This document shows, one piece after another, positions 1 to 64,000 of a DNA stretch of 64,000 bases. How positions within the stretch are numbered: the first letter of the stretch is position 1; each line of letters opens with the position of its first letter. The stretch lies in contig NZ_CP083608.1 in the NCBI RefSeq assembly GCF_020097135.1, forward strand, positions 806,001-870,000, written 5' to 3'. Position numbers and translations under genes: made by a program. This DNA comes from Macrococcus armenti (lineage in GTDB: Bacteria > Bacillota > Bacilli > Staphylococcales > Staphylococcaceae). Below the pieces are notes generated by a model. The model was not told the origin of the DNA. It saw only the letters and a list, made by a program, of their open reading frames with translations, and made no database searches.

Positions 1-86
1 ACATTTCTTAATTAGTAAATGCTTGATTTTTAAAGGCTCGTACTATAAAATTTTAAAGTATAGAATATGAAATGAGGGAGTATGCT

Positions 87-362
87 ATGAGCGATAATAT
101 AGACTACAAACAAAAGGCATATGACCAGCTAAGTCAAGATGCAGATAAAATTTTGCAGTTGATTAAATTACAGATGGATAATTTAACGATGCCTCAATGT
201 CCGTTATATGAGGAAGTTTTAGATACACAAATGTTTGGTTTAAGCCGTGAAGTAGATTTTGCAGTAAGAATCGGACTTGTCGATAGTGATGAAGGAAAGG
301 CTTTACTGACATCTTTAGAAAAGGAACTTTCAAAATTGCATGATGCATTCACCAATATTTAA
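87..362 (+). CDS. ylaN: YlaN family protein (UPF0358)
   Basis: Small acidic cytosolic protein of 91 residues, the usual size for the YlaN family. Family knowledge: YlaN of Bacillus and Staphylococcus has been linked to iron homeostasis through interaction with the Fur repressor; nothing in the sequence alone shows this. It is mostly helical with a conserved block ending [14 protein letters not shown]. The ATG at 87 is chosen because a GAGGGAG Shine-Dalgarno (74-80) lies 6 nt upstream; an in-frame ATG at 72 has no ribosome site. It lies directly before ftsW, as in staphylococci, with a hairpin terminator between the two. Confidence 0.9.
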
Positions 363-402
363 GGGGTTGGGTCAATATTTTGGTGCCCGACCTCTATTTT
401 TT
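363..402 (+). terminator. Intrinsic terminator after ylaN
   Basis: A 9-bp GC-rich stem (363-371 with 386-394, including two G-U pairs) and a 14-nt loop are followed by a T-rich run at 397-402. It lies immediately after the ylaN stop and 18 nt before ftsW, so it separates the two transcripts at least partly. Confidence 0.6.
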
Positions 403-419
403 AGAAATGAGCGGATTTA

Positions 420-1619
420 ATGATTTATTTAAAGAGATTCTTTCGTTACGTTAAAGACAACACAAAATATGTTGATTTTCCTTTGTTAATCACTTATGTA
501 GTGCTCGCTTTAATTGGACTCGTAATGGTATATAGTGCGAGTATGGTTGCTGCAACACGTGGTACATTAACAGGCGGTACGCCCGTCAGTGCGAATTACT
601 TTTATATTCGACAGTTATTTGCAATTATATTAAGTTTTGGCATAGTTTTTGTTATGACATACTTTATGTCCATTAACTTGCTTTATAATAGAAGGTTGCA
701 GCAATATGCAATCTTTGGCATTATGGCACTGCTCATTCTGACACGTATATTTGGTCGTGAAGTTAATGGTGCAAAAAGTTGGCTACCACTTGGATTTATG
801 CAGCTGCAGACATCAGAACTATTAAAACTCGTCGTCATTATTTATTTAGCATATATATATAATAAAAAACGTAATCTTGATAAGTTAAGTGTGGATATTA
901 TTGCACCGCTTATACTTGTTGGACTTTGTTCAGGACTTGTATTAATGCAGAATGACTTAGGTTCTACATTATTAATTTTAATGATCGTAGGTAGTATTTT
1001 CCTTTATTCAGGAATTGCGATAAAGACTGTATTGAAAATGGGGGGTATCATTTTCGGTGGTTTGATCACGGCAGCACTTTTTTCTTTTGGAACTGGATTA
1101 ACGAACTTTCTTGGTGCCCATCAGAAACAACGTTTTGAAGTGTTGGCAAACCCGTTCGCAGATGAAAGCGGGGCAGGGTATCATTTGTCTAACTCATTAC
1201 TTGCAATTGGTAACGGTGGGATATTCGGTAAAGGGCTTGGTAATGGTGTGATGAAACTCGGTTACTTACCGGAGCCGCATACGGATTTTATATTCGCAGT
1301 TATTGCTGAAGAACTTGGCCTCGTTGGCGTACTCGTAATTATTAGTTTGCTGTTCTTTATTGTATTTAAAGGATTTATTTATGCAGCGACAGCGCGTACG
1401 ATGTTCCATAAGCTTATTTGTGTCGGTGTTTCTAGTTATATCGGTATTCAGACGTTCATTAATTTAGGCGGTATTTCAGGATTAATTCCGTTAACAGGTG
1501 TGCCATTGCCATTTTTAAGTTACGGTGGTTCAAGTTTATTGAGTTTATCAATCGCGGTCGGTTTACTGTTAATGACTTCAAAAGATATAAAAAGAGACAA
1601 TGAAAGAAGAACACGTTGA
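420..1619 (+). CDS. ftsW: FtsW, SEDS-family septal peptidoglycan glycosyltransferase
   Basis: Polymerises lipid II into glycan strands at the division septum, working with the class B PBP encoded at 25021. The 399-residue product is a polytopic membrane protein with about ten hydrophobic segments. The SEDS signature block HTDFIFAVIAEELG begins at residue 287, so the conserved Asp is D289. The end contains the family pattern GVPLPFLSYGGSS. The start at 420 has only a weak ribosome site (GAGCGG about 6 nt upstream), but its N-terminus aligns with staphylococcal FtsW. As in staphylococci, ftsW sits before pycA and not in the division cluster. A strong terminator follows. Confidence 0.95.
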   Translation: MIYLKRFFRYVKDNTKYVDFPLLITYVVLALIGLVMVYSASMVAATRGTLTGGTPVSANYFYIRQLFAIILSFGIVFVMTYFMSINLLYNRRLQQYAIFGIMALLILTRIFGREVNGAKSWLPLGFMQLQTSELLKLVVIIYLAYIYNKKRNLDKLSVDIIAPLILVGLCSGLVLMQNDLGSTLLILMIVGSIFLYSGIAIKTVLKMGGIIFGGLITAALFSFGTGLTNFLGAHQKQRFEVLANPFADESGAGYHLSNSLLAIGNGGIFGKGLGNGVMKLGYLPEPHTDFIFAVIAEELGLVGVLVIISLLFFIVFKGFIYAATARTMFHKLICVGVSSYIGIQTFINLGGISGLIPLTGVPLPFLSYGGSSLLSLSIAVGLLLMTSKDIKRDNERRTR

Positions 1620-1632
1620 TTGAATAAGAAAA

Positions 1633-1672
1633 GCGCATTACAGAGCAAATTGCTTTGTAATGCGCCTTTTTT
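1633..1672 (+). terminator. Strong intrinsic terminator after ftsW
   Basis: A 15-bp stem (1633-1647 with 1651-1665, one G-T pair) with a 3-nt loop is followed by six T residues at 1667-1672. It separates ftsW from pycA. Confidence 0.9.
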
Positions 1673-1696
1673 ATAGTATGAATTCATTTGATTATG

Positions 1697-1710
1697 TGAA
1701 AACGTTAACA
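1697..1710 (+). promoter_or_regulatory. Candidate CcpA cre site upstream of pycA
   Basis: TGAAAACGTTAACA fits the core of the published cre consensus WTGNAANCGNWNNCW; only the leading W is mismatched (G). It lies about 33 bp upstream of the proposed pycA -35 region. Carbon catabolite control of pyruvate carboxylase is plausible, but this is a sequence match only. Confidence 0.5.
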
Positions 1711-1742
1711 ATATGACAACTTCGTGTCACTTACAGTGCAAC

Positions 1743-1772
1743 TTAAGATTCCCGTCATTTATATACTATAAT
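1743..1772 (+). promoter_or_regulatory. Candidate sigma-A promoter of pycA
   Basis: A perfect -10 (TATAAT, 1767-1772) lies 18 bp after a poor -35 (TTAAGA, 1743-1748). An AGGAGG ribosome site follows at 1795-1800. Confidence 0.5.
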
Positions 1773-1806
1773 AAGTGCGTACGATAATACGACCAGGAGG
1801 CATCAT

Positions 1807-4800
1807 ATGAAAACAATCAAAAAATTACTCGTTGCAAACCGTGGTGAAATTGCAATACGTATATTCAGAGCAGCGACTGAGCTGCATATTCCGACAGTCG
1901 CAATTTATGCAAAAGAAGATAAAGGGGCATTACATCGCTATAAGGCGGATGAAGCATATTTAATTGATAGTACAAGTCCATATCTGGATATTGAACAGAT
2001 TATTGCTTGTGCAAAAAGTTGTGGTGCAAATGCAATCCACCCAGGATATGGTTTTTTAAGTGAAAATCAAACCTTTGCTGCTCGATGTGCTGAAGAGGGA
2101 ATTATTTTTATCGGTCCTGAAATTAAACATTTGAATATGTTCGGTGATAAAGTAAAAGCGAGAGAAACAGCTATTGCTGCGGGTCTACCGATTGTACCTG
2201 GTATGAATGAAGCAAATATCGAAAGTGATGCTGTAAAACAATTTGCACAACAGCACTATCCCGTTATTATTAAAGCAATTTCTGGTGGTGGTGGAAAAGG
2301 AATGCGTATCGTTCATGATGCGACTGAACTGGAAGAGGCAATCATTCGTGCACAATCGGAAGCGGAAAAGTCATTTGGAAAAAGTGAAGTTTATATCGAG
2401 AAATATATAGAGAATCCAAAACATATTGAAGTTCAGATTATTGGTGACACGCATGGTAATATCGTTCATTTATATGAAAGGGATTGTTCTGTACAGCGTC
2501 GCCATCAAAAAGTAGTTGAAGTTGCACCTTCAGTTGGCCTATCTCAAAAACTACGTGATGAGATATGTCAGGCAGCATTACATTTAATGCAGCAGATTGA
2601 ATACGTGAATGCAGGAACAGTAGAATTTCTAGTGAGCGGTGAAGATTATTATTTCATAGAAGTAAATCCACGCATACAAGTGGAACATACGATTACTGAA
2701 ATGGTGACGGGTATTGATATCGTAAAAGCTCAAATATTAATTGCTGAAGGTGCAGCATTATCAGATCCACGCGTTGCAATTCCTGAGCAATCTCACATTA
2801 TTACTCATGGCTTTGCAATTCAATGTCGTATTACAACTGAAGATCCATTAAATAACTTTATGCCAGATGCAGGGACTATTACTGCGTATCGCTCAAGCGG
2901 TGGATTCGGTGTTCGTCTTGATGCAGGTGATGGATTTCAAGGCGCAGAAATCTCTCCGCTTTATGATTCACTGCTCGTTAAACTTTCAACACACGCGCTT
3001 ACGTTTAAGCAGGCAGAGGAGAAAATGGTGCGTTCACTGAAAGAAATGCGTATTCGCGGTATTAAAACGAACTTACCGTTTTTATTAAATGTCGTGTCAC
3101 ATCCTAAGTTTATTGAAGGTGATTATAATACTGGTTTCTTAAATGAATATCCTGAACTTTTTAATATCGCTGTGCCAAGAGATAGAGGTTCTAAAACGCT
3201 CTCGTATATCGGGAACGTTACTGTAAATGGTTTTCCGGGCATTAAATCGAATGAAAAACCGAAATTAGCGTCATTTATAAACAAATTTAATTTACCTGAT
3301 TACGAAGGTACGAAACAGTTGCTTGATACACATGGAGCCAATTACGTTGCAGACTGGATAAAGCGACAGGATGATGTCTTAGTAACTGATACAACGTTTA
3401 GAGATGCACATCAGTCACTTCTTGCAACACGTATTCGAACGAAAGATATGCTGAATATTGCACACGATACAAGTCATATTATGAAAAACAATTTCTCTCT
3501 TGAAATGTGGGGTGGTGCAACATTTGATGTCGCATATAATTTTCTGAAGGAAGACCCATGGGATAGATTGAAACAGTTAAGAAAAAGAATTCCGAATGTG
3601 TTATTCCAGATGTTGTTCAGAGCATCCAATGCAGTAGGTTATAAAAATTATGCAGACAACGTTATTGAACGATTTGTGGCTCAAGCAGCTGAGCATGGCA
3701 TCGATGTATTCAGAATTTTTGATTCTCTGAACTGGCTTGATCAGATGAAAGTCGCAAATGAAGCAGTTTTGAAAGCCGGAAAAATTTCTGAAGGTGCAAT
3801 ATGTTATACAGGAGATATATTAAATCCGAATCGCTCTAGTATTTACACACTTGAATATTATTTAAAAATGGCTAAAGAGATGGAGCAAGAAGGGTTTCAT
3901 ATATTAGCGATAAAAGATATGGCAGGCTTGCTGAAACCTGAAGCGGCTTATACTTTAATCAGCGCTTTAAAGGCAGAAGTTTCAATGCCGATTCACCTGC
4001 ATACACACGACACGAGTGGCAATGGCATCATGATTTATAATAGAGCGATTGACGCAGGCGTTGATATTATTGACACTGCATTAAGTACGATGAGCGGATT
4101 GACGAGTCAGCCATCAGCGAACAGTTTATATTATAGTCTTGAAGGTAAAAAGCGCAATTTACGTTTAAATATTGAAGGCGCAGAACATTTATCTAAATAT
4201 TGGGCACAAGTCAGAAACTATTACAAAGATTTTGAAAGTGACATTAAATCACCCCATACTGAAATATATCATCATGAAATGCCGGGAGGTCAATATTCAA
4301 ACATTGAACAGCAGGCAAAAAGTTTAGGTTTAGGCGATAAGTTTGAAGATGTAAAAGCAATGTATGCACGCGTAAATCTCATGTTTGGTGATGTAGTGAA
4401 AGTAACACCTTCGTCAAAAGTTGTTGGAGATATGGCGCTATATATGGTGCAGAATAATCTTGATGAAACGTCTGTTATAGAAAGAGGAGAGACGCTTGAT
4501 TTTCCTGAGTCAGTCGTTTCATTCTTTAAAGGCGAAATCGGGCAGCCGGTGAATGGTTTTCCTGATACATTAAGCAAAGTTGTATTGAAGGGTAAACCAC
4601 AAATGCATGAACGACCAGGAAAGTTGCTAGAAGATGTTAATTTTGAACAGCTAAAAGAGAAACTCTCGTCACGATATAGTACGTTAACTGAAGAAGATAT
4701 TACGAGTTATGCGATATATCCGAAAGTGTTCGAGGCATATAAACAAACAGAAGCGCAGTTTGGTAATGTGTCTTTACTAGATACGCCTACATTTTTCTAT

Positions 4801-5220
4801 GGTATGCAAAAAAATGAAACTGTTGAAATTGAAATTGATAACGGTAAAACATTAATCATTACATTACTTAGTATCGGACATGTTCGTGAAGATGGTACGA
4901 GAACACTGTACTTCGAACTCAATGGTATGCCAAGACAAGTTGTAATCCAGGATAAAAAAGCACATGTTTCAAATGATGTGATGAAAAAAGCCGATCGCAG
5001 CAATATAAATCATATCGGTGCACAGATGCCTGGAACTATTGGTGAAATAAAAGTTTCTGTTGGCGACAATGTAAAAAAAGGTGATGTGTTATTAATTACA
5101 GAAGCGATGAAGATGGAAACGAGTGTGCAGTCACCAGTAGATGGTGTCGTAAAACAAATACACGTAACAAAAGGTTCATTAATTCAAACTGATGACTTAT
5201 TAATTGAACTTGAAGCATAA
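1807..5220 (+). CDS. pycA: Pyruvate carboxylase
   Basis: ATP-dependent carboxylation of pyruvate to oxaloacetate, which refills the TCA cycle and supplies aspartate. At 1137 residues it is close to full length for single-chain pyruvate carboxylases (about 1150). Order of domains: biotin carboxylase (about 1-450, with the glycine-rich SGGGGKGMR ATP-grasp loop), carboxyltransferase (about 530-800, DTTFRDAHQSLLATR), then the biotin carrier domain ending the protein. The carrier motif EAMKMET places the biotinylated lysine at K1102. AGGAGG at 1795-1800 sets the ATG. It is flanked by terminators, so it is a single-gene transcript with a cre-like site upstream. Confidence 0.98.
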   Translation: MKTIKKLLVANRGEIAIRIFRAATELHIPTVAIYAKEDKGALHRYKADEAYLIDSTSPYLDIEQIIACAKSCGANAIHPGYGFLSENQTFAARCAEEGIIFIGPEIKHLNMFGDKVKARETAIAAGLPIVPGMNEANIESDAVKQFAQQHYPVIIKAISGGGGKGMRIVHDATELEEAIIRAQSEAEKSFGKSEVYIEKYIENPKHIEVQIIGDTHGNIVHLYERDCSVQRRHQKVVEVAPSVGLSQKLRDEICQAALHLMQQIEYVNAGTVEFLVSGEDYYFIEVNPRIQVEHTITEMVTGIDIVKAQILIAEGAALSDPRVAIPEQSHIITHGFAIQCRITTEDPLNNFMPDAGTITAYRSSGGFGVRLDAGDGFQGAEISPLYDSLLVKLSTHALTFKQAEEKMVRSLKEMRIRGIKTNLPFLLNVVSHPKFIEGDYNTGFLNEYPELFNIAVPRDRGSKTLSYIGNVTVNGFPGIKSNEKPKLASFINKFNLPDYEGTKQLLDTHGANYVADWIKRQDDVLVTDTTFRDAHQSLLATRIRTKDMLNIAHDTSHIMKNNFSLEMWGGATFDVAYNFLKEDPWDRLKQLRKRIPNVLFQMLFRASNAVGYKNYADNVIERFVAQAAEHGIDVFRIFDSLNWLDQMKVANEAVLKAGKISEGAICYTGDILNPNRSSIYTLEYYLKMAKEMEQEGFHILAIKDMAGLLKPEAAYTLISALKAEVSMPIHLHTHDTSGNGIMIYNRAIDAGVDIIDTALSTMSGLTSQPSANSLYYSLEGKKRNLRLNIEGAEHLSKYWAQVRNYYKDFESDIKSPHTEIYHHEMPGGQYSNIEQQAKSLGLGDKFEDVKAMYARVNLMFGDVVKVTPSSKVVGDMALYMVQNNLDETSVIERGETLDFPESVVSFFKGEIGQPVNGFPDTLSKVVLKGKPQMHERPGKLLEDVNFEQLKEKLSSRYSTLTEEDITSYAIYPKVFEAYKQTEAQFGNVSLLDTPTFFYGMQKNETVEIEIDNGKTLIITLLSIGHVREDGTRTLYFELNGMPRQVVIQDKKAHVSNDVMKKADRSNINHIGAQMPGTIGEIKVSVGDNVKKGDVLLITEAMKMETSVQSPVDGVVKQIHVTKGSLIQTDDLLIELEA

Positions 5221-5254
5221 AAAATCCCGAAAGACATGTGTCTTTCGGGATTTT
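5221..5254. terminator. Bidirectional terminator between pycA and ctaA
   Basis: A perfect 16-bp inverted repeat (5221-5236 with 5239-5254) has A-rich and T-rich flanks on both sides. It sits between the convergent stops of pycA and ctaA, so it can end both transcripts. Confidence 0.9.
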
Positions 5255-5261
5255 AATTTAA

Positions 5262-6164
5262 TTATTTCGCTCTGTTTATTAACAATATGAAGTAGCAGAG
5301 TAAACCGAATAATAACGTAATAAATAATGCATGAAGTAATGCAATATACAAGTTAACCGTCGTAAATATCGTTAATGCACCAGTTAATACTTGTAAACAA
5401 ATTAGAATGAAGGCAATAAGATAGCCATATTTAATTACACGATACTGACTATAGTTTCTAATCGCATGAAACGCAACGTATGTCAGCCATATAAATAAAA
5501 TAAATGCTAACGTTCTATGGCTCATCTGTACCCATTCATAAAAGTTCTGCGGTAAAGAAAATTCACCATTACGACAAAGTGGCCAGCTCGTACAGGCTAA
5601 ACTTGCTTTTTCGTGTCTTACAAGTGCACCACTATAGATTACAAAGTAAATATAACTTGTTATACCGATTGTATGACGTCTCAGTTTTGGTTGCAATACG
5701 AGCATCGTTGCGTCGAATTTCTGATCCACTTCAAATATTAATAATGTAAGCAATAGAACAGAACTAAAGCTGATCAGTGAAATACCGAAATGAAGTGCCA
5801 GTACGAAACCATTTTGCTGCCATATCACTGCTGCTGCTCCAATGAGTGCCTGTGCGAATATAAATCCGATACTCATCGAACATAAAAACTTAGTTTCCTT
5901 TTTGTAACCGATGTACTTCATACTTAAAATTACAAGCCATGTCACACTGATCAGCGCTAGTCCTGAAACGCCACGATGTGCAAGTTCGATTAATGTTTCT
6001 TTCGGAATATAAGTTGGTAAAAACTTGCCGTGACAAAGTGGCCAGCTACTACCACATCCATCAGCAGAGCCTGTTTTCGTAACGAGTGCACCGCCTATTT
6101 GCACAAATAGCATCAAAATCGTGGTGAATAGCGATAACCATTTTAAATTTTTCTCCTTTAACAA
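5262..6164 (-). CDS. ctaA: Heme A synthase CtaA
   Basis: Oxidises the C-8 methyl of heme O to the formyl of heme A, the cofactor of aa3 and caa3 oxidases. It is an eight-helix membrane protein. The first extracellular cysteine pair is in GCGSSWPLC (C37 and C44), and a second pair is in a CTSWPLC motif in the C-terminal half; both are known from Bacillus-type CtaA. As I recall S. aureus CtaA, it lacks the second pair. Start: a GTG at 6173 overlaps the GAGGTG ribosome site, so the TTG at 6164, 6 nt from that site, is preferred; it also aligns best with staphylococcal CtaA. Divergent from ctaB. Confidence 0.93.
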
Positions 6165-6268
6165 CAAAAACACCTCTATCTATATTCTTAACATTTAACA
6201 TAATTATCGTATAATCATATATAAATAGTATATACTTAAGTAATAGTATAACAATCATATGAATAATT

Positions 6269-6357
6269 AAATGTGTCACATTTGTGAACAAATGCGTTAA
6301 TTCATAAAAAAGAAAAATGTCACAATTTAATTTCGAAAATGTATAGAAAATGTGACA
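6269..6357. promoter_or_regulatory. Repeated TGTSACA motifs in the ctaA/ctaB divergent region
   Basis: Three related elements are visible: a perfect 15-nt palindrome centred on TGTGTCACA (6269-6283), TGTCACA at 6318-6324 and the inverse TGTGACA at 6351-6357, which overlaps the proposed ctaB -35. A TTTGTGAAC motif (6281-6289) resembles published ResD/SrrA-type boxes. In B. subtilis the ctaA/ctaB divergent region is controlled by ResD. The regulator here is not proven. Confidence 0.45.
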
Positions 6358-6381
6358 GTTTTCATATATTATTGTTATTAT
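6352..6381 (+). promoter_or_regulatory. Candidate promoter of ctaB
   Basis: -35 GTGACA (6352-6357) and -10 TATTAT (6376-6381) have an 18-bp spacer. The -35 is embedded in one of the TGTSACA repeats, so a bound regulator would touch the polymerase site directly. Confidence 0.45.
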
Positions 6382-6411
6382 ATGCGTTAGTATTGTAAAA
6401 GGAGGGTGAAA

Positions 6412-7332
6412 ATGCAGAATGAACACATTTTAAATGGTGTTAAACCTATAGAGCGGCGTCTGACTATTAAAGATGTAAAGGCTATCATTAAACTAGGACT
6501 CGTACAAGGCAATTTAATACCAGCGTTTGCAGGTGCGTTTATAGCGATTATGTTAAGCGGACGTTCATTTTTAAGTAGTATACCTGAACTTTTAACGATG
6601 CTGATTGGCACTACACTTATTATGGCAGGAAGTTGTGCTCTGAATAACTATTACGACCAGGATATCGATCGTATTATGCCAAGTAAGCAAACGAGGCCGT
6701 CTGTTACAGGTAAGATTTCATCAAACGCAATATTGCGATTAAGTTTTATCTTAATGGCAATAGGAGAAGTTTTCCTGTTTATGATAAACGCTGAAGCCGG
6801 AATTATCGGTTTTCTCGGAATCTTTGGTTACGTTGTGCTTTACTCGATCTGGTCAAAGCGACACCTTGTTTCAAATACTATAATAGGTAGTTTTCCAGGT
6901 GCGATTCCACCACTTGTGGGTTATGCAGCTATCGAACCATCACTTAGCAAAGTGGCCTGGATGTTATTCATCATTATGTTTATATGGCAACCTGCGCATT
7001 TTTATGCACTTGCGATTAGACGCAGCGATGAATATGCACTTGCAAACATTCCGATGTTGCCATCTGTAAAAGGGTTTAAACGTACGAGAGTTTCAATGCT
7101 GTTTTGGGTATTGCTCTTATTACCGACACCATTTTTCATGACTGAACTCGGAACAATATTTGTAGTACTTGCTTCGGTATTAAATCTGGGATGGCTTTTG
7201 TTAGCGATTTCTGGATTTAAATCAAATGTTAAAGAAAATAAATGGGCAATGACAATGTTTATTTATTCTTTAAACTATTTGATGATATTTTTTGTTATGA
7301 TAGTAGTAGTTACATTAATTCAAACAATTTGA
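6412..7332 (+). CDS. ctaB: Protoheme IX farnesyltransferase (heme O synthase)
   Basis: Adds the farnesyl chain to heme B to form heme O, the substrate of CtaA. A UbiA-superfamily membrane protein of 306 residues with the Asp-rich prenyl-diphosphate motif [19 protein letters not shown] and a second Asp/Arg-rich loop near [15 protein letters not shown]. The ATG at 6412 is taken because GGAGG (6401-6405) lies 6 nt before it; the GTG at 6406 abuts the ribosome site. It is first in the ctaB-ctaCDEF run and divergent from ctaA. Heme A made by this pair serves the oxidase encoded just downstream. Confidence 0.96.
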
Positions 7333-7363
7333 TTATGAATGGTGAAAGAGGGGTTAGAATTAA

Positions 7364-8425
7364 ATGAAAAACAAGTTTAAAAATGTAAAGCTGATGGGTT
7401 TAATTGCATTATTGTTAACTGTATTAGCAGGATGTGGTAAACCTGAACTTTCTGCTTTACGTCCTGCAGGGGAAGTTGCAAGAGATCAGTTTAACTTAAT
7501 GATGCTTGCAGTAGGTATTATGGTTTTCGTTATTATCATAGTTGTTATTATTTTCGTATTAGCAGTAATTAAATTCCGTCGTGGCAAAGTTGGAGAAGAC
7601 TTTGTACCGAAAGATGTTCACGGAAACCATACATTAGAAATTATATGGACAACAATTCCAATTATCCTTCTGTTAATCTTAGCGATTCCAACAGTAATGC
7701 TTACTTTTAAATTAGCGGATACGAAAGCAATGGATAAAGTAGATGCTAAAGGTAAGAACAAGGAAATGGTTGTTAATGTAACTGCAAATTTATACTGGTG
7801 GGAATTTGAGTATCCTAACGAAGAAATCGTAACAAGTCAGGAATTAGTCGTTCCTACAGATACGAAAGTATACTTCCGATTACATTCAGCGGATGTTAAA
7901 CACTCATTCTGGATTCCGGCAGTTGGTGGTAAATTAGATACAAACGTAGAAAACATCAACAAATTCTATTTAGTGTTTGATGGCGATAAAGCTAAAGAAG
8001 CAAAGAACATGTTCTATGGTAAGTGTGCGGAGCTTTGCGGACCGTCACATGCTTTAATGGACTTCAAAGTAAAAACGATGTCTAAAGAAGATTTCAAAAC
8101 TTGGGTATCTGATATGAAAGCTATCAAAAAACCAGTAGCAACAACTGATGCTAAAGAAGGAGAAAAAGTCTTCAAACAATCTTGTCAAGGTTGTCATGCT
8201 GTAACACCAACTGGTAAAGGTGCGAAAGGTCCAAACTTAACAACATTTGGAGATCGTAACCGTGTTGCTGGTGTAATGGAACACAATGAAGAAAACCTTA
8301 AGAAATGGATTAAAGATCCAGAATCAGTTAAGCCTGGTAATACAATGACAGGTGCTTACAAAGTTTCAGATAGTGAGATTGATGCTTTAGCTAAATACTT
8401 AATGGAACGAAAAGTTGAAAAGTAA
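7364..8425 (+). CDS. ctaC: Cytochrome caa3 oxidase subunit II, CuA and cytochrome c fusion lipoprotein
   Basis: Accepts electrons from cytochrome c and passes them to subunit I. The N-terminus is a lipoprotein signal with lipobox LAGC (lipidated C24), followed by two transmembrane helices. The cupredoxin domain carries the CuA ligand pattern CAELCGPSHALM (C221, C225). A fused C-terminal cytochrome c domain has the heme-binding motif CQGCH (C274, C277, H278), with a likely distal Met near NTMTG. The 353-residue length and the fused heme domain identify a caa3-type and not a quinol oxidase subunit II. Confidence 0.97.
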   Translation: MKNKFKNVKLMGLIALLLTVLAGCGKPELSALRPAGEVARDQFNLMMLAVGIMVFVIIIVVIIFVLAVIKFRRGKVGEDFVPKDVHGNHTLEIIWTTIPIILLLILAIPTVMLTFKLADTKAMDKVDAKGKNKEMVVNVTANLYWWEFEYPNEEIVTSQELVVPTDTKVYFRLHSADVKHSFWIPAVGGKLDTNVENINKFYLVFDGDKAKEAKNMFYGKCAELCGPSHALMDFKVKTMSKEDFKTWVSDMKAIKKPVATTDAKEGEKVFKQSCQGCHAVTPTGKGAKGPNLTTFGDRNRVAGVMEHNEENLKKWIKDPESVKPGNTMTGAYKVSDSEIDALAKYLMERKVEK

Positions 8426-8447
8426 TCATTAAAGGGAGGGTACTCAA

Positions 8448-10340
8448 TTGTCTACACAAAAAAAACGTGGTTTATTAATGGAATACTTGACAACAGTAGA
8501 CCATAAAAAAATTGCAATTTTATATTTAATCATGGGTGGATTATTCTTCGCCATGGGTGGTATCGAAGCGATGATCATTCGTATTCAGCTTGCAGTTCCA
8601 GAAAATGATTTCGTTTCTGCTGGTTTATTCAACGAAATGATTACGATGCACGGTACAACAATGATTTTCTTAGCGGCTATGCCGTTACTCTTTGCATATA
8701 TGAATGCAACAGTACCTTTACAAATTGGAGCGCGTGACGTTGCGTTCCCATTCTTAAATGCTTTAGGTTTCTGGTTATTCTTCTTCGGGGGAATATTCTT
8801 AAACTTATCTTGGATTTTAGGTGGCGCACCTGATGCTGGATGGACTTCTTATGCATCACTTTCACTTGCGTCTCCTGGGCATGGTATTGACTTCTATGCA
8901 TTAGGTTTACAAATTTCAGGTGCAGGTACTTTAATTGCTGGGATTAATTTCGTGGTTACAATTGTTAATATGCGTGCACCAGGTATGACATTTATGCGTA
9001 TGCCATTAATGACTTGGACAACTTTAGTTGCGTCTGCATTAATCGTATTTGCATTCCCACCACTTACTATCGGATTATTCTTATTAATTTTCGATAGAAT
9101 GTTTGGTACAGGATTCTTCATAGTATCACAAGGTGGTAACACAATTATCTGGGAACATTTATTCTGGATTTTCGGTCACCCTGAAGTTTATATTTTAGTG
9201 TTACCGGCATTCGGTATTTTCTCTGAAATTTTTGCTACTTTCTCAAGAAAACGTTTATTCGGATATTCAGCAATGGTATTTGCTACTGTTTTAATCGGTT
9301 TCTTAGGATTCATGGTTTGGGCACACCACATGTTCACTGTAGGTTTAGGACCAACAGCTAACGCAATTTTCGCAGTTGCAACGATGGCAATCGCAGTTCC
9401 AACTGGGGTTAAGATCTTTAACTGGTTACTTACAATCTGGGGTGGTAGCATTGAGTTTACTACACCAATGTTATACGCATTAGCATTTATTCCATCATTC
9501 GTTATGGGTGGTGTGACTGGTGTTATGCAAGCTTCAGCACCAGCTGACTATCAATACCACGATTCATACTTTATCGTAGCGCATTTCCACTACGTAATTG
9601 TAGGTGGGGTAGTGTTCGCATTATTAGCAGGACTGCATTTCTACTGGCCATTAATGTTTGGTAAGATGTTAAGTGAAAAATTAGGTAAAGTTTCATTCGT
9701 ATTATTCTTTATCGGTTTCCATTTAACGTTCTTCTTACAACATTTCTTAGGTTTAATGGGTATGCCACGTCGTGTATTCACTTACCTACCTGGTCAAGGG
9801 TATGACACATACAACTTAATATCTACAATTGGTGCATTAACAATGGCAGTTGCAGTAGTTGTATTATTAATCAACGTTATTATAACGACAGTAAAAGGAC
9901 CAAAAGTTGGTCGCGATGCTTGGGGCGATGGTCGTACATTAGAATGGGCATTACCAATTCCGGTTCCATTCTACAACTTTGCGCAAACACCACTTGTACG
10001 TGGTTTAGATGCATTTGATTTAGAGAAGAAACAAGGTAACGGTGAAATTTTACCTGCGGAATCGTTAGGTGACATTCACATGCCGAATAACACAATCTTA
10101 CCTTTCGTTCAATCACTAGGATTATTCGTTGCAGCGTTTGGTGCATTATACTTAGCGGATGGTAAAGAGTGGGCGTTAGACGCAGTTAAGAACTTACCAA
10201 CTCAACCTTGGGCACCATTTGTATTAATCATCGGATTAGCAATTACAGCAGGTGCTATGATGGCACGTTCATTAAAAGATGATCATGGTTATCATATTAC
10301 TAAAGAAGAGCTTATCGAGTATGAAAGAGGTGTTAAATAA
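8448..10340 (+). CDS. ctaD: Cytochrome caa3 oxidase subunit I
   Basis: Catalytic heme-copper subunit that reduces O2 to water and pumps protons. Of 630 residues and about 14 helices. Visible motifs are GHPEVYILVLPAFG (CuB histidine and the cross-linked tyrosine), WAHHMF (CuB histidines) and AHFHYVIVGG (heme a and a3 histidines). The start is a TTG at 8448 preceded by a strong AAAGGGAGGG ribosome site. It ends in TAATG, overlapping ctaE by one base, which implies translational coupling. Confidence 0.97.
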   Translation: MSTQKKRGLLMEYLTTVDHKKIAILYLIMGGLFFAMGGIEAMIIRIQLAVPENDFVSAGLFNEMITMHGTTMIFLAAMPLLFAYMNATVPLQIGARDVAFPFLNALGFWLFFFGGIFLNLSWILGGAPDAGWTSYASLSLASPGHGIDFYALGLQISGAGTLIAGINFVVTIVNMRAPGMTFMRMPLMTWTTLVASALIVFAFPPLTIGLFLLIFDRMFGTGFFIVSQGGNTIIWEHLFWIFGHPEVYILVLPAFGIFSEIFATFSRKRLFGYSAMVFATVLIGFLGFMVWAHHMFTVGLGPTANAIFAVATMAIAVPTGVKIFNWLLTIWGGSIEFTTPMLYALAFIPSFVMGGVTGVMQASAPADYQYHDSYFIVAHFHYVIVGGVVFALLAGLHFYWPLMFGKMLSEKLGKVSFVLFFIGFHLTFFLQHFLGLMGMPRRVFTYLPGQGYDTYNLISTIGALTMAVAVVVLLINVIITTVKGPKVGRDAWGDGRTLEWALPIPVPFYNFAQTPLVRGLDAFDLEKKQGNGEILPAESLGDIHMPNNTILPFVQSLGLFVAAFGALYLADGKEWALDAVKNLPTQPWAPFVLIIGLAITAGAMMARSLKDDHGYHITKEELIEYERGVK

Positions 10341-10969
10341 TGGCACATCACGAAGAACAGATGACAGTAGAAAGATGGCCAAGCCATCCTGAAACAGCTT
10401 CGTTAGAAGGTAAAAACAAATTATTAGGATTCTGGATTTTCTTAGGTGGAGAAACAGTATTATTCGCATCACTATTTGCTACTTATTTAGCACTTAAAGA
10501 TCATGTACCAAGTGAAGATCACTTATTAGCTAAAGATTTATTCCACTTACCACTTGCATTTGTAATGACGATGTTACTATTAACATCGTCACTTACGAGT
10601 GTTTACGCACTATATCATATGAAGAACTTTGAATTCAAAAAAATGATTACTTGGTTCATCATTACTGTAGTATTAGGTTTAGGATTTTTAGGGCTGGAGA
10701 TTTATGAGTTCGTTGAGTATATCCACAAAGGGCATACTTTCCGCTCAAGTGCTTTCGGTTCATCATTCTACTTCTTAGTAGGGACACACGGATTCCACGT
10801 TATTATCGGTTTAACTTGGATTATCCTGTTAATTATTCGTAATATGAAACGTGGATTAAGTGTATATAACGCTGCGAAATTCAATACAGCTGCATTATAC
10901 TGGCACTTTATTGACGTAGTTTGGGTATTCATCTTTACAGTAGTTTACTTGTTAGGGGTGTTAGGATAA
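10340..10969 (+). CDS. ctaE: Cytochrome caa3 oxidase subunit III
   Basis: Structural membrane subunit of the oxidase, 209 residues with five hydrophobic helices. Typical subunit III blocks are GFWIFLGGETVLFASLFATY near the start and GTHGFHVIIGLTWI, ending with ALYWHFIDVVWVFIFT. One-base TAATG overlaps join it to ctaD before and ctaF after. Confidence 0.96.
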   Translation: MAHHEEQMTVERWPSHPETASLEGKNKLLGFWIFLGGETVLFASLFATYLALKDHVPSEDHLLAKDLFHLPLAFVMTMLLLTSSLTSVYALYHMKNFEFKKMITWFIITVVLGLGFLGLEIYEFVEYIHKGHTFRSSAFGSSFYFLVGTHGFHVIIGLTWIILLIIRNMKRGLSVYNAAKFNTAALYWHFIDVVWVFIFTVVYLLGVLG

Positions 10970-11316
10970 TGACGAACGAACTTAATAAGACAGAATTTAA
11001 TAAAGAACGTTATGAGTTTGAAAAACGTGCGAGAACTGAAGAAATGAGAATGCAGGTTACTACTTTTGCTGTGATGATTTTCTTAACGTTTGTCGCATTT
11101 GCAATGGTAGCTGCAGGATTAAGTAAAGAATTTATCGTACCAGTAGTATTATTACTTGCTTTAATTCAAGTTATTTTACAATTCTACTATTTCATGCATA
11201 TGAAACATAAAGGACATGAAACAGCGAAGTTATTTATTCTGACTGGATTATTCTTTGCAGCAAGTTTCATCGTTATGGCGTTATATCTCGCTTGGATTGG
11301 TGATCCATTGAAATAA
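10969..11316 (+). CDS. ctaF: Cytochrome caa3 oxidase subunit IV
   Basis: Small membrane subunit of 115 residues with a charged N-terminus and three hydrophobic helices, including the family pattern QVILQFYYFMHMKHKGHE. The ATG at 10969 overlaps the ctaE stop (TAATG). A terminator follows at once, ending the ctaB-ctaCDEF transcript. Confidence 0.93.
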   Translation: MTNELNKTEFNKERYEFEKRARTEEMRMQVTTFAVMIFLTFVAFAMVAAGLSKEFIVPVVLLLALIQVILQFYYFMHMKHKGHETAKLFILTGLFFAASFIVMALYLAWIGDPLK

Positions 11317-11318
11317 TA

Positions 11319-11348
11319 AAAACCCGGAGCAATCCGGGTTTTTATTTT
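11319..11348 (+). terminator. Intrinsic terminator after ctaF
   Basis: Stem of 10 bp (11319-11328 with 11333-11342), loop GCAA, and a T run through 11345. Confidence 0.9.
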
Positions 11349-11436
11349 TGCCACAAATTAGTTGAAATATTGTGCGTTTTTATTCCTTAATTACGTTATA
11401 ATACAATTATATGAAGTAAATTTATGGAGTGATTTT

Positions 11437-12390
11437 ATGGGTAGTATTAGCTCAATCAGGATCTTCGGATTTTTAGCGAACTGGAGTCCATTCTTTTTAG
11501 TTGCCATTATTTTCACGACTATCGTCTTCTTTTTACTAACAGGCAGATGGCGTCATGAAATACCTGGAAATCGACCACTAAAAAAGTCAGAAGGTATCAT
11601 ATTTGTTATTTGCATGATATTACTATATGCAATGAAAGGTTCACCAGTTGATTTACTCAGTCATATTATCTTTAGTTTTCATATGCTGCAGATGGCAGTA
11701 ATGTATTTAATGATTGTGCCATTATTATTTTTTGCGATTCCTGAATACTTAATTGATTATTGTGTTAAACAGCCTTATATTGAACGCGTATTTAATTTCT
11801 TTACACGTCCAATTATAGCGTTGATTACGTTTAACGGGCTATTCTCAATTTATCATATACCTGAAATTTTAGATGGTTTAAAACAAAATGCGACACTGCA
11901 TTCATTGTTTACAATTTTATTGTTCATTACAGCAGTGTTTATGTGGTATCCAATCTTTAATAATACGAATTTAGAAAGAAAGAAATTATCAGGTCTGATA
12001 AAGATAGGGTATATCTTTTTAATCGGTGTGTTACTTACGCCGGCATGTGGCTTAATTATATTTGCAACGCATCCAATGTATAAAACTTATACAGATCCAG
12101 CAGCATGGATGAGTGCGATGAGTTTATGTGTTCCAACAGGTACATTGCAGGATATCGTACAAAATTCCGGAATAAGTGGTCCGCAATATTTTACGAACAT
12201 GACACCGAAAGACGATCAGCAGACGGGTGGCGTTATCATGAAAGTCTTACAGGAAGTATTCTTTGGTGTTATGATGTTCCATGTATTCTTTAAGTGGGCA
12301 AGAGATGAAAGACGTACACCGGACGAGATTACTGAGCAAAGCTTGAAGGAAATGCAGCAGCAGGAAGCATACTTTAACCAATACAGATAG
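11437..12390 (+). CDS. ctaG: Cytochrome c oxidase assembly factor CtaG
   Basis: Membrane protein of 317 residues with about seven hydrophobic segments, needed for assembly of active caa3 oxidase in Bacillus. It contains the family's conserved HMLQMAVMYLMIVPLLFFA helix and a TPACGLIIFATHPMY loop. The ATG at 11437 follows a TGGAGTGA ribosome site; a longer in-frame extension begins inside the promoter region and lacks a ribosome site. It has its own likely -10 (TATAAT, 11397-11402) after the ctaF terminator and is followed 9 nt later by ctaM. Confidence 0.93.
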   Translation: MGSISSIRIFGFLANWSPFFLVAIIFTTIVFFLLTGRWRHEIPGNRPLKKSEGIIFVICMILLYAMKGSPVDLLSHIIFSFHMLQMAVMYLMIVPLLFFAIPEYLIDYCVKQPYIERVFNFFTRPIIALITFNGLFSIYHIPEILDGLKQNATLHSLFTILLFITAVFMWYPIFNNTNLERKKLSGLIKIGYIFLIGVLLTPACGLIIFATHPMYKTYTDPAAWMSAMSLCVPTGTLQDIVQNSGISGPQYFTNMTPKDDQQTGGVIMKVLQEVFFGVMMFHVFFKWARDERRTPDEITEQSLKEMQQQEAYFNQYR

Positions 12391-12399
12391 GAGACATTT

Positions 12400-12867
12400 A
12401 TGAATTTACCAATTTTACCTACAATCAGTACAACATTTATCGTTATTAGTGCAATTCTCGTAGCAATCGGATGGTTTAAAATTGCAAAGCGTGATATTGA
12501 AGGTCATAAGAAAGTGATGTTATTCGCAGGGGCAGCAGCACTTACATTCTTTATTATTTATGCAACACGCACAGTATTCATCGGTAACACAGCTTTTGGT
12601 GGACCTGATAATATAAAACCATACTATACGATTTTCTTAATCTTCCATATTTGCTTAGCAACGCTTGGCGGAGGACTTGGATTATTTAACATCATTACAG
12701 GTCTGAAAAACAATTTAAAACTTCATCGCAGAGTAGGGCCTATCGCATCAGTTATCTGGTTTTTTACAGCAATTACTGGTGTAGCAGTATACATGTTACT
12801 TTATGTTTTTTATAAAGGTGGAGAAACGACTTCAGTCATTAAAGCAATTATCGGAAGTAGTTTCTAA
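12400..12867 (+). CDS. ctaM: DUF420 membrane protein CtaM, aa3-type oxidase assembly
   Basis: Family DUF420, 155 residues and four or five helices. In S. aureus CtaM is required for function of the heme A-dependent terminal oxidase. Visible family features are the N-terminal helix ISAILVAIGWFKIAKRD and the HRRVGPIASVIWFFTAITG block. RBS GGAG precedes the ATG by about 7 nt. It lies 9 nt after ctaG and just before a terminator, so it should be cotranscribed with ctaG. Confidence 0.88.
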   Translation: MNLPILPTISTTFIVISAILVAIGWFKIAKRDIEGHKKVMLFAGAAALTFFIIYATRTVFIGNTAFGGPDNIKPYYTIFLIFHICLATLGGGLGLFNIITGLKNNLKLHRRVGPIASVIWFFTAITGVAVYMLLYVFYKGGETTSVIKAIIGSSF

Positions 12868-12903
12868 AAAAAGGAATGCGCAATTTTGCGCATTCCTTTT
12901 TTT
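12866..12903. terminator. Bidirectional terminator between ctaM and the AI-2E family gene
   Basis: An 18-bp inverted repeat (12866-12883 with 12886-12903) has an A run on the left and a T run on the right, including the ctaM stop region. It serves the converging transcripts. Confidence 0.88.
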
Positions 12904-12919
12904 ATATAATTCCTTTTTA

Positions 12920-13969
12920 TTAAATTTTAAAGTCTAAGTTAAATGCACCAGACTCTAAAATGATCAGGATAACGATGAGTATAATTGGCCCTATAAAGAA
13001 ACCGACAAATCCCATCAGCTTTAAACCGATAAACATTGCAATTAAAGTAGGCAGCGGACTTAAACCAACGCCTTTACCCATAACTTTCGGTTCTAACACT
13101 TTTCTTTGCACGAGCAGGAATACTGATAATACGATGAGTTTTATTGCAAGTGCCGGATCACCAGTAATATATGCATACAAAGCCCATGGAATTGTTACAC
13201 CCGTTGCACCAAGTATCGGCAATAAATCAACGAGACAAATAATAAAGCTTAATACGAGTGCATTTTTCGGAGTAATAAACAATAGTCCGATAAATGTGAA
13301 AAACCACGTAATACCAGATAAAATAAACGCAGCACGTAACATACCGAATATAGATGTTGAGATTCTACGCCATATATATAACCCTTTATTGTATGTATTC
13401 TCATATGTATGTGCCTTAATAAATGCCTGTATATTTGGAATCTCTAGCATAAATAAAAAGAGTGCCACTAAAAATACGAGCAATGTAATAAATGTTTCCG
13501 GTAAACTTGCAACTAAGTTTGTTATACGTTCAACATTAAAGTAATTGAGTATCGCGTCTCTTATGTTGAATAGAAATTTTTGAGTTTCATTGAATAAAGC
13601 ATCCGACACATTTTCCGGAATAATTTTTGATAATCTCTCTTCAAATATACTCCATGCACTTAGCAGGTTATTCATTTTATCCGGTAAATCTTTTGAGAAC
13701 TGGATAATGTGCTGAATGAGCTTCGTAAGGAATAAATACATAAAGAGTAGTAGTAATGATAAAATCGACGTGTAGATTATCGATACGCTCCACTTTCTGC
13801 TATTTACCTTTTGTTCAAGTAGCTTAACGAATGGTTCTATCATAAGTGCGAAAAGTAAAGCTACGATAAGTGGTACTGAAATTGGGACGATAAAATAAAG
13901 AAAGAGTAACGTAATAATAATAATAGATACGATTGTTATATTTCTTTTTGTTATAAAACGTTTGAACAT
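12920..13969 (-). CDS. AI-2E family (PerM/YdbI-type) transporter
   Basis: A 349-residue polytopic membrane protein, normal for the AI-2E exporter superfamily. Two N-terminal helices are followed by a long amphipathic stretch (about 75-150), then C-terminal helices with the family patterns DLLPILGATGVTIPWALYA and a K-VLEPKVMGKGVGLSPL loop. The substrate cannot be read from the sequence; family members have been proposed to export AI-2 or to be Na+/H+ antiporters. GAGGTG lies 6 nt upstream of the ATG. It is convergent with ctaM. Confidence 0.85.
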   Translation of the reverse strand: MFKRFITKRNITIVSIIIITLLFLYFIVPISVPLIVALLFALMIEPFVKLLEQKVNSRKWSVSIIYTSILSLLLLFMYLFLTKLIQHIIQFSKDLPDKMNNLLSAWSIFEERLSKIIPENVSDALFNETQKFLFNIRDAILNYFNVERITNLVASLPETFITLLVFLVALFLFMLEIPNIQAFIKAHTYENTYNKGLYIWRRISTSIFGMLRAAFILSGITWFFTFIGLLFITPKNALVLSFIICLVDLLPILGATGVTIPWALYAYITGDPALAIKLIVLSVFLLVQRKVLEPKVMGKGVGLSPLPTLIAMFIGLKLMGFVGFFIGPIILIVILIILESGAFNLDFKI

Positions 13970-14045
13970 TGCAACACCTCATTTCACATAATAAACAACC
14001 GAATGAAACATAAAGTATGCATCATTCGGTTCATATACATCATAA

Positions 14046-14405
14046 TTATTTTTGGATTGCTACGATATCGTTATAAACTTTCGTAATCGTACGTTTGCAA
14101 TGTTCAACAAGTTTGTCAGAGAAATACTCATCTTCACCGTATTCAACACCCGTTGGATAATAATGCTTTCCTAAGTAAGGGTCCATCATCTGAAGTTTGG
14201 CATCACGAGCACCAACATCCCCTTCGACTGCATAACCTGGAATACGCAGGTAGTAAATGCCTTCTTCTAATTCATATTTCAAATCATACGTCACACGTTC
14301 ATAATCCCAATGTCCACCTAAAACAAAACCATGCTTGTTCATAACATGCTGGATTAAAGATTGATCAGCAATGATCGTTTCAATGCCTGAATTTGCGAAT
14401 ACCAT
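14046..14405 (-). CDS. YugN-like family protein
   Basis: Cytosolic protein of 119 residues matching the YugN-like family of Firmicutes, whose function is unknown. It is acidic, with a conserved GFVLGGHWDYERVTYD segment and a C-terminal helix. GGGAGGAA lies about 8 nt before the ATG. It is transcribed divergently from the CAP-domain gene and upstream of the AI-2E family gene on the same strand. A gap of 76 nt separates those two, so they may be cotranscribed. Confidence 0.75.
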   Translation of the reverse strand: MVFANSGIETIIADQSLIQHVMNKHGFVLGGHWDYERVTYDLKYELEEGIYYLRIPGYAVEGDVGARDAKLQMMDPYLGKHYYPTGVEYGEDEYFSDKLVEHCKRTITKVYNDIVAIQK

Positions 14406-14545
14406 ATTAAAGTTCCTCCCTAAGTCATTCTACTTCTAATTTTATGATAAAATCATAGTTTCTGCAATCGAATATTCATTTGATTTTAAATAATGTTAAA
14501 ATAGTAATAGAATAAAGTATAAACGTAAGAAATAGAGGTGTGTTT

Positions 14546-15628
14546 TTGAAAAGTATATTGCTTAAATTATTATTTATTTTCCTTGTATCGATTTTTATGT
14601 TTTATTTGTTTTATTCTCCGTCGATCAAGTTTGATATATTAGAAAACCCGGCAAAGGACAAGGTTGCTCATAAAACGATTAAAAAGACTGAGCAGCAAAG
14701 TCATAAAGTGAAATTGACAGAAGGTGTCGGTCAATACGTTGGAAAGTCTATCGATGAGTTGACGAAAGCATTTGGCTATCCGAAACGTATTTATAAATCG
14801 AATTACAGTTATAGAAACTTCATATTTACGTTTAAGAATCAGTATTATATAGTCGGCGTAAAAGATAATACGATTAAAATGATATATGCGACGGGTAAAG
14901 AAGCGAACGTATATCCATACAAAATATATAGTGAATCAGGAAAAATTTTTAACGGTGGGAATGTTGTTTCTGAACCTATCATCTCAACGAAAGATGGAGA
15001 TTATCAATTTCAGTTATCTGAAGCAGATATAAAGACACAGGCGTTAGTAGAATATGAAAATTTATTTATGCAGGTATTTATTGATCGCTTCACTAATAAA
15101 GTGCTTGCAGTCAGATATTTATCGCCTGATACTCTCGTGGAGATGCAGCCATATGCACTGAGCTATAATGGGAAAACAATTGAGAGAAAGATAAACGATG
15201 AAAAACATAATATTGAGGAAGGTGTCAATAACAGCAACAGTGTACTGACGATGTTCGAACTTACGAATTTAATGAGAACGTTAAATGATAATCTGGCGCT
15301 TAGTTCAAATGAAACAATCAATCATATCGCGCAAATTCAAGTCATGAAATTAAGTCAATCTAATCAAAAAGTAACATCTGTAGAAAATGAAATTGGTTCA
15401 CAACTTAATGATGAAGGAATACAGTTTAACCATTTAACACAAAATATTGCGGTAAATTATGAAGATATTCCAGCGCTCATCAATAGCTGGATGAACTCGA
15501 GCGAACACCGTGAGCATATGCTTGATGATCAAGTGAATGAAATGGGTGGCGGTATATCAGCGCAATATAATTCTATAGTATTTATAGATAATCAATCATT
15601 AAATGAAGAGCAGGAAGTGAAATCTTGA
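14546..15628 (+). CDS. CAP-domain membrane-anchored or secreted protein, YlbC-like
   Basis: A hydrophobic N-terminal segment (about 2-25) anchors or exports the protein. The middle region (about 60-205) resembles the CAP-associated N-terminal domain, and residues about 230-355 form a CAP/SCP domain recognisable from WMNSSEHREHML. The CAP cavity looks degenerate: the usual HS near the first helix is replaced by IQVMKLS, and the usual GENIA reads QNIA. The TTG at 14546 is chosen because GAGGTG (14535-14540) lies 5 nt upstream; the GTG at 14540 is part of that site. The stop overlaps the ylbF start (TTGA). Position matches B. subtilis ylbC. Function unknown. Confidence 0.78.
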   Translation: MKSILLKLLFIFLVSIFMFYLFYSPSIKFDILENPAKDKVAHKTIKKTEQQSHKVKLTEGVGQYVGKSIDELTKAFGYPKRIYKSNYSYRNFIFTFKNQYYIVGVKDNTIKMIYATGKEANVYPYKIYSESGKIFNGGNVVSEPIISTKDGDYQFQLSEADIKTQALVEYENLFMQVFIDRFTNKVLAVRYLSPDTLVEMQPYALSYNGKTIERKINDEKHNIEEGVNNSNSVLTMFELTNLMRTLNDNLALSSNETINHIAQIQVMKLSQSNQKVTSVENEIGSQLNDEGIQFNHLTQNIAVNYEDIPALINSWMNSSEHREHMLDDQVNEMGGGISAQYNSIVFIDNQSLNEEQEVKS

Positions 15629-16047
15629 TATATACGGAAGAAATTTTTAGTTGTCTTGATAATGCAGAAACGATTAATAAAATGCTGTTAAATAGTGGCG
15701 CATATAACAATTATAAAGCGCAGTCTGTAAAAATCAATTTTGATACAGAAGTACAGCAATTAAAACGGGAATTTCTGAAAATTAAAGAACGATATGATGA
15801 AGTACAGCGGTTCGGAAGATATCATCCTGATTATACTGAAGTGATGATGGAGACGAGACGTCGTAAAAAATTATATGATATGCATCCTGACGTCGTTCAA
15901 TTCAGACAGTATGAAACGCAGTTACAAACGTTACTGGATGAAATTATTACGATTGTTGCACATGCAATTTCAAATGAGGTAAAAGTTGAAAGAGGGAATC
16001 CTTTCTTTGTTGATCATTCATGCAGCTCAAATTGCGGCTGTAGTTAG
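15625..16047 (+). CDS. ylbF: YlbF/YmcA family regulator
   Basis: A 140-residue helical protein of the YlbF/YmcA family. In B. subtilis YlbF, YmcA and YaaT form the Y-complex that aids mRNA maturation with RNase Y and influences competence, sporulation and biofilm formation. The C-terminus ends in a cysteine cluster (HSCSSNCGCS, CX3CXC), consistent with the Fe-S cluster reported for YlbF. The start is a TTG at 15625 overlapping the previous stop, implying coupling. Confidence 0.85.
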   Translation: MIYTEEIFSCLDNAETINKMLLNSGAYNNYKAQSVKINFDTEVQQLKREFLKIKERYDEVQRFGRYHPDYTEVMMETRRRKKLYDMHPDVVQFRQYETQLQTLLDEIITIVAHAISNEVKVERGNPFFVDHSCSSNCGCS

Positions 16048-16056
16048 GAGATAGCT

Positions 16057-16629
16057 ATGAAAGAGAAGAAACTGATACATCAATGGATTAAAAAAGTTGA
16101 ATTTTTAAATAGACCTGATGAAACGTTATATAAACATCGCAGTACGGATATTTTGTACACAAAATGGATGAGTCAATATGTACTGAAATATATTCACTTT
16201 AAGTTTCATGAAAAAGTATTATGTATCGGGTGTCATGGTGGTAAATGGGTGAGCGATATTGACAAGCAGGTGAATATAAAAGGATTTATTCTGGATCAGT
16301 CCATTCGTCTACTACAGCATGCGATGCATCTGTATCCCCATTTTAACTATGATATTTCAAACTATCAGCTTTCTTATAAAAACCGAAAATTTCATAAAGT
16401 AATCATTAATCAACGGTTTGAAAGTTTCTATGAACAGCAATTATTACTCACCGAACTTGAACGTGTCCTTAAAAAGAAAGGGCGTATCATTTTGTTTCAG
16501 CGAAAGTCCTTTATATTATCTAAACAAAATTTATCACAATTAATAGAACATACGCATCTTGAAATTATACAGTCAACAGCATATAAAAATATGGTGGTAT
16601 ATGAGTTGAAACATAATATAAAACAATAA
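16057..16629 (+). CDS. Methyltransferase-like protein of unknown function
   Basis: I do not recognise this 190-residue protein with certainty. It has a class I methyltransferase outline: a motif-I-like strand and loop VLCIGCHGGKWVSDI (degenerate, Cys and His where Gly is usual), a middle segment, then LLLTELERVLKKKGRIILF, which looks like the strand-4/5 region before motif III. The N-terminus WIKKVEFLNRPDETLYKHR is basic. There is no clear catalytic motif, so it may be a pseudo-enzyme. It begins 9 nt after ylbF with a GGAG ribosome site, so it is cotranscribed with ylbF. Very basic overall; possibly RNA-binding, but that is a guess. Confidence 0.6.
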   Translation: MKEKKLIHQWIKKVEFLNRPDETLYKHRSTDILYTKWMSQYVLKYIHFKFHEKVLCIGCHGGKWVSDIDKQVNIKGFILDQSIRLLQHAMHLYPHFNYDISNYQLSYKNRKFHKVIINQRFESFYEQQLLLTELERVLKKKGRIILFQRKSFILSKQNLSQLIEHTHLEIIQSTAYKNMVVYELKHNIKQ

Positions 16630-16660
16630 AATCGTCGGGTATCCCGACGATTTTATTGTT
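16622..16660. terminator. Bidirectional terminator overlapping two stop codons
   Basis: A perfect 18-bp inverted repeat (16622-16639 with 16643-16660) with loop TAT spans the stops of both converging genes, the methyltransferase-like gene (ends 16629) and the glycerophosphodiesterase gene (ends 16653). Confidence 0.88.
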
Positions 16661-17555
16661 GTTTAAGGCGAACTGCGATATCTGGTCGATCTGTAACGAT
16701 AGTATGGGCACCATTCTTTAACAGTTGTTTCATCTGGTCAATACTGTTAATAACCCAGTAGCCTGGTGCTACATTTTGTTTTTGAAGCCATTGAATGAAC
16801 TTTTGTGTATCGAGTGCAATACCGTTAAATTGCACAGGTATTTGAAATGTATCAGCATCAATACGTATAAAATTCCCGTATCCTGACTGGAACATTAAAA
16901 ATGTTTTCGCAACTTCACCCTGACCGGCACCATATGCAACTTTTGCATCACATCTGTTTCTAAAGCGTTTGATCTGAGCATCATAGAAACTTGTGATAAC
17001 AACACGGTCAAATGCGTCACAGTATTTAATAACGTTATAGAGCGCTTCAATTACGTAGCGACCTGCATGCGTGTCTGGTGCATCCTTAATATCGATATTA
17101 ATGCGCATTTCAGGGAATGCATTAATGAGTTCGTGTAACGTCACGACTTTACAGTCTGCGTGATGACGATAAGGGAATGCACCGTTTAAATCTTTAAATT
17201 GGAACCCGAAATCAAGTTGTTTTAATTCATTTAATGTATGATCAAATACAAGACCGGAACCATTACTTACACGGTCAACAGTTTCATCATGTAACACAAC
17301 GACTTGATGATCTTTCGTTAAGCGTATATCAATTTCGAAACCGTCAACACCGAGTGCATGAGCATTGTTAAATGCGGCCATCGTATGTTCAGGGCGTAAG
17401 TATAAGCCACCACGATGTGCAAATATGTATGGCGCGCGTCCGTTGAAGAACGGTTTAACCGACTTTGCTTCCGGTATTGATTTTCTTTTTGCAAGCGTTG
17501 TTGTAATAGCATATGCTGCACTTACGGCAATAACTGATTTTATATATTTATTCAC
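16653..17555 (-). CDS. Glycerophosphodiester phosphodiesterase family protein
   Basis: GDPD-fold hydrolase of 300 residues with an N-terminal membrane or signal segment (about 4-20). The catalytic signature is AHRGG...PEHT, with EIDIRLTKD and VVLHDE supplying metal ligands; IDIKD follows later. Expected reaction: cleavage of glycerophosphodiesters or teichoic-acid-like substrates to glycerol phosphate at the outer membrane face. The GTG start at 17555 is supported by GGAGG 7 nt upstream. It is convergent with the ylbF operon and divergent from ylbG. Confidence 0.88.
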   Translation of the reverse strand: MNKYIKSVIAVSAAYAITTTLAKRKSIPEAKSVKPFFNGRAPYIFAHRGGLYLRPEHTMAAFNNAHALGVDGFEIDIRLTKDHQVVVLHDETVDRVSNGSGLVFDHTLNELKQLDFGFQFKDLNGAFPYRHHADCKVVTLHELINAFPEMRINIDIKDAPDTHAGRYVIEALYNVIKYCDAFDRVVITSFYDAQIKRFRNRCDAKVAYGAGQGEVAKTFLMFQSGYGNFIRIDADTFQIPVQFNGIALDTQKFIQWLQKQNVAPGYWVINSIDQMKQLLKNGAHTIVTDRPDIAVRLKQQ

Positions 17556-17642
17556 GTTAAATCCTCCGTTAATATTTGATAATTTAATTTTATCAGAACT
17601 AATGGTACTATAAAAGAAATGAAAAACGAGAGGAACATGGTA

Positions 17643-17888
17643 ATGACATTAGTGGATCGTACGCAATTAATTGTATATATAAAAAGTCCGAAGCACGAAA
17701 GACAAATTCGTAAATTCGGACACATTACATATATTAACCGCAATGAAAAATGGTTATCACTTTATATTAATACAGATAAACTTGAATGGACGATAACGCA
17801 ACTTGAAAAACTTAAGTTTGTGACTAACGTTATCGGATCAAATTATAAGGAACTCAAAACGGATTACGCTAATACATTGGTGGAATAA
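17643..17888 (+). CDS. ylbG: YlbG family protein (DUF2129)
   Basis: An 81-residue cytosolic protein of the YlbG family, function unknown; in Bacillus it lies between ylbF and rsmD as here. Typical segments are LIVYIKSPKHERQIRKFG and a central WLSLYIN strand. Of three in-frame ATG codons, 17643 sits 8 nt after GAGAGGA, a better spacing than 17637. Its 3' end overlaps the convergent unknown gene by 20 nt. Confidence 0.83.
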   Translation: MTLVDRTQLIVYIKSPKHERQIRKFGHITYINRNEKWLSLYINTDKLEWTITQLEKLKFVTNVIGSNYKELKTDYANTLVE

Positions 17889-18255
17889 TGCGCTGCAAGC
17901 GAAGCACACCCGTTAAGTACTGATAATAAAGCTCATCTTCATAAAAGTGCTGTTTACTTTTAATTTCGTGTTCTTTTATATCAATACCATATGTTTCTGC
18001 CCATCCTTTTAATAATTCATACTTTTTACTTGGACCATTATATGGGTACTTGATACATTCAAAAATGCTGTACATTGCCTGAAATTTATCATTTGCAGGT
18101 TGCATAATTAATATACATGAAGTTTTTGGCTCAGTTTCAAGTGTAGTATGCAGAAACAATAAACAATGGATACGTTCATGGTTGTATTTCATGAGTTGTT
18201 CAAATTCAAACAGGTCACTTAAGCCAGACCCGAGTGGAATAAATGTTTGTTTCAT
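17869..18255 (-). CDS. Conserved hypothetical protein
   Basis: A 128-residue cytosolic protein that I cannot assign. It starts MKQTFIPLGSGLSDLFEFEQ, has a hydrophobic core strand HCLLFLHT and SCILIMQPA, and a C-terminal YYQYLTGVLRLQRIIPP. No catalytic motif is evident. The ATG at 18255 is supported by AAGGAG about 7 nt upstream; upstream in-frame codons have no ribosome site. It converges on ylbG with a 20-nt overlap of coding sequence and is divergent from rsmD. A similar gene of unknown function is, from memory, found near rsmD in other staphylococci. Confidence 0.7.
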   Translation of the reverse strand: MKQTFIPLGSGLSDLFEFEQLMKYNHERIHCLLFLHTTLETEPKTSCILIMQPANDKFQAMYSIFECIKYPYNGPSKKYELLKGWAETYGIDIKEHEIKSKQHFYEDELYYQYLTGVLRLQRIIPPMY

Positions 18256-18326
18256 AATTTGCTCCTTTATAAATGTTAATAAAATCATTATACTAAATAA
18301 TTGTGAAATAGAATATGGAGGTTTTT

Positions 18327-19367
<1,041 letters not shown>

Positions 19368-19390
<23 letters not shown>

Positions 19391-20453
19391 GCGTATTAAA
19401 ATCTGTCCGTTCGCAGTCTGATATTAAATTATAAATTTCAGTCGCTTTCGTTTCGAGCGCAAAATAATGATGATTGTCCCGGTTTACATTCGTGATAACA
19501 GGTACAGAACATTTTTGTTTGATGGCTTTTAAATATTGACGTCCGTTCTCGTTCATTGCAAGAATACGCAGTGCATTTATTTCTGGGTGCTTATCCATTT
19601 CTGTAATATTAAGTAGTACGTAGCTTAAAAGTCGTCTTATGCGTGCTTTTGAGTAACGTTTCGTGCTTAATAGTTCAATATAATGGTCGTAACACTGTGC
19701 ATCATGTATATATTTTTTTAATCTGTATTCAAGGCCTTCGTACATCGTATAAATTTGTTTCAGCTCATCTATATCCTTTTGAATGACTGCATATTTAATC
19801 AGTAAAAATAGACGATTCTTATTTAAAGTGTTTGCGATGAATTCAGCAGAGGTAGCTGGTATTGCATGGTGATATGTACTATTCTCTTCATGAGCACGTC
19901 TAATCGCGGTGGCGCTGGATATTGTTCCACTTAAATGTTCATCCCGATAATCGTTATTAATTCTTTCAATCGGCAGCATGTCAATTTCAGGATAGATACG
20001 TTCGGCTTGTCTGATGTACTGTACAGCAAGGATATCATTACTTTTTAAATTTGTATCCATTAAAGCAGCATATCCGGCATCCGATCTATTTAATGTTTTA
20101 TTATTAATCTGCTGTGCTGTTATTTGTAATTGAGAGAGATTACTCTGTTCACTGCCGAATGATAATATGTCTGCATTAAGTAGTTTTGCAACTGTAATAC
20201 CACCATATGCAAAATCATCAGCAAAACTCAGTGCATAAAATTGTGGCAGTTCAACGACGAGGTCACAATGCGCAATTGCCATTTGCGCACGCTGGAACTT
20301 GCTCACAAATGCCGGTTCACCGCGTTGTGTAAACTGCCCACTCATTATAGCGATGATGAGATGGTCAGGAAATTTTTCTTTTATTTTTTTTATTTGATAT
20401 AAATGTCCGTTATGAAATGGATTATATTCTGCAATGATCGCAATAGCCTTCAC
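19368..20453 (-). CDS. tmcAL: tRNA(Met) cytidine acetate ligase TmcAL
   Basis: Activates acetate with ATP and forms N4-acetylcytidine at the wobble position of elongator tRNA(Met). It has 361 residues with the nucleotidyltransferase-like N-terminus IIAEYNPFHNGHLYQI, then SGQFTQRGEPAFVSKFQRA and a later SSATAIR block. This is the ylbM gene of Bacillus and keeps the same position between coaD and the DUF177 gene. Confidence 0.92.
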
Positions 20454-20489
20454 TAGTATTTCCCCTTATAAGCGTATATAATTACATTG

Positions 20490-20507
20490 TAACAGATATA
20501 TCTGTTA
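20490..20507. promoter_or_regulatory. Perfect 18-bp palindrome upstream of yceD
   Basis: TAACAGATATATCTGTTA is perfectly self-complementary. It ends 10 bp before the -35 of the yceD-rpmF promoter and lies about 37 bp upstream of tmcAL, so it could be an operator for either gene. I do not recognise a regulator for it. Confidence 0.4.
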
Positions 20508-20517
20508 AGAAAATATC

Positions 20518-20547
20518 TTGACAAAGTATACGAATAAAGTGTAGAAT
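20518..20547 (+). promoter_or_regulatory. Sigma-A promoter of yceD-rpmF
   Basis: Perfect -35 TTGACA (20518-20523), 18-bp spacer and -10 TAGAAT (20542-20547). The consensus strength suits a ribosomal protein operon. Confidence 0.7.
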
Positions 20548-20577
20548 AAATTTTGTGTTTGTAAGAGGTGAAACCAT

Positions 20578-21090
20578 ATGAAATGGTCATTAACTGAACT
20601 AAGAAAGCATCGTGATAATGCTTTGTCAGTTGATTCAGAAATCAACTTAAATGAATTAATCAAAAGTCTGGACTTAGTCGATTTATCTCCAATTCGTGTT
20701 GAAGGTAAGCTGACACCAAAGTCTGATGAAGTTATCGCAGACTTACATCTGACAGGTCATTACGTTATGACTTGTGCGAGATCTCTCGAAGATGTAATCG
20801 TTCCGTTTGATATCCAATCGATAGAATATTTTGATGATAGTGAATTTGAAGTTGACTATGAAGATAACAGACATCCATTAGAGAATGGTGTGATTGACCT
20901 TAAACCTGTTATCCAGGAATTAGTCGTACTCAACAAGCCTGCACGTGTGGTAAAGGATAATGTTGAACTGACATCAATGAAAGGTAACGGTTGGGAAGTT
21001 ATTGATGAAAGTCAATTAGAAGAGGAATTACCTAAGGTTGATCCTAGGTTAGCGAAACTTCAAGCTTTAAAAGACAGTATGTCTGAATAA
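20578..21090 (+). CDS. YceD family protein (DUF177)
   Basis: A 170-residue acidic protein of the DUF177/YceD family, almost always found directly before rpmF. In plants and E. coli members have been linked to 23S rRNA accumulation. The conserved motif CARSLEDV is present, as is the acidic middle segment EYFDDSEFEVDYEDN. AGAGGTGA precedes the ATG. It lies 22 nt upstream of rpmF and shares its promoter. Confidence 0.88.
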   Translation: MKWSLTELRKHRDNALSVDSEINLNELIKSLDLVDLSPIRVEGKLTPKSDEVIADLHLTGHYVMTCARSLEDVIVPFDIQSIEYFDDSEFEVDYEDNRHPLENGVIDLKPVIQELVVLNKPARVVKDNVELTSMKGNGWEVIDESQLEEELPKVDPRLAKLQALKDSMSE

Positions 21091-21112
21091 TAAGTGATAG
21101 GAGGCAAAAACA

Positions 21113-21286
21113 ATGGCAGTTCCATTTAGAAGAACATCTAAAACAGCAAAAAGAAAACGTCGTACACACTTCAAATTATCAGTGCCTGGTATGGTAGCAT
21201 GTCCATCATGTGGAGAAATGAAGTTATCTCACCGCGTATGTCCAGCATGTGGATCATACAATGGTAAAGAAGTAGTTTCTAAATAA
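21113..21286 (+). CDS. rpmF: 50S ribosomal protein L32
   Basis: Zinc-ribbon form of L32, 57 residues. The N-terminus [17 protein letters not shown] is the rRNA-binding basic tail, and four cysteines in CPSCG and CPACG form the zinc site (the C+ form of L32). A strong TAGGAGG ribosome site lies upstream. Second gene of the yceD-rpmF operon, followed by a terminator. Confidence 0.97.
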
Positions 21287-21316
21287 TAATTATAGTCATC
21301 GTCTTGACTATTGCTG

Positions 21317-21358
21317 AAGCGTTAAGTTTTGATTGTCAAAACTTAACGCTTTTTTATT
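21317..21358 (+). terminator. Intrinsic terminator after rpmF
   Basis: A stem of about 16 bp (21317-21332 with 21336-21351) with a 3-nt loop is followed by a T run. It ends the rpmF transcript. Confidence 0.88.
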
Positions 21359-21381
21359 TTGCTTTTTTTCAAGCCGTTAAA

Positions 21382-21410
21382 TTGTGTTTTATGAATATAA
21401 ACTTTATACT
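21382..21410 (+). promoter_or_regulatory. Candidate promoter of bshC
   Basis: -35 TTGTGT (21382-21387), 17-bp spacer and -10 TATACT (21405-21410), 33 bp before the start codon. Confidence 0.5.
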
Positions 21411-21442
21411 GAATATTGATTATATGTGAGGTGTGAATAACT

Positions 21443-23029
21443 GTGAAACAATATAAAAAAATAGAAGACGGCAAAGGATCATTTATTGACCGTTTAATAC
21501 ATACAGAAGACTTTAAACCGTTCTATCATTATGTGCTGAATGAATCAGGATTCAAAGAGAGAAATGAGGTCGCTCGCAACGGTTTAGAAAGTCAGTTAGG
21601 AGATGTTATTCAGTCATATATTGGTGATGACATTTCAGATGCGCAGCAAAACAATATTGAAGCTTTAAAATCAGGGCATCAAGTTGTTGTTGGGGGTCAG
21701 CAGGCAGGCTTATTTGTAAGTCCGCTATATACCATTCATAAGATTATTTCAATTATCGTGATGGCGAAAGAGCAATCAATAAAACTTAATAAGCTAGTCA
21801 TTCCAGTGTTCTGGATAGCTGGTGAAGACCATGACTTTGATGAAGTTAATCATGCGAATGTATATGATGAAAACAGCATTATACATCGCGTGAAATATTA
21901 TTCAAAGCAGGAAGTAACCGATTCTGTTTCGAATGTTCAAATTGATCGAGATGCATATATGACTGCGCTTAATAAAATGTTTACACTGCTCGGTGAAACA
22001 GAACATACGAAAGTAATATATCAGAAGCTGCGCGATATTCCGGGTTACTGGACGGAACACTTTAAATCCATACTTCAGACGTTATTTAAATCACATGGAG
22101 TCTTATTTATTGATAGTCAGTATAAGCCGCTCCGTGCATTAGAGCGACATATATTAAAGTGGCAGTTTGAACATCATGAAGCAATAGATGCGGCTTTTCG
22201 TAATGGACAGAATGCATTTGAACAATTAACTTCAGAACGACAAATAATTACAGATACGAATGTACATTTATTTTTACAATATGATGGCATGCGTCAGCTG
22301 TTAAAGTTTGATGGTAACGAATATATATTGCCGAAATCAGGCGTTGCTTTAAGCAAGGAAGAAGTGCTTGCAATTATAAAACATGAACCAGAGCGTATAT
22401 CAAACAATGTCGTAACGCGTCCGTTAATGCAGGAAAGTGTATTTAATACTTTAGCATTTATCGGTGGCCCTTCAGAAATAAAATATTGGGGAGAATTAAC
22501 ACAAGTTTTTGAATACGCCCAAATAAAAATGCCGTTAGTAGTACCCCGTATGCGCATAACATATATGACGCAGGAGCTTGAGAAAATTATTACACGCTAC
22601 GACATCTCACTTGAAGGATTATTCGCAAACGGCATTGATGAATATGTTGATACATTTTTAAAAACGAAAGAAAACTATATGGTCGAACAGGAAATACGTG
22701 CGATAGAAACGCAACTTGAAGCGTCATATGAATCATTAATACAATCGGGTGATAGTGCTTTAGCACATATTGCAAAATCGAATGTAGCGCATCATAAAGT
22801 ACAGTTTGATTATATGCTTGAAGCATACCGTAAAGAAATAAAAAGAAAGTATACAACTGAGCTCAAACATTTTACAAAAATTAAAAACGAACTCAATCCA
22901 GATGGTCTGCAGGAACGTGTTATGCATCCGGTACAAATAATGAACCGATACGGCATCCATATATTTGATGATGTATTGAATGCGTTTGACCAATATCAAT
23001 ATGAACATATTATTCTATTAAGTAACTAA
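21443..23029 (+). CDS. bshC: Bacillithiol biosynthesis cysteine-adding enzyme BshC
   Basis: Adds cysteine to glucosaminyl-malate in the last step of bacillithiol synthesis, the low-molecular-weight thiol of Firmicutes. At 528 residues it is the normal length. Recognisable blocks are VVVGGQQAGLFVSPLYT with the nucleotide-binding-like HKI following, VFWIAGEDHDFDEVNH, and a long C-terminal coiled coil. The start is GTG with GTGAGGTG upstream. Its place next to mraZ is as in Bacillus. Confidence 0.95.
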   Translation: MKQYKKIEDGKGSFIDRLIHTEDFKPFYHYVLNESGFKERNEVARNGLESQLGDVIQSYIGDDISDAQQNNIEALKSGHQVVVGGQQAGLFVSPLYTIHKIISIIVMAKEQSIKLNKLVIPVFWIAGEDHDFDEVNHANVYDENSIIHRVKYYSKQEVTDSVSNVQIDRDAYMTALNKMFTLLGETEHTKVIYQKLRDIPGYWTEHFKSILQTLFKSHGVLFIDSQYKPLRALERHILKWQFEHHEAIDAAFRNGQNAFEQLTSERQIITDTNVHLFLQYDGMRQLLKFDGNEYILPKSGVALSKEEVLAIIKHEPERISNNVVTRPLMQESVFNTLAFIGGPSEIKYWGELTQVFEYAQIKMPLVVPRMRITYMTQELEKIITRYDISLEGLFANGIDEYVDTFLKTKENYMVEQEIRAIETQLEASYESLIQSGDSALAHIAKSNVAHHKVQFDYMLEAYRKEIKRKYTTELKHFTKIKNELNPDGLQERVMHPVQIMNRYGIHIFDDVLNAFDQYQYEHIILLSN

Positions 23030-23077
23030 CAAAAGAACCACAACAGAAGTTATTCTGTTGTGGTTCTTTTGTTAGTT
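23024..23077 (+). terminator. Very strong terminator after bshC
   Basis: A perfect 25-bp stem (23024-23048 with 23053-23077) with loop GTTA contains the bshC stop codon and a TTTT run inside its 3' arm. It isolates the division cluster from bshC. Confidence 0.8.
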
Positions 23078-23083
23078 TATCCA

Positions 23084-23145
23084 ATGTCACCACTTTATGC
23101 GCAATATTATCTATATTAATAAACATTCCCCCACATGTCACCACT
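23084..23145. repeat. 11-bp direct repeat upstream of mraZ, possible extra MraZ sites
   Basis: ATGTCACCACT occurs at 23084-23094 and 23135-23145, 51 bp apart. On the minus strand each copy begins AGTGGTGACAT. The second copy is followed on the minus strand by GTGGGGG, with the two GTGG tracts exactly 10 bp apart, the same pitch as the GTGG repeats at 23226-23249. Confidence 0.45.
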
Positions 23146-23217
23146 ATGTGAAAACATTGAAAATCTTGAATTCACTACTGTTTAAAAATACAAAATAAAA
23201 AGTTGTAAAAAGTTTTG

Positions 23218-23249
23218 TATAATTAGTGGAGGAAAGTGGGGTATTGTGG
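23218..23249 (+). promoter_or_regulatory. mraZ promoter -10 with MraZ-box operator
   Basis: A perfect -10 TATAAT (23218-23223) is followed by three GTGG repeats at 23226, 23236 and 23246, one DNA helical turn apart. MraZ of E. coli and Mycoplasma is known to bind short GTGG/TGGG-containing tandem repeats before its own gene. The repeats cover the expected transcription start, which suits autorepression. The -35 is weak and A-rich. Confidence 0.7.
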
Positions 23250-23279
23250 TAAATTATAGTTAAGGCGAGGTGAAACGGA

Positions 23280-23711
23280 ATGTTTATGGGTGAATTTCAG
23301 CATCAACTGGATGCAAAAGGACGAATGATTGTACCTGCTAAATTTCGCGAACAATTAACTGAACATTTCGTAATTACACGTGGCCTTGATAAATGTCTTT
23401 TCGGCTATACGCTGGATGAGTGGGCAATCATTGAGGAGAAATTAAAAGCATTACCACTCACAAAAAAAGACGCTAGAAAATTTATGCGTATGTTTTTCTC
23501 AGGTGCTGTTGAAGTTGAAGTTGATAAGCAAGGCCGAATTAATATTCCGAAACATTTAATGGAGTATGCGGGCTTATCGAAAGAAGCAACAGTTGTCGGT
23601 GTTTCGAGTCGCATTGAAATTTGGGATCGTGCACAGTGGCAGCAGTTTTATGAAGCAACAGAAGATGAATTTGAGACTATCGCTGAAGATTTAATTGATT
23701 TTGATTTATAG
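23280..23711 (+). CDS. mraZ: Transcriptional regulator MraZ
   Basis: AbrB-like DNA-binding protein that forms rings and controls the division and wall (dcw) operon, often acting on its own promoter. The 143 residues contain two swapped-hairpin AbrB repeats: [14 protein letters not shown] near the start and [14 protein letters not shown] around residue 82. It heads the mraZ-rsmH-ftsL-pbp1-mraY-murD-divIB run, with GAGGTG upstream and 9 nt to rsmH. Confidence 0.96.
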
Positions 23712-23720
23712 GAGGATATT

Positions 23721-24653
23721 ATGTTCCATCATGTAACCGTATTATTAGAAGAAACAGTCGATCAGCTTAATATTAATCCAGATGGCATTTATGTTGACTG
23801 TACGCTAGGTGGAGCAGGTCATAGTCTTTATCTTGTTCAGCAACTTAAAGGCGGAAGATTAATATCTATTGATCAGGATCAAACAGCAATTGACAACGCA
23901 CACATCATTTTGAAAGACCATTTAGATAAAGTTACCTTCGTAAAAGATAATTTTCGCAATTTATTTTCTATTTTAAGTAAATTAAATATTGCAAAAGTTG
24001 ACGGAGTTTTATACGATTTAGGTGTATCAAGTCCTCAGCTCGATATTGGTGAACGTGGTTTTAGTTATCATCAAGAAGCAAAACTTGATATGCGTATGGA
24101 TCAATCTCAACCACTTTCAGCATATGAGGTAGTTAATGAATGGCCATACGAGAAACTTGTATCAATATTCTTTCGATATGGTGAAGAGAAGTTTTCTAAA
24201 CAAATAGCACGAAAAATTGAGGCAGAACGTGAAGTGAAGCCGATTGAAACAACGACAGAATTAGTAGAGATTATTAAATCAGCAATACCGGCACCTGCAA
24301 GGAGAACTGGTGGTCATCCCGCTAAACGTGTTTTCCAGGCAATACGTATTGCTGTAAATGACGAACTCGGTGCCTTTGAAACATCAATTGAGCAAGCAAT
24401 CGATTGTGTCAAACCAGGTGGACGTATTTCAGTGATTACATTCCATTCACTTGAAGATCGTTTATGTAAACAAGTGTTCCAAGAATATAGTAAAGGTCCG
24501 GAAATTCCTCGTGGCCTTCCTGTTGTCCCTCCTGAGTATCAACCGAAACTTAAAAAAATTACAAGAAAACCAATCACATCATCAGAAGAGGAATTAAAAG
24601 AAAACAATCGAGCAAGAAGCGCTAAGCTAAGAGTAGTAGAAATTTTAAAATAA
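23721..24653 (+). CDS. rsmH: 16S rRNA (cytosine1402-N4)-methyltransferase RsmH
   Basis: Methylates C1402 in the ribosomal P site. It has 310 residues with motif [26 protein letters not shown] and the C-terminal [15 protein letters not shown], all RsmH signatures. TAGGAGGATATT precedes the ATG. Also known as mraW; the second gene of the dcw cluster. Confidence 0.97.
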
Positions 24654-24665
24654 AGAGGTGACAAC

Positions 24666-25034
24666 ATGGCAGTAGAGTATATTAATTCAAACTATTACAA
24701 TCAGGTCAATGAGCAAGTTAAAGTAAAATCGGTATCAAAAACTCATGTTGTTTCTCTTTCAAGATTAGAGAAATTTATTTACTTAACATTAGTGTCATTG
24801 ATTGCGTTTGTCAGCATCTATATGCTATCTTTGAAATACGATGCGTATCAAACGAATACACAAATTGCTGCAGTAGAAGGTGAAATAGTACATCAGCAAA
24901 GTGTGAATGGGGAATTAAATTCAGAAGTGATGAAGCAATCATCATATGAACGTGTCTACAGTAAAGCAAAATCTTACGGATTAAGCTTGAAAAACGATAA
25001 CGTAAAGGTAGTGCAGAATAATGTCACGAAGTAG
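24666..25034 (+). CDS. ftsL: Cell division protein FtsL
   Basis: Single-pass membrane protein of the divisome that pairs with DivIC and DivIB. Of 122 residues: a cytoplasmic N-terminus (about 1-36), one transmembrane helix (about 38-57, FIYLTLVSLIAFVSIYMLSL) and an extracellular coiled coil. Identified by fold and by position between rsmH and the PBP gene, as family sequence conservation is low. It overlaps pbp1 by 14 nt. Confidence 0.9.
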   Translation: MAVEYINSNYYNQVNEQVKVKSVSKTHVVSLSRLEKFIYLTLVSLIAFVSIYMLSLKYDAYQTNTQIAAVEGEIVHQQSVNGELNSEVMKQSSYERVYSKAKSYGLSLKNDNVKVVQNNVTK

Positions 25035-27276
25035 ATTAAAACTTAAGAAAAACAAAATAGGAGCAGTCCTCTTGATTATGCTATTCGGACTGCTCTTTTT
25101 TTCATTGATTTTTAAATATAGCTTTATTATGCTGACAGGGCAATCCAGTGGGCAAGATCTTGTAATGCGCGCTAGTGAAAAGTATGTTCGTAATATCGTG
25201 AATCAACCTGAACGCGGGAAAATTTTAGATCGTAATGGCCAGATTCTAGCTGAGGATATCGAATCATATAAACTTGTTGCAGTACTTGATGAACGCATTT
25301 CAAAAGGTAGTAAAAAACCGAAGCATGTTGTTGATAAAAAGAAAACTGCAAAAGCATTATCAAAAATAATCGATATGAAAGAAAAAGAGATTTACAAAGT
25401 ATTAAGTAATAAAAAGGCGTTCCAGGTTGAGTTTGGTAAAGCCGGGAGAGATTTGACGTTCGAACAGAAACAGTCAATACAAAACTTAAATGTGCCAGGA
25501 TTAACATTTTTCTCTGAGAAAAAACGATTTTATCCAAATGGTAACTTTGCATCACATTTAATCGGATTAGCAGAGAAGAATGGTGATACGAATGTAATGA
25601 CAGGTATGCTTGGTACTGAAAAAATCTTCGATACGTATTTAGCAGGTAAACCAGGTAAAACGACCTTTAAACAGGATATATGGAACTACGTGTTACCGAA
25701 GTCAGGTAATGTTATTCCAGCACAAAATGGAGATAATGTTCAGCTGACAATTGATAAAAATATACAAATATTCGTTGAAGATTCACTAGATATGATGGTG
25801 GCCCGTTATAAGCCGAAAGATATTTTTGCGGTCGTTATGGATGCAAAAACTGGTGAAATTCTAGGTAGTAGTCAGCGCCCAACATTTAATCCGGAAACGC
25901 GAGAAGGGTTTGGGGAAAAATGGGCCAATGATTTATATCAGAATACGTATGAGCCAGGATCAACGTTTAAAACATTTGGTCTGGCAGCTGCAATACAGGA
26001 AGATAAATTTAATCCGAAAGAAAAGTACAAGTCAGGTGAAAGAGATATTAATGGAATCACAATCTCAGACTGGAATGACGTTGGTTGGGGAATGATTTCA
26101 ATGAACCGAGGTTTCCAGTTATCTTCAAACGTTTTAATGATGAAACTTCAGGACGAAGTCGGTATTGATAAGATGAAAACTTATTATGAAAAATTTGGTT
26201 TTGGAAGTTCGACGCATTCGCTGTTTGATTCAGAAGCAACGGGTCATATTTCATGGGGGGACGAACTGAGTCAGAAAGTTAGTGCTTTCGGTCAGTCAAC
26301 AACTGTTACACCTGCACAAATGCTGCAGGCTCAATCCGCAGTGTTGAATGATGGAAATATGCTCAAACCTTACTTCGTTTCTTCGATTAAAGATCAGGAT
26401 AAACAGTTGATTTATAAAGGGAAAAAAGAAATCGTCGGCAAACCGATTACGAAAACGACGGCACATAAGACGATGGACCAGCTTTATGATGTTGTTTACG
26501 GTAAGGAAATGCATGCATACAATTATCGTCTTGATGATTATAAAGTTGCAGGTAAAACGGGAACAGCACAAGTGCCTGATACTGAAAAAGGAGGCTATGT
26601 GCAAGGCGCCAATCCATATATGGTTAGTTTTATGGGACATGCCCCCGCAAATGATCCGAAAGTCGTAATATATTATGGTATGTCACTTGCACAAAAAAAT
26701 GATGCTGAAGCATATGCGCTTGGAGTTTCTAAAGGATATAAACCGTTAATGGAGAACACACTCAAATATTTAAATGTTGGTTCTAAAGCGTCAGCAAAAG
26801 AACAACTCGTATTTAATGCACCGGACACGGAATCGGATGCGACTGAAAAGGCGATTGAAAAGCTTGAAAAAGCATCGCTTATGCCTATACAGATCGGTAA
26901 AGGCGAAAAAGTAATAGCGCAATTACCCGTTAAAGATACAAAATTATTAAAAGATGACAAAGTTTTTATATTAACTGATGATAATATTACAATGCCTGAT
27001 GTTAGCGGCTGGAGTAAACGTGATTTATTGATGCTAAAAACTTTGACCGGCATAGAGATATCCTTCAAAGGAAGCGGCTATGCGGTAAAACAATCTATAG
27101 ATCCTGGGACAGCAATCAAAAAAGGTGATAAGCTGAAGATAGAGCTGGATTCATTGGATCCAATCAAACAATCTCCAGTATATAAAGATGTTCTCAATGA
27201 AAAGTTACAACAGGAAAAAGAAATGCTGAAAAAACAAATTGAAGCTGAACATAAAAATAACAAATCAACGAACTAA
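25021..27276 (+). CDS. pbp1: Division-specific class B penicillin-binding protein with PASTA repeats (PBP1)
   Basis: Septal transpeptidase partner of FtsW. It has 751 residues: an N-terminal membrane anchor (about 15-37), a pedestal domain, a transpeptidase domain with active-site motifs S314-TFK, SSN at 368-370 and KTGT at 512-515, and two C-terminal PASTA-like repeats (about 615-735) followed by a charged tail. This matches S. aureus PBP1. The start overlaps ftsL by 14 nt, with a weak AAGG upstream. Confidence 0.96.
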   Translation: MSRSRLKLKKNKIGAVLLIMLFGLLFFSLIFKYSFIMLTGQSSGQDLVMRASEKYVRNIVNQPERGKILDRNGQILAEDIESYKLVAVLDERISKGSKKPKHVVDKKKTAKALSKIIDMKEKEIYKVLSNKKAFQVEFGKAGRDLTFEQKQSIQNLNVPGLTFFSEKKRFYPNGNFASHLIGLAEKNGDTNVMTGMLGTEKIFDTYLAGKPGKTTFKQDIWNYVLPKSGNVIPAQNGDNVQLTIDKNIQIFVEDSLDMMVARYKPKDIFAVVMDAKTGEILGSSQRPTFNPETREGFGEKWANDLYQNTYEPGSTFKTFGLAAAIQEDKFNPKEKYKSGERDINGITISDWNDVGWGMISMNRGFQLSSNVLMMKLQDEVGIDKMKTYYEKFGFGSSTHSLFDSEATGHISWGDELSQKVSAFGQSTTVTPAQMLQAQSAVLNDGNMLKPYFVSSIKDQDKQLIYKGKKEIVGKPITKTTAHKTMDQLYDVVYGKEMHAYNYRLDDYKVAGKTGTAQVPDTEKGGYVQGANPYMVSFMGHAPANDPKVVIYYGMSLAQKNDAEAYALGVSKGYKPLMENTLKYLNVGSKASAKEQLVFNAPDTESDATEKAIEKLEKASLMPIQIGKGEKVIAQLPVKDTKLLKDDKVFILTDDNITMPDVSGWSKRDLLMLKTLTGIEISFKGSGYAVKQSIDPGTAIKKGDKLKIELDSLDPIKQSPVYKDVLNEKLQQEKEMLKKQIEAEHKNNKSTN

Positions 27277-27288
27277 TTAAGAAAGGAA

Positions 27289-27303
27289 ATCAGTATAACT
27301 GAT
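27289..27303 (+). other. Small hairpin between ribosome site and start of mraY
   Basis: ATCAGT-ATA-ACTGAT forms a 6-bp stem and 3-nt loop between the AAAGGA ribosome site (27282-27287) and the mraY start. Folding would shorten the effective spacing from 27 to about 12 nt for the ATG at 27315. Confidence 0.35.
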
Positions 27304-27314
27304 ATGTGAATGTT

Positions 27315-28283
27315 ATGAATGAAATTTATTTTGGAATTATCGCTTTCGTACTTACTGCGATTTTAGTACCGTTATTTATCCCGTTGCTTAAAAGAATGAA
27401 ATTTGGTCAGTCTATTCGGGAGGAAGGACCAAAGAGTCATATGGTTAAAAGCGGTACACCGACTATGGGAGGCCTTACATTTTTAATTAGTACGATCGTA
27501 CTTAGTGCAGTTGCATGTATGTTTGTAGAAGATAATGGCCCATTAATCCTGCTCATTTTAGTTACACTTGGATTTGGATTAATTGGATTTGTTGATGATT
27601 ATATTATAGTCGTAAAAAAGAATAACCAAGGTTTAACATCAAAACAGAAGTTTCTTTTCCAGATTATCATTGCGGTGTTATTCTACGTAGTAAGTAATGT
27701 TTTAGGATTACTTACTTTAAGTAATGAAATTAACATTCCGTTTACAGATTCAGGAATTCCGTTATCAGTATTTTACGTTGTATTCATCGTATTCTGGCAA
27801 GTTGGATTTTCAAATGCTGTAAATTTAACGGATGGATTGGATGGTCTTGCTACCGGCCTATCTATAATCGCATTCGGCTGTTATTTCTATTTAGCACAGT
27901 TACAAGGTGCTACGGCAATGAGTTTCTTCCTTGCAATTCTTATCGGAAGTTTATGTGGATTTTTACTTTATAACAAAAACAAAGCAAAGTTATTTATGGG
28001 TGATACAGGATCACTAGCACTTGGTGGTGTTATTGCTACAGTATCGATTATGCTGAATCAGGAACTAACGTTAATTTTAATCGGATTTGTATTTGTTATT
28101 GAAACTTTATCTGTCATGATGCAGGTAACGTCATTCAAATTGACAGGAAAGCGCATATTTAAGATGAGTCCGCTGCACCATCATTTCGAAATGGTCGGTT
28201 GGAGCGAATGGAAGATTGTAACGGTATTCTGGATTGTAGGTATTATTACGGGTGTTATCGGAATTTATTTAGGAGTGAATTAA
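27315..28283 (+). CDS. mraY: Phospho-N-acetylmuramoyl-pentapeptide transferase MraY
   Basis: Makes lipid I by moving phospho-MurNAc-pentapeptide to undecaprenyl phosphate. A ten-helix membrane enzyme, 322 residues from this ATG. Catalytic signatures: IGFVDDYIIV, FSNAVNLTDGLDGLATG, LFMGDTGSLALGG and SPLHHHFEMVGW. The start is uncertain: a GTG at 27306 is also in frame and neither has an ideally placed ribosome site. The ATG gives an N-terminus aligned with S. aureus MraY. Its stop abuts the murD start. Confidence 0.95.
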   Translation: MNEIYFGIIAFVLTAILVPLFIPLLKRMKFGQSIREEGPKSHMVKSGTPTMGGLTFLISTIVLSAVACMFVEDNGPLILLILVTLGFGLIGFVDDYIIVVKKNNQGLTSKQKFLFQIIIAVLFYVVSNVLGLLTLSNEINIPFTDSGIPLSVFYVVFIVFWQVGFSNAVNLTDGLDGLATGLSIIAFGCYFYLAQLQGATAMSFFLAILIGSLCGFLLYNKNKAKLFMGDTGSLALGGVIATVSIMLNQELTLILIGFVFVIETLSVMMQVTSFKLTGKRIFKMSPLHHHFEMVGWSEWKIVTVFWIVGIITGVIGIYLGVN

Positions 28284-29621
28284 ATGAAAGCAATCAGTAA
28301 ATATAAAGGACAGCACATATTAGTGTTAGGTCTCGGGAAAAGTGGTTTTGAAACAGCGAAATTACTCCATCAACTCGGTGCTATCGTTACGGTTAATGAC
28401 AGTCAGGATGTGACGCACACTGATGCATATAAAGCATTAACTGAAATGGGGATTAATGTTGTAAGTGGAGCACACCCGATTAGTTTGTTGGAGAACACTT
28501 CATTAATAGTTAAAAACCCTGGTATTCCATATACAGTTGCATTACTAAAAGCAGCAGATGAAAGACAAATTCCGATTATAACAGAAGTTGAACTTGCATA
28601 TGAAATTAATGAAGGTGCGATTATCGGTATTACAGGTACAAATGGAAAAACAACAGTGACATCTTTAATAGGAGATATGTTTAAACATAGTGAGAAAGAC
28701 GGTTTATTATGTGGTAACATTGGATTCGTCGCTTCTAAAGTAGCACAAAATGCCATGGAAGCGGATACTTTAATAATGGAGATGTCATCATTCCAATTGA
28801 TGGGTATAAATAAATTCAGACCACATATCGCACTCATTACAAATATATATTCTGCACATCTGGACTATCACGGGAGTCAGGACAATTACGTATCAGCTAA
28901 GTTTAATATTACTAAAAATCAAACTTCATCTGATTATTTAATATTTAATTATAAGCAGCGTGAATTATTGAATAACTATGATATACAATCAAAAATTGTT
29001 TATTTTTCAGCGGACGAAGTCGTTGAAGGTGCTTATATTAAAGACGATAAAATTTACTTCCTTGATGAATTTATTATGCATGTAAAAGATGTTGTTTTAC
29101 CTGGTAAACACAATCTGGAAAATGTACTGTCGAGCATCGCTGCAGCGAAACTATTCAATCTTGATAATGAATGTATTATTAAGACATTAACAACGTTTGA
29201 AGGCATAAAGCACCGTCTTCAGTTTGTAACTGAAACTAATGGTGTTAAGTATTACAATGATTCCAAGGCAACAAATACGTTAGCGACGACATTTGCGCTT
29301 GATTCGTTCACACAGCCGATTCATTGGCTGGCAGGAGGATTAGATCGAGGTAATGGGTTTGAAGACCTGGATGCGCACGTAGATCATGTTAAACGTATGT
29401 ACATATTCGGTGAAACGACACAAAAACTTATTGCGTTTGCGAAACAGCACAATATTCCATATACACAATGTGATGACGTAAAAGATGCGGTACATCAAAC
29501 AACAACTTATACAACAAATGGAGACGTCGTATTATTAAGTCCGGCGTGTGCAAGCTGGGATCAATATCCAACATACGAAGTGCGAGGAGAACACTTTATC
29601 GGCCAAGTGAAATTAATTTAG
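28284..29621 (+). CDS. murD: UDP-N-acetylmuramoylalanine--D-glutamate ligase
   Basis: Adds D-glutamate to UDP-MurNAc-L-alanine, using ATP. Its 445 residues contain the Mur ligase P-loop GITGTNGKTTVTSL (near residue 114), the YYNDSKATNT motif and the C-terminal SPACASWDQYP. It follows mraY without any gap; its ribosome site (TAGGAGTG) lies within the mraY end. Confidence 0.97.
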   Translation: MKAISKYKGQHILVLGLGKSGFETAKLLHQLGAIVTVNDSQDVTHTDAYKALTEMGINVVSGAHPISLLENTSLIVKNPGIPYTVALLKAADERQIPIITEVELAYEINEGAIIGITGTNGKTTVTSLIGDMFKHSEKDGLLCGNIGFVASKVAQNAMEADTLIMEMSSFQLMGINKFRPHIALITNIYSAHLDYHGSQDNYVSAKFNITKNQTSSDYLIFNYKQRELLNNYDIQSKIVYFSADEVVEGAYIKDDKIYFLDEFIMHVKDVVLPGKHNLENVLSSIAAAKLFNLDNECIIKTLTTFEGIKHRLQFVTETNGVKYYNDSKATNTLATTFALDSFTQPIHWLAGGLDRGNGFEDLDAHVDHVKRMYIFGETTQKLIAFAKQHNIPYTQCDDVKDAVHQTTTYTTNGDVVLLSPACASWDQYPTYEVRGEHFIGQVKLI

Positions 29622-29631
29622 AGGTGAAATT

Positions 29632-30519
29632 ATGGATGATAAAATAATTCACGCACCAAAATTTGATACTGCAAGACGTAAAAGAAGAAAAAGAAGGCAA
29701 CGTATCCAGTTGACGATATTTCTAGCGATTGTCGCAATTGTTGCGCTTATATTATTTTATATGTTTTCAAATATAAGCTACGTTAAATCAATTTCTGTAA
29801 ACGATACGACAATAAACAGCTCGAAATCGATTAAAGAACAGTCGGGCATTACAAAAAATATGAGAATTTACAGTCTTGATAAAAATCAAATCGTATCACG
29901 TATCGAATACTTAGATGGTGTTAAGAGTGTAACCGTTCACCGTTATTTTCCGAATATAGTAGCGATTGAAGTTGAGGAATATAAAGTACTTGGTGTCGTA
30001 AAAGATGATGATTCGTATCATCCAGTACTTGAAAATGGGCAAATCTTACACAAAGTAAAATTTGATCGACCATCAGATGTACCAGTACTGAATAATTTCA
30101 GTTCTAAAGCGCTTAATCAACTTGTTAAAGTGCTGTCGACGAGTAAGGAAGAAATTATTAATCAAATTTCAGAAGTTAATTTCATCCCGAAGGAAGAAGC
30201 GACAAACCGTGTTCAGTTTTATATGAAAAATGGACTTGAAGTGATTGGTGATATGCGTACGATTGATGATAAGCTGAACTATTTTCCAGGTATGGCAAGT
30301 AAATTAAAGAAAGATAGCCAGGGGCGTATATTAAAACCGGGCATAATAGACCTTGAAGTTGGGGCTGTATTTATTCCATATGAATCAAAGAAGGCTGAAG
30401 CAAGAAGACTGGAACTTGAAAAAGAAATGGAAAAAAACTCTGAGAAGGATAAAGCAGAATTAGAAAAATCAGTTGAAAAACTTAAAAAAGAGTTAAATCA
30501 AATTAAATCAGAACAATAA
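29632..30519 (+). CDS. divIB: Cell division protein DivIB (FtsQ)
   Basis: Bitopic divisome protein of 295 residues. A very basic cytoplasmic tail (TARRKRRKRRQR) precedes one membrane helix (about 28-46). The extracellular POTRA domain begins NISYVKSISVNDTTINSSKS, followed by the beta domain; the end (about 245-295) is a highly charged Glu/Lys tail. GAGGTGAAATT precedes the ATG. Lies between murD and ftsA as in staphylococci. Confidence 0.93.
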   Translation: MDDKIIHAPKFDTARRKRRKRRQRIQLTIFLAIVAIVALILFYMFSNISYVKSISVNDTTINSSKSIKEQSGITKNMRIYSLDKNQIVSRIEYLDGVKSVTVHRYFPNIVAIEVEEYKVLGVVKDDDSYHPVLENGQILHKVKFDRPSDVPVLNNFSSKALNQLVKVLSTSKEEIINQISEVNFIPKEEATNRVQFYMKNGLEVIGDMRTIDDKLNYFPGMASKLKKDSQGRILKPGIIDLEVGAVFIPYESKKAEARRLELEKEMEKNSEKDKAELEKSVEKLKKELNQIKSEQ

Positions 30520-30564
30520 TAAGTATCAATTTTCAAAAAAAATTGTATAAAATTCATAAAATAG

Positions 30565-30593
30565 TTTATAGTTTTTTAAATTATGTCTATAAT
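30565..30593 (+). promoter_or_regulatory. Candidate promoter of ftsA-ftsZ
   Basis: -35-like TTTATA (30565-30570), 17-bp spacer and perfect -10 TATAAT (30588-30593) in the 121-nt AT-rich gap after divIB. It would give ftsAZ an expression source separate from the mraZ promoter. Confidence 0.5.
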
Positions 30594-30616
30594 AAGAATA
30601 GTGTATGATTGAATAA

Positions 30617-32011
<1,395 letters not shown>

Positions 32012-32044
32012 AATTGGCCATTTATAATATTAGGAGGAAAAACA

Positions 32045-33178
32045 ATGTTAGAATTTGAACAAGGCTTTAATCACTTAGCAACTTTAAAGGTAATCGGTGT
32101 AGGTGGAGGCGGTAACAACGCTGTAAACCGAATGATCGATCACGGAATGAACAACGTAGAATTTATTGCGATTAATACGGATGGCCAAGCTTTAAACTTA
32201 TCTAAAGCTGAATCAAAGATTCAAATCGGTGAGAAATTAACGCGTGGACTTGGCGCTGGTGCTAACCCTGAAATTGGTAAAAAAGCAGCAGAAGAATCTC
32301 GCGAACAAATAGAAGACGCAATTCAAGGTGCGGATATGGTATTCGTAACTGCTGGTATGGGTGGCGGTACTGGTACTGGTGCAGCTCCTGTAGTTGCAAA
32401 GATTGCTAAAGAAATGGGTGCGTTAACTGTAGGTGTTGTTACACGTCCATTCTCATTTGAAGGTCGTAAGCGTCAAACACAAGCAGCAGCTGGTGTGGAA
32501 GCAATGAAAGCAGCTGTTGATACATTAATCGTAATTCCAAACGATCGTTTATTAGATATCGTTGATAAATCAACACCAATGATGGAAGCGTTTAAAGAAG
32601 CAGATAACGTTTTACGTCAAGGGGTACAAGGTATTTCTGATTTAATCGCAGTATCAGGTGAAGTAAACTTAGACTTTGCTGACGTTAAAACTATTATGTC
32701 TAACCAAGGTTCTGCATTAATGGGTATCGGTGTATCAAGCGGAGAAAACCGTGCGATTGAAGCTGCTAAAAAAGCAATTTCATCACCATTACTTGAAACA
32801 TCTATCGTAGGTGCACAAGGGGTACTGATGAACATTACTGGTGGCGAATCGTTAACATTATTTGAAGCACAGGAAGCAGCAGACATTGTTCAGGATGCAG
32901 CAGATGAAGATGTAAACATGATATTCGGTACTGTAATTAACCCTGAATTACAAGATGAAATCGTAGTTACTGTAATTGCGACAGGATTTAACGATAAACC
33001 GACACGTTCAGTGTCACCAGCAAGCACATTTGGTCACTCTGCTCCAGTTCAGGAACGTGAAGTGCGTAAAGAAACGCCAGTACAGGAAACTAGAGAGCGT
33101 CAATCAAATGAAGAAGGTCTGGATGTACCGAGCTTTATCCGTGATCGTGGTTCAAGAACACGTCGCTCAAGAAGATAA
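32045..33178 (+). CDS. ftsZ: Cell division protein FtsZ
   Basis: Tubulin-like GTPase that forms the division ring. It has 377 residues, with the GTP-binding signature GGGTGTG at 106-112, the catalytic T7-loop region DFADVKTIM and a C-terminal conserved peptide [10 protein letters not shown] followed by a basic variable end, which recruits FtsA and SepF. A strong TTAGGAGGAA ribosome site suits its high expression. Terminator directly downstream. Confidence 0.98.
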
Positions 33179-33194
33179 TAAGATTTGAACTTAT

Positions 33195-33228
33195 AAGGAG
33201 TGGACCATTTTCGTGTTCACTCCTTTTT
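33195..33228 (+). terminator. Intrinsic terminator after ftsZ
   Basis: An 11-bp stem (33195-33205 with 33215-33225, one G-T pair) with a 9-nt loop is followed by T residues to 33228. The AGGAGG ribosome site of ylmD comes right after it. Confidence 0.8.
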
Positions 33229-33244
33229 CATTTAGGAGGAAATA

Positions 33245-34039
33245 ATGGATATCTTCAAACGCAAAGTAAACACATTTAACTTTAGAGATGATGAATACAT
33301 CATCGGAATAACGTCTCGTAATGGTGGTGTCAGTGCATATCCAGAAGCATCATTGAATATGGCACGTTATATTAACGATCTTAGTGAGAATGTAACGGAA
33401 AACCAAAAACGTGTCGCAGCAGAAATTGATATGGATACGTCAACGTGGATTTTTCCGATACAAACACATGGCAACAATATTGAATATGTCTCTAAAAAAG
33501 ATAGAGGCACGAATATTTCTCAATTAAACGAAGGTTTAAATGATTGTGATGGACTTTATACGTATAATAAAGAGGTATTATTAACAATGTGCTTTGCCGA
33601 TTGTGTACCGGTATATGTTTACAGTGAAGTCGATGACTTTATTGCATTAGGACATGCTGGTTGGCGTGGAACAGTCGGTTTAATCACGGATAAGTTAATT
33701 CGAGCATATGCAGGGGATCCGCATCACCTTCACGTCGTTATCGGCCCATCTATTAACGGTGCAGCGTATTATGTGAACGAAGATATTAAACAGCAGTTTT
33801 TAAACTTAAACTTAAATTTAGAAGATTGTTTTACAGCAGTCGAAGGGGAATATGAGATTGAATTAAAGGAAATTAATAAGCGTATCGCACTAAATAGTGG
33901 TATACTCGAAAGTCACATTCATATCTCAAATTATTGTACAGCACAATCAATCGAAAATTTCTTTTCTTACAGAACTGAAAAAGGGCAGACTGGAAGAATG
34001 CTAGCATATATCGGAAAGAGGGAGAATAATGGACGTTAA
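33245..34039 (+). CDS. ylmD: Laccase-domain (PgeF/YfiH, YlmD) purine nucleoside phosphorylase family protein
   Basis: A 264-residue member of the multicopper-polyphenol-oxidase-like YfiH family. Family members bind zinc and have adenosine/inosine phosphorylase or deaminase activity, and some edit peptidoglycan precursors. The metal motif residues are visible in CFADCVPVYV and LGHAGWRGTV. AGGAGG at 33235-33240 sets the ATG. It leads the ylm operon after ftsZ and overlaps ylmE by 11 nt. Confidence 0.9.
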   Translation: MDIFKRKVNTFNFRDDEYIIGITSRNGGVSAYPEASLNMARYINDLSENVTENQKRVAAEIDMDTSTWIFPIQTHGNNIEYVSKKDRGTNISQLNEGLNDCDGLYTYNKEVLLTMCFADCVPVYVYSEVDDFIALGHAGWRGTVGLITDKLIRAYAGDPHHLHVVIGPSINGAAYYVNEDIKQQFLNLNLNLEDCFTAVEGEYEIELKEINKRIALNSGILESHIHISNYCTAQSIENFFSYRTEKGQTGRMLAYIGKRENNGR

Positions 34040-34691
34040 ACACAACTTACAGCAAATTCAGACTGAAATTCAATCTGCATTACAAAAGTCAGAACGTAAT
34101 GAAGCTCCGACTATTATTGCAGTTACGAAATATGTTACAATAGACCGTGCTAAAGAAGCAGTTGACGCAGGTATTACGCATCTTGGTGAAAATAGAATAG
34201 AAGGATTTCTTGAAAAACAGAGTGCGATTACTGGTGTTTCGATGCATTTTATTGGTACACTGCAAACACGTAAAGTTAAAGAAGTGATTAATCATGTCGA
34301 TTACCTACATTCTTTAGATCGCATGTCTTTAGCGAAGGAAATAAACAAACGTGCAGAAAAAACGATAAATTGTTTTGTGCAGGTGAATATAAGCGATGAA
34401 GCTTCAAAACATGGATTAAAGCAGGAAGAAGTACTTGACTTTATTCGTGCATTAGCAGATTATGAGCGTATATGTGTAGTTGGGCTTATGACAATGGCAC
34501 CTATCGATGCGACAGATGAAGATTTGAGAAGTTATTTTAAAGCGCTTAAAGCACTTCAGTTAAATGTTCAGTCAGAACAGCTTCCATATGCACCATGTAC
34601 GGAGTTATCTATGGGGATGAGTAATGATTATACGATTGCAGTCGAAGAAGGTGCAACGTTTATTCGCATCGGTACGAAGTTAGTCGGATAG
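34029..34691 (+). CDS. ylmE: Pyridoxal phosphate homeostasis protein, YggS/YlmE family
   Basis: PLP-binding protein without known catalysis that buffers free pyridoxal phosphate and amino-acid pools. The 220 residues form an alanine-racemase-like barrel with the PLP lysine in IIAVTKYV and later motifs GENRIEGF, HFIGTLQTRK and LSMGMSNDY. It overlaps ylmD by 11 nt and precedes sepF, as in Bacillus and staphylococci. Confidence 0.94.
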   Translation: MDVKHNLQQIQTEIQSALQKSERNEAPTIIAVTKYVTIDRAKEAVDAGITHLGENRIEGFLEKQSAITGVSMHFIGTLQTRKVKEVINHVDYLHSLDRMSLAKEINKRAEKTINCFVQVNISDEASKHGLKQEEVLDFIRALADYERICVVGLMTMAPIDATDEDLRSYFKALKALQLNVQSEQLPYAPCTELSMGMSNDYTIAVEEGATFIRIGTKLVG

Positions 34692-34700
34692 GAGGATATT

Positions 34701-35216
34701 ATGGCATTTAAAGATGTATTCAAAGGATTTTTTACATATGATGAAGAAGAAGTATATGTAGAGGAAACAAAGTCGGAAACACCATATAAAAAACAGGCAC
34801 CTAAAGAGCCGACACAACAAAGTAAAGTCGTGCGTAAAGAAAATTTTCAAAAACAAAGTAAACCAACAGTGAAAGTGAATGAAGAAAAAGTGACGAAAGC
34901 GAATGTGGTAAATATGCATAATGATACAGTGAATGTAAGTTCAAAAGTATGTTTATTTGAGCCTCGTGTATTTTCCGATACACAGGATATTGCAGATGAA
35001 CTTAAAAATCGTCGTGCAACGCTCGTTAATTTACAGCGAATTGATAAAATTTCGGCGAAGCGCATCATTGATTTTTTAAGTGGAACAGTTTATGCAATCG
35101 GTGGCGATATTCAGCGCATTGGACAGGACATATTCCTGTGCACACCGGATAATGTGGAGGTTGCAGGTTCTATAACAGAAATGCTTGATGCTCCGGAAGA
35201 TGAGGGTATTGAATGA
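34701..35216 (+). CDS. sepF: Cell division protein SepF
   Basis: Bundles and membrane-anchors FtsZ filaments. The 171 residues consist of an N-terminal amphipathic helix ([14 protein letters not shown]), a charged linker rich in Lys and Glu (about 15-75) and the C-terminal SepF core (about 80-160, with [14 protein letters not shown] and [15 protein letters not shown]). TAGGAGGATATT precedes the ATG. It overlaps the YggT gene by 4 nt. Confidence 0.95.
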
Positions 35217-35506
35217 ACACGTTTATGATTGTGCTATATTTATTTAAAACGATTATGACATTACTTAATATATTATACTGGGGTATGATAATATACTTTT
35301 TTATGTCATGGTTACCAGGCGCGAGAGAATCTAAAGTTGGTAGAATGATGCAGAAAGTATACGAACCAATACTTGACCCTTTTAGAAGAGTCATTCCGCC
35401 ACTTGGGATGTTTGATATTTCTTCTATTGCAGCGTTAATTGTGTTTAGATTTTTTATGGTAGGACTTTCAGCCATTTTTAATTTAATTTTAAGTAACTTA
35501 ATATAA
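35213..35506 (+). CDS. ylmG: YggT family membrane protein (YlmG)
   Basis: A 97-residue protein with two hydrophobic segments, of the YggT family. Members are linked to membrane or osmotic functions and, in plastids and cyanobacteria, to nucleoid or division-related effects; the precise role is unknown. Its family pattern is [28 protein letters not shown] (quoted in part: [14 protein letters not shown]). The ATG overlaps the sepF stop (ATGA). Confidence 0.9.
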
Positions 35507-35510
35507 CATT

Positions 35511-35569
35511 TACCGGCCAGTAGATAGCGATCACGTGCAATAGCACTCAGTACGTAACTACAGCCGGTA
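35511..35569 (+). ncRNA. Structured intergenic RNA element between yggT and ylmH
   Basis: TACCGGC (35511-35517) pairs with GCCGGTA (35563-35569), extended by GTAG/CTAC (35520-35523 with 35558-35561). Inside, GTGC/GCAC (35535-35538 with 35543-35546) forms a second small hairpin. There is no T run after it, so it is unlikely to be a simple terminator. It could be a leader, processing site or small RNA; I know of no family for it. Confidence 0.4.
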
Positions 35570-35593
35570 TATTACGTTTAAGAAAGGAAAATT

Positions 35594-36364
35594 ATGAGTA
35601 TTTATCAGCATTTCAGACAAGAAGAGATTGAAACGGTAAAGTTGCTTGAACAGCTCGTTGCACAAGCTGAAAGTCAGTATGCACCGATGTTGACACATTT
35701 CCTGGATCCTCGTCAACAATTTATACTCACAACGCTCGTAAATCGAACGGAATTACATGTCCATTTTTTTGGAGGCAGTGGGGAACGAGAGCGCATGCGT
35801 GCATTAATTTATCCGTATTATTACGTTCTTCAGGATGAAGATTTTGAAGTCAGTGCATTTCAAATAAAGTATGCTGAAAAATTTGTGACGTTAACACATC
35901 GTAATGTTTTAGGTGCGTTAATGCAACTCGGATTCAAACGTGAATACCTTGGGGACATTATAATAGGTGATACGATTCAAATCGTTATTGCAACGCATTT
36001 AAACGAATATATTAAGCAGCATTTAACGAAACTAAAAAGTTCATCTGTAAAACTCATTCAAATTGATCCAAATGCATTGACGAATCCTGTAGAGACGTAT
36101 CAATCATTTGATGCAACAGTTTCAAGTTTAAGGCTTGATAATATCATTTCTGAAATGATGCGAAAATCAAGAGCTGTTGCTCAAAAACATATTGAAGCAG
36201 GCAAAATTAAAGTAAATCATGTTATAATAGACAAAGTAAGTTTCGTACTTGAATCTGGCGATACGATTTCTATTAAAGGATATGGTCGTGCGCAACTTAT
36301 TGAAATTGGTGATTTAACGAAGAAACAAAAATATCGCATTACATATAAAACATTATTCAACTAA
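35594..36364 (+). CDS. ylmH: YlmH S4-domain RNA-binding protein
   Basis: A 256-residue protein with a C-terminal S4 RNA-binding domain (about 180-245, RLDNIISEMMRKSRAVAQKH then KVNHVIIDK). YlmH homologues have been implicated in ribosome quality control, adding alanine tails to stalled chains on 50S subunits. AAGAAAGGAAAA precedes the ATG. It lies after the structured intergenic element and 16 nt before divIVA. Confidence 0.92.
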   Translation: MSIYQHFRQEEIETVKLLEQLVAQAESQYAPMLTHFLDPRQQFILTTLVNRTELHVHFFGGSGERERMRALIYPYYYVLQDEDFEVSAFQIKYAEKFVTLTHRNVLGALMQLGFKREYLGDIIIGDTIQIVIATHLNEYIKQHLTKLKSSSVKLIQIDPNALTNPVETYQSFDATVSSLRLDNIISEMMRKSRAVAQKHIEAGKIKVNHVIIDKVSFVLESGDTISIKGYGRAQLIEIGDLTKKQKYRITYKTLFN

Positions 36365-36380
36365 TTTATGAGGTGGAAAT

Positions 36381-36953
36381 ATGAAATATAGTCCTGAAGA
36401 AATTAAGTTAAAGCAATTTAATGTCGTTCATAAAGGATTAAATGAAAATGAAGTCAGAAGTTATCTTGAAGAATTAAGCAATGAACTAGAAACATTAAGA
36501 CGTGAGAAAAAAATGCTTGAGCAATTGATTGCTGATAAAGATGAAAACATCAATCGCTTCAAAAGCGTGGAAAATACAATCTCTGAATCTATTTTAGTGG
36601 CACAACGCGCAGGAGATGAAATAAAAGCTGCTGCCGGCATGCAGGCAGATGTTATTATTAAAGATGCAAAAAGCCATGCAGACGTTATCGTTAACGATGC
36701 GATGCAAAAAGCACGTGAAATCGCATACCAGACAGAAGATATGAAACGTCAGTCAAAAATTTTCAGATCGCGTTTTCAGTTGCTTGTACAGGCACAGCTT
36801 GATCTGCTGAAAAATGAAGACTGGGATTACTTACTGAACTATGACCTTGATACACGTCCTTTAGAAGAGAACCAACAACTGCAAGCTGATGAACAAATTA
36901 CAGAAAATCAAGGTGGCGGTTCATTAACAGAAAATGAAAGTTCAAAAAACTAA
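36381..36953 (+). CDS. divIVA: DivIVA polar/septal scaffold protein
   Basis: Membrane-curvature-sensing coiled-coil scaffold. The 190 residues start with the DivIVA lipid-binding motif (MKYSPEEIKLKQFNVVHKGL then YDENEV-like LNENEVRSYLEEL), then two coiled coils (about 25-70 and 85-160) and an acidic Gln/Glu-rich tail. GAGGTGGAAAT precedes the ATG. Last gene of the ylm cluster. Confidence 0.95.
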   Translation: MKYSPEEIKLKQFNVVHKGLNENEVRSYLEELSNELETLRREKKMLEQLIADKDENINRFKSVENTISESILVAQRAGDEIKAAAGMQADVIIKDAKSHADVIVNDAMQKAREIAYQTEDMKRQSKIFRSRFQLLVQAQLDLLKNEDWDYLLNYDLDTRPLEENQQLQADEQITENQGGGSLTENESSKN

Positions 36954-37001
36954 CACTTACGTTTTTTAATATTTCATGTTAATATTATGATTAACAAATA
37001 C

Positions 37002-37190
37002 GCAGAACCGGATTAACGACGCATTATGAAAGCGAACGAGGGATAGTGAGAGCCTCGACATAATGACTTTAATCAGATCAGTCTGCAATTAAAAAAATAC
37101 AATAAATTTAAAGTGAGCTCTGTATGAGTTAATCCAGGTGGTACCGCGGCAATTGTCGTCCTGATTAATGATTATGTGCTCACTTTTTTT
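37002..37190 (+). promoter_or_regulatory. T-box riboswitch leader of ileS
   Basis: Senses uncharged tRNA(Ile) and blocks termination. Stem I closes with GCAGA (37002-37006) and TCTGC (37082-37086), with inner helices GATTAA/TTAATC (37011-37016 with 37069-37074) and CATTATG/CATAATG. The specifier loop reads AGATCA, giving an AUC isoleucine codon at 37077-37079 followed by a purine. The T-box is AGGTGGTACCGCGG (37136-37149). The terminator pairs about 37110-37138 with 37160-37187 and ends in a T run; the T-box segment forms the competing antiterminator. Confidence 0.95.
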
Positions 37191-37207
37191 ATTAAAGGAG
37201 AATGGAT

Positions 37208-39949
37208 ATGAACTATAAAGATACGTTATTAATGCCAAAAACTGATTTTCCGATGCGTGGAGGTCTTCCGAATAAAGAGCCTCAAATTCAGGCAGAATGG
37301 GAAGATAAAGATTTATACAAAAAAATTACTCAAAAAAACGAAGGTAAAACGCCTTATATTCTTCATGATGGACCACCATATGCAAATGGCCAGATTCATA
37401 TGGGACATGCATTAAACAAAATTATTAAAGACTTTATCGTGCGTCATAAATCAATGACAGGATATTATACACCATTTGTTCCGGGTTGGGATACGCATGG
37501 ACTTCCGATTGAAACGGCATTAACGAAAAAAGGCGTTGATCGTAAATCAATGTCTGTTGCTGAATTCCGTGAACTTTGTCGTCAATATGCATTAGAACAA
37601 GTTGATATGCAGCGTAATGATTTCAAACGTCTTGGATTAAACGGAGACTGGGCAAATCCTTACATTACATTACAGGAAAAGTTTGAAGCTGAACAAATTC
37701 GCTTATTTGGTGAAATGGCTGCTAAAGGATATATTTATAAAGGAAAAAAACCAGTTTACTGGTCACCTTCAAGTGAATCATCATTAGCTGAAGCAGAAAT
37801 TGAATACCAGGATAAAGTATCACCATCAATTTATGTTCTTTTTGATGTGTTAGATGGCAAAGAAAAAGTAGATGCACATGCAAAATTCGTTATTTGGACG
37901 ACAACACCATGGACGTTGCCAGCAAACGTTGCAATCGCATTAAATAAAGATTTAGATTACGTACAAGTACGTGTCAATGATGCGTCTTATATCGTAGCAC
38001 AAGCTTTACTTGATAATGTATGTGAAGCGGTTGGTTGGGATAAAGAAAGCGTACAAATTGAAAAATCATTTAAAGGTTCTGAATTAGAATTCGTAAAAGC
38101 ACGTCATCCTTTTATCGACCGTGAATCATTAGTAATTTTAGGTGATCACGTTACTACAGATGCAGGTACAGGTTGTGTACATACAGCTCCTGGACACGGG
38201 GAAGATGACTTTATCGTAGGTCAGAAATATGAATTAGACGTTATTTCACCAGTAGATGAAAAAGGTGTATACACGAGCGAAGCTGGAGAGTTCGAAGGCA
38301 TGTACTATGATAAAGCGAATAAAGTAATCACGGAGAAACTTGAAGCGTCAGGTCATTTATTGAAGCTTGATTTCTTCAAACACTCGTACCCACATGATTG
38401 GAGAACGAAAAAACCTGTAATTTTCCGTGCGACACCACAATGGTTTGCATCAATTAACAAAGTACGTCAAGATATTTTAAATGCGATTGAAGAAACGGAA
38501 TTTAAAGTAGACTGGGGTAAAACACGTATTTACAACATGATTCGTGACCGTGGGGATTGGGTAATTTCACGTCAGCGTGCTTGGGGTGTACCGCTTCCTG
38601 TATTTTATGCAGAAAATGGCGACATTATTATGGATGAAGCAGTCATTGAACATGTTGCGAAACTAGTTGAAGCACACGGATCAAATGTTTGGTACGAAAG
38701 AGAAGCAATAGATTTATTACCAGAAGGATTCACGCATCCAGGTAGCCCAAATGGCGTCTTCACGAAAGAAACAGATATTATGGATGTATGGTTTGATTCA
38801 GGTTCATCACATCGTGGTGTATTAGAAGCGCGCCCTGAATTATCATTCCCGGCAGACTTATACTTTGAAGGTAGTGACCAGTATCGTGGCTGGTTTAACT
38901 CTTCAATTACGACAGCTGTTGCAACACGTGGGAAATCACCATATAAAAAACTTTTATCACATGGTTTCGTAATGGATGGTCAAGGACGTAAAATGAGTAA
39001 ATCTCTTGGGAATACGATTCTACCTGAAAAAGTAGTGAAACAAATGGGTGCGGATATTATCCGTCTTTGGGTTATGTCTGTTGACTATTTAGCGGACGTA
39101 CGTATTTCTGATGATATTTTAAAACAAGTATCTGAAGTTTACCGTAAAATCAGAAATACATTTAAGTTCTTATTAGGTAATGTCAATGACTTTAATCCTG
39201 CAACGGATAGCGTTCCATATGCTGAACTTAAAGAGATTGATCAGTTTATGCTGAATAAATTATATGCATTTATCAATAATGCACATAAACATTACGAAAA
39301 TAATGACTACTTATTCATGTATCAGGAATTACAAAACTTTATTAACGTAGAATTAAGTAACTTTTACTTAGACTACGGTAAAGATATTTTATATATCGAA
39401 GGTGAAAACAGCCATATTCGTCGTAGTATGCAAACAGTTATTTATGAAGTGTTAATGTCAATGACAAAAATGTTAGCACCGATTATTCCGCACACTGCTG
39501 ATGAAATCTGGAGTCATACACCTCACGTAACTGAAGAAAGTGTACATTTAGCTGATATGCCTGAAGTGAAAACAGTAGATACTGATTTAATTGCGAAGTG
39601 GGATCATTTCCTTGAAATTCGTGATGACGTATTAAAAGCAATCGAAGAAATGCGTAACGAAAAAGTTATCGGTAAATCACTTGAAGCAGCTGTATACATC
39701 CATGCAAAAGATGAAGCAGATCAAGCGCTACTAAAATCGTTTGATAATTTACATCAATTATTTATTACATCTCACGCGGAAGTTGTTGATTCACCGCAAG
39801 GTAAAGATTATCAACTGAGTAATGTACTCGTTAAACATGCTGAAGGAGAAAAGTGTGAACGCTGCTGGAATTACTCTAAAAAGTTAACAGATGCAAGCCA
39901 TGCATTCCCTCATGTTTGTCCAAGATGTTTATCAGTATTAGAAGACTAG
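37208..39949 (+). CDS. ileS: Isoleucyl-tRNA synthetase
   Basis: Charges tRNA(Ile). It has 913 residues. The class I HIGH motif appears as HMGH in [15 protein letters not shown], the second motif as KMSKS in [11 protein letters not shown], and the C-terminal zinc site as CERCWNY and CPRC. An editing (CP1) domain spans about 190-390. ATG 37208 lies 7 nt after AAAGGAG; the ATG at 37202 is only 1 nt from that site and is rejected. Regulated by the upstream T-box. Confidence 0.97.
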
Positions 39950-39952
39950 AAT

Positions 39953-39985
39953 GAAAACCAGGAGAATTCCTGGTTTTCTTTTTTA
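39953..39985 (+). terminator. Intrinsic terminator after ileS
   Basis: Perfect 11-bp stem (39953-39963 with 39968-39978), loop GAAT, and a T run to 39984. Confidence 0.9.
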
Positions 39986-40097
39986 TTTTAAAAGAGTTAC
40001 TTAAAACTTTTATTTATAATAACAATATTATGTAAACTATAAGTTTGAAGACGTGAAGATAATAATGTGTTAAAATAACAAAGATTGGAGTGAAAAC

Positions 40098-40589
40098 ATG
40101 AAGAAACAATATCGCGTTGTACCTATGGCAATTTTATCGTTCTTTTTTATTATATTAGATCAAGGGACAAAATATATTATCGTAAAAACGATGGACGTTG
40201 GGGACAGCATTCCTGTAATCGGAGATATTTTAAAAATTACATCGCACCGTAATTATGGTGCTGCATGGGGGATGCTGCAGAATCAAATGGTGTTCTTTTA
40301 TATTATTACGGTTATCGTTTTAGTGGCATTAATTTATTTCTATATTAAGGAAGCGGGGAATCATTTATTGATGCAAACGGGACTAATGTTAATATTTGCT
40401 GGTGCTATCGGGAATTTTATTGATCGATTATTCCGTGGTAATGTCGTTGATTTTATTGATACGAAAATCATTAATTATGATTTTCCGATATTTAATGTCG
40501 CAGATAGCTGTTTAACGATTGGTGTATTCATTTTACTTTATGAACTATTATTTAACCAAAAAGAGGAGAAACAACATGGAAACATATAA
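40098..40589 (+). CDS. lspA: Lipoprotein signal peptidase II
   Basis: Cleaves prolipoprotein signal peptides after lipid attachment, for example that of CtaC in this window. It has 163 residues and four membrane helices. The catalytic aspartates lie in GAIGNFIDRLFRGNVVDFID and FNVADSCLTIG, and RNYGAAWG is the family's N-terminal conserved block. TTGGAGTG precedes the ATG. It overlaps the pseudouridine synthase gene by 14 nt. Confidence 0.96.
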   Translation: MKKQYRVVPMAILSFFFIILDQGTKYIIVKTMDVGDSIPVIGDILKITSHRNYGAAWGMLQNQMVFFYIITVIVLVALIYFYIKEAGNHLLMQTGLMLIFAGAIGNFIDRLFRGNVVDFIDTKIINYDFPIFNVADSCLTIGVFILLYELLFNQKEEKQHGNI

Positions 40590-41481
40590 TTTTGAAATAA
40601 ATGAAGAAGAAGTTGGGCTACGCATCGATAAATTTTTAGCAGATGCAAACCCAGATTGGTCACGCAGTCAAATTCAGGACTGGATTAAAAATGATTTAGT
40701 ACTTGTTAACGGGAAAGTGATTAAATCTAATTACAAATTGCGACTAAATGATGAAATCGCAGTTACAGAAAAACCGGTAGAAGAAATCGATTTAGTAGCG
40801 CAGGATTTAGGCATTGAAATTTATTATGAAGATAAAGATGTTGCAATTGTTTACAAACCTAAAGGGATGGTTGTTCATCCTGCACCAGGGCATCCGGATG
40901 GCACGCTTGTAAATGGATTAATGTATGCGATTACGGATCTATCAGGAATAAATGGAGAAATTAGACCAGGTATCGTGCATCGTATCGATAAAGATACGTC
41001 AGGTTTATTAATGATTGCTAAAAATGACATTGCGCATCGTGGTTTAGTAGACCAACTTGTTGATAAATCAGTAACACGTAAATATACAGCACTTGTGCAT
41101 GGCGTTATTCCACACGAATTTGGAACGATAGATGCGCCAATCGGACGAAATCAGAAGGATCGTCAGGAAATGGCAATTGTTGATGACGGAAAAAATGCTG
41201 TTACACATTTTAATGTACTTGAAACATTTGATAAATATACACTCGTTGAATGTGTGCTTGAAACAGGAAGAACGCACCAGATTCGTGTACATATGAAGCA
41301 TATCGGATTCCCATTAGTAGGAGATCCTAAATATGGACCGAAAAAAACGATGGATATCGGTGGTCAGGCGTTACATGCTGGTGTATTAGGATTTGAACAT
41401 CCTGTAACTGGAGAATATATTGAAAGAACAGCACCACTTCCTGAATACTTTGAGGAATTGTTAAGAAAGTTAAGAAAGTAA
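40576..41481 (+). CDS. RluD-family pseudouridine synthase
   Basis: A 301-residue RluA/RluD-type enzyme that isomerises uridine in large-subunit rRNA. An N-terminal S4 domain (about 15-75) precedes the catalytic domain with HRIDKDTSGLLMIAKN, whose Asp is the catalytic residue, and GRTHQIRVHMKHIGFPLVGD. ATG 40576 has GAGGAG 7 nt upstream. Usual neighbour of lspA in Firmicutes. The exact target uridines cannot be read from the sequence. Confidence 0.93.
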   Translation: METYNFEINEEEVGLRIDKFLADANPDWSRSQIQDWIKNDLVLVNGKVIKSNYKLRLNDEIAVTEKPVEEIDLVAQDLGIEIYYEDKDVAIVYKPKGMVVHPAPGHPDGTLVNGLMYAITDLSGINGEIRPGIVHRIDKDTSGLLMIAKNDIAHRGLVDQLVDKSVTRKYTALVHGVIPHEFGTIDAPIGRNQKDRQEMAIVDDGKNAVTHFNVLETFDKYTLVECVLETGRTHQIRVHMKHIGFPLVGDPKYGPKKTMDIGGQALHAGVLGFEHPVTGEYIERTAPLPEYFEELLRKLRK

Positions 41482-41498
41482 AGTGTAATTTTACTTTT
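41475..41498 (+). terminator. Weak AT-rich hairpin after the pseudouridine synthase gene
   Basis: AAAGTAAA (41475-41482) pairs with TTTACTTT (41490-41497) around a 7-nt loop and includes the stop codon. It is AT-rich and may terminate only poorly before the pyr promoter. Confidence 0.35.
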
Positions 41499-41502
41499 AT
41501 GA

Positions 41503-41530
41503 TTGACAAATTCGTTCAGAATGTTAGTAT
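41503..41530 (+). promoter_or_regulatory. Promoter of the pyr operon
   Basis: Perfect -35 TTGACA (41503-41508), 16-bp spacer and -10 TAGTAT (41525-41530), with an extended -10 TG at 41522-41523. Confidence 0.65.
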
Positions 41531-41560
41531 TAATTTAAATAAATCACGTTAAGCTTTTAA

Positions 41561-41624
41561 ATAAGTCCAGAGAGGCTTATAAGGCGTCGAGAAAACCTCA
41601 CGTCTATTTGACGTGAGGTTTTTT
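41561..41624 (+). promoter_or_regulatory. PyrR attenuator 1, upstream of pyrR
   Basis: RNA switch in which PyrR with UMP favours termination. The PyrR-binding hairpin spans 41561-41580, with arms ATAAG and CTTAT, a bulged T and the conserved TCCAGAGAGGCT. A terminator follows: 13-bp stem 41592-41604 with 41610-41622, then T residues to 41624. The sequence is close to the B. subtilis pyr binding loop. Confidence 0.9.
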
Positions 41625-41636
41625 AGGAGGAAAATG

Positions 41637-42161
41637 ATGGATAAACGTGTAATTCTAGATGATAAAGCAATCGATAGAACTTTAACACGCATTGCGCACG
41701 AAATATTAGAGAATAATAAGGGTGCGCAAAACCTATGTTTACTCGGCATTCGAACGCGTGGTATTTATCTTGCGAAACGTATTCAGTCTAAAATTGAGAA
41801 AATCGATGGTATTACTGTACCGACCGGTGTTCTGGATGTAACACAATATCGTGATGACGTTACAGACCGCGTATCACAGGATGTGATTGCATACACGATT
41901 GATACTGATATGAACAACAAGCATGTTGTTATCGTAGATGATGTACTGTATACAGGTAGAACAGTGCGTGCATCACTGGATGCAGTGCTCGACCATGTAC
42001 GTCCAAAACGTATTAGTTTAGCAACACTTGTTGATCGAGGACATCGTGAACTTCCGATTCGTGCAGACTTTATCGGAAAGAATATTCCGACTGCACTGAG
42101 TGAGGAAATCGTAGTAACGCTTGATGAAATTGACGATAAAACACAAGTATATATTAAATAA
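41637..42161 (+). CDS. pyrR: PyrR, pyr operon attenuator and uracil phosphoribosyltransferase
   Basis: Binds the pyr mRNA leader when UMP is high; also has UPRT activity. It has 174 residues with the PRPP-binding loop [20 protein letters not shown] and N-terminal [16 protein letters not shown] 41637 lies 6 nt after AGGAGG; the ATG at 41634 is also possible (one extra Met). Flanked by the two attenuators it should control. Confidence 0.96.
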
Positions 42162-42172
42162 TCCTTTTAAAT

Positions 42173-42250
42173 TGGTACGAGAGACCAGCAAAGGGTTTAA
42201 GTGATTACGGACACTTAAGTCTCTTTGCATACGCAAAGAGACTTTTTTTT
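42173..42250 (+). promoter_or_regulatory. PyrR attenuator 2, between pyrR and pyrP
   Basis: The PyrR hairpin TGGT-ACGAGAG-ACCA spans 42173-42187. An antiterminator pairs GCAAAG (42188-42193) and TTAAGTG (42197-42203) with CACTTAA (42212-42218) and CTTTGC (42223-42228). The competing terminator has a 12-bp stem (42217-42228 with 42233-42244) and a T run to 42250. The two folds share 42217-42228, so they exclude each other. Confidence 0.88.
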
Positions 42251-42268
42251 ATAAAATGGAGGGATATT

Positions 42269-44472
<2,204 letters not shown>

Positions 44473-44483
44473 GAGTGTTTAAT

Positions 44484-45767
44484 ATGTCAACATTATTAAG
44501 AGGCGGAAAAGTATTAGTAAATGGTGAACTTGTTACAAAGGATATTCGCATTGAAGACGGTAAAATTACTGAAATGGGTGAGCAGTTAAACGTTTATAAT
44601 TCAGAAATTATAGATCTTGATGGCAAGTTTGTAACACAAGGTTTCGTCGATGTTCATGTTCATTTAAGAGAACCTGGGGGCGAACATAAGGAGACGATTG
44701 AAACAGGTACACGCGCTGCAGCACGCGGTGGGTTTACGACTGTATGTCCGATGCCAAATACAAGACCAGTACCTGATAGTGTAGAACATATAGATGCATT
44801 GAATGAATCGATTAAGAAAAATGCAAAAGTGCGTGTATTACCTTACGCATCAATTACAGAACGTCAGCTTGGTAAAAATTTAGTAGACTTTAAAGCTTTA
44901 AAAGAACACGGAGCATTCGCATTCACAGATGATGGTGTCGGTGTACAAACTGCATCAGTAATGTATGAAGCGATGCAGCAGGCAGCAAAACTAGATATGG
45001 CAATCGTTGCACATTGTGAAGATAATTCACTCATTTATGGAGGCGCGATGCACGAAGGTGAAGTATCACGTGCACTTAACATTCCTGGTATACCATCGAT
45101 ATGTGAAGCGGTTCAGATTGCACGTGATGTACTCTTAGCCGAAGCAGCAGACTGCCATTATCACGTATGTCACGTATCAAGTAAAGAAAGTGTGCGTGTA
45201 ATACGCGATGCTAAGCGTGCCGGCATTCGTGTAACAGCAGAAGTTACCCCACACCACTTACTATTAAATGAAACGGCAATTACAGAAGATGATGCGATAT
45301 TAAAGATGAATCCACCTTTAAGAAGCACAGAGGATCATCAAGCATTAATTGAAGCATTACTAGATGGCACAATTGATTTTATCGCAACAGACCACGCACC
45401 GCATGCAGCAGATGAGAAGAATCAGTCGATGACAAAAGCACCATTTGGTATTGTTGGAAGTGAAACGGCGTTCCCATTACTGTATACGAAGTTTGTTAAA
45501 AATGGTGACTGGACACTTGCACAACTTATCGATTATTTAGCGGTGAAACCTGGAGAAGTATTCGGATTACCTTATGGTAAAGCACTTGAAGTAGGAAGTA
45601 TTGCAGATATCGCAGTTATCGATTTAGATGAAGCGTATGAAATTAAAGCTGAAGATTTCTTATCTAAATCAAGCAACACACCATTTATCGGTGAACGCGT
45701 ATACGGTAACGTTAAATTAACTTTAGTCGAAGGACAAATTGCATATCAGGAGGGGCAACATGCGTAA
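44484..45767 (+). CDS. pyrC: Dihydroorotase
   Basis: Zinc metalloenzyme that closes carbamoyl aspartate to dihydroorotate. It has 427 residues (type I, Bacillus-like). Metal ligands are visible in [20 protein letters not shown] and the catalytic Asp in [10 protein letters not shown] 44484 has TAGGAGTG upstream; the GTG at 44475 is inside that ribosome site. Overlaps carA by 8 nt. Confidence 0.96.
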
Positions 45768-46854
45768 ACAAAGATTTCTAGTATTAGAAGATGGTACAAC
45801 ATTTAAAGGATACAGATTCGGTAGCGATAAAGAAGTAGTAGGTGAAATTGTATTTAACACTGCAATGACAGGTTATCAGGAAACATTATCTGATCCATCA
45901 TACACAGGTCAGATTATTACATTTACGTATCCTTTAATCGGAAACTATGGAATTAATCGTGACGATTTCGAAACATTAAATCCATCACTTAAAGGTATGG
46001 TCGTACGTGAAGCATGTGAATTACCGAGTAACTTCCGAAATATGGCGACGCTTGATGAAACGTTAAAAAATTATGATGTACCGGGAATTGATGGTGTCGA
46101 TACGAGAAAGTTAACGCGTATTATTCGTCAGCATGGTGTGCTGAAAGCAGCGATCATTAACGAGGAAAAAGATATTGATGCGACGATTGAACGTTTAAAA
46201 ACAGAAGTTTTACCGACGGATGAAGTTGCACAAGTTTCGACGAAAAGTCCATATATTTCAACGGGGCATGATTTACGCGTCGTACTGATTGACTTCGGAA
46301 AGAAAGAAAACATTGTACGTGAATTAAACTTGCGTGGATGTGACGTAACCGTTATGCCATATACAACAACTGCAGAAGAAATTTTAAGATTAAGACCTGA
46401 CGGTGTGATGTTATCAAACGGACCAGGAAACCCTGAAGTCGTTACTGAAGGAATTGAGATGATTAAAGGTATTTTAGGAAAAGTACCATTCTTCGGAATT
46501 TGTCTTGGACATCAATTATTCTCACTTGCTTGTGGTGCAACGACATTCAAGATGAAATTCGGTCACCGCGGTGCGAACCACCCTGTTAAAAACTTAGCAA
46601 CAGGTAAGATTGAAATTACATCTCAAAACCATGGTTATGCAGTAGATCCTGAATCAGTTAAAAACACTGATTTAGAAATTACACATATTGCATTAAATGA
46701 CGGTACTGTAGAAGGTGTTAAACATAAAACATTACCTGCATTCTCAGTACAGTATCATCCAGAAGCTTCACCAGGACCACATGATCCAAACTATTTATTC
46801 GACCAGTTTATTGACTTAATGAAAGAAAATAAGGAGCGTGTCACAAATGCCTAA
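45760..46854 (+). CDS. carA: Carbamoyl-phosphate synthase small (glutaminase) subunit
   Basis: Releases ammonia from glutamine for CarB. It has 364 residues with a class I glutamine amidotransferase domain, catalytic Cys in [14 protein letters not shown] and the His/Glu pair in [14 protein letters not shown] 45760 has AGGAGGGGCAAC upstream and overlaps pyrC by 8 nt; it overlaps carB by 8 nt. Confidence 0.96.
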
Positions 46855-49800
46855 ACGTAATGATATTAAATCGATTCTTGTAATTGGCTCGGGTCCGATT
46901 ATTATCGGACAAGCTGCTGAGTTCGACTATGCGGGAACTCAAGCGTGTCTTGCACTTAAAGAAGAAGGGTATAAAGTAATACTCGTAAACTCAAATCCTG
47001 CAACAATTATGACAGATACTGAAATTGCAGATAAAGTGTACATTGAACCGTTAACATTAGATTTCGTTGCACGAATTATTCGTAAAGAGCAACCGGATGC
47101 TTTACTTCCGACATTAGGTGGACAAACAGGTTTAAATATGGCTGTCCAGTTACATGAAGCAGGTATATTAGAAGAGAACAACGTAACATTACTAGGAACG
47201 AAATTATCATCTATTGAGCAGGCCGAAGACCGTGATTTATTCCGTAATTTAATGAATGAATTAGGAGAACCAGTTCCTGAAAGTGATATCGTAAACACAG
47301 TACAGCAAGCGATAGACTTTGCAACGAGTATTGGATACCCGGTTATCGTTCGTCCGGCATTTACGATGGGTGGAACAGGTGGCGGTATTTGTCACGATGA
47401 AAAAGAATTAATTGAAATCGTTACAAACGGATTAAAGTATTCGCCTGTGACACAATGTTTAATCGAAAAATCAATTGCAGGTTATAAAGAGATAGAGTAC
47501 GAAGTAATGCGCGATTCAAACGATAATGCAATCGTAGTATGTAACATGGAGAACATTGACCCTGTCGGCATTCACACAGGAGATTCGATTGTTGTTGCGC
47601 CGAGTCAGACACTTGCTGATAAAGAATATCATATGCTGCGTAACGTATCATTAAAAATTATTCGTGCATTAGGAATTGAAGGTGGATGTAACGTACAGTT
47701 AGCATTAGATCCACATTCATTTAATTACTACATCATTGAAGTGAATCCACGTGTATCACGTTCGTCAGCACTTGCGTCTAAAGCAACAGGTTATCCAATC
47801 GCGAAACTTGCAGCGAAAATTGCTGTAGGATTAACACTCGATGAAATGATGAACCCTGTAACAGGTACAAGCTATGCAGCATTTGAGCCGGCACTGGACT
47901 ATGTTGTTTCTAAAATTCCTCGTTTCCCGTTTGATAAATTTGAAAAAGGTGAACGTGTACTTGGAACACAAATGAAAGCAACTGGTGAAGTAATGGCAAT
48001 CGGTCGTACGTATGAAGAGTCACTGCTTAAAGCAATTCGCTCGTTAGAATACGGCGTACACCATTTAGGTTTACCAAATGGTGATCAATTTGAACTTGAC
48101 TTTATTAAACGCCGTATCGGTGAACAGGATGACGAACGTTTATTCTTTATCGGAGAAGCAATTCGTCGTGGAGTGACATTGGAAGAAATTCATGAAATGA
48201 CAAAAATTGATTATTTCTTCTTAAATAAATTCCAGCACATTATCGATATCGAACATGATTTAAAAGAAAATGCTGGTGATATTGACCGTTTAATCTGGGC
48301 GAAAAAATATGGCTTCAGTGATAGAGTTATTGCACATCGCTGGAACATGACAGAAAAAGAAATATATGATTTACGTCATGAAAATAATATTTTACCAGTA
48401 TATAAAATGGTAGATACATGTGCATCTGAATTTGAATCGAATACACCTTATTTCTATGGAACGTATGAAACTGAAAATGAATCTATACGATCACATAAGA
48501 AGAAAGTTGTCGTACTTGGATCTGGTCCAATTCGTATCGGTCAAGGGGTAGAGTTTGATTACGCAACAGTACATGCTGTATGGGCAATTCGTGAAGCAGG
48601 GTATGAAGCAATCATTATTAACAACAACCCTGAAACGGTATCTACTGACTTCTCAATTTCAGATAAATTATACTTCGAACCTTTAACAGAAGAAGATGTA
48701 ATGAATATTATTAATCTTGAACAACCTGAAGGTGTCGTTGTTCAGTTCGGTGGTCAAACGGCAATTAACTTAGCAGATAAATTAACGAAATATGGCGTTA
48801 AAGTATTAGGTACATCTTTAGAAAACTTAGACCGCGCCGAAGACCGTAAAGAATTCGAAGCGTTAATGCAGAAGATTGAAATCCCACAACCATTAGGGAA
48901 AACTGCAACATCTGTTGAAGAAGCAGTTGCGAATGCGAACTTTATCGGTTATCCGGTTCTTGTACGCCCTTCATACGTACTTGGTGGACGTGCGATGGAA
49001 ATCGTATATAATGAAGCAGAACTTGTAAACTACATGACACAAGCTGTTAAAGCGAGTCCTGAGCACCCTGTATTAATTGATAGATATTTAACAGGTAAGG
49101 AAATTGAAGTCGATGCTATTTGTGACGGTGAGACGGTCGTAATTCCAGGTATTATGGAACATATAGAACGCGCTGGTGTCCATTCTGGTGACTCTATTGC
49201 AGTATATCCACCGCAAACATTAACTGAAAAGCAAATTGCGACGCTGGAAGATTATACGAAGCGTTTAGCACATGGATTAGAGATTAAAGGGTTACTGAAC
49301 ATTCAATATGTTATTAGTAATGATGAAGTATTCGTACTTGAAGTAAACCCACGTGCAAGTCGTACAGTACCATTTTTAAGTAAAATTACCGACGTACCGA
49401 TGGCAAACTTAGCGATGAAAGCTATATTAGGTGAAACGTTAGCATCGAAAGGTTACAAAGATGGACTTGTTCCTTACAAAGAAGGTGTTTATGTAAAAGC
49501 GCCGGTATTTAGTTTCTCTAAACTTAAAAATGTTGACATAACACTTGGTCCTGAGATGAAATCTACAGGAGAAGTTATGGGTAAAGATATGACGTTAGAA
49601 AAAGCACTTTATAAAGGGCTTGTAGCAAGCGGTCTGCAAGTGAAGGATCACGGAACTGTACTCATTACAGTTGCGGATAAAGATAAAGCTGAAGCGCTTG
49701 GACTTGCAAAGCGTTTCCATGAAGTAGGGTATCGTATTATGGCAACAAGTGGTACAGCGAAATTACTTCAGGAGAATGATATTCCTGTAGTGGAAGTGAG

Positions 49801-50020
49801 TAAGATTGGAAGCGAATTTAACTTACTGGATGTTATTCGTGATGGACATGTACAAATCGTCATCAATACAATGACAAAAGGTAAACAAATTGAACGTGAT
49901 GGCTTCCAGATTCGTCGTGATTCAGTTGATAATGGTGTACCATGTTTAACATCACTTGATACAGCACGTGCATTACTTGAAGTCATTGAAAGCATGACAT
50001 TTAATATGAATCAAATGTAG
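46847..50020 (+). CDS. carB: Carbamoyl-phosphate synthase large subunit
   Basis: Makes carbamoyl phosphate from bicarbonate, ammonia and two ATP. It has 1057 residues with two homologous ATP-grasp halves (about 1-400 and 550-930; [18 protein letters not shown] begins the second), an oligomerisation region between them and a C-terminal MGS-like allosteric domain (about 935-1057). The ATG at 46847 follows AAGGAG; it overlaps carA by 8 nt. Confidence 0.97.
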
Positions 50021-50031
50021 GGGGTCTATTG

Positions 50032-52388
<2,357 letters not shown>

Positions 52389-52399
<11 letters not shown>

Positions 52400-53000
52400 A
52401 GAAATCGCAAAAGCATTACTTGACATTGAAGCTGTATCATTACAACCCAATGATATGTTTACATGGTCATCTGGTATTAAAAGCCCGATTTATTGTGATA
52501 ACCGTTTAACGATGAGTTATCCGGAAGTCCGTGATCAAATTGCTGAAGGTTTAAAATCAATAATTGAAACGCATTTCAGTAATGCAGAAGTGTTAGCAGG
52601 AACTGCTACAGCAGGTATTCCACACGCAGCATATACATCTCAGAAGATGAATTTACCGATGAGTTATGTCCGTTCATCAAGCAAAAAGCACGGTAAAGGC
52701 AATCAAATTGAAGGCCGAGTATTAGAAGGTCAGAAAGTCGTTGTAGTAGAAGATTTAATTTCTACTGGGGGTTCAGCGATTGAAGCTGCAGATGCGTTAA
52801 AAGCGCACGGTGCGGATGTATTAGGCATCGTTGCAATATTTACATACGGGTTAAGCAAAGGGAAAGAACGATTAAAAAGTGCGGGCTACGAATATTATAC
52901 ATTATCAGACTTTGATAGTTTAGTAGAAGTGGCAAGTGAAACTGGTAAAATTGAAGCGAGTGATATTGAAGGATTAATCAACTGGCGCGATAACTTATAA
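52389..53000 (+). CDS. pyrE: Orotate phosphoribosyltransferase
   Basis: Joins orotate and PRPP to OMP. It has 203 residues with the PRPP loop [19 protein letters not shown] and the catalytic loop [14 protein letters not shown]. It overlaps pyrF by 11 nt and ends the pyr operon just before a terminator. Confidence 0.97.
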
Positions 53001-53007
53001 GCAAATT

Positions 53008-53046
53008 AAAACTGTTTAATGTATACTTACATTAAGCAGTTTTTTT
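53008..53046 (+). terminator. Intrinsic terminator of the pyr operon
   Basis: A 15-bp stem with one G-T pair (53008-53022 with 53029-53043) and a T run to 53046. Confidence 0.88.
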
Positions 53047-53057
53047 GAGGTGAAAAT

Positions 53058-53774
53058 ATGGGAAAATGGGATCATATTAATAACTTTATTACGGATGAAC
53101 AATCAAAGCAGCCGTATGCACATCAGAAAGGTACAGTTTCTAAAAAGAAAAGCAAACGTGCAAAATTAGTTGCACAAGTAAAACGCCCAATTAAAGAATT
53201 TGATTATCGTATTGATTCATTTTTAAATTATGCATATCGATCATTTGTAATGCCAAATAAAATTATTGATAATCAAAAAAGTAGTAAATATTTTTATTTT
53301 GCATTGATGAATTTCGGAATCTTTTTACTGATGCTATATTTGCTCGGAGCATTTCATTTAAGAATGTTCAATAATGCAGAAGGGTTAAACTATGTTATAA
53401 GTGGTGGTACATTTGCGCTTGTGGCAATTTTAATGACATATTTGATTCAGATGCTTGCATTAAATCGTACGAATAATTTTTATAAAGTGTTTGTAGATAC
53501 GATTAGTTATTATACGTTATACAACTTTTTTATATTGCTTGAGCTTGTCAGTATTTATACGTATCCGGATATTGTAATGATTTTTTATACGATTCGTTTT
53601 CTTATAATTATGATTGTTCCGATTAAACTTTTCTTTACATATAAAGAGATGAGTAAAGTTGAAATCGATGTTTTTCCGCTTCAGATCATTTTCATTGTTA
53701 TTATGGTCACGTATATTTATATAACGCGAGATATGACCTGGCTCAACTTCTTTAAATTTGTGCCGATGGAATAA
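53058..53774 (+). CDS. Uncharacterised integral membrane protein
   Basis: I do not recognise this 238-residue protein. Residues 1-75 are hydrophilic and strongly basic (KKKSKRAK near 29-36), then about five hydrophobic helices lie at roughly 79-99, 113-133, 149-169, 171-191 and 206-223. There is no signal peptide and no catalytic motif. TGAGGTGAAAAT precedes the ATG. It begins 12 nt after the pyr terminator, so transcription would need read-through or a promoter inside pyrE. It ends in a terminator shared with pgcA. Confidence 0.65.
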   Translation: MGKWDHINNFITDEQSKQPYAHQKGTVSKKKSKRAKLVAQVKRPIKEFDYRIDSFLNYAYRSFVMPNKIIDNQKSSKYFYFALMNFGIFLLMLYLLGAFHLRMFNNAEGLNYVISGGTFALVAILMTYLIQMLALNRTNNFYKVFVDTISYYTLYNFFILLELVSIYTYPDIVMIFYTIRFLIIMIVPIKLFFTYKEMSKVEIDVFPLQIIFIVIMVTYIYITRDMTWLNFFKFVPME

Positions 53775-53792
53775 AGTGTTCTATATCAAATT

Positions 53793-53835
53793 AACCCTGG
53801 TGAAAACATCAATTGATGTTTTCATCAGGGTTTTT
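53793..53835. terminator. Bidirectional terminator after the membrane protein and pgcA
   Basis: Inverted repeat of about 20 bp with one G-T pair (53793-53812 with 53813-53832) followed by T residues; the left flank is A-rich. It lies between convergent gene ends. Confidence 0.88.
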
Positions 53836-53839
53836 AAAA

Positions 53840-55486
53840 TTATTTAAAGAATATATCGTTTATGTTATTTGCTAAAGTCTCTATATCGTCACTAATGAGT
53901 GAAACGTATAGTTTAATTTTAGGTTCTGTACCTGAAGGACGTAATGCAATCCAACCGTTGTCAAAATGAAATTTCAGAACATTTGCTTGCGGTAGATCAA
54001 TCGGATGCGTTTCATTACCGACATAGCGTGTTTGTGCTAAATAATCATCAACTTGTGTTACTTTTAAACCGGCAATTTCAGTTGGGAAACTATTGCGTGC
54101 ATCTTTCATAATTTGTGCAATATGTTGCGCACCTGATTGTCCATCAAATGTATGTGCAAACAGCTTTTCTTCATATTTACCGTACTTTTGATAAATGTCA
54201 TGCATCTCATCAACGATAGTTAAATTATTGTTTTTAAGTGTACTTGCAAGCTTAATAATGAGCGGCACAATTTGTACGGCATCTTTATCTCGAACGAACG
54301 GTCCGGCCATAAAGCCGTAACTTTCTTCATATCCGAATATATAATTGTAATCATTATTCGCTTCAAACTGTGCAATTTTTTCTGCGATGAATTTGAATCC
54401 TGTTAATACATCGAACATTGTAACATCATTCGCTTCAGCTATCTTACGTCCAAGTTCACTCGTCACAATTGATTTCACTGCCGCTCTGTTTTGAATGTGC
54501 GCTGTTGATCGAATACGATCACTTAAGAGAAGCGCACCAATCTGATTCCCGTTAAAGTAATGGAACTGTCCATTCACTTGTGCGACAATTCCCATACGGT
54601 CTGCATCAGGATCCGTTGCAATTAATAAATCTGCGTTTGATTGTTTCGCATATGCAACCGCCATATCAAATGCATCGTGATCTTCAGGATTCGCAGATTT
54701 TACAGAAGTGAAGTCAGCATCAGGAATGGCTTGTTCAGACACAATTTCATATTGCGTAAAATTCAGCGCATCTAATATTTCCGGGACAATCGGTACACTC
54801 GTACCATGAAGACTCGTGAAAACGACTTTTAAATCACTTTCCGGAATTTCTTTCACGAGTTTCAATACTTCATTCTTATATGCATCGATGACTTCTTGCT
54901 GCACATATGCTATTAAACCACTTTCAATTAGCTGTGATTTATTTTCGAAAGGTAAAGAGAAAACATCGTCAATTTCATCGATAAACTGACTGACACGCTG
55001 AGAAGCTTCAAGTGCCATCTGTCCTCCGTCTGGACCATAAATTTTAATACCATTATATTCTGGTGGGTTATGACTCGCTGTGATCATTACACCTGCATCT
55101 GTCTGTAAGTGTCGGACTGAAAATGATAATTCAGGTGTCGTATGGTAACGGTCAAATATATATGTTTTAACATTGTAATGACCTAAAACTTCTGCAATTG
55201 TATCACAGAACTCAGGTGATAAATGTCTCGTATCATAAGCGATGACGACAGAAGGGTTAGCTTTAACAGAAATTAAATATTTAGCTAAACCAGTTGCTAC
55301 TTTTTGAACGGTATATTTATTCAATCGGTTTGGCCCCAGCCCAATTTTACCGCGAATGCCAGCAGTACCAAATGCTAAATTACCGAGAAAACCATCCTGT
55401 TTTTCCTGCTCTGAAAGTGATGCATATTGCGTACTACTTATTAAACTATTATCAATATAAGTTTCCCAAGACTTCTGTATACTCAA
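53840..55486 (-). CDS. pgcA: Alpha-phosphoglucomutase PgcA
   Basis: Interconverts glucose 6-phosphate and glucose 1-phosphate, the substrate of GlgC. It has 548 residues with the phosphoserine loop MITASHNPPEYNG, the metal-binding DPDADRMG and sugar-binding GYEESYG motifs, and the phosphate-binding RPSGTEPKIK near the end. Start: a GAGGAG ribosome site directly abuts an ATG at 55495, which is too close, so the TTG at 55486, 9 nt after the site, is preferred. Only 76 nt after pulA with no terminator, so the two probably form one transcript. Confidence 0.93.
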   Translation of the reverse strand: MSIQKSWETYIDNSLISSTQYASLSEQEKQDGFLGNLAFGTAGIRGKIGLGPNRLNKYTVQKVATGLAKYLISVKANPSVVIAYDTRHLSPEFCDTIAEVLGHYNVKTYIFDRYHTTPELSFSVRHLQTDAGVMITASHNPPEYNGIKIYGPDGGQMALEASQRVSQFIDEIDDVFSLPFENKSQLIESGLIAYVQQEVIDAYKNEVLKLVKEIPESDLKVVFTSLHGTSVPIVPEILDALNFTQYEIVSEQAIPDADFTSVKSANPEDHDAFDMAVAYAKQSNADLLIATDPDADRMGIVAQVNGQFHYFNGNQIGALLLSDRIRSTAHIQNRAAVKSIVTSELGRKIAEANDVTMFDVLTGFKFIAEKIAQFEANNDYNYIFGYEESYGFMAGPFVRDKDAVQIVPLIIKLASTLKNNNLTIVDEMHDIYQKYGKYEEKLFAHTFDGQSGAQHIAQIMKDARNSFPTEIAGLKVTQVDDYLAQTRYVGNETHPIDLPQANVLKFHFDNGWIALRPSGTEPKIKLYVSLISDDIETLANNINDIFFK

Positions 55487-55562
55487 TTGTGCCATCTCCT
55501 CTATATTTATTAATTCTATTAAAGCATGAAATCAAATATTTAACTACTGATATCGTATTGCA

Positions 55563-57596
55563 TTATAGTTCTTTCTTAAGCAATATACATTGGTACGGTA
55601 ACAGTGTTACTTCGTGTTGAATTGTTCCGATGTCTGTTTCAACATTTGATAAACTGATTTCATATGTACCGTTTCTCGGTAAATTGATTGTATGATTCAG
55701 TTTCGTAGGATTGAACAGTAATATGAACTCTGTTTTACGATCAAATAGTAAAATGCCGAGTAATGGTTGTTCGATATTCAGCTGAATAATACGTTTCAAA
55801 TAGTTGTGTGATTTAAACACTGGAAACTGCTTTTTTATTTGCAGGGCTTTCGTTATACATTTAATATGGCTGTCATATTTAATCCGTCTATTCCAGTCGA
55901 TACGATTGATAAAATCACTTAAATTATATGTGTTCCCATGACCGTATTTCGTACGATAAAACTCCTGACCAGCATGAATGAATGGTGTACCATGCGCAAG
56001 TATTGTAAAAATGGTCGCCATCTGTTGTATACGGTGCTGGTAGTCAATATCTTTATGCGTCGTAAAATTAATACGATCGAATAGTGTATGGTTATCATGT
56101 ACTTCAACATAATTGATAGATTGTTCAGCGGGTATGACTGAACGATTACCGGTAAATAATTGAAACATACGTTCATAATATCTACCTTTTCCGTTAAAGT
56201 AACCCCGATCCTTCAAATCAAAGTTATTGCCTTTTAAAGTATCCCGAAATTCATCATTAAAGAAGTGAATATTCTTAACAAATCGAGCTTTATCATGCGT
56301 CGTCTTTAATATATCAGGCATCGCACTGTTTAAGTGCCATCCTTCACCTAATAAAAAGGAATATGGATTTTTCTCTTGCGTACGTTTTTCAATTAACTGC
56401 ATCGTCGTAATATCGATAACGCCCATTAAATCAAATCTGAAGCCGTCAATTTTAAAAGTATCCATATAATAATCAATCGTTTCGAGAATAAACTTTTGCA
56501 TCATAATACGTTCAGTTTTAATATCATTTCCTACACCAGTCCCGTTACTTAAAGTACCATCATCATGATAACGAAAATAATAACCCGGAACGAGTTGTTC
56601 AAAAGGGGATGTTTCTCTTTTAAATACATGATTGAAAACGACATCAAGAATAACACCGATACCAGATTGATGATATTTCTGAACGACTTGTTTTAACTCT
56701 TCAATGCGCACTATTGGATTCTCAGGGACGACTGAATAACTGCCATCTATCGTCTGATAATATTCAGGGTCGTACCCCCAGTTATAATGTTCTTCAAAAT
56801 GTATATCATCGACGCGTGCAAAATCATTAATTGGTAAAAGCTCAATATGTGATATGCCGAGACTTTTTATATAATCAAATCCGGTCGTATGCCCAGTATT
56901 CGTTTTTGTGTTTTCTTCAATTAAACCGATTAACTTACCCGCATGTTTAATACCGCTATTTGGATGCATTGAGAAATCTCTGACGTGCAGTTCATATATA
57001 CTTACATCTTCTTTTTGTGTTTGCATAAATGTACTGTCAAACGACTTTATTTGCTGGAAATCTATGACGAGACTTTTTTTACCGTTTATTGTTAAGCCTT
57101 TTGCATAAGGGTCATTAATGTATTTCACTTGATGATTCATCGTTACTTCGTATTGATATGAAACACCGTGTAAATTTTTCGGTACTGTTACTGAATACGT
57201 GCCATTTTGTTTGCGCTGCATTATATATGCACCTTGTGCAGTCATAACGCGAATCGATTGTGCAACTGGTGACCAGACTGAAAATGTCGTGTTGTTTTCA
57301 TGAACGGTTGAACCTAATGTTTCTTCAGATGCATCGTACTTTTGTTCAAATGCTTCAGTACGTGTAATAGCCCCGATATATAGTGGATAAATTTCGTTGT
57401 CATATTCTACAAAACTTGCTTTATTTAAATGTATCGGACGACTCAGTTCAAATTTTTGAATGCACTTTTCTGCATGTAGTATGTGAATCTCTTTCATCAT
57501 ATTACTTCTGTCATGAATAAGCACTGGCGCTTTCGTTAATGGTTTATCTGAAATAAATGTGATTAAACAGAAATCATCGATATAAGCCTGTATCAT
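55563..57596 (-). CDS. pulA: Type I pullulanase (glycogen-debranching)
   Basis: Hydrolyses alpha-1,6 branches. It has 677 residues with an N-terminal domain, a CBM48 module (about 90-180) and a GH13 barrel. The type I pullulanase signature YNWGYDP is present, with catalytic regions GFRFDLMGV (nucleophile Asp), LLGEGWH (acid Glu) and VEVHDNH. No signal peptide, so it is intracellular and likely acts on glycogen. ATG 57596 follows AGGAGG by 6 nt. Divergent from glgB and cotranscribed with pgcA. Confidence 0.93.
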   Translation of the reverse strand: MIQAYIDDFCLITFISDKPLTKAPVLIHDRSNMMKEIHILHAEKCIQKFELSRPIHLNKASFVEYDNEIYPLYIGAITRTEAFEQKYDASEETLGSTVHENNTTFSVWSPVAQSIRVMTAQGAYIMQRKQNGTYSVTVPKNLHGVSYQYEVTMNHQVKYINDPYAKGLTINGKKSLVIDFQQIKSFDSTFMQTQKEDVSIYELHVRDFSMHPNSGIKHAGKLIGLIEENTKTNTGHTTGFDYIKSLGISHIELLPINDFARVDDIHFEEHYNWGYDPEYYQTIDGSYSVVPENPIVRIEELKQVVQKYHQSGIGVILDVVFNHVFKRETSPFEQLVPGYYFRYHDDGTLSNGTGVGNDIKTERIMMQKFILETIDYYMDTFKIDGFRFDLMGVIDITTMQLIEKRTQEKNPYSFLLGEGWHLNSAMPDILKTTHDKARFVKNIHFFNDEFRDTLKGNNFDLKDRGYFNGKGRYYERMFQLFTGNRSVIPAEQSINYVEVHDNHTLFDRINFTTHKDIDYQHRIQQMATIFTILAHGTPFIHAGQEFYRTKYGHGNTYNLSDFINRIDWNRRIKYDSHIKCITKALQIKKQFPVFKSHNYLKRIIQLNIEQPLLGILLFDRKTEFILLFNPTKLNHTINLPRNGTYEISLSNVETDIGTIQHEVTLLPYQCILLKKEL

Positions 57597-57677
57597 AACC
57601 ACCCTCCTAATCGCTTTACATTATAACGTGTTCATAATAAGATATAAAATCTTTTATTTTGAAACTTTAAGTAATAT

Positions 57678-57706
57678 TTTTCATTTGAATGGGTATTGTA
57701 TATAAT
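57678..57706 (+). promoter_or_regulatory. Candidate promoter of the glg operon
   Basis: -35-like TTTTCA (57678-57683), 17-bp spacer and perfect -10 TATAAT (57701-57706). The expected start point is immediately before the palindrome at 57715. Confidence 0.5.
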
Positions 57707-57714
57707 CTGAAATA

Positions 57715-57738
57715 ATTTAACATTTTATAATGTTAAAT
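57715..57738. promoter_or_regulatory. Perfect inverted repeat at the glgB promoter, candidate operator
   Basis: Arms ATTTAACATT and AATGTTAAAT (10 bp each, perfect) surround TTAT. It begins 9 bp after the -10, at or just past the expected transcription start: the place for a repressor operator or an early 5' UTR hairpin. It does not match the cre, CodY, Fur or PerR consensus sites I know. Confidence 0.5.
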
Positions 57739-57797
57739 TAACACATCATTCACATTTTTCAATTATAATGAAAATGGTAAAGGAATGGAGGCGTGAG

Positions 57798-59732
57798 ATG
57801 GTTACACAATTAGATACATATTTATTTCATCAAGGAACACATTATGCTTCATATCAATTTATGGGTGCCCATTTCAATGGTGAACAAAATGATACAACAT
57901 TTACAGTGTGGGCCCCAAATGCGCAGCACGTCTATGTTGCAACAGATGAAAACGATTGGACCGGAGAAAACTTTGAACTTACAAAAATACCCGATAGTGG
58001 ACTTTTCACCGGTACGTTTGCATTAAGTTTAAATACTGTTTATAAGTATAAGATTATTACATCGTCCGGGAATACAATTTATAAATCTGATCCTTATGCA
58101 TTTTATGCAGAACGAAGACCGAATACTGCATCAATTGTTACAAATACATCTTATGAGTGGACGGATGATGCGTGGCAAAGGAAAAAGTGTGACCCGTATG
58201 ACAAACCTATAAATATATATGAAGTGCATCTCGGTACGTGGAAGAAACATGATGTACAACGCCACGAAGATGAATCCATTGATTCATATACAGACAGAAC
58301 ACATTTTACTTATAAGGAAATGGCGGACACATTAATTCCATACGTAAAGGAAATGGGTTACACACATATTGAAATTATGCCGATTAGTGAACATCCATTC
58401 GATTTATCGTGGGGATATCAAGTGACAGGTTACTATGCACCAACATCGAGATTCGGAACGCCTCAGGATTTTAAATACTTTGTTGATATGTGTCACAGTA
58501 ATAATATCGGTGTAATCCTTGACTGGGTACCCGCACATTTCTGTAAAGATGATCATGGATTACGATTATTTGATGGCACACCTATATATGAACATCAGGA
58601 TGCATATCGTGCTGAGAAACGTGGTTGGGGGACGTTAACATTTGACTTCGGTCGTACAGAAGTGCAGAGTTTTCTTATTTCAAACGCTTTATTCTGGATT
58701 AATGAATATCATATTGATGGGTTACGTGTCGATGCTGTCCATTCAATGACAGATTTAAATTTTGAGAATTACGATGAACATGAGCGCATTTATAATGATG
58801 ACGGCACGTCTATTAATAAAGAAGCAATAGCATTTTTACAGAAATTGAATACGGAAGTGTTCAGAAATAATGCGCATACATTGATGATTGCAGAAGATTC
58901 CTCAAAAATGAAAACTGTTACAACTGCTGTTAAAGATGGCGGACTCGGCTTTAATTTCAAGTGGGATCTCGGGTTTATGCATGATACGTTAAATTATATG
59001 GCACTTGATCCAATAGAGCGACAGCATCATCATAAACTGATTAATTTTCCGATGATGTATCGATACGATGAAAACTTTATACTACCATTCTCACATGATG
59101 AAGTCGTTCACGGTAAACTAAGCATGCTCGATAAAATGCCGGGCGACCAGTGGCGAAAGTTTGCGCAATATAGACTATTATATGGATATCAGTTAACACA
59201 ACCCGGCAAGAAACTGAATTTCATGGGAAGCGAAATTGGTATGTATGCAGAATGGAAAGATAAAGAACAAGTAGACTGGTTTTTACTCGATTATCCGATA
59301 CATCATGGCTTACAGACATATGTAAAGGACTTAAATCATCTCTATAAGAAAGAACGTGCATTGTTTGAACTTGATTATGTGCAATCTGGTTTCAAATGGA
59401 TTGATGCAGATAACAACAGTGAAAACATTGCAAGCTATATCCGCACAGATCGTAATGGTGAGAGTTTAATCATTATTTTAAATTTCTCACCGAATGTATA
59501 TTATGATTTCCCGCTCGCTGTAGATCAGCCGGGTAAATATAAGGAATACTTCAACTCAGACCATAAACAGTATGGTGGATCACATCAGATTATTCATAAG
59601 TATTTATTCTCACAACAAAACGCGACAAATGGTTTTGAACATTCAATTCGCGTGAAAGTTCCACCGTTTGGATTTGTAATTTATAAAAAAGTGAAAGAAA
59701 GAAAAACGAAAAAGAAATTGCAAAAAATATAA
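57798..59732 (+). CDS. glgB: Glycogen branching enzyme
   Basis: Forms alpha-1,6 branches in glycogen. It has 644 residues: N-terminal CBM48 (about 25-110) and a GH13 barrel with catalytic D312 (GLRVDAVHSM), E366 (LMIAEDSS) and the transition-state D434 (FSHDEVVHG), then a C-terminal beta domain and a basic tail (KERKTKKK). ATG 57798 follows GGAGG at a distance of 7 nt; an upstream ATG at 57768 lacks a site. First gene of glgBCDAP. Confidence 0.96.
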   Translation: MVTQLDTYLFHQGTHYASYQFMGAHFNGEQNDTTFTVWAPNAQHVYVATDENDWTGENFELTKIPDSGLFTGTFALSLNTVYKYKIITSSGNTIYKSDPYAFYAERRPNTASIVTNTSYEWTDDAWQRKKCDPYDKPINIYEVHLGTWKKHDVQRHEDESIDSYTDRTHFTYKEMADTLIPYVKEMGYTHIEIMPISEHPFDLSWGYQVTGYYAPTSRFGTPQDFKYFVDMCHSNNIGVILDWVPAHFCKDDHGLRLFDGTPIYEHQDAYRAEKRGWGTLTFDFGRTEVQSFLISNALFWINEYHIDGLRVDAVHSMTDLNFENYDEHERIYNDDGTSINKEAIAFLQKLNTEVFRNNAHTLMIAEDSSKMKTVTTAVKDGGLGFNFKWDLGFMHDTLNYMALDPIERQHHHKLINFPMMYRYDENFILPFSHDEVVHGKLSMLDKMPGDQWRKFAQYRLLYGYQLTQPGKKLNFMGSEIGMYAEWKDKEQVDWFLLDYPIHHGLQTYVKDLNHLYKKERALFELDYVQSGFKWIDADNNSENIASYIRTDRNGESLIIILNFSPNVYYDFPLAVDQPGKYKEYFNSDHKQYGGSHQIIHKYLFSQQNATNGFEHSIRVKVPPFGFVIYKKVKERKTKKKLQKI

Positions 59733-59749
59733 AATGAGGATTGATGACA

Positions 59750-60898
59750 ATGGCAAATGAAGTAGTAGGGATGTTATTAGCAGGTGGTAAAGGTTCAAGG
59801 TTAGGTCAGCTTACAAAAAATATTGCAAAACCAGCAGTACCGTTCGGTGGAAAGTATAGGATCATTGATTTTACATTAAGTAATTTATCTAACTCAAACA
59901 TTACGACAGTCGGTGTACTCGTTCAGTATGCACCGCTTATGTTAAATCGTCATATAGGTCTCGGTAAACCGTGGTCATTAGACAAAGAAAATGGCGGCGT
60001 TTCTGTTCTCGCACCGTTTGCAAATCAGGAAGGTGCTTCGTGGTTTGAAGGGACTGCAGACGCGATTACGAAAAATATTCATTTTATCGATCAATATGAC
60101 CCTGAATATTTACTTATTCTCTCAGGGGATCATATATATCAGATGGATTATCAGAAAATGCTTGATTTTCATAAAGAGAATCAGGCGGATGCTACAATTT
60201 CAGTAATTGAAGTACCGATTGAAGAAGCAAGCAGATTTGGAATATTAAACACTGAAGAAGATTTAAAGATATATGAGTTTGATGAAAAACCGAAAGTCCC
60301 GAAAAATAATTTGGCATCGATGGGAATATATATTTTTAACTGGCGCATTTTACGTGAATACTTAATTGCTGATGAAAATGATGAAAATTCAGATCATGAT
60401 TTCGGACATGACATTATTCCGAAAATGTTACATGATCATAAACGTCTATATGCGTACCGTTTTGATGGATACTGGAAGGATGTCGGAACAATCCAGTCAT
60501 ATTGGGAAGCGAATATGGATTTGCTGGACGAAGACTTAAAGGAACTTTTAAACAGTAAAACTTGGCCAACATATTCACATGAAGAGAATTTACCGCCGCA
60601 GTATATCGGTAAAAATGCGGATATCGACAATTCACTCGTTTGCCCGGGGTCATTTATTTTCGGTCATGTGAATCATTCGATTTTATTCAGTGAAGTTACA
60701 GTTGGAGAAGGTTCACAAGTTGTTGATGCAATCATTCATCCGAAAACTGAAATCGGAAAAAATTGTACAATTAAAAAAGCAATCATAATGGATAATCTAA
60801 AAATAGAAGATGGTATTGTCATTGACGGTTCTGAAGCGGATGAACCTATTGTTGTCGGAAAAAATAATATTCATGAATTTACTGGAGGTGAAGCATAA
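59750..60898 (+). CDS. glgC: Glucose-1-phosphate adenylyltransferase
   Basis: Makes ADP-glucose from glucose 1-phosphate and ATP. It has 382 residues with the nucleotidyltransferase loop [14 protein letters not shown] near the N-terminus, [11 protein letters not shown], the sugar-site FEGTADAI and a C-terminal left-handed beta helix. Two in-frame ATG codons compete; 59750 has the better spacing (9 nt) from TGAGGA than 59744. Its stop overlaps the glgD start (TAATG). Confidence 0.95.
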
Positions 60899-62001
60899 TG
60901 CGCACATTAATGGGATTAATTAATTTATCAAATGAACATGAATATCTTGAAGAATTAACATACTTTAGAAATGGCGCAAGTGTTCCCTTTGCAGGACGTT
61001 ATCGATTAATTGATTTCAGTCTGTCAAACATCGTAAATTCATGTGTGGATGAAGTTGCGATATTCGTTAACCAGAAGTATCGTTCGCTACTCGACCATCT
61101 TGAAAATGGAGATAATTTCGGACTTGACGATCGAAAATCACGATTATTCGTGCTGCCACCTGACTGGCATGATCCTTCTGATTATTCACGAGGTGAGTTA
61201 AGACATTTTCATAATAACCGTGATTTCTTCCTGAGAAGTAATGCAACAGATGTTATTATTTCAGGATCACAGTTTATCGCGAATACAGACTTTAAAGATG
61301 CATACAAACATCATATTGAAAGTGAAGCAGATGTTACATTAATTTCTGAACATATAAATGAGCTTGAAGAGATGCATCAACCGTTACTCCGTGTACATCA
61401 TGAAGGTACGAAAGTCACGTATATTAATCATGATAACGACCACCATCATGTTTTTACAGGTACGTATATCATTAAGAAGGAGAAACTATTTGAAGTGATG
61501 GATTTCTGTATACAGAACTATAAGGAAAACTTCTTCTTTAATGGCATATTAGAAAGAATAGATGCTTTAAATGTTTCGTTTTATGATATTGATGAGGAAA
61601 CGATGTATATCAATTCCCTTAAATCATTTTACAAAAATAATTTACGCATTCTTAATCCTGAACGCTATAAGGCGATTTTTATGAAAGAAAATCGCATTAA
61701 GACAAAAATTTCAAATCAACCTCCAACGAAATATAGTGGAGATTGCACTGTTCACAATTCAACGGTCGCGAATGGTTGTGAAATAGAAGGCCATGTTGAA
61801 AACAGCATATTATATCGAGGTGTGTGTGTTGAACGAGGTGTAACGATTAAAAATTCTATTATTATGACGAACTGTCATATTAAAGAAGGTGCCGTTTTAG
61901 AAAATGTCATATTAGATAAAGATGTTATCGTCAACAGCAATCAAAAACTCATCGGTTCTTGTGATAAACCATTTGTCGTAGCGAAACGTCAGACTATTTA
62001 A
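60898..62001 (+). CDS. glgD: GlgD, regulatory subunit of ADP-glucose pyrophosphorylase
   Basis: A GlgC paralogue of 367 residues that forms a heterotetramer with GlgC in Firmicutes. It keeps FAGRYRLIDFSLSNIVNS and a C-terminal beta-helix (VENSILYRGVCVERGVTIKN), but the N-terminus reads LMGLINLSNEHEYL where GlgC has the glycine-rich ATP loop, so it should not be catalytic alone. It starts in the TAATG overlap with glgC, which favours balanced expression. Confidence 0.93.
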   Translation: MRTLMGLINLSNEHEYLEELTYFRNGASVPFAGRYRLIDFSLSNIVNSCVDEVAIFVNQKYRSLLDHLENGDNFGLDDRKSRLFVLPPDWHDPSDYSRGELRHFHNNRDFFLRSNATDVIISGSQFIANTDFKDAYKHHIESEADVTLISEHINELEEMHQPLLRVHHEGTKVTYINHDNDHHHVFTGTYIIKKEKLFEVMDFCIQNYKENFFFNGILERIDALNVSFYDIDEETMYINSLKSFYKNNLRILNPERYKAIFMKENRIKTKISNQPPTKYSGDCTVHNSTVANGCEIEGHVENSILYRGVCVERGVTIKNSIIMTNCHIKEGAVLENVILDKDVIVNSNQKLIGSCDKPFVVAKRQTI

Positions 62002-62020
62002 CGAAAGATGGGATAAAAAT

Positions 62021-63421
62021 ATGAAAAAAGTACTATTTGTTGCATCGGAATGTACACCATTTTTTAAGTCTGGTGGACTTGCTGATGTTATCGGTAGTTT
62101 ACCGCAATATCTGGAACGAACGGGCGAATGCGAAGTACGCGTCATTTTACCGCTGTACAAAGATCTGAACGAATCGTATCGTGCTCAACTAAAAGAAGAA
62201 ATGGTTTTCCAGACACAAGTCGGATGGCGCTTCCAGTACACACGTATACTATCATTAAAATTAAACGGCATTATGTATTACTTTGTAGACAATATGCACT
62301 ATTTCAGTCGTGATGCGCTTTATGGTTACGGTGATGATGGTGAACGATTTGTATATTTTTCTAATGCAGTCATTGAGTTTATATATCGAGGAGATTATAA
62401 ACCTGATGTATTACACGGTCATGACTGGCAGGCAGGTGCAGCAGTTGCAATTTGTAATATAAAAAAGCCGGTACAAAGCATAAAAACGGTATTCACGATT
62501 CATAACCTTAAATATCAAGGTTTATTGATGTATGATGCGTTTGAGAATTTATTTAACCTTGATCGCATTCACTTTGCAGGGTTTGAGTGGGGCGGTATGC
62601 TGAATTTAATGAAAGCAGCCATTTTTCATGCAGACAAGATAACTACGGTTTCACCGAGTTATGCAGAGGAGATTAGGACGCCATATTACGGAGAAGGGCT
62701 TGAAGATTTACTGAATATGCGTAGTCGAGATTTAGTCGGGATTGTTAACGGTATTGATGTTAAAGATTATAGCGCACTGTATGACAAAGCACTCGCTGTT
62801 AACTTTAAAAGCTCGATCGATAAGAAGCGACAGAACAAATGCGCACTGCAGGAGCAATTTGGGCTTCCGGTTCATTCAGATACGCCATTATATTCAATCA
62901 TTACGAGAATGGTAGAACAAAAAGGACTGCATCTTGTGATGAGAATTATGGAGGAGTTTGTCCAGAATGATATCCAACTTGTCATAATGGGAAATGGCGA
63001 CAAAGAATTTGAAGATTATTTTAAGTACCTTGAAGAAAAGTACTGTGACAAAGTAATATTTTACCGAGGTTTTGATGAACAGCTTTCAAGACGCATCTAT
63101 GCGGCGAGTGATTTCTTTATTATGCCGTCGAAATTTGAACCTTGTGGACTGAGCCAGCTTATTGCATTACAGTACCGCGCAATCCCAATCGTACGTGAAA
63201 CTGGTGGTTTAAGAGATACAGTACAACCTTTTAATGAAATTACGCTGGATGGTACAGGTTTATCATTTGCAAATTATAATGCACATGAACTACTGGATCG
63301 ATTAAAGGCTTCATTGAAGATTTTTAATGATGATCATCAATACAAAGCACTAATTAAAAATATTACTAAAGTAAACCATAGTTGGGATGCTTCAGCTGAA
63401 AAATATTTAAAATTATATTAA
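62021..63421 (+). CDS. glgA: Glycogen synthase
   Basis: GT5 enzyme that extends alpha-1,4-glucan from ADP-glucose. It has 466 residues with N-terminal ADP-glucose motif KSGGLADVIGSLP, HGHDWQAG, and the C-terminal GT-B active-site block KFEPCGLSQLIALQYRAIPI. It lies 19 nt after glgD and 10 nt before glgP. Confidence 0.97.
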   Translation: MKKVLFVASECTPFFKSGGLADVIGSLPQYLERTGECEVRVILPLYKDLNESYRAQLKEEMVFQTQVGWRFQYTRILSLKLNGIMYYFVDNMHYFSRDALYGYGDDGERFVYFSNAVIEFIYRGDYKPDVLHGHDWQAGAAVAICNIKKPVQSIKTVFTIHNLKYQGLLMYDAFENLFNLDRIHFAGFEWGGMLNLMKAAIFHADKITTVSPSYAEEIRTPYYGEGLEDLLNMRSRDLVGIVNGIDVKDYSALYDKALAVNFKSSIDKKRQNKCALQEQFGLPVHSDTPLYSIITRMVEQKGLHLVMRIMEEFVQNDIQLVIMGNGDKEFEDYFKYLEEKYCDKVIFYRGFDEQLSRRIYAASDFFIMPSKFEPCGLSQLIALQYRAIPIVRETGGLRDTVQPFNEITLDGTGLSFANYNAHELLDRLKASLKIFNDDHQYKALIKNITKVNHSWDASAEKYLKLY

Positions 63422-63431
63422 GGAGACTGCA

Positions 63432-64000
63432 ATGAAAACTTATACTAAATCAGAATTTCGTAAAAAGTTAGAAATGAAGTTGACGAATAAAAGAACAGCA
63501 ACATTAGAAGCCTCTATGAATAACGATTTATTTTATGCGATTTGTTCGTTATTAAAAGATGAAATTAATCAGGCAGGTTTAGAAACGAAACAAAATAATA
63601 TTAAACAAAAGCGACGTCAAATAAACTATATTTCTATGGAATTTTTGATTGGAAGACTGATTGAGAGCAATTTACTCAATGCAGGACTACTTGATGTATG
63701 TAATGAAGTGTTAATCGAATTAGGAAAGGATCCGAAAGCAGTATACAGTGAAGAGAATGATGCCGGTCTTGGGAACGGTGGATTAGGACGACTTGCAGCT
63801 TGTTTCCTTGATTCCATCGCTTCACTTGGGTATATGGGTAATGGATTTGGAATACGCTATCGCTACGGATTATTTGAGCAGCGTATCGTTGATGGCAATC
63901 AAATCGAATTACCGGATAACTGGTTACAGGAAGTATATCCATGGGAAACGAGACGTATTGAAGAAGCAGTTCATGTTCATTTTGGTGGTGAAGTGACCGC
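63432..64000 (+). CDS. glgP: Glycogen phosphorylase, 5' part
   Basis: The first 189 codons are present; the frame is open to the window edge. Recognisable GT35 segments are RQINYISMEFLIGRLIESN, DAGLGNGGLGRLAACFLDS and GFGIRYRYGLFEQ. The enzyme releases glucose 1-phosphate from glycogen; the C-terminal PLP-binding lysine region lies outside the window. AGGAG precedes the ATG by 7 nt. Confidence 0.95.
   Translation, partial: MKTYTKSEFRKKLEMKLTNKRTATLEASMNNDLFYAICSLLKDEINQAGLETKQNNIKQKRRQINYISMEFLIGRLIESNLLNAGLLDVCNEVLIELGKDPKAVYSEENDAGLGNGGLGRLAACFLDSIASLGYMGNGFGIRYRYGLFEQRIVDGNQIELPDNWLQEVYPWETRRIEEAVHVHFGGEVT

Follow-up and report, generated by a model that had tools for sequence, protein, structure and literature searches.

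The gap upstream of mraZ in Macrococcus armenti contains two elements built from GTGG boxes: a promoter-proximal array of three, which is the known MraZ operator in its ordinary form and is predicted to bind MraZ, and an inverted GTGG-N6-GTGG pair located 95 bp before the first operator box. On the strength of sequence comparisons, we favor the reading that the upstream pair of this locus belongs to a recurrent class of auxiliary MraZ sites rather than being a product of chance, although a fair amount of doubt attaches to that preference. MraZ, which regulates the division and cell-wall cluster, is conserved very widely, and its assembly into large rings has no obvious reason. The original prediction had proposed a second, opposite-facing MraZ site from the window (the whole 64,000-nucleotide chromosomal stretch analyzed here, G000:C1:806001-870000). 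That proposal finds no support among the relatives of the genome, but is backed by inverted pairs that recur in other lineages above the level of shuffled gaps, by the absence of direct pairs wherever these were sought, and by spacers that resemble those of operators.

The MraZ protein encoded in the window shares 81–90% identity with those of eight congeners, and the named loci at this level of identity belong to Macrococcoides and Macrococcus. Homologues with solved structures are 1n0e, 9qlr, 9qlg and 9sx6. The features of the locus are collected in Table 1. A terminator search of the gap returns one element, compared with 0.1 in shuffled sequence. It corresponds to the hairpin over the bshC stop codon, which also gives a sub-threshold Rfam match to psRNA14 (36.8 bits against 60) and is probably a terminator and nothing more. 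An RNA element was considered and set aside: three Rfam matches fall below the gathering score, all of them over this hairpin, and the folds of the adjoining spacer have z values of −0.5 and −1.5. By eye, there is no good −35 element at 16–18 bp from the TATAAT sequence.

Table 1. Features of the bshC–mraZ region, in window coordinates.
Feature	Position	Strand	Basis or remark
bshC (bacillithiol biosynthesis), co-directional gene upstream of mraZ	21443..23029	+	ORF; Pfam PF10079 E 7.8e-98, PF24850 E 1.5e-26
Terminator-like hairpin over bshC stop codon	23024..23077	+	25-bp perfect arms, 4-nt loop
Extra spacer between bshC terminator and promoter	23078..23190		Gap-length comparison, 108 family genomes
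AGTGGTGACAT copy 1, single GTGG	23084-23094	-	Sequence
Inverted GTGG-N6-GTGG pair, candidate second MraZ site	23131..23144	-	GTGG at 23144 and 23134, pitch 10
AGTGGTGACAT copy 2	23135-23145	-	Sequence; runs on into GTGGGGG
-10 element TATAAT	23218-23223	+	Sequence; columns preceding box 1 conserved in the 108 family genomes
MraZ operator (predicted), three GTGG boxes, pitch 10, then TAAATTA	23226..23249	+	Boxes at 23226, 23236, 23246
mraZ, 143 aa	23280..23711	+	ORF, ATG at 23280; PF02381 E 3.7e-48, two stretches

The promoter-proximal array is arranged as the original prediction described it, and its assignment to the known MraZ-box architecture is strongly supported. Box 1 begins two bases 3′ of TATAAT. 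In the mraZ upstream regions of 108 Staphylococcaceae genomes (the family set), three boxes at pitch 10 precede mraZ without exception; all three read GTGG in 104, and the third is ATGG in the other four (G008–G011). The exact three-box pattern occurs once per genome in 103 of the family, twice in one and never in G008–G011. A wider set of 80 mraZ loci, 74 of them from other Bacilli outside the family, contains a run of three GTGG boxes within 200 bp of mraZ in every case (80/80, including 74/74 outside the family). The array is followed by TAAATT in all 108 family genomes, a figure to be read with the fact that TAAATT formed part of the search anchor, which no family genome failed; the next base is A in 103 of them (23250–23256 in the window).

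Additional GTGG boxes flank the array in many loci. About two turns past box 3, at +41 from box 1, a further GTGG is present in 46 of the 74 loci outside the family (among L016–L089). A fourth GTGG lies in range in 97 of 161 genomes of the class (120 matches, compared with 22 for a reversed control), and in at least 71 of the 161 it is at +40 or +41, counting among the matches listed (108 of 120). This downstream GTGG is phased to the boxes and not to the start codon. Seven class genomes have a box at +30; five of these have another at +41, and the remaining two are G175, with a box at +42, and G153, whose +30 matches are a tandem repeat. None of the 12 family genomes in the class sample has a fourth GTGG at +40/+41; the family position at +41 is GAGG in 65 of 108, including the window (23267–23270). 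On the other side of the array, a same-strand GTGG approximately 21 bp (about two turns) 5′ of box 1 was seen by eye in L128, L129, L176 and L188, and is also present in 5 of the 74 loci outside the family.

The upstream repeat likewise has the bases originally described, namely an 11-bp direct repeat whose second copy continues into GTGGGGG at pitch 10. The repeat of AGTGGTGACAT lengthens to 16 nt at 88%, and copy 1 has no second GTGG at pitch 10 beside it. The window contains three occurrences of GTGG-N6-GTGG, all in the bshC–mraZ gap; shuffled versions average 0.48, and three or more are seen in 3 of 100. When 23078–23195 is shuffled, 11 of 5000 trials give such a pair on one strand or the other and 27 of 5000 give an 11-mer direct repeat. 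These estimates are post hoc and concern overlapping features chosen by eye. The 2.2-Mb genome has 9 occurrences, versus 15 for a reversed-pattern control. The six sites beyond the mraZ gap all lie inside long open frames, which led us to reject an MraZ regulon built on two-box sites, and the inverted pair alone, out of the seven pairs of the genome that are not part of an operator, falls outside such frames.

With two boxes to the operator's three, the inverted pair ranks second among 127,942 window positions for operator likeness, at a profile score of −2.4 compared with 45.4 for the operator. A search by nhmmer recovers it at E 0.28 when given the family profile and at E 1.8 and 8.4 with two profiles built from closer relatives, another site outranking it in the search at 8.4. 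These weak scores and the post-hoc choice of the feature favor a chance likeness in a lineage-specific spacer, with the operator alone being functional, a possibility that we take seriously but do not prefer. The rarity of such pairs in the shuffled spacer argues the other way, as do the recurrence in other lineages in one orientation only and the operator-like bases between the boxes, both described below.

Comparison within the family favors the chance reading. At 250 bp, the mraZ gap of the window is the longest of the 108, whose median is 145 bp, and exceeds the 138 bp of its three closest relatives. Across the gaps of the 108 genomes (10,009 bp in total), the only GTGG-N6-GTGG upstream of the operator on either strand is that of the window. 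The comparison of the bshC–mraZ gap across the family that the original prediction had put forward thus finds the proximal boxes in 108/108 genomes and the upstream pair in 0/107 others, so that the pair does not show the family-wide conservation by which it was to be judged. It sits in a spacer found only in this genome, one strain of the species having been compared. The spacer has no match among plasmids or phages, and a mobile or foreign origin was rejected on that basis; within the genus, it has only short matches elsewhere. The best of these is an exact 21-bp match of 23079–23099 inside an SMC gene (Pfam SMC_hinge) of the congener G002 (E 4.6e-4 in that genome), which is perhaps a coincidence.

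Outside the family, inverted pairs at pitch 10 are present in 9 of the 74 gaps (13,187 bp): in Virgibacillus (L020), Ornithinibacillus (L028), Allobacillus (L035, L051 and L053) and Enterococcus (L065, L069, L075 and L076). Shuffles of the same gaps yield a mean of 0.03 and a maximum of 1, and none of 300 rounds reaches nine. Pairs in the direct orientation, at any pitch from 5 to 27, are absent from all 182 gaps searched. Inverted pairs at other pitches occur at 7 (four loci), at 11, 14 and 21 (three each) and at 17 (one); those at 11, 14 and 21 come from the Allobacillus loci, which on reading bear extra boxes. A fifth Enterococcus locus (L087) has CCAC-N6-CCAA at the equivalent position. 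Minus-strand GTGG runs of two are found in 4 of the 80 loci.

The most extensive series comes from family f35, where an inverted pair lies 5′ of the three-box operator in 18 of 105 genomes, 175–188 bp before box 1, and where the direct-orientation control gives 0 of 105. The carriers are 17 of the 22 genomes of an Enterococcus-type genus (g145) and G466 of g147. Of the five g145 genomes that are not carriers, G543 differs from the pair by a single base, the pair is missing from a shorter gap in G534, G538 and G547, and G548 yielded no exact operator. The distance to box 1 in the 17 carriers is 188 bp in 13, 187 in three and 175 in one. The 13 intervals of equal length are 63–94% identical (median 73%). 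In g145, 18 genomes combine an exact operator with a long gap; the eight box letters are intact in 17 of these and altered at one position in the other, and the inter-box spacer takes 12 forms in the 17 carriers. Most g145 loci (L212–L228) also have a conserved block near TTGTAATATTTTTATGAGAA immediately 3′ of the inverted pair, before the operator.

In a sample of 393 genomes of the class, an inverted pair 56–116 bp from box 1 is found once, in the window itself, and a pair 118–178 bp from box 1 is found in five (G460, three of f14 and one of f37), this last count having no direct-orientation control alongside. The inverted element is therefore rare but scattered across lineages. Its offsets from box 1 are −95, −120, −132, −173 to −177, −187/−188 and −202, and a single helical phase common to all sites, which we also considered, is not visible in them by eye.

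The 6-mer separating the two inverted boxes was unconstrained in all searches and was scored against a profile of 63 distinct operator spacers. For 32 loci, it averages 3.58 when read on the minus strand, as opposed to −8.75 on the plus strand. Averaged by lineage over eight groups, the score is 3.22, compared with −3.68 for random 6-mers from the gaps, and none of 20,000 draws, which were unconditioned on flanking boxes, reaches 3.22. Five of the eight groups score at least 3.48; the lower values are 2.07 for the window, which 4.8% of random 6-mers attain, 0.78 for Ornithinibacillus and 0.05 for Allobacillus. In the genome of the window, the six pairs within coding frames range from −8.5 to 0.01. 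As judged by this profile, the spacers between inverted boxes resemble operator spacers, clearly so in the groups other than the window, Ornithinibacillus and Allobacillus.

Inverted boxes read as CCAC on the mraZ strand, and the recurrent pairs could instead have nothing to do with MraZ and represent the C-rich 3′ arms of hairpins that terminate the upstream gene. In 12 of 17 g145 loci (e.g. L212, L214, L217 and L219) and in the f37 locus L236, a predicted hairpin takes up at least four of the eight box bases, mostly of the second box, in its 3′ arm, and terminators could thus lie behind some of the recurrence. The overlap is nil in the window, L020, L028, L035 and L051, and amounts to 0 to 3 of the 8 bases in L225, L221 and the three f14 loci (0, 2 and 3 in the latter). 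Some hairpin loci, L216 among them, retain the first box even though it falls in the unpaired loop. The intact box letters of g145 across 12 spacer forms also speak against a terminator origin, as does the fact that terminators in the window's own family yield no pair. Terminators would account for part of the recurrence at most, and we regard them as an improbable explanation of the whole.

Two further readings place the upstream boxes in a promoter. The pair is always on the minus strand, and in the window a promoter-like minus-strand match uses part of the repeat, as would be the case if the inverted boxes were the operator of an antisense promoter, positioned after a −10 element like the mraZ boxes. 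However, promoter-like matches number 2 where 2.3 are expected, and the upstream gene is co-directional in the loci with listed frames, which leaves the inverted pair, at 95–202 bp upstream, with no divergent gene to serve; such a promoter seems unlikely. The segment might also be a decayed inverted duplicate of the mraZ promoter, in which GGAATGTTTAT recurs inverted. Its local alignment score of 31 is matched by just 2 of 3166 window stretches, but 25 of 2000 shuffles reach the same score and the profile matches span only boxes 1 and 2, so we give this origin little credence.

The favored arrangement, an operator assisted by an auxiliary inverted site, suggests the following model. The array at 23226–23249 would be the autoregulatory operator of the dcw cluster, its three GTGG boxes, spaced by one helical turn, being read by a ring-forming MraZ. 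The boxes are expected to cover the transcription start, placed near 23230, and MraZ bound there would block transcription. The inverted pair most likely serves MraZ as an additional, weaker site that points away from the operator, of a type that would have been gained or retained several times in Bacilli mraZ gaps, always with this polarity. It would probably raise MraZ occupancy at the locus through a second ring or through one assembly touching both arrays, and either of these may be its simplest use. MraZ binding, repression and contact between the two sites are all inferred here from sequence. More tentatively, and with considerable doubt, several Bacilli lineages including that of the window may possess a second, inverted operator 95–202 bp upstream, with MraZ rings bridging the two arrays into a looped, cooperative repression complex at the dcw promoter; the spacing between inverted site and operator varies among lineages. 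A literature search for an inverted MraZ site or looping returned nothing relevant, with subscription papers mostly outside its coverage, and so does not prove absence. A recurrent opposite-facing second site, at a near-fixed distance in the Enterococcus-type genus, would offer a testable reason for MraZ rings, and would imply that some mraZ operators extend beyond the promoter-proximal boxes.

The operator stretch may also bear on a published DNA structure. The accessible part of PMC11796246 reports a G-quadruplex downstream of the S. aureus mraZ promoter, and the inverted repeat TTTATCTTAATGATAAA from that paper is found in the family locus L146 (G029), where the G-rich stretch before mraZ consists of the operator and the ribosome-binding site. 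The reported motif thus appears to coincide with the MraZ operator stretch, the correspondence being made through TTTATCTTAATGATAAA and not through the motif letters. That work, as far as its available main text goes, handles the motif as a DNA structure, and the terms ‘operator’ and ‘autoregul’ do not occur there. It is very improbable that the conserved G-rich repeats work as a G-quadruplex instead of as a protein operator: the 24-bp operator accommodates four GG runs with loops of 1–7 in 53 of 108 genomes of the family and in 20 of 74 loci outside it, and just three GG runs are present in 37 of the 182, yet the phased boxes hold in all 182. If the drug-target motif does correspond to the phased boxes, the published reporter data need to be re-read.

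Known MraZ systems provide the closest comparison, here taken from those parts of the cited papers that were accessible. The Mollicutes operator is (AAAGTGKN3)3 (PMC5282649), and that of B. cenocepacia consists of four 7-nt repeats with 3-nt spacers, spanning the start site (PMC7761207). The latter study describes MraZ as an octameric ring and found binding to the promoter-proximal fragment only, which counts against a second site. MraZ is permissive in vitro, binding HsdC repeats with spacing off by 1 nt at comparable strength; in vivo, its overexpression left the HsdC-repeat operon unaffected (PMC5282649). In M. gallisepticum, MraZ overexpression went with more FtsZ (cited in PMC8475190), a poor fit to plain repression. 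The operator of the window shares with those of Mollicutes, E. coli and B. cenocepacia the GTG-core direct repeats, the 10-bp pitch and the position just after the −10 element. Unlike these operators as described in the available text, the window combines three strict GTGG boxes with an inverted two-box site upstream.
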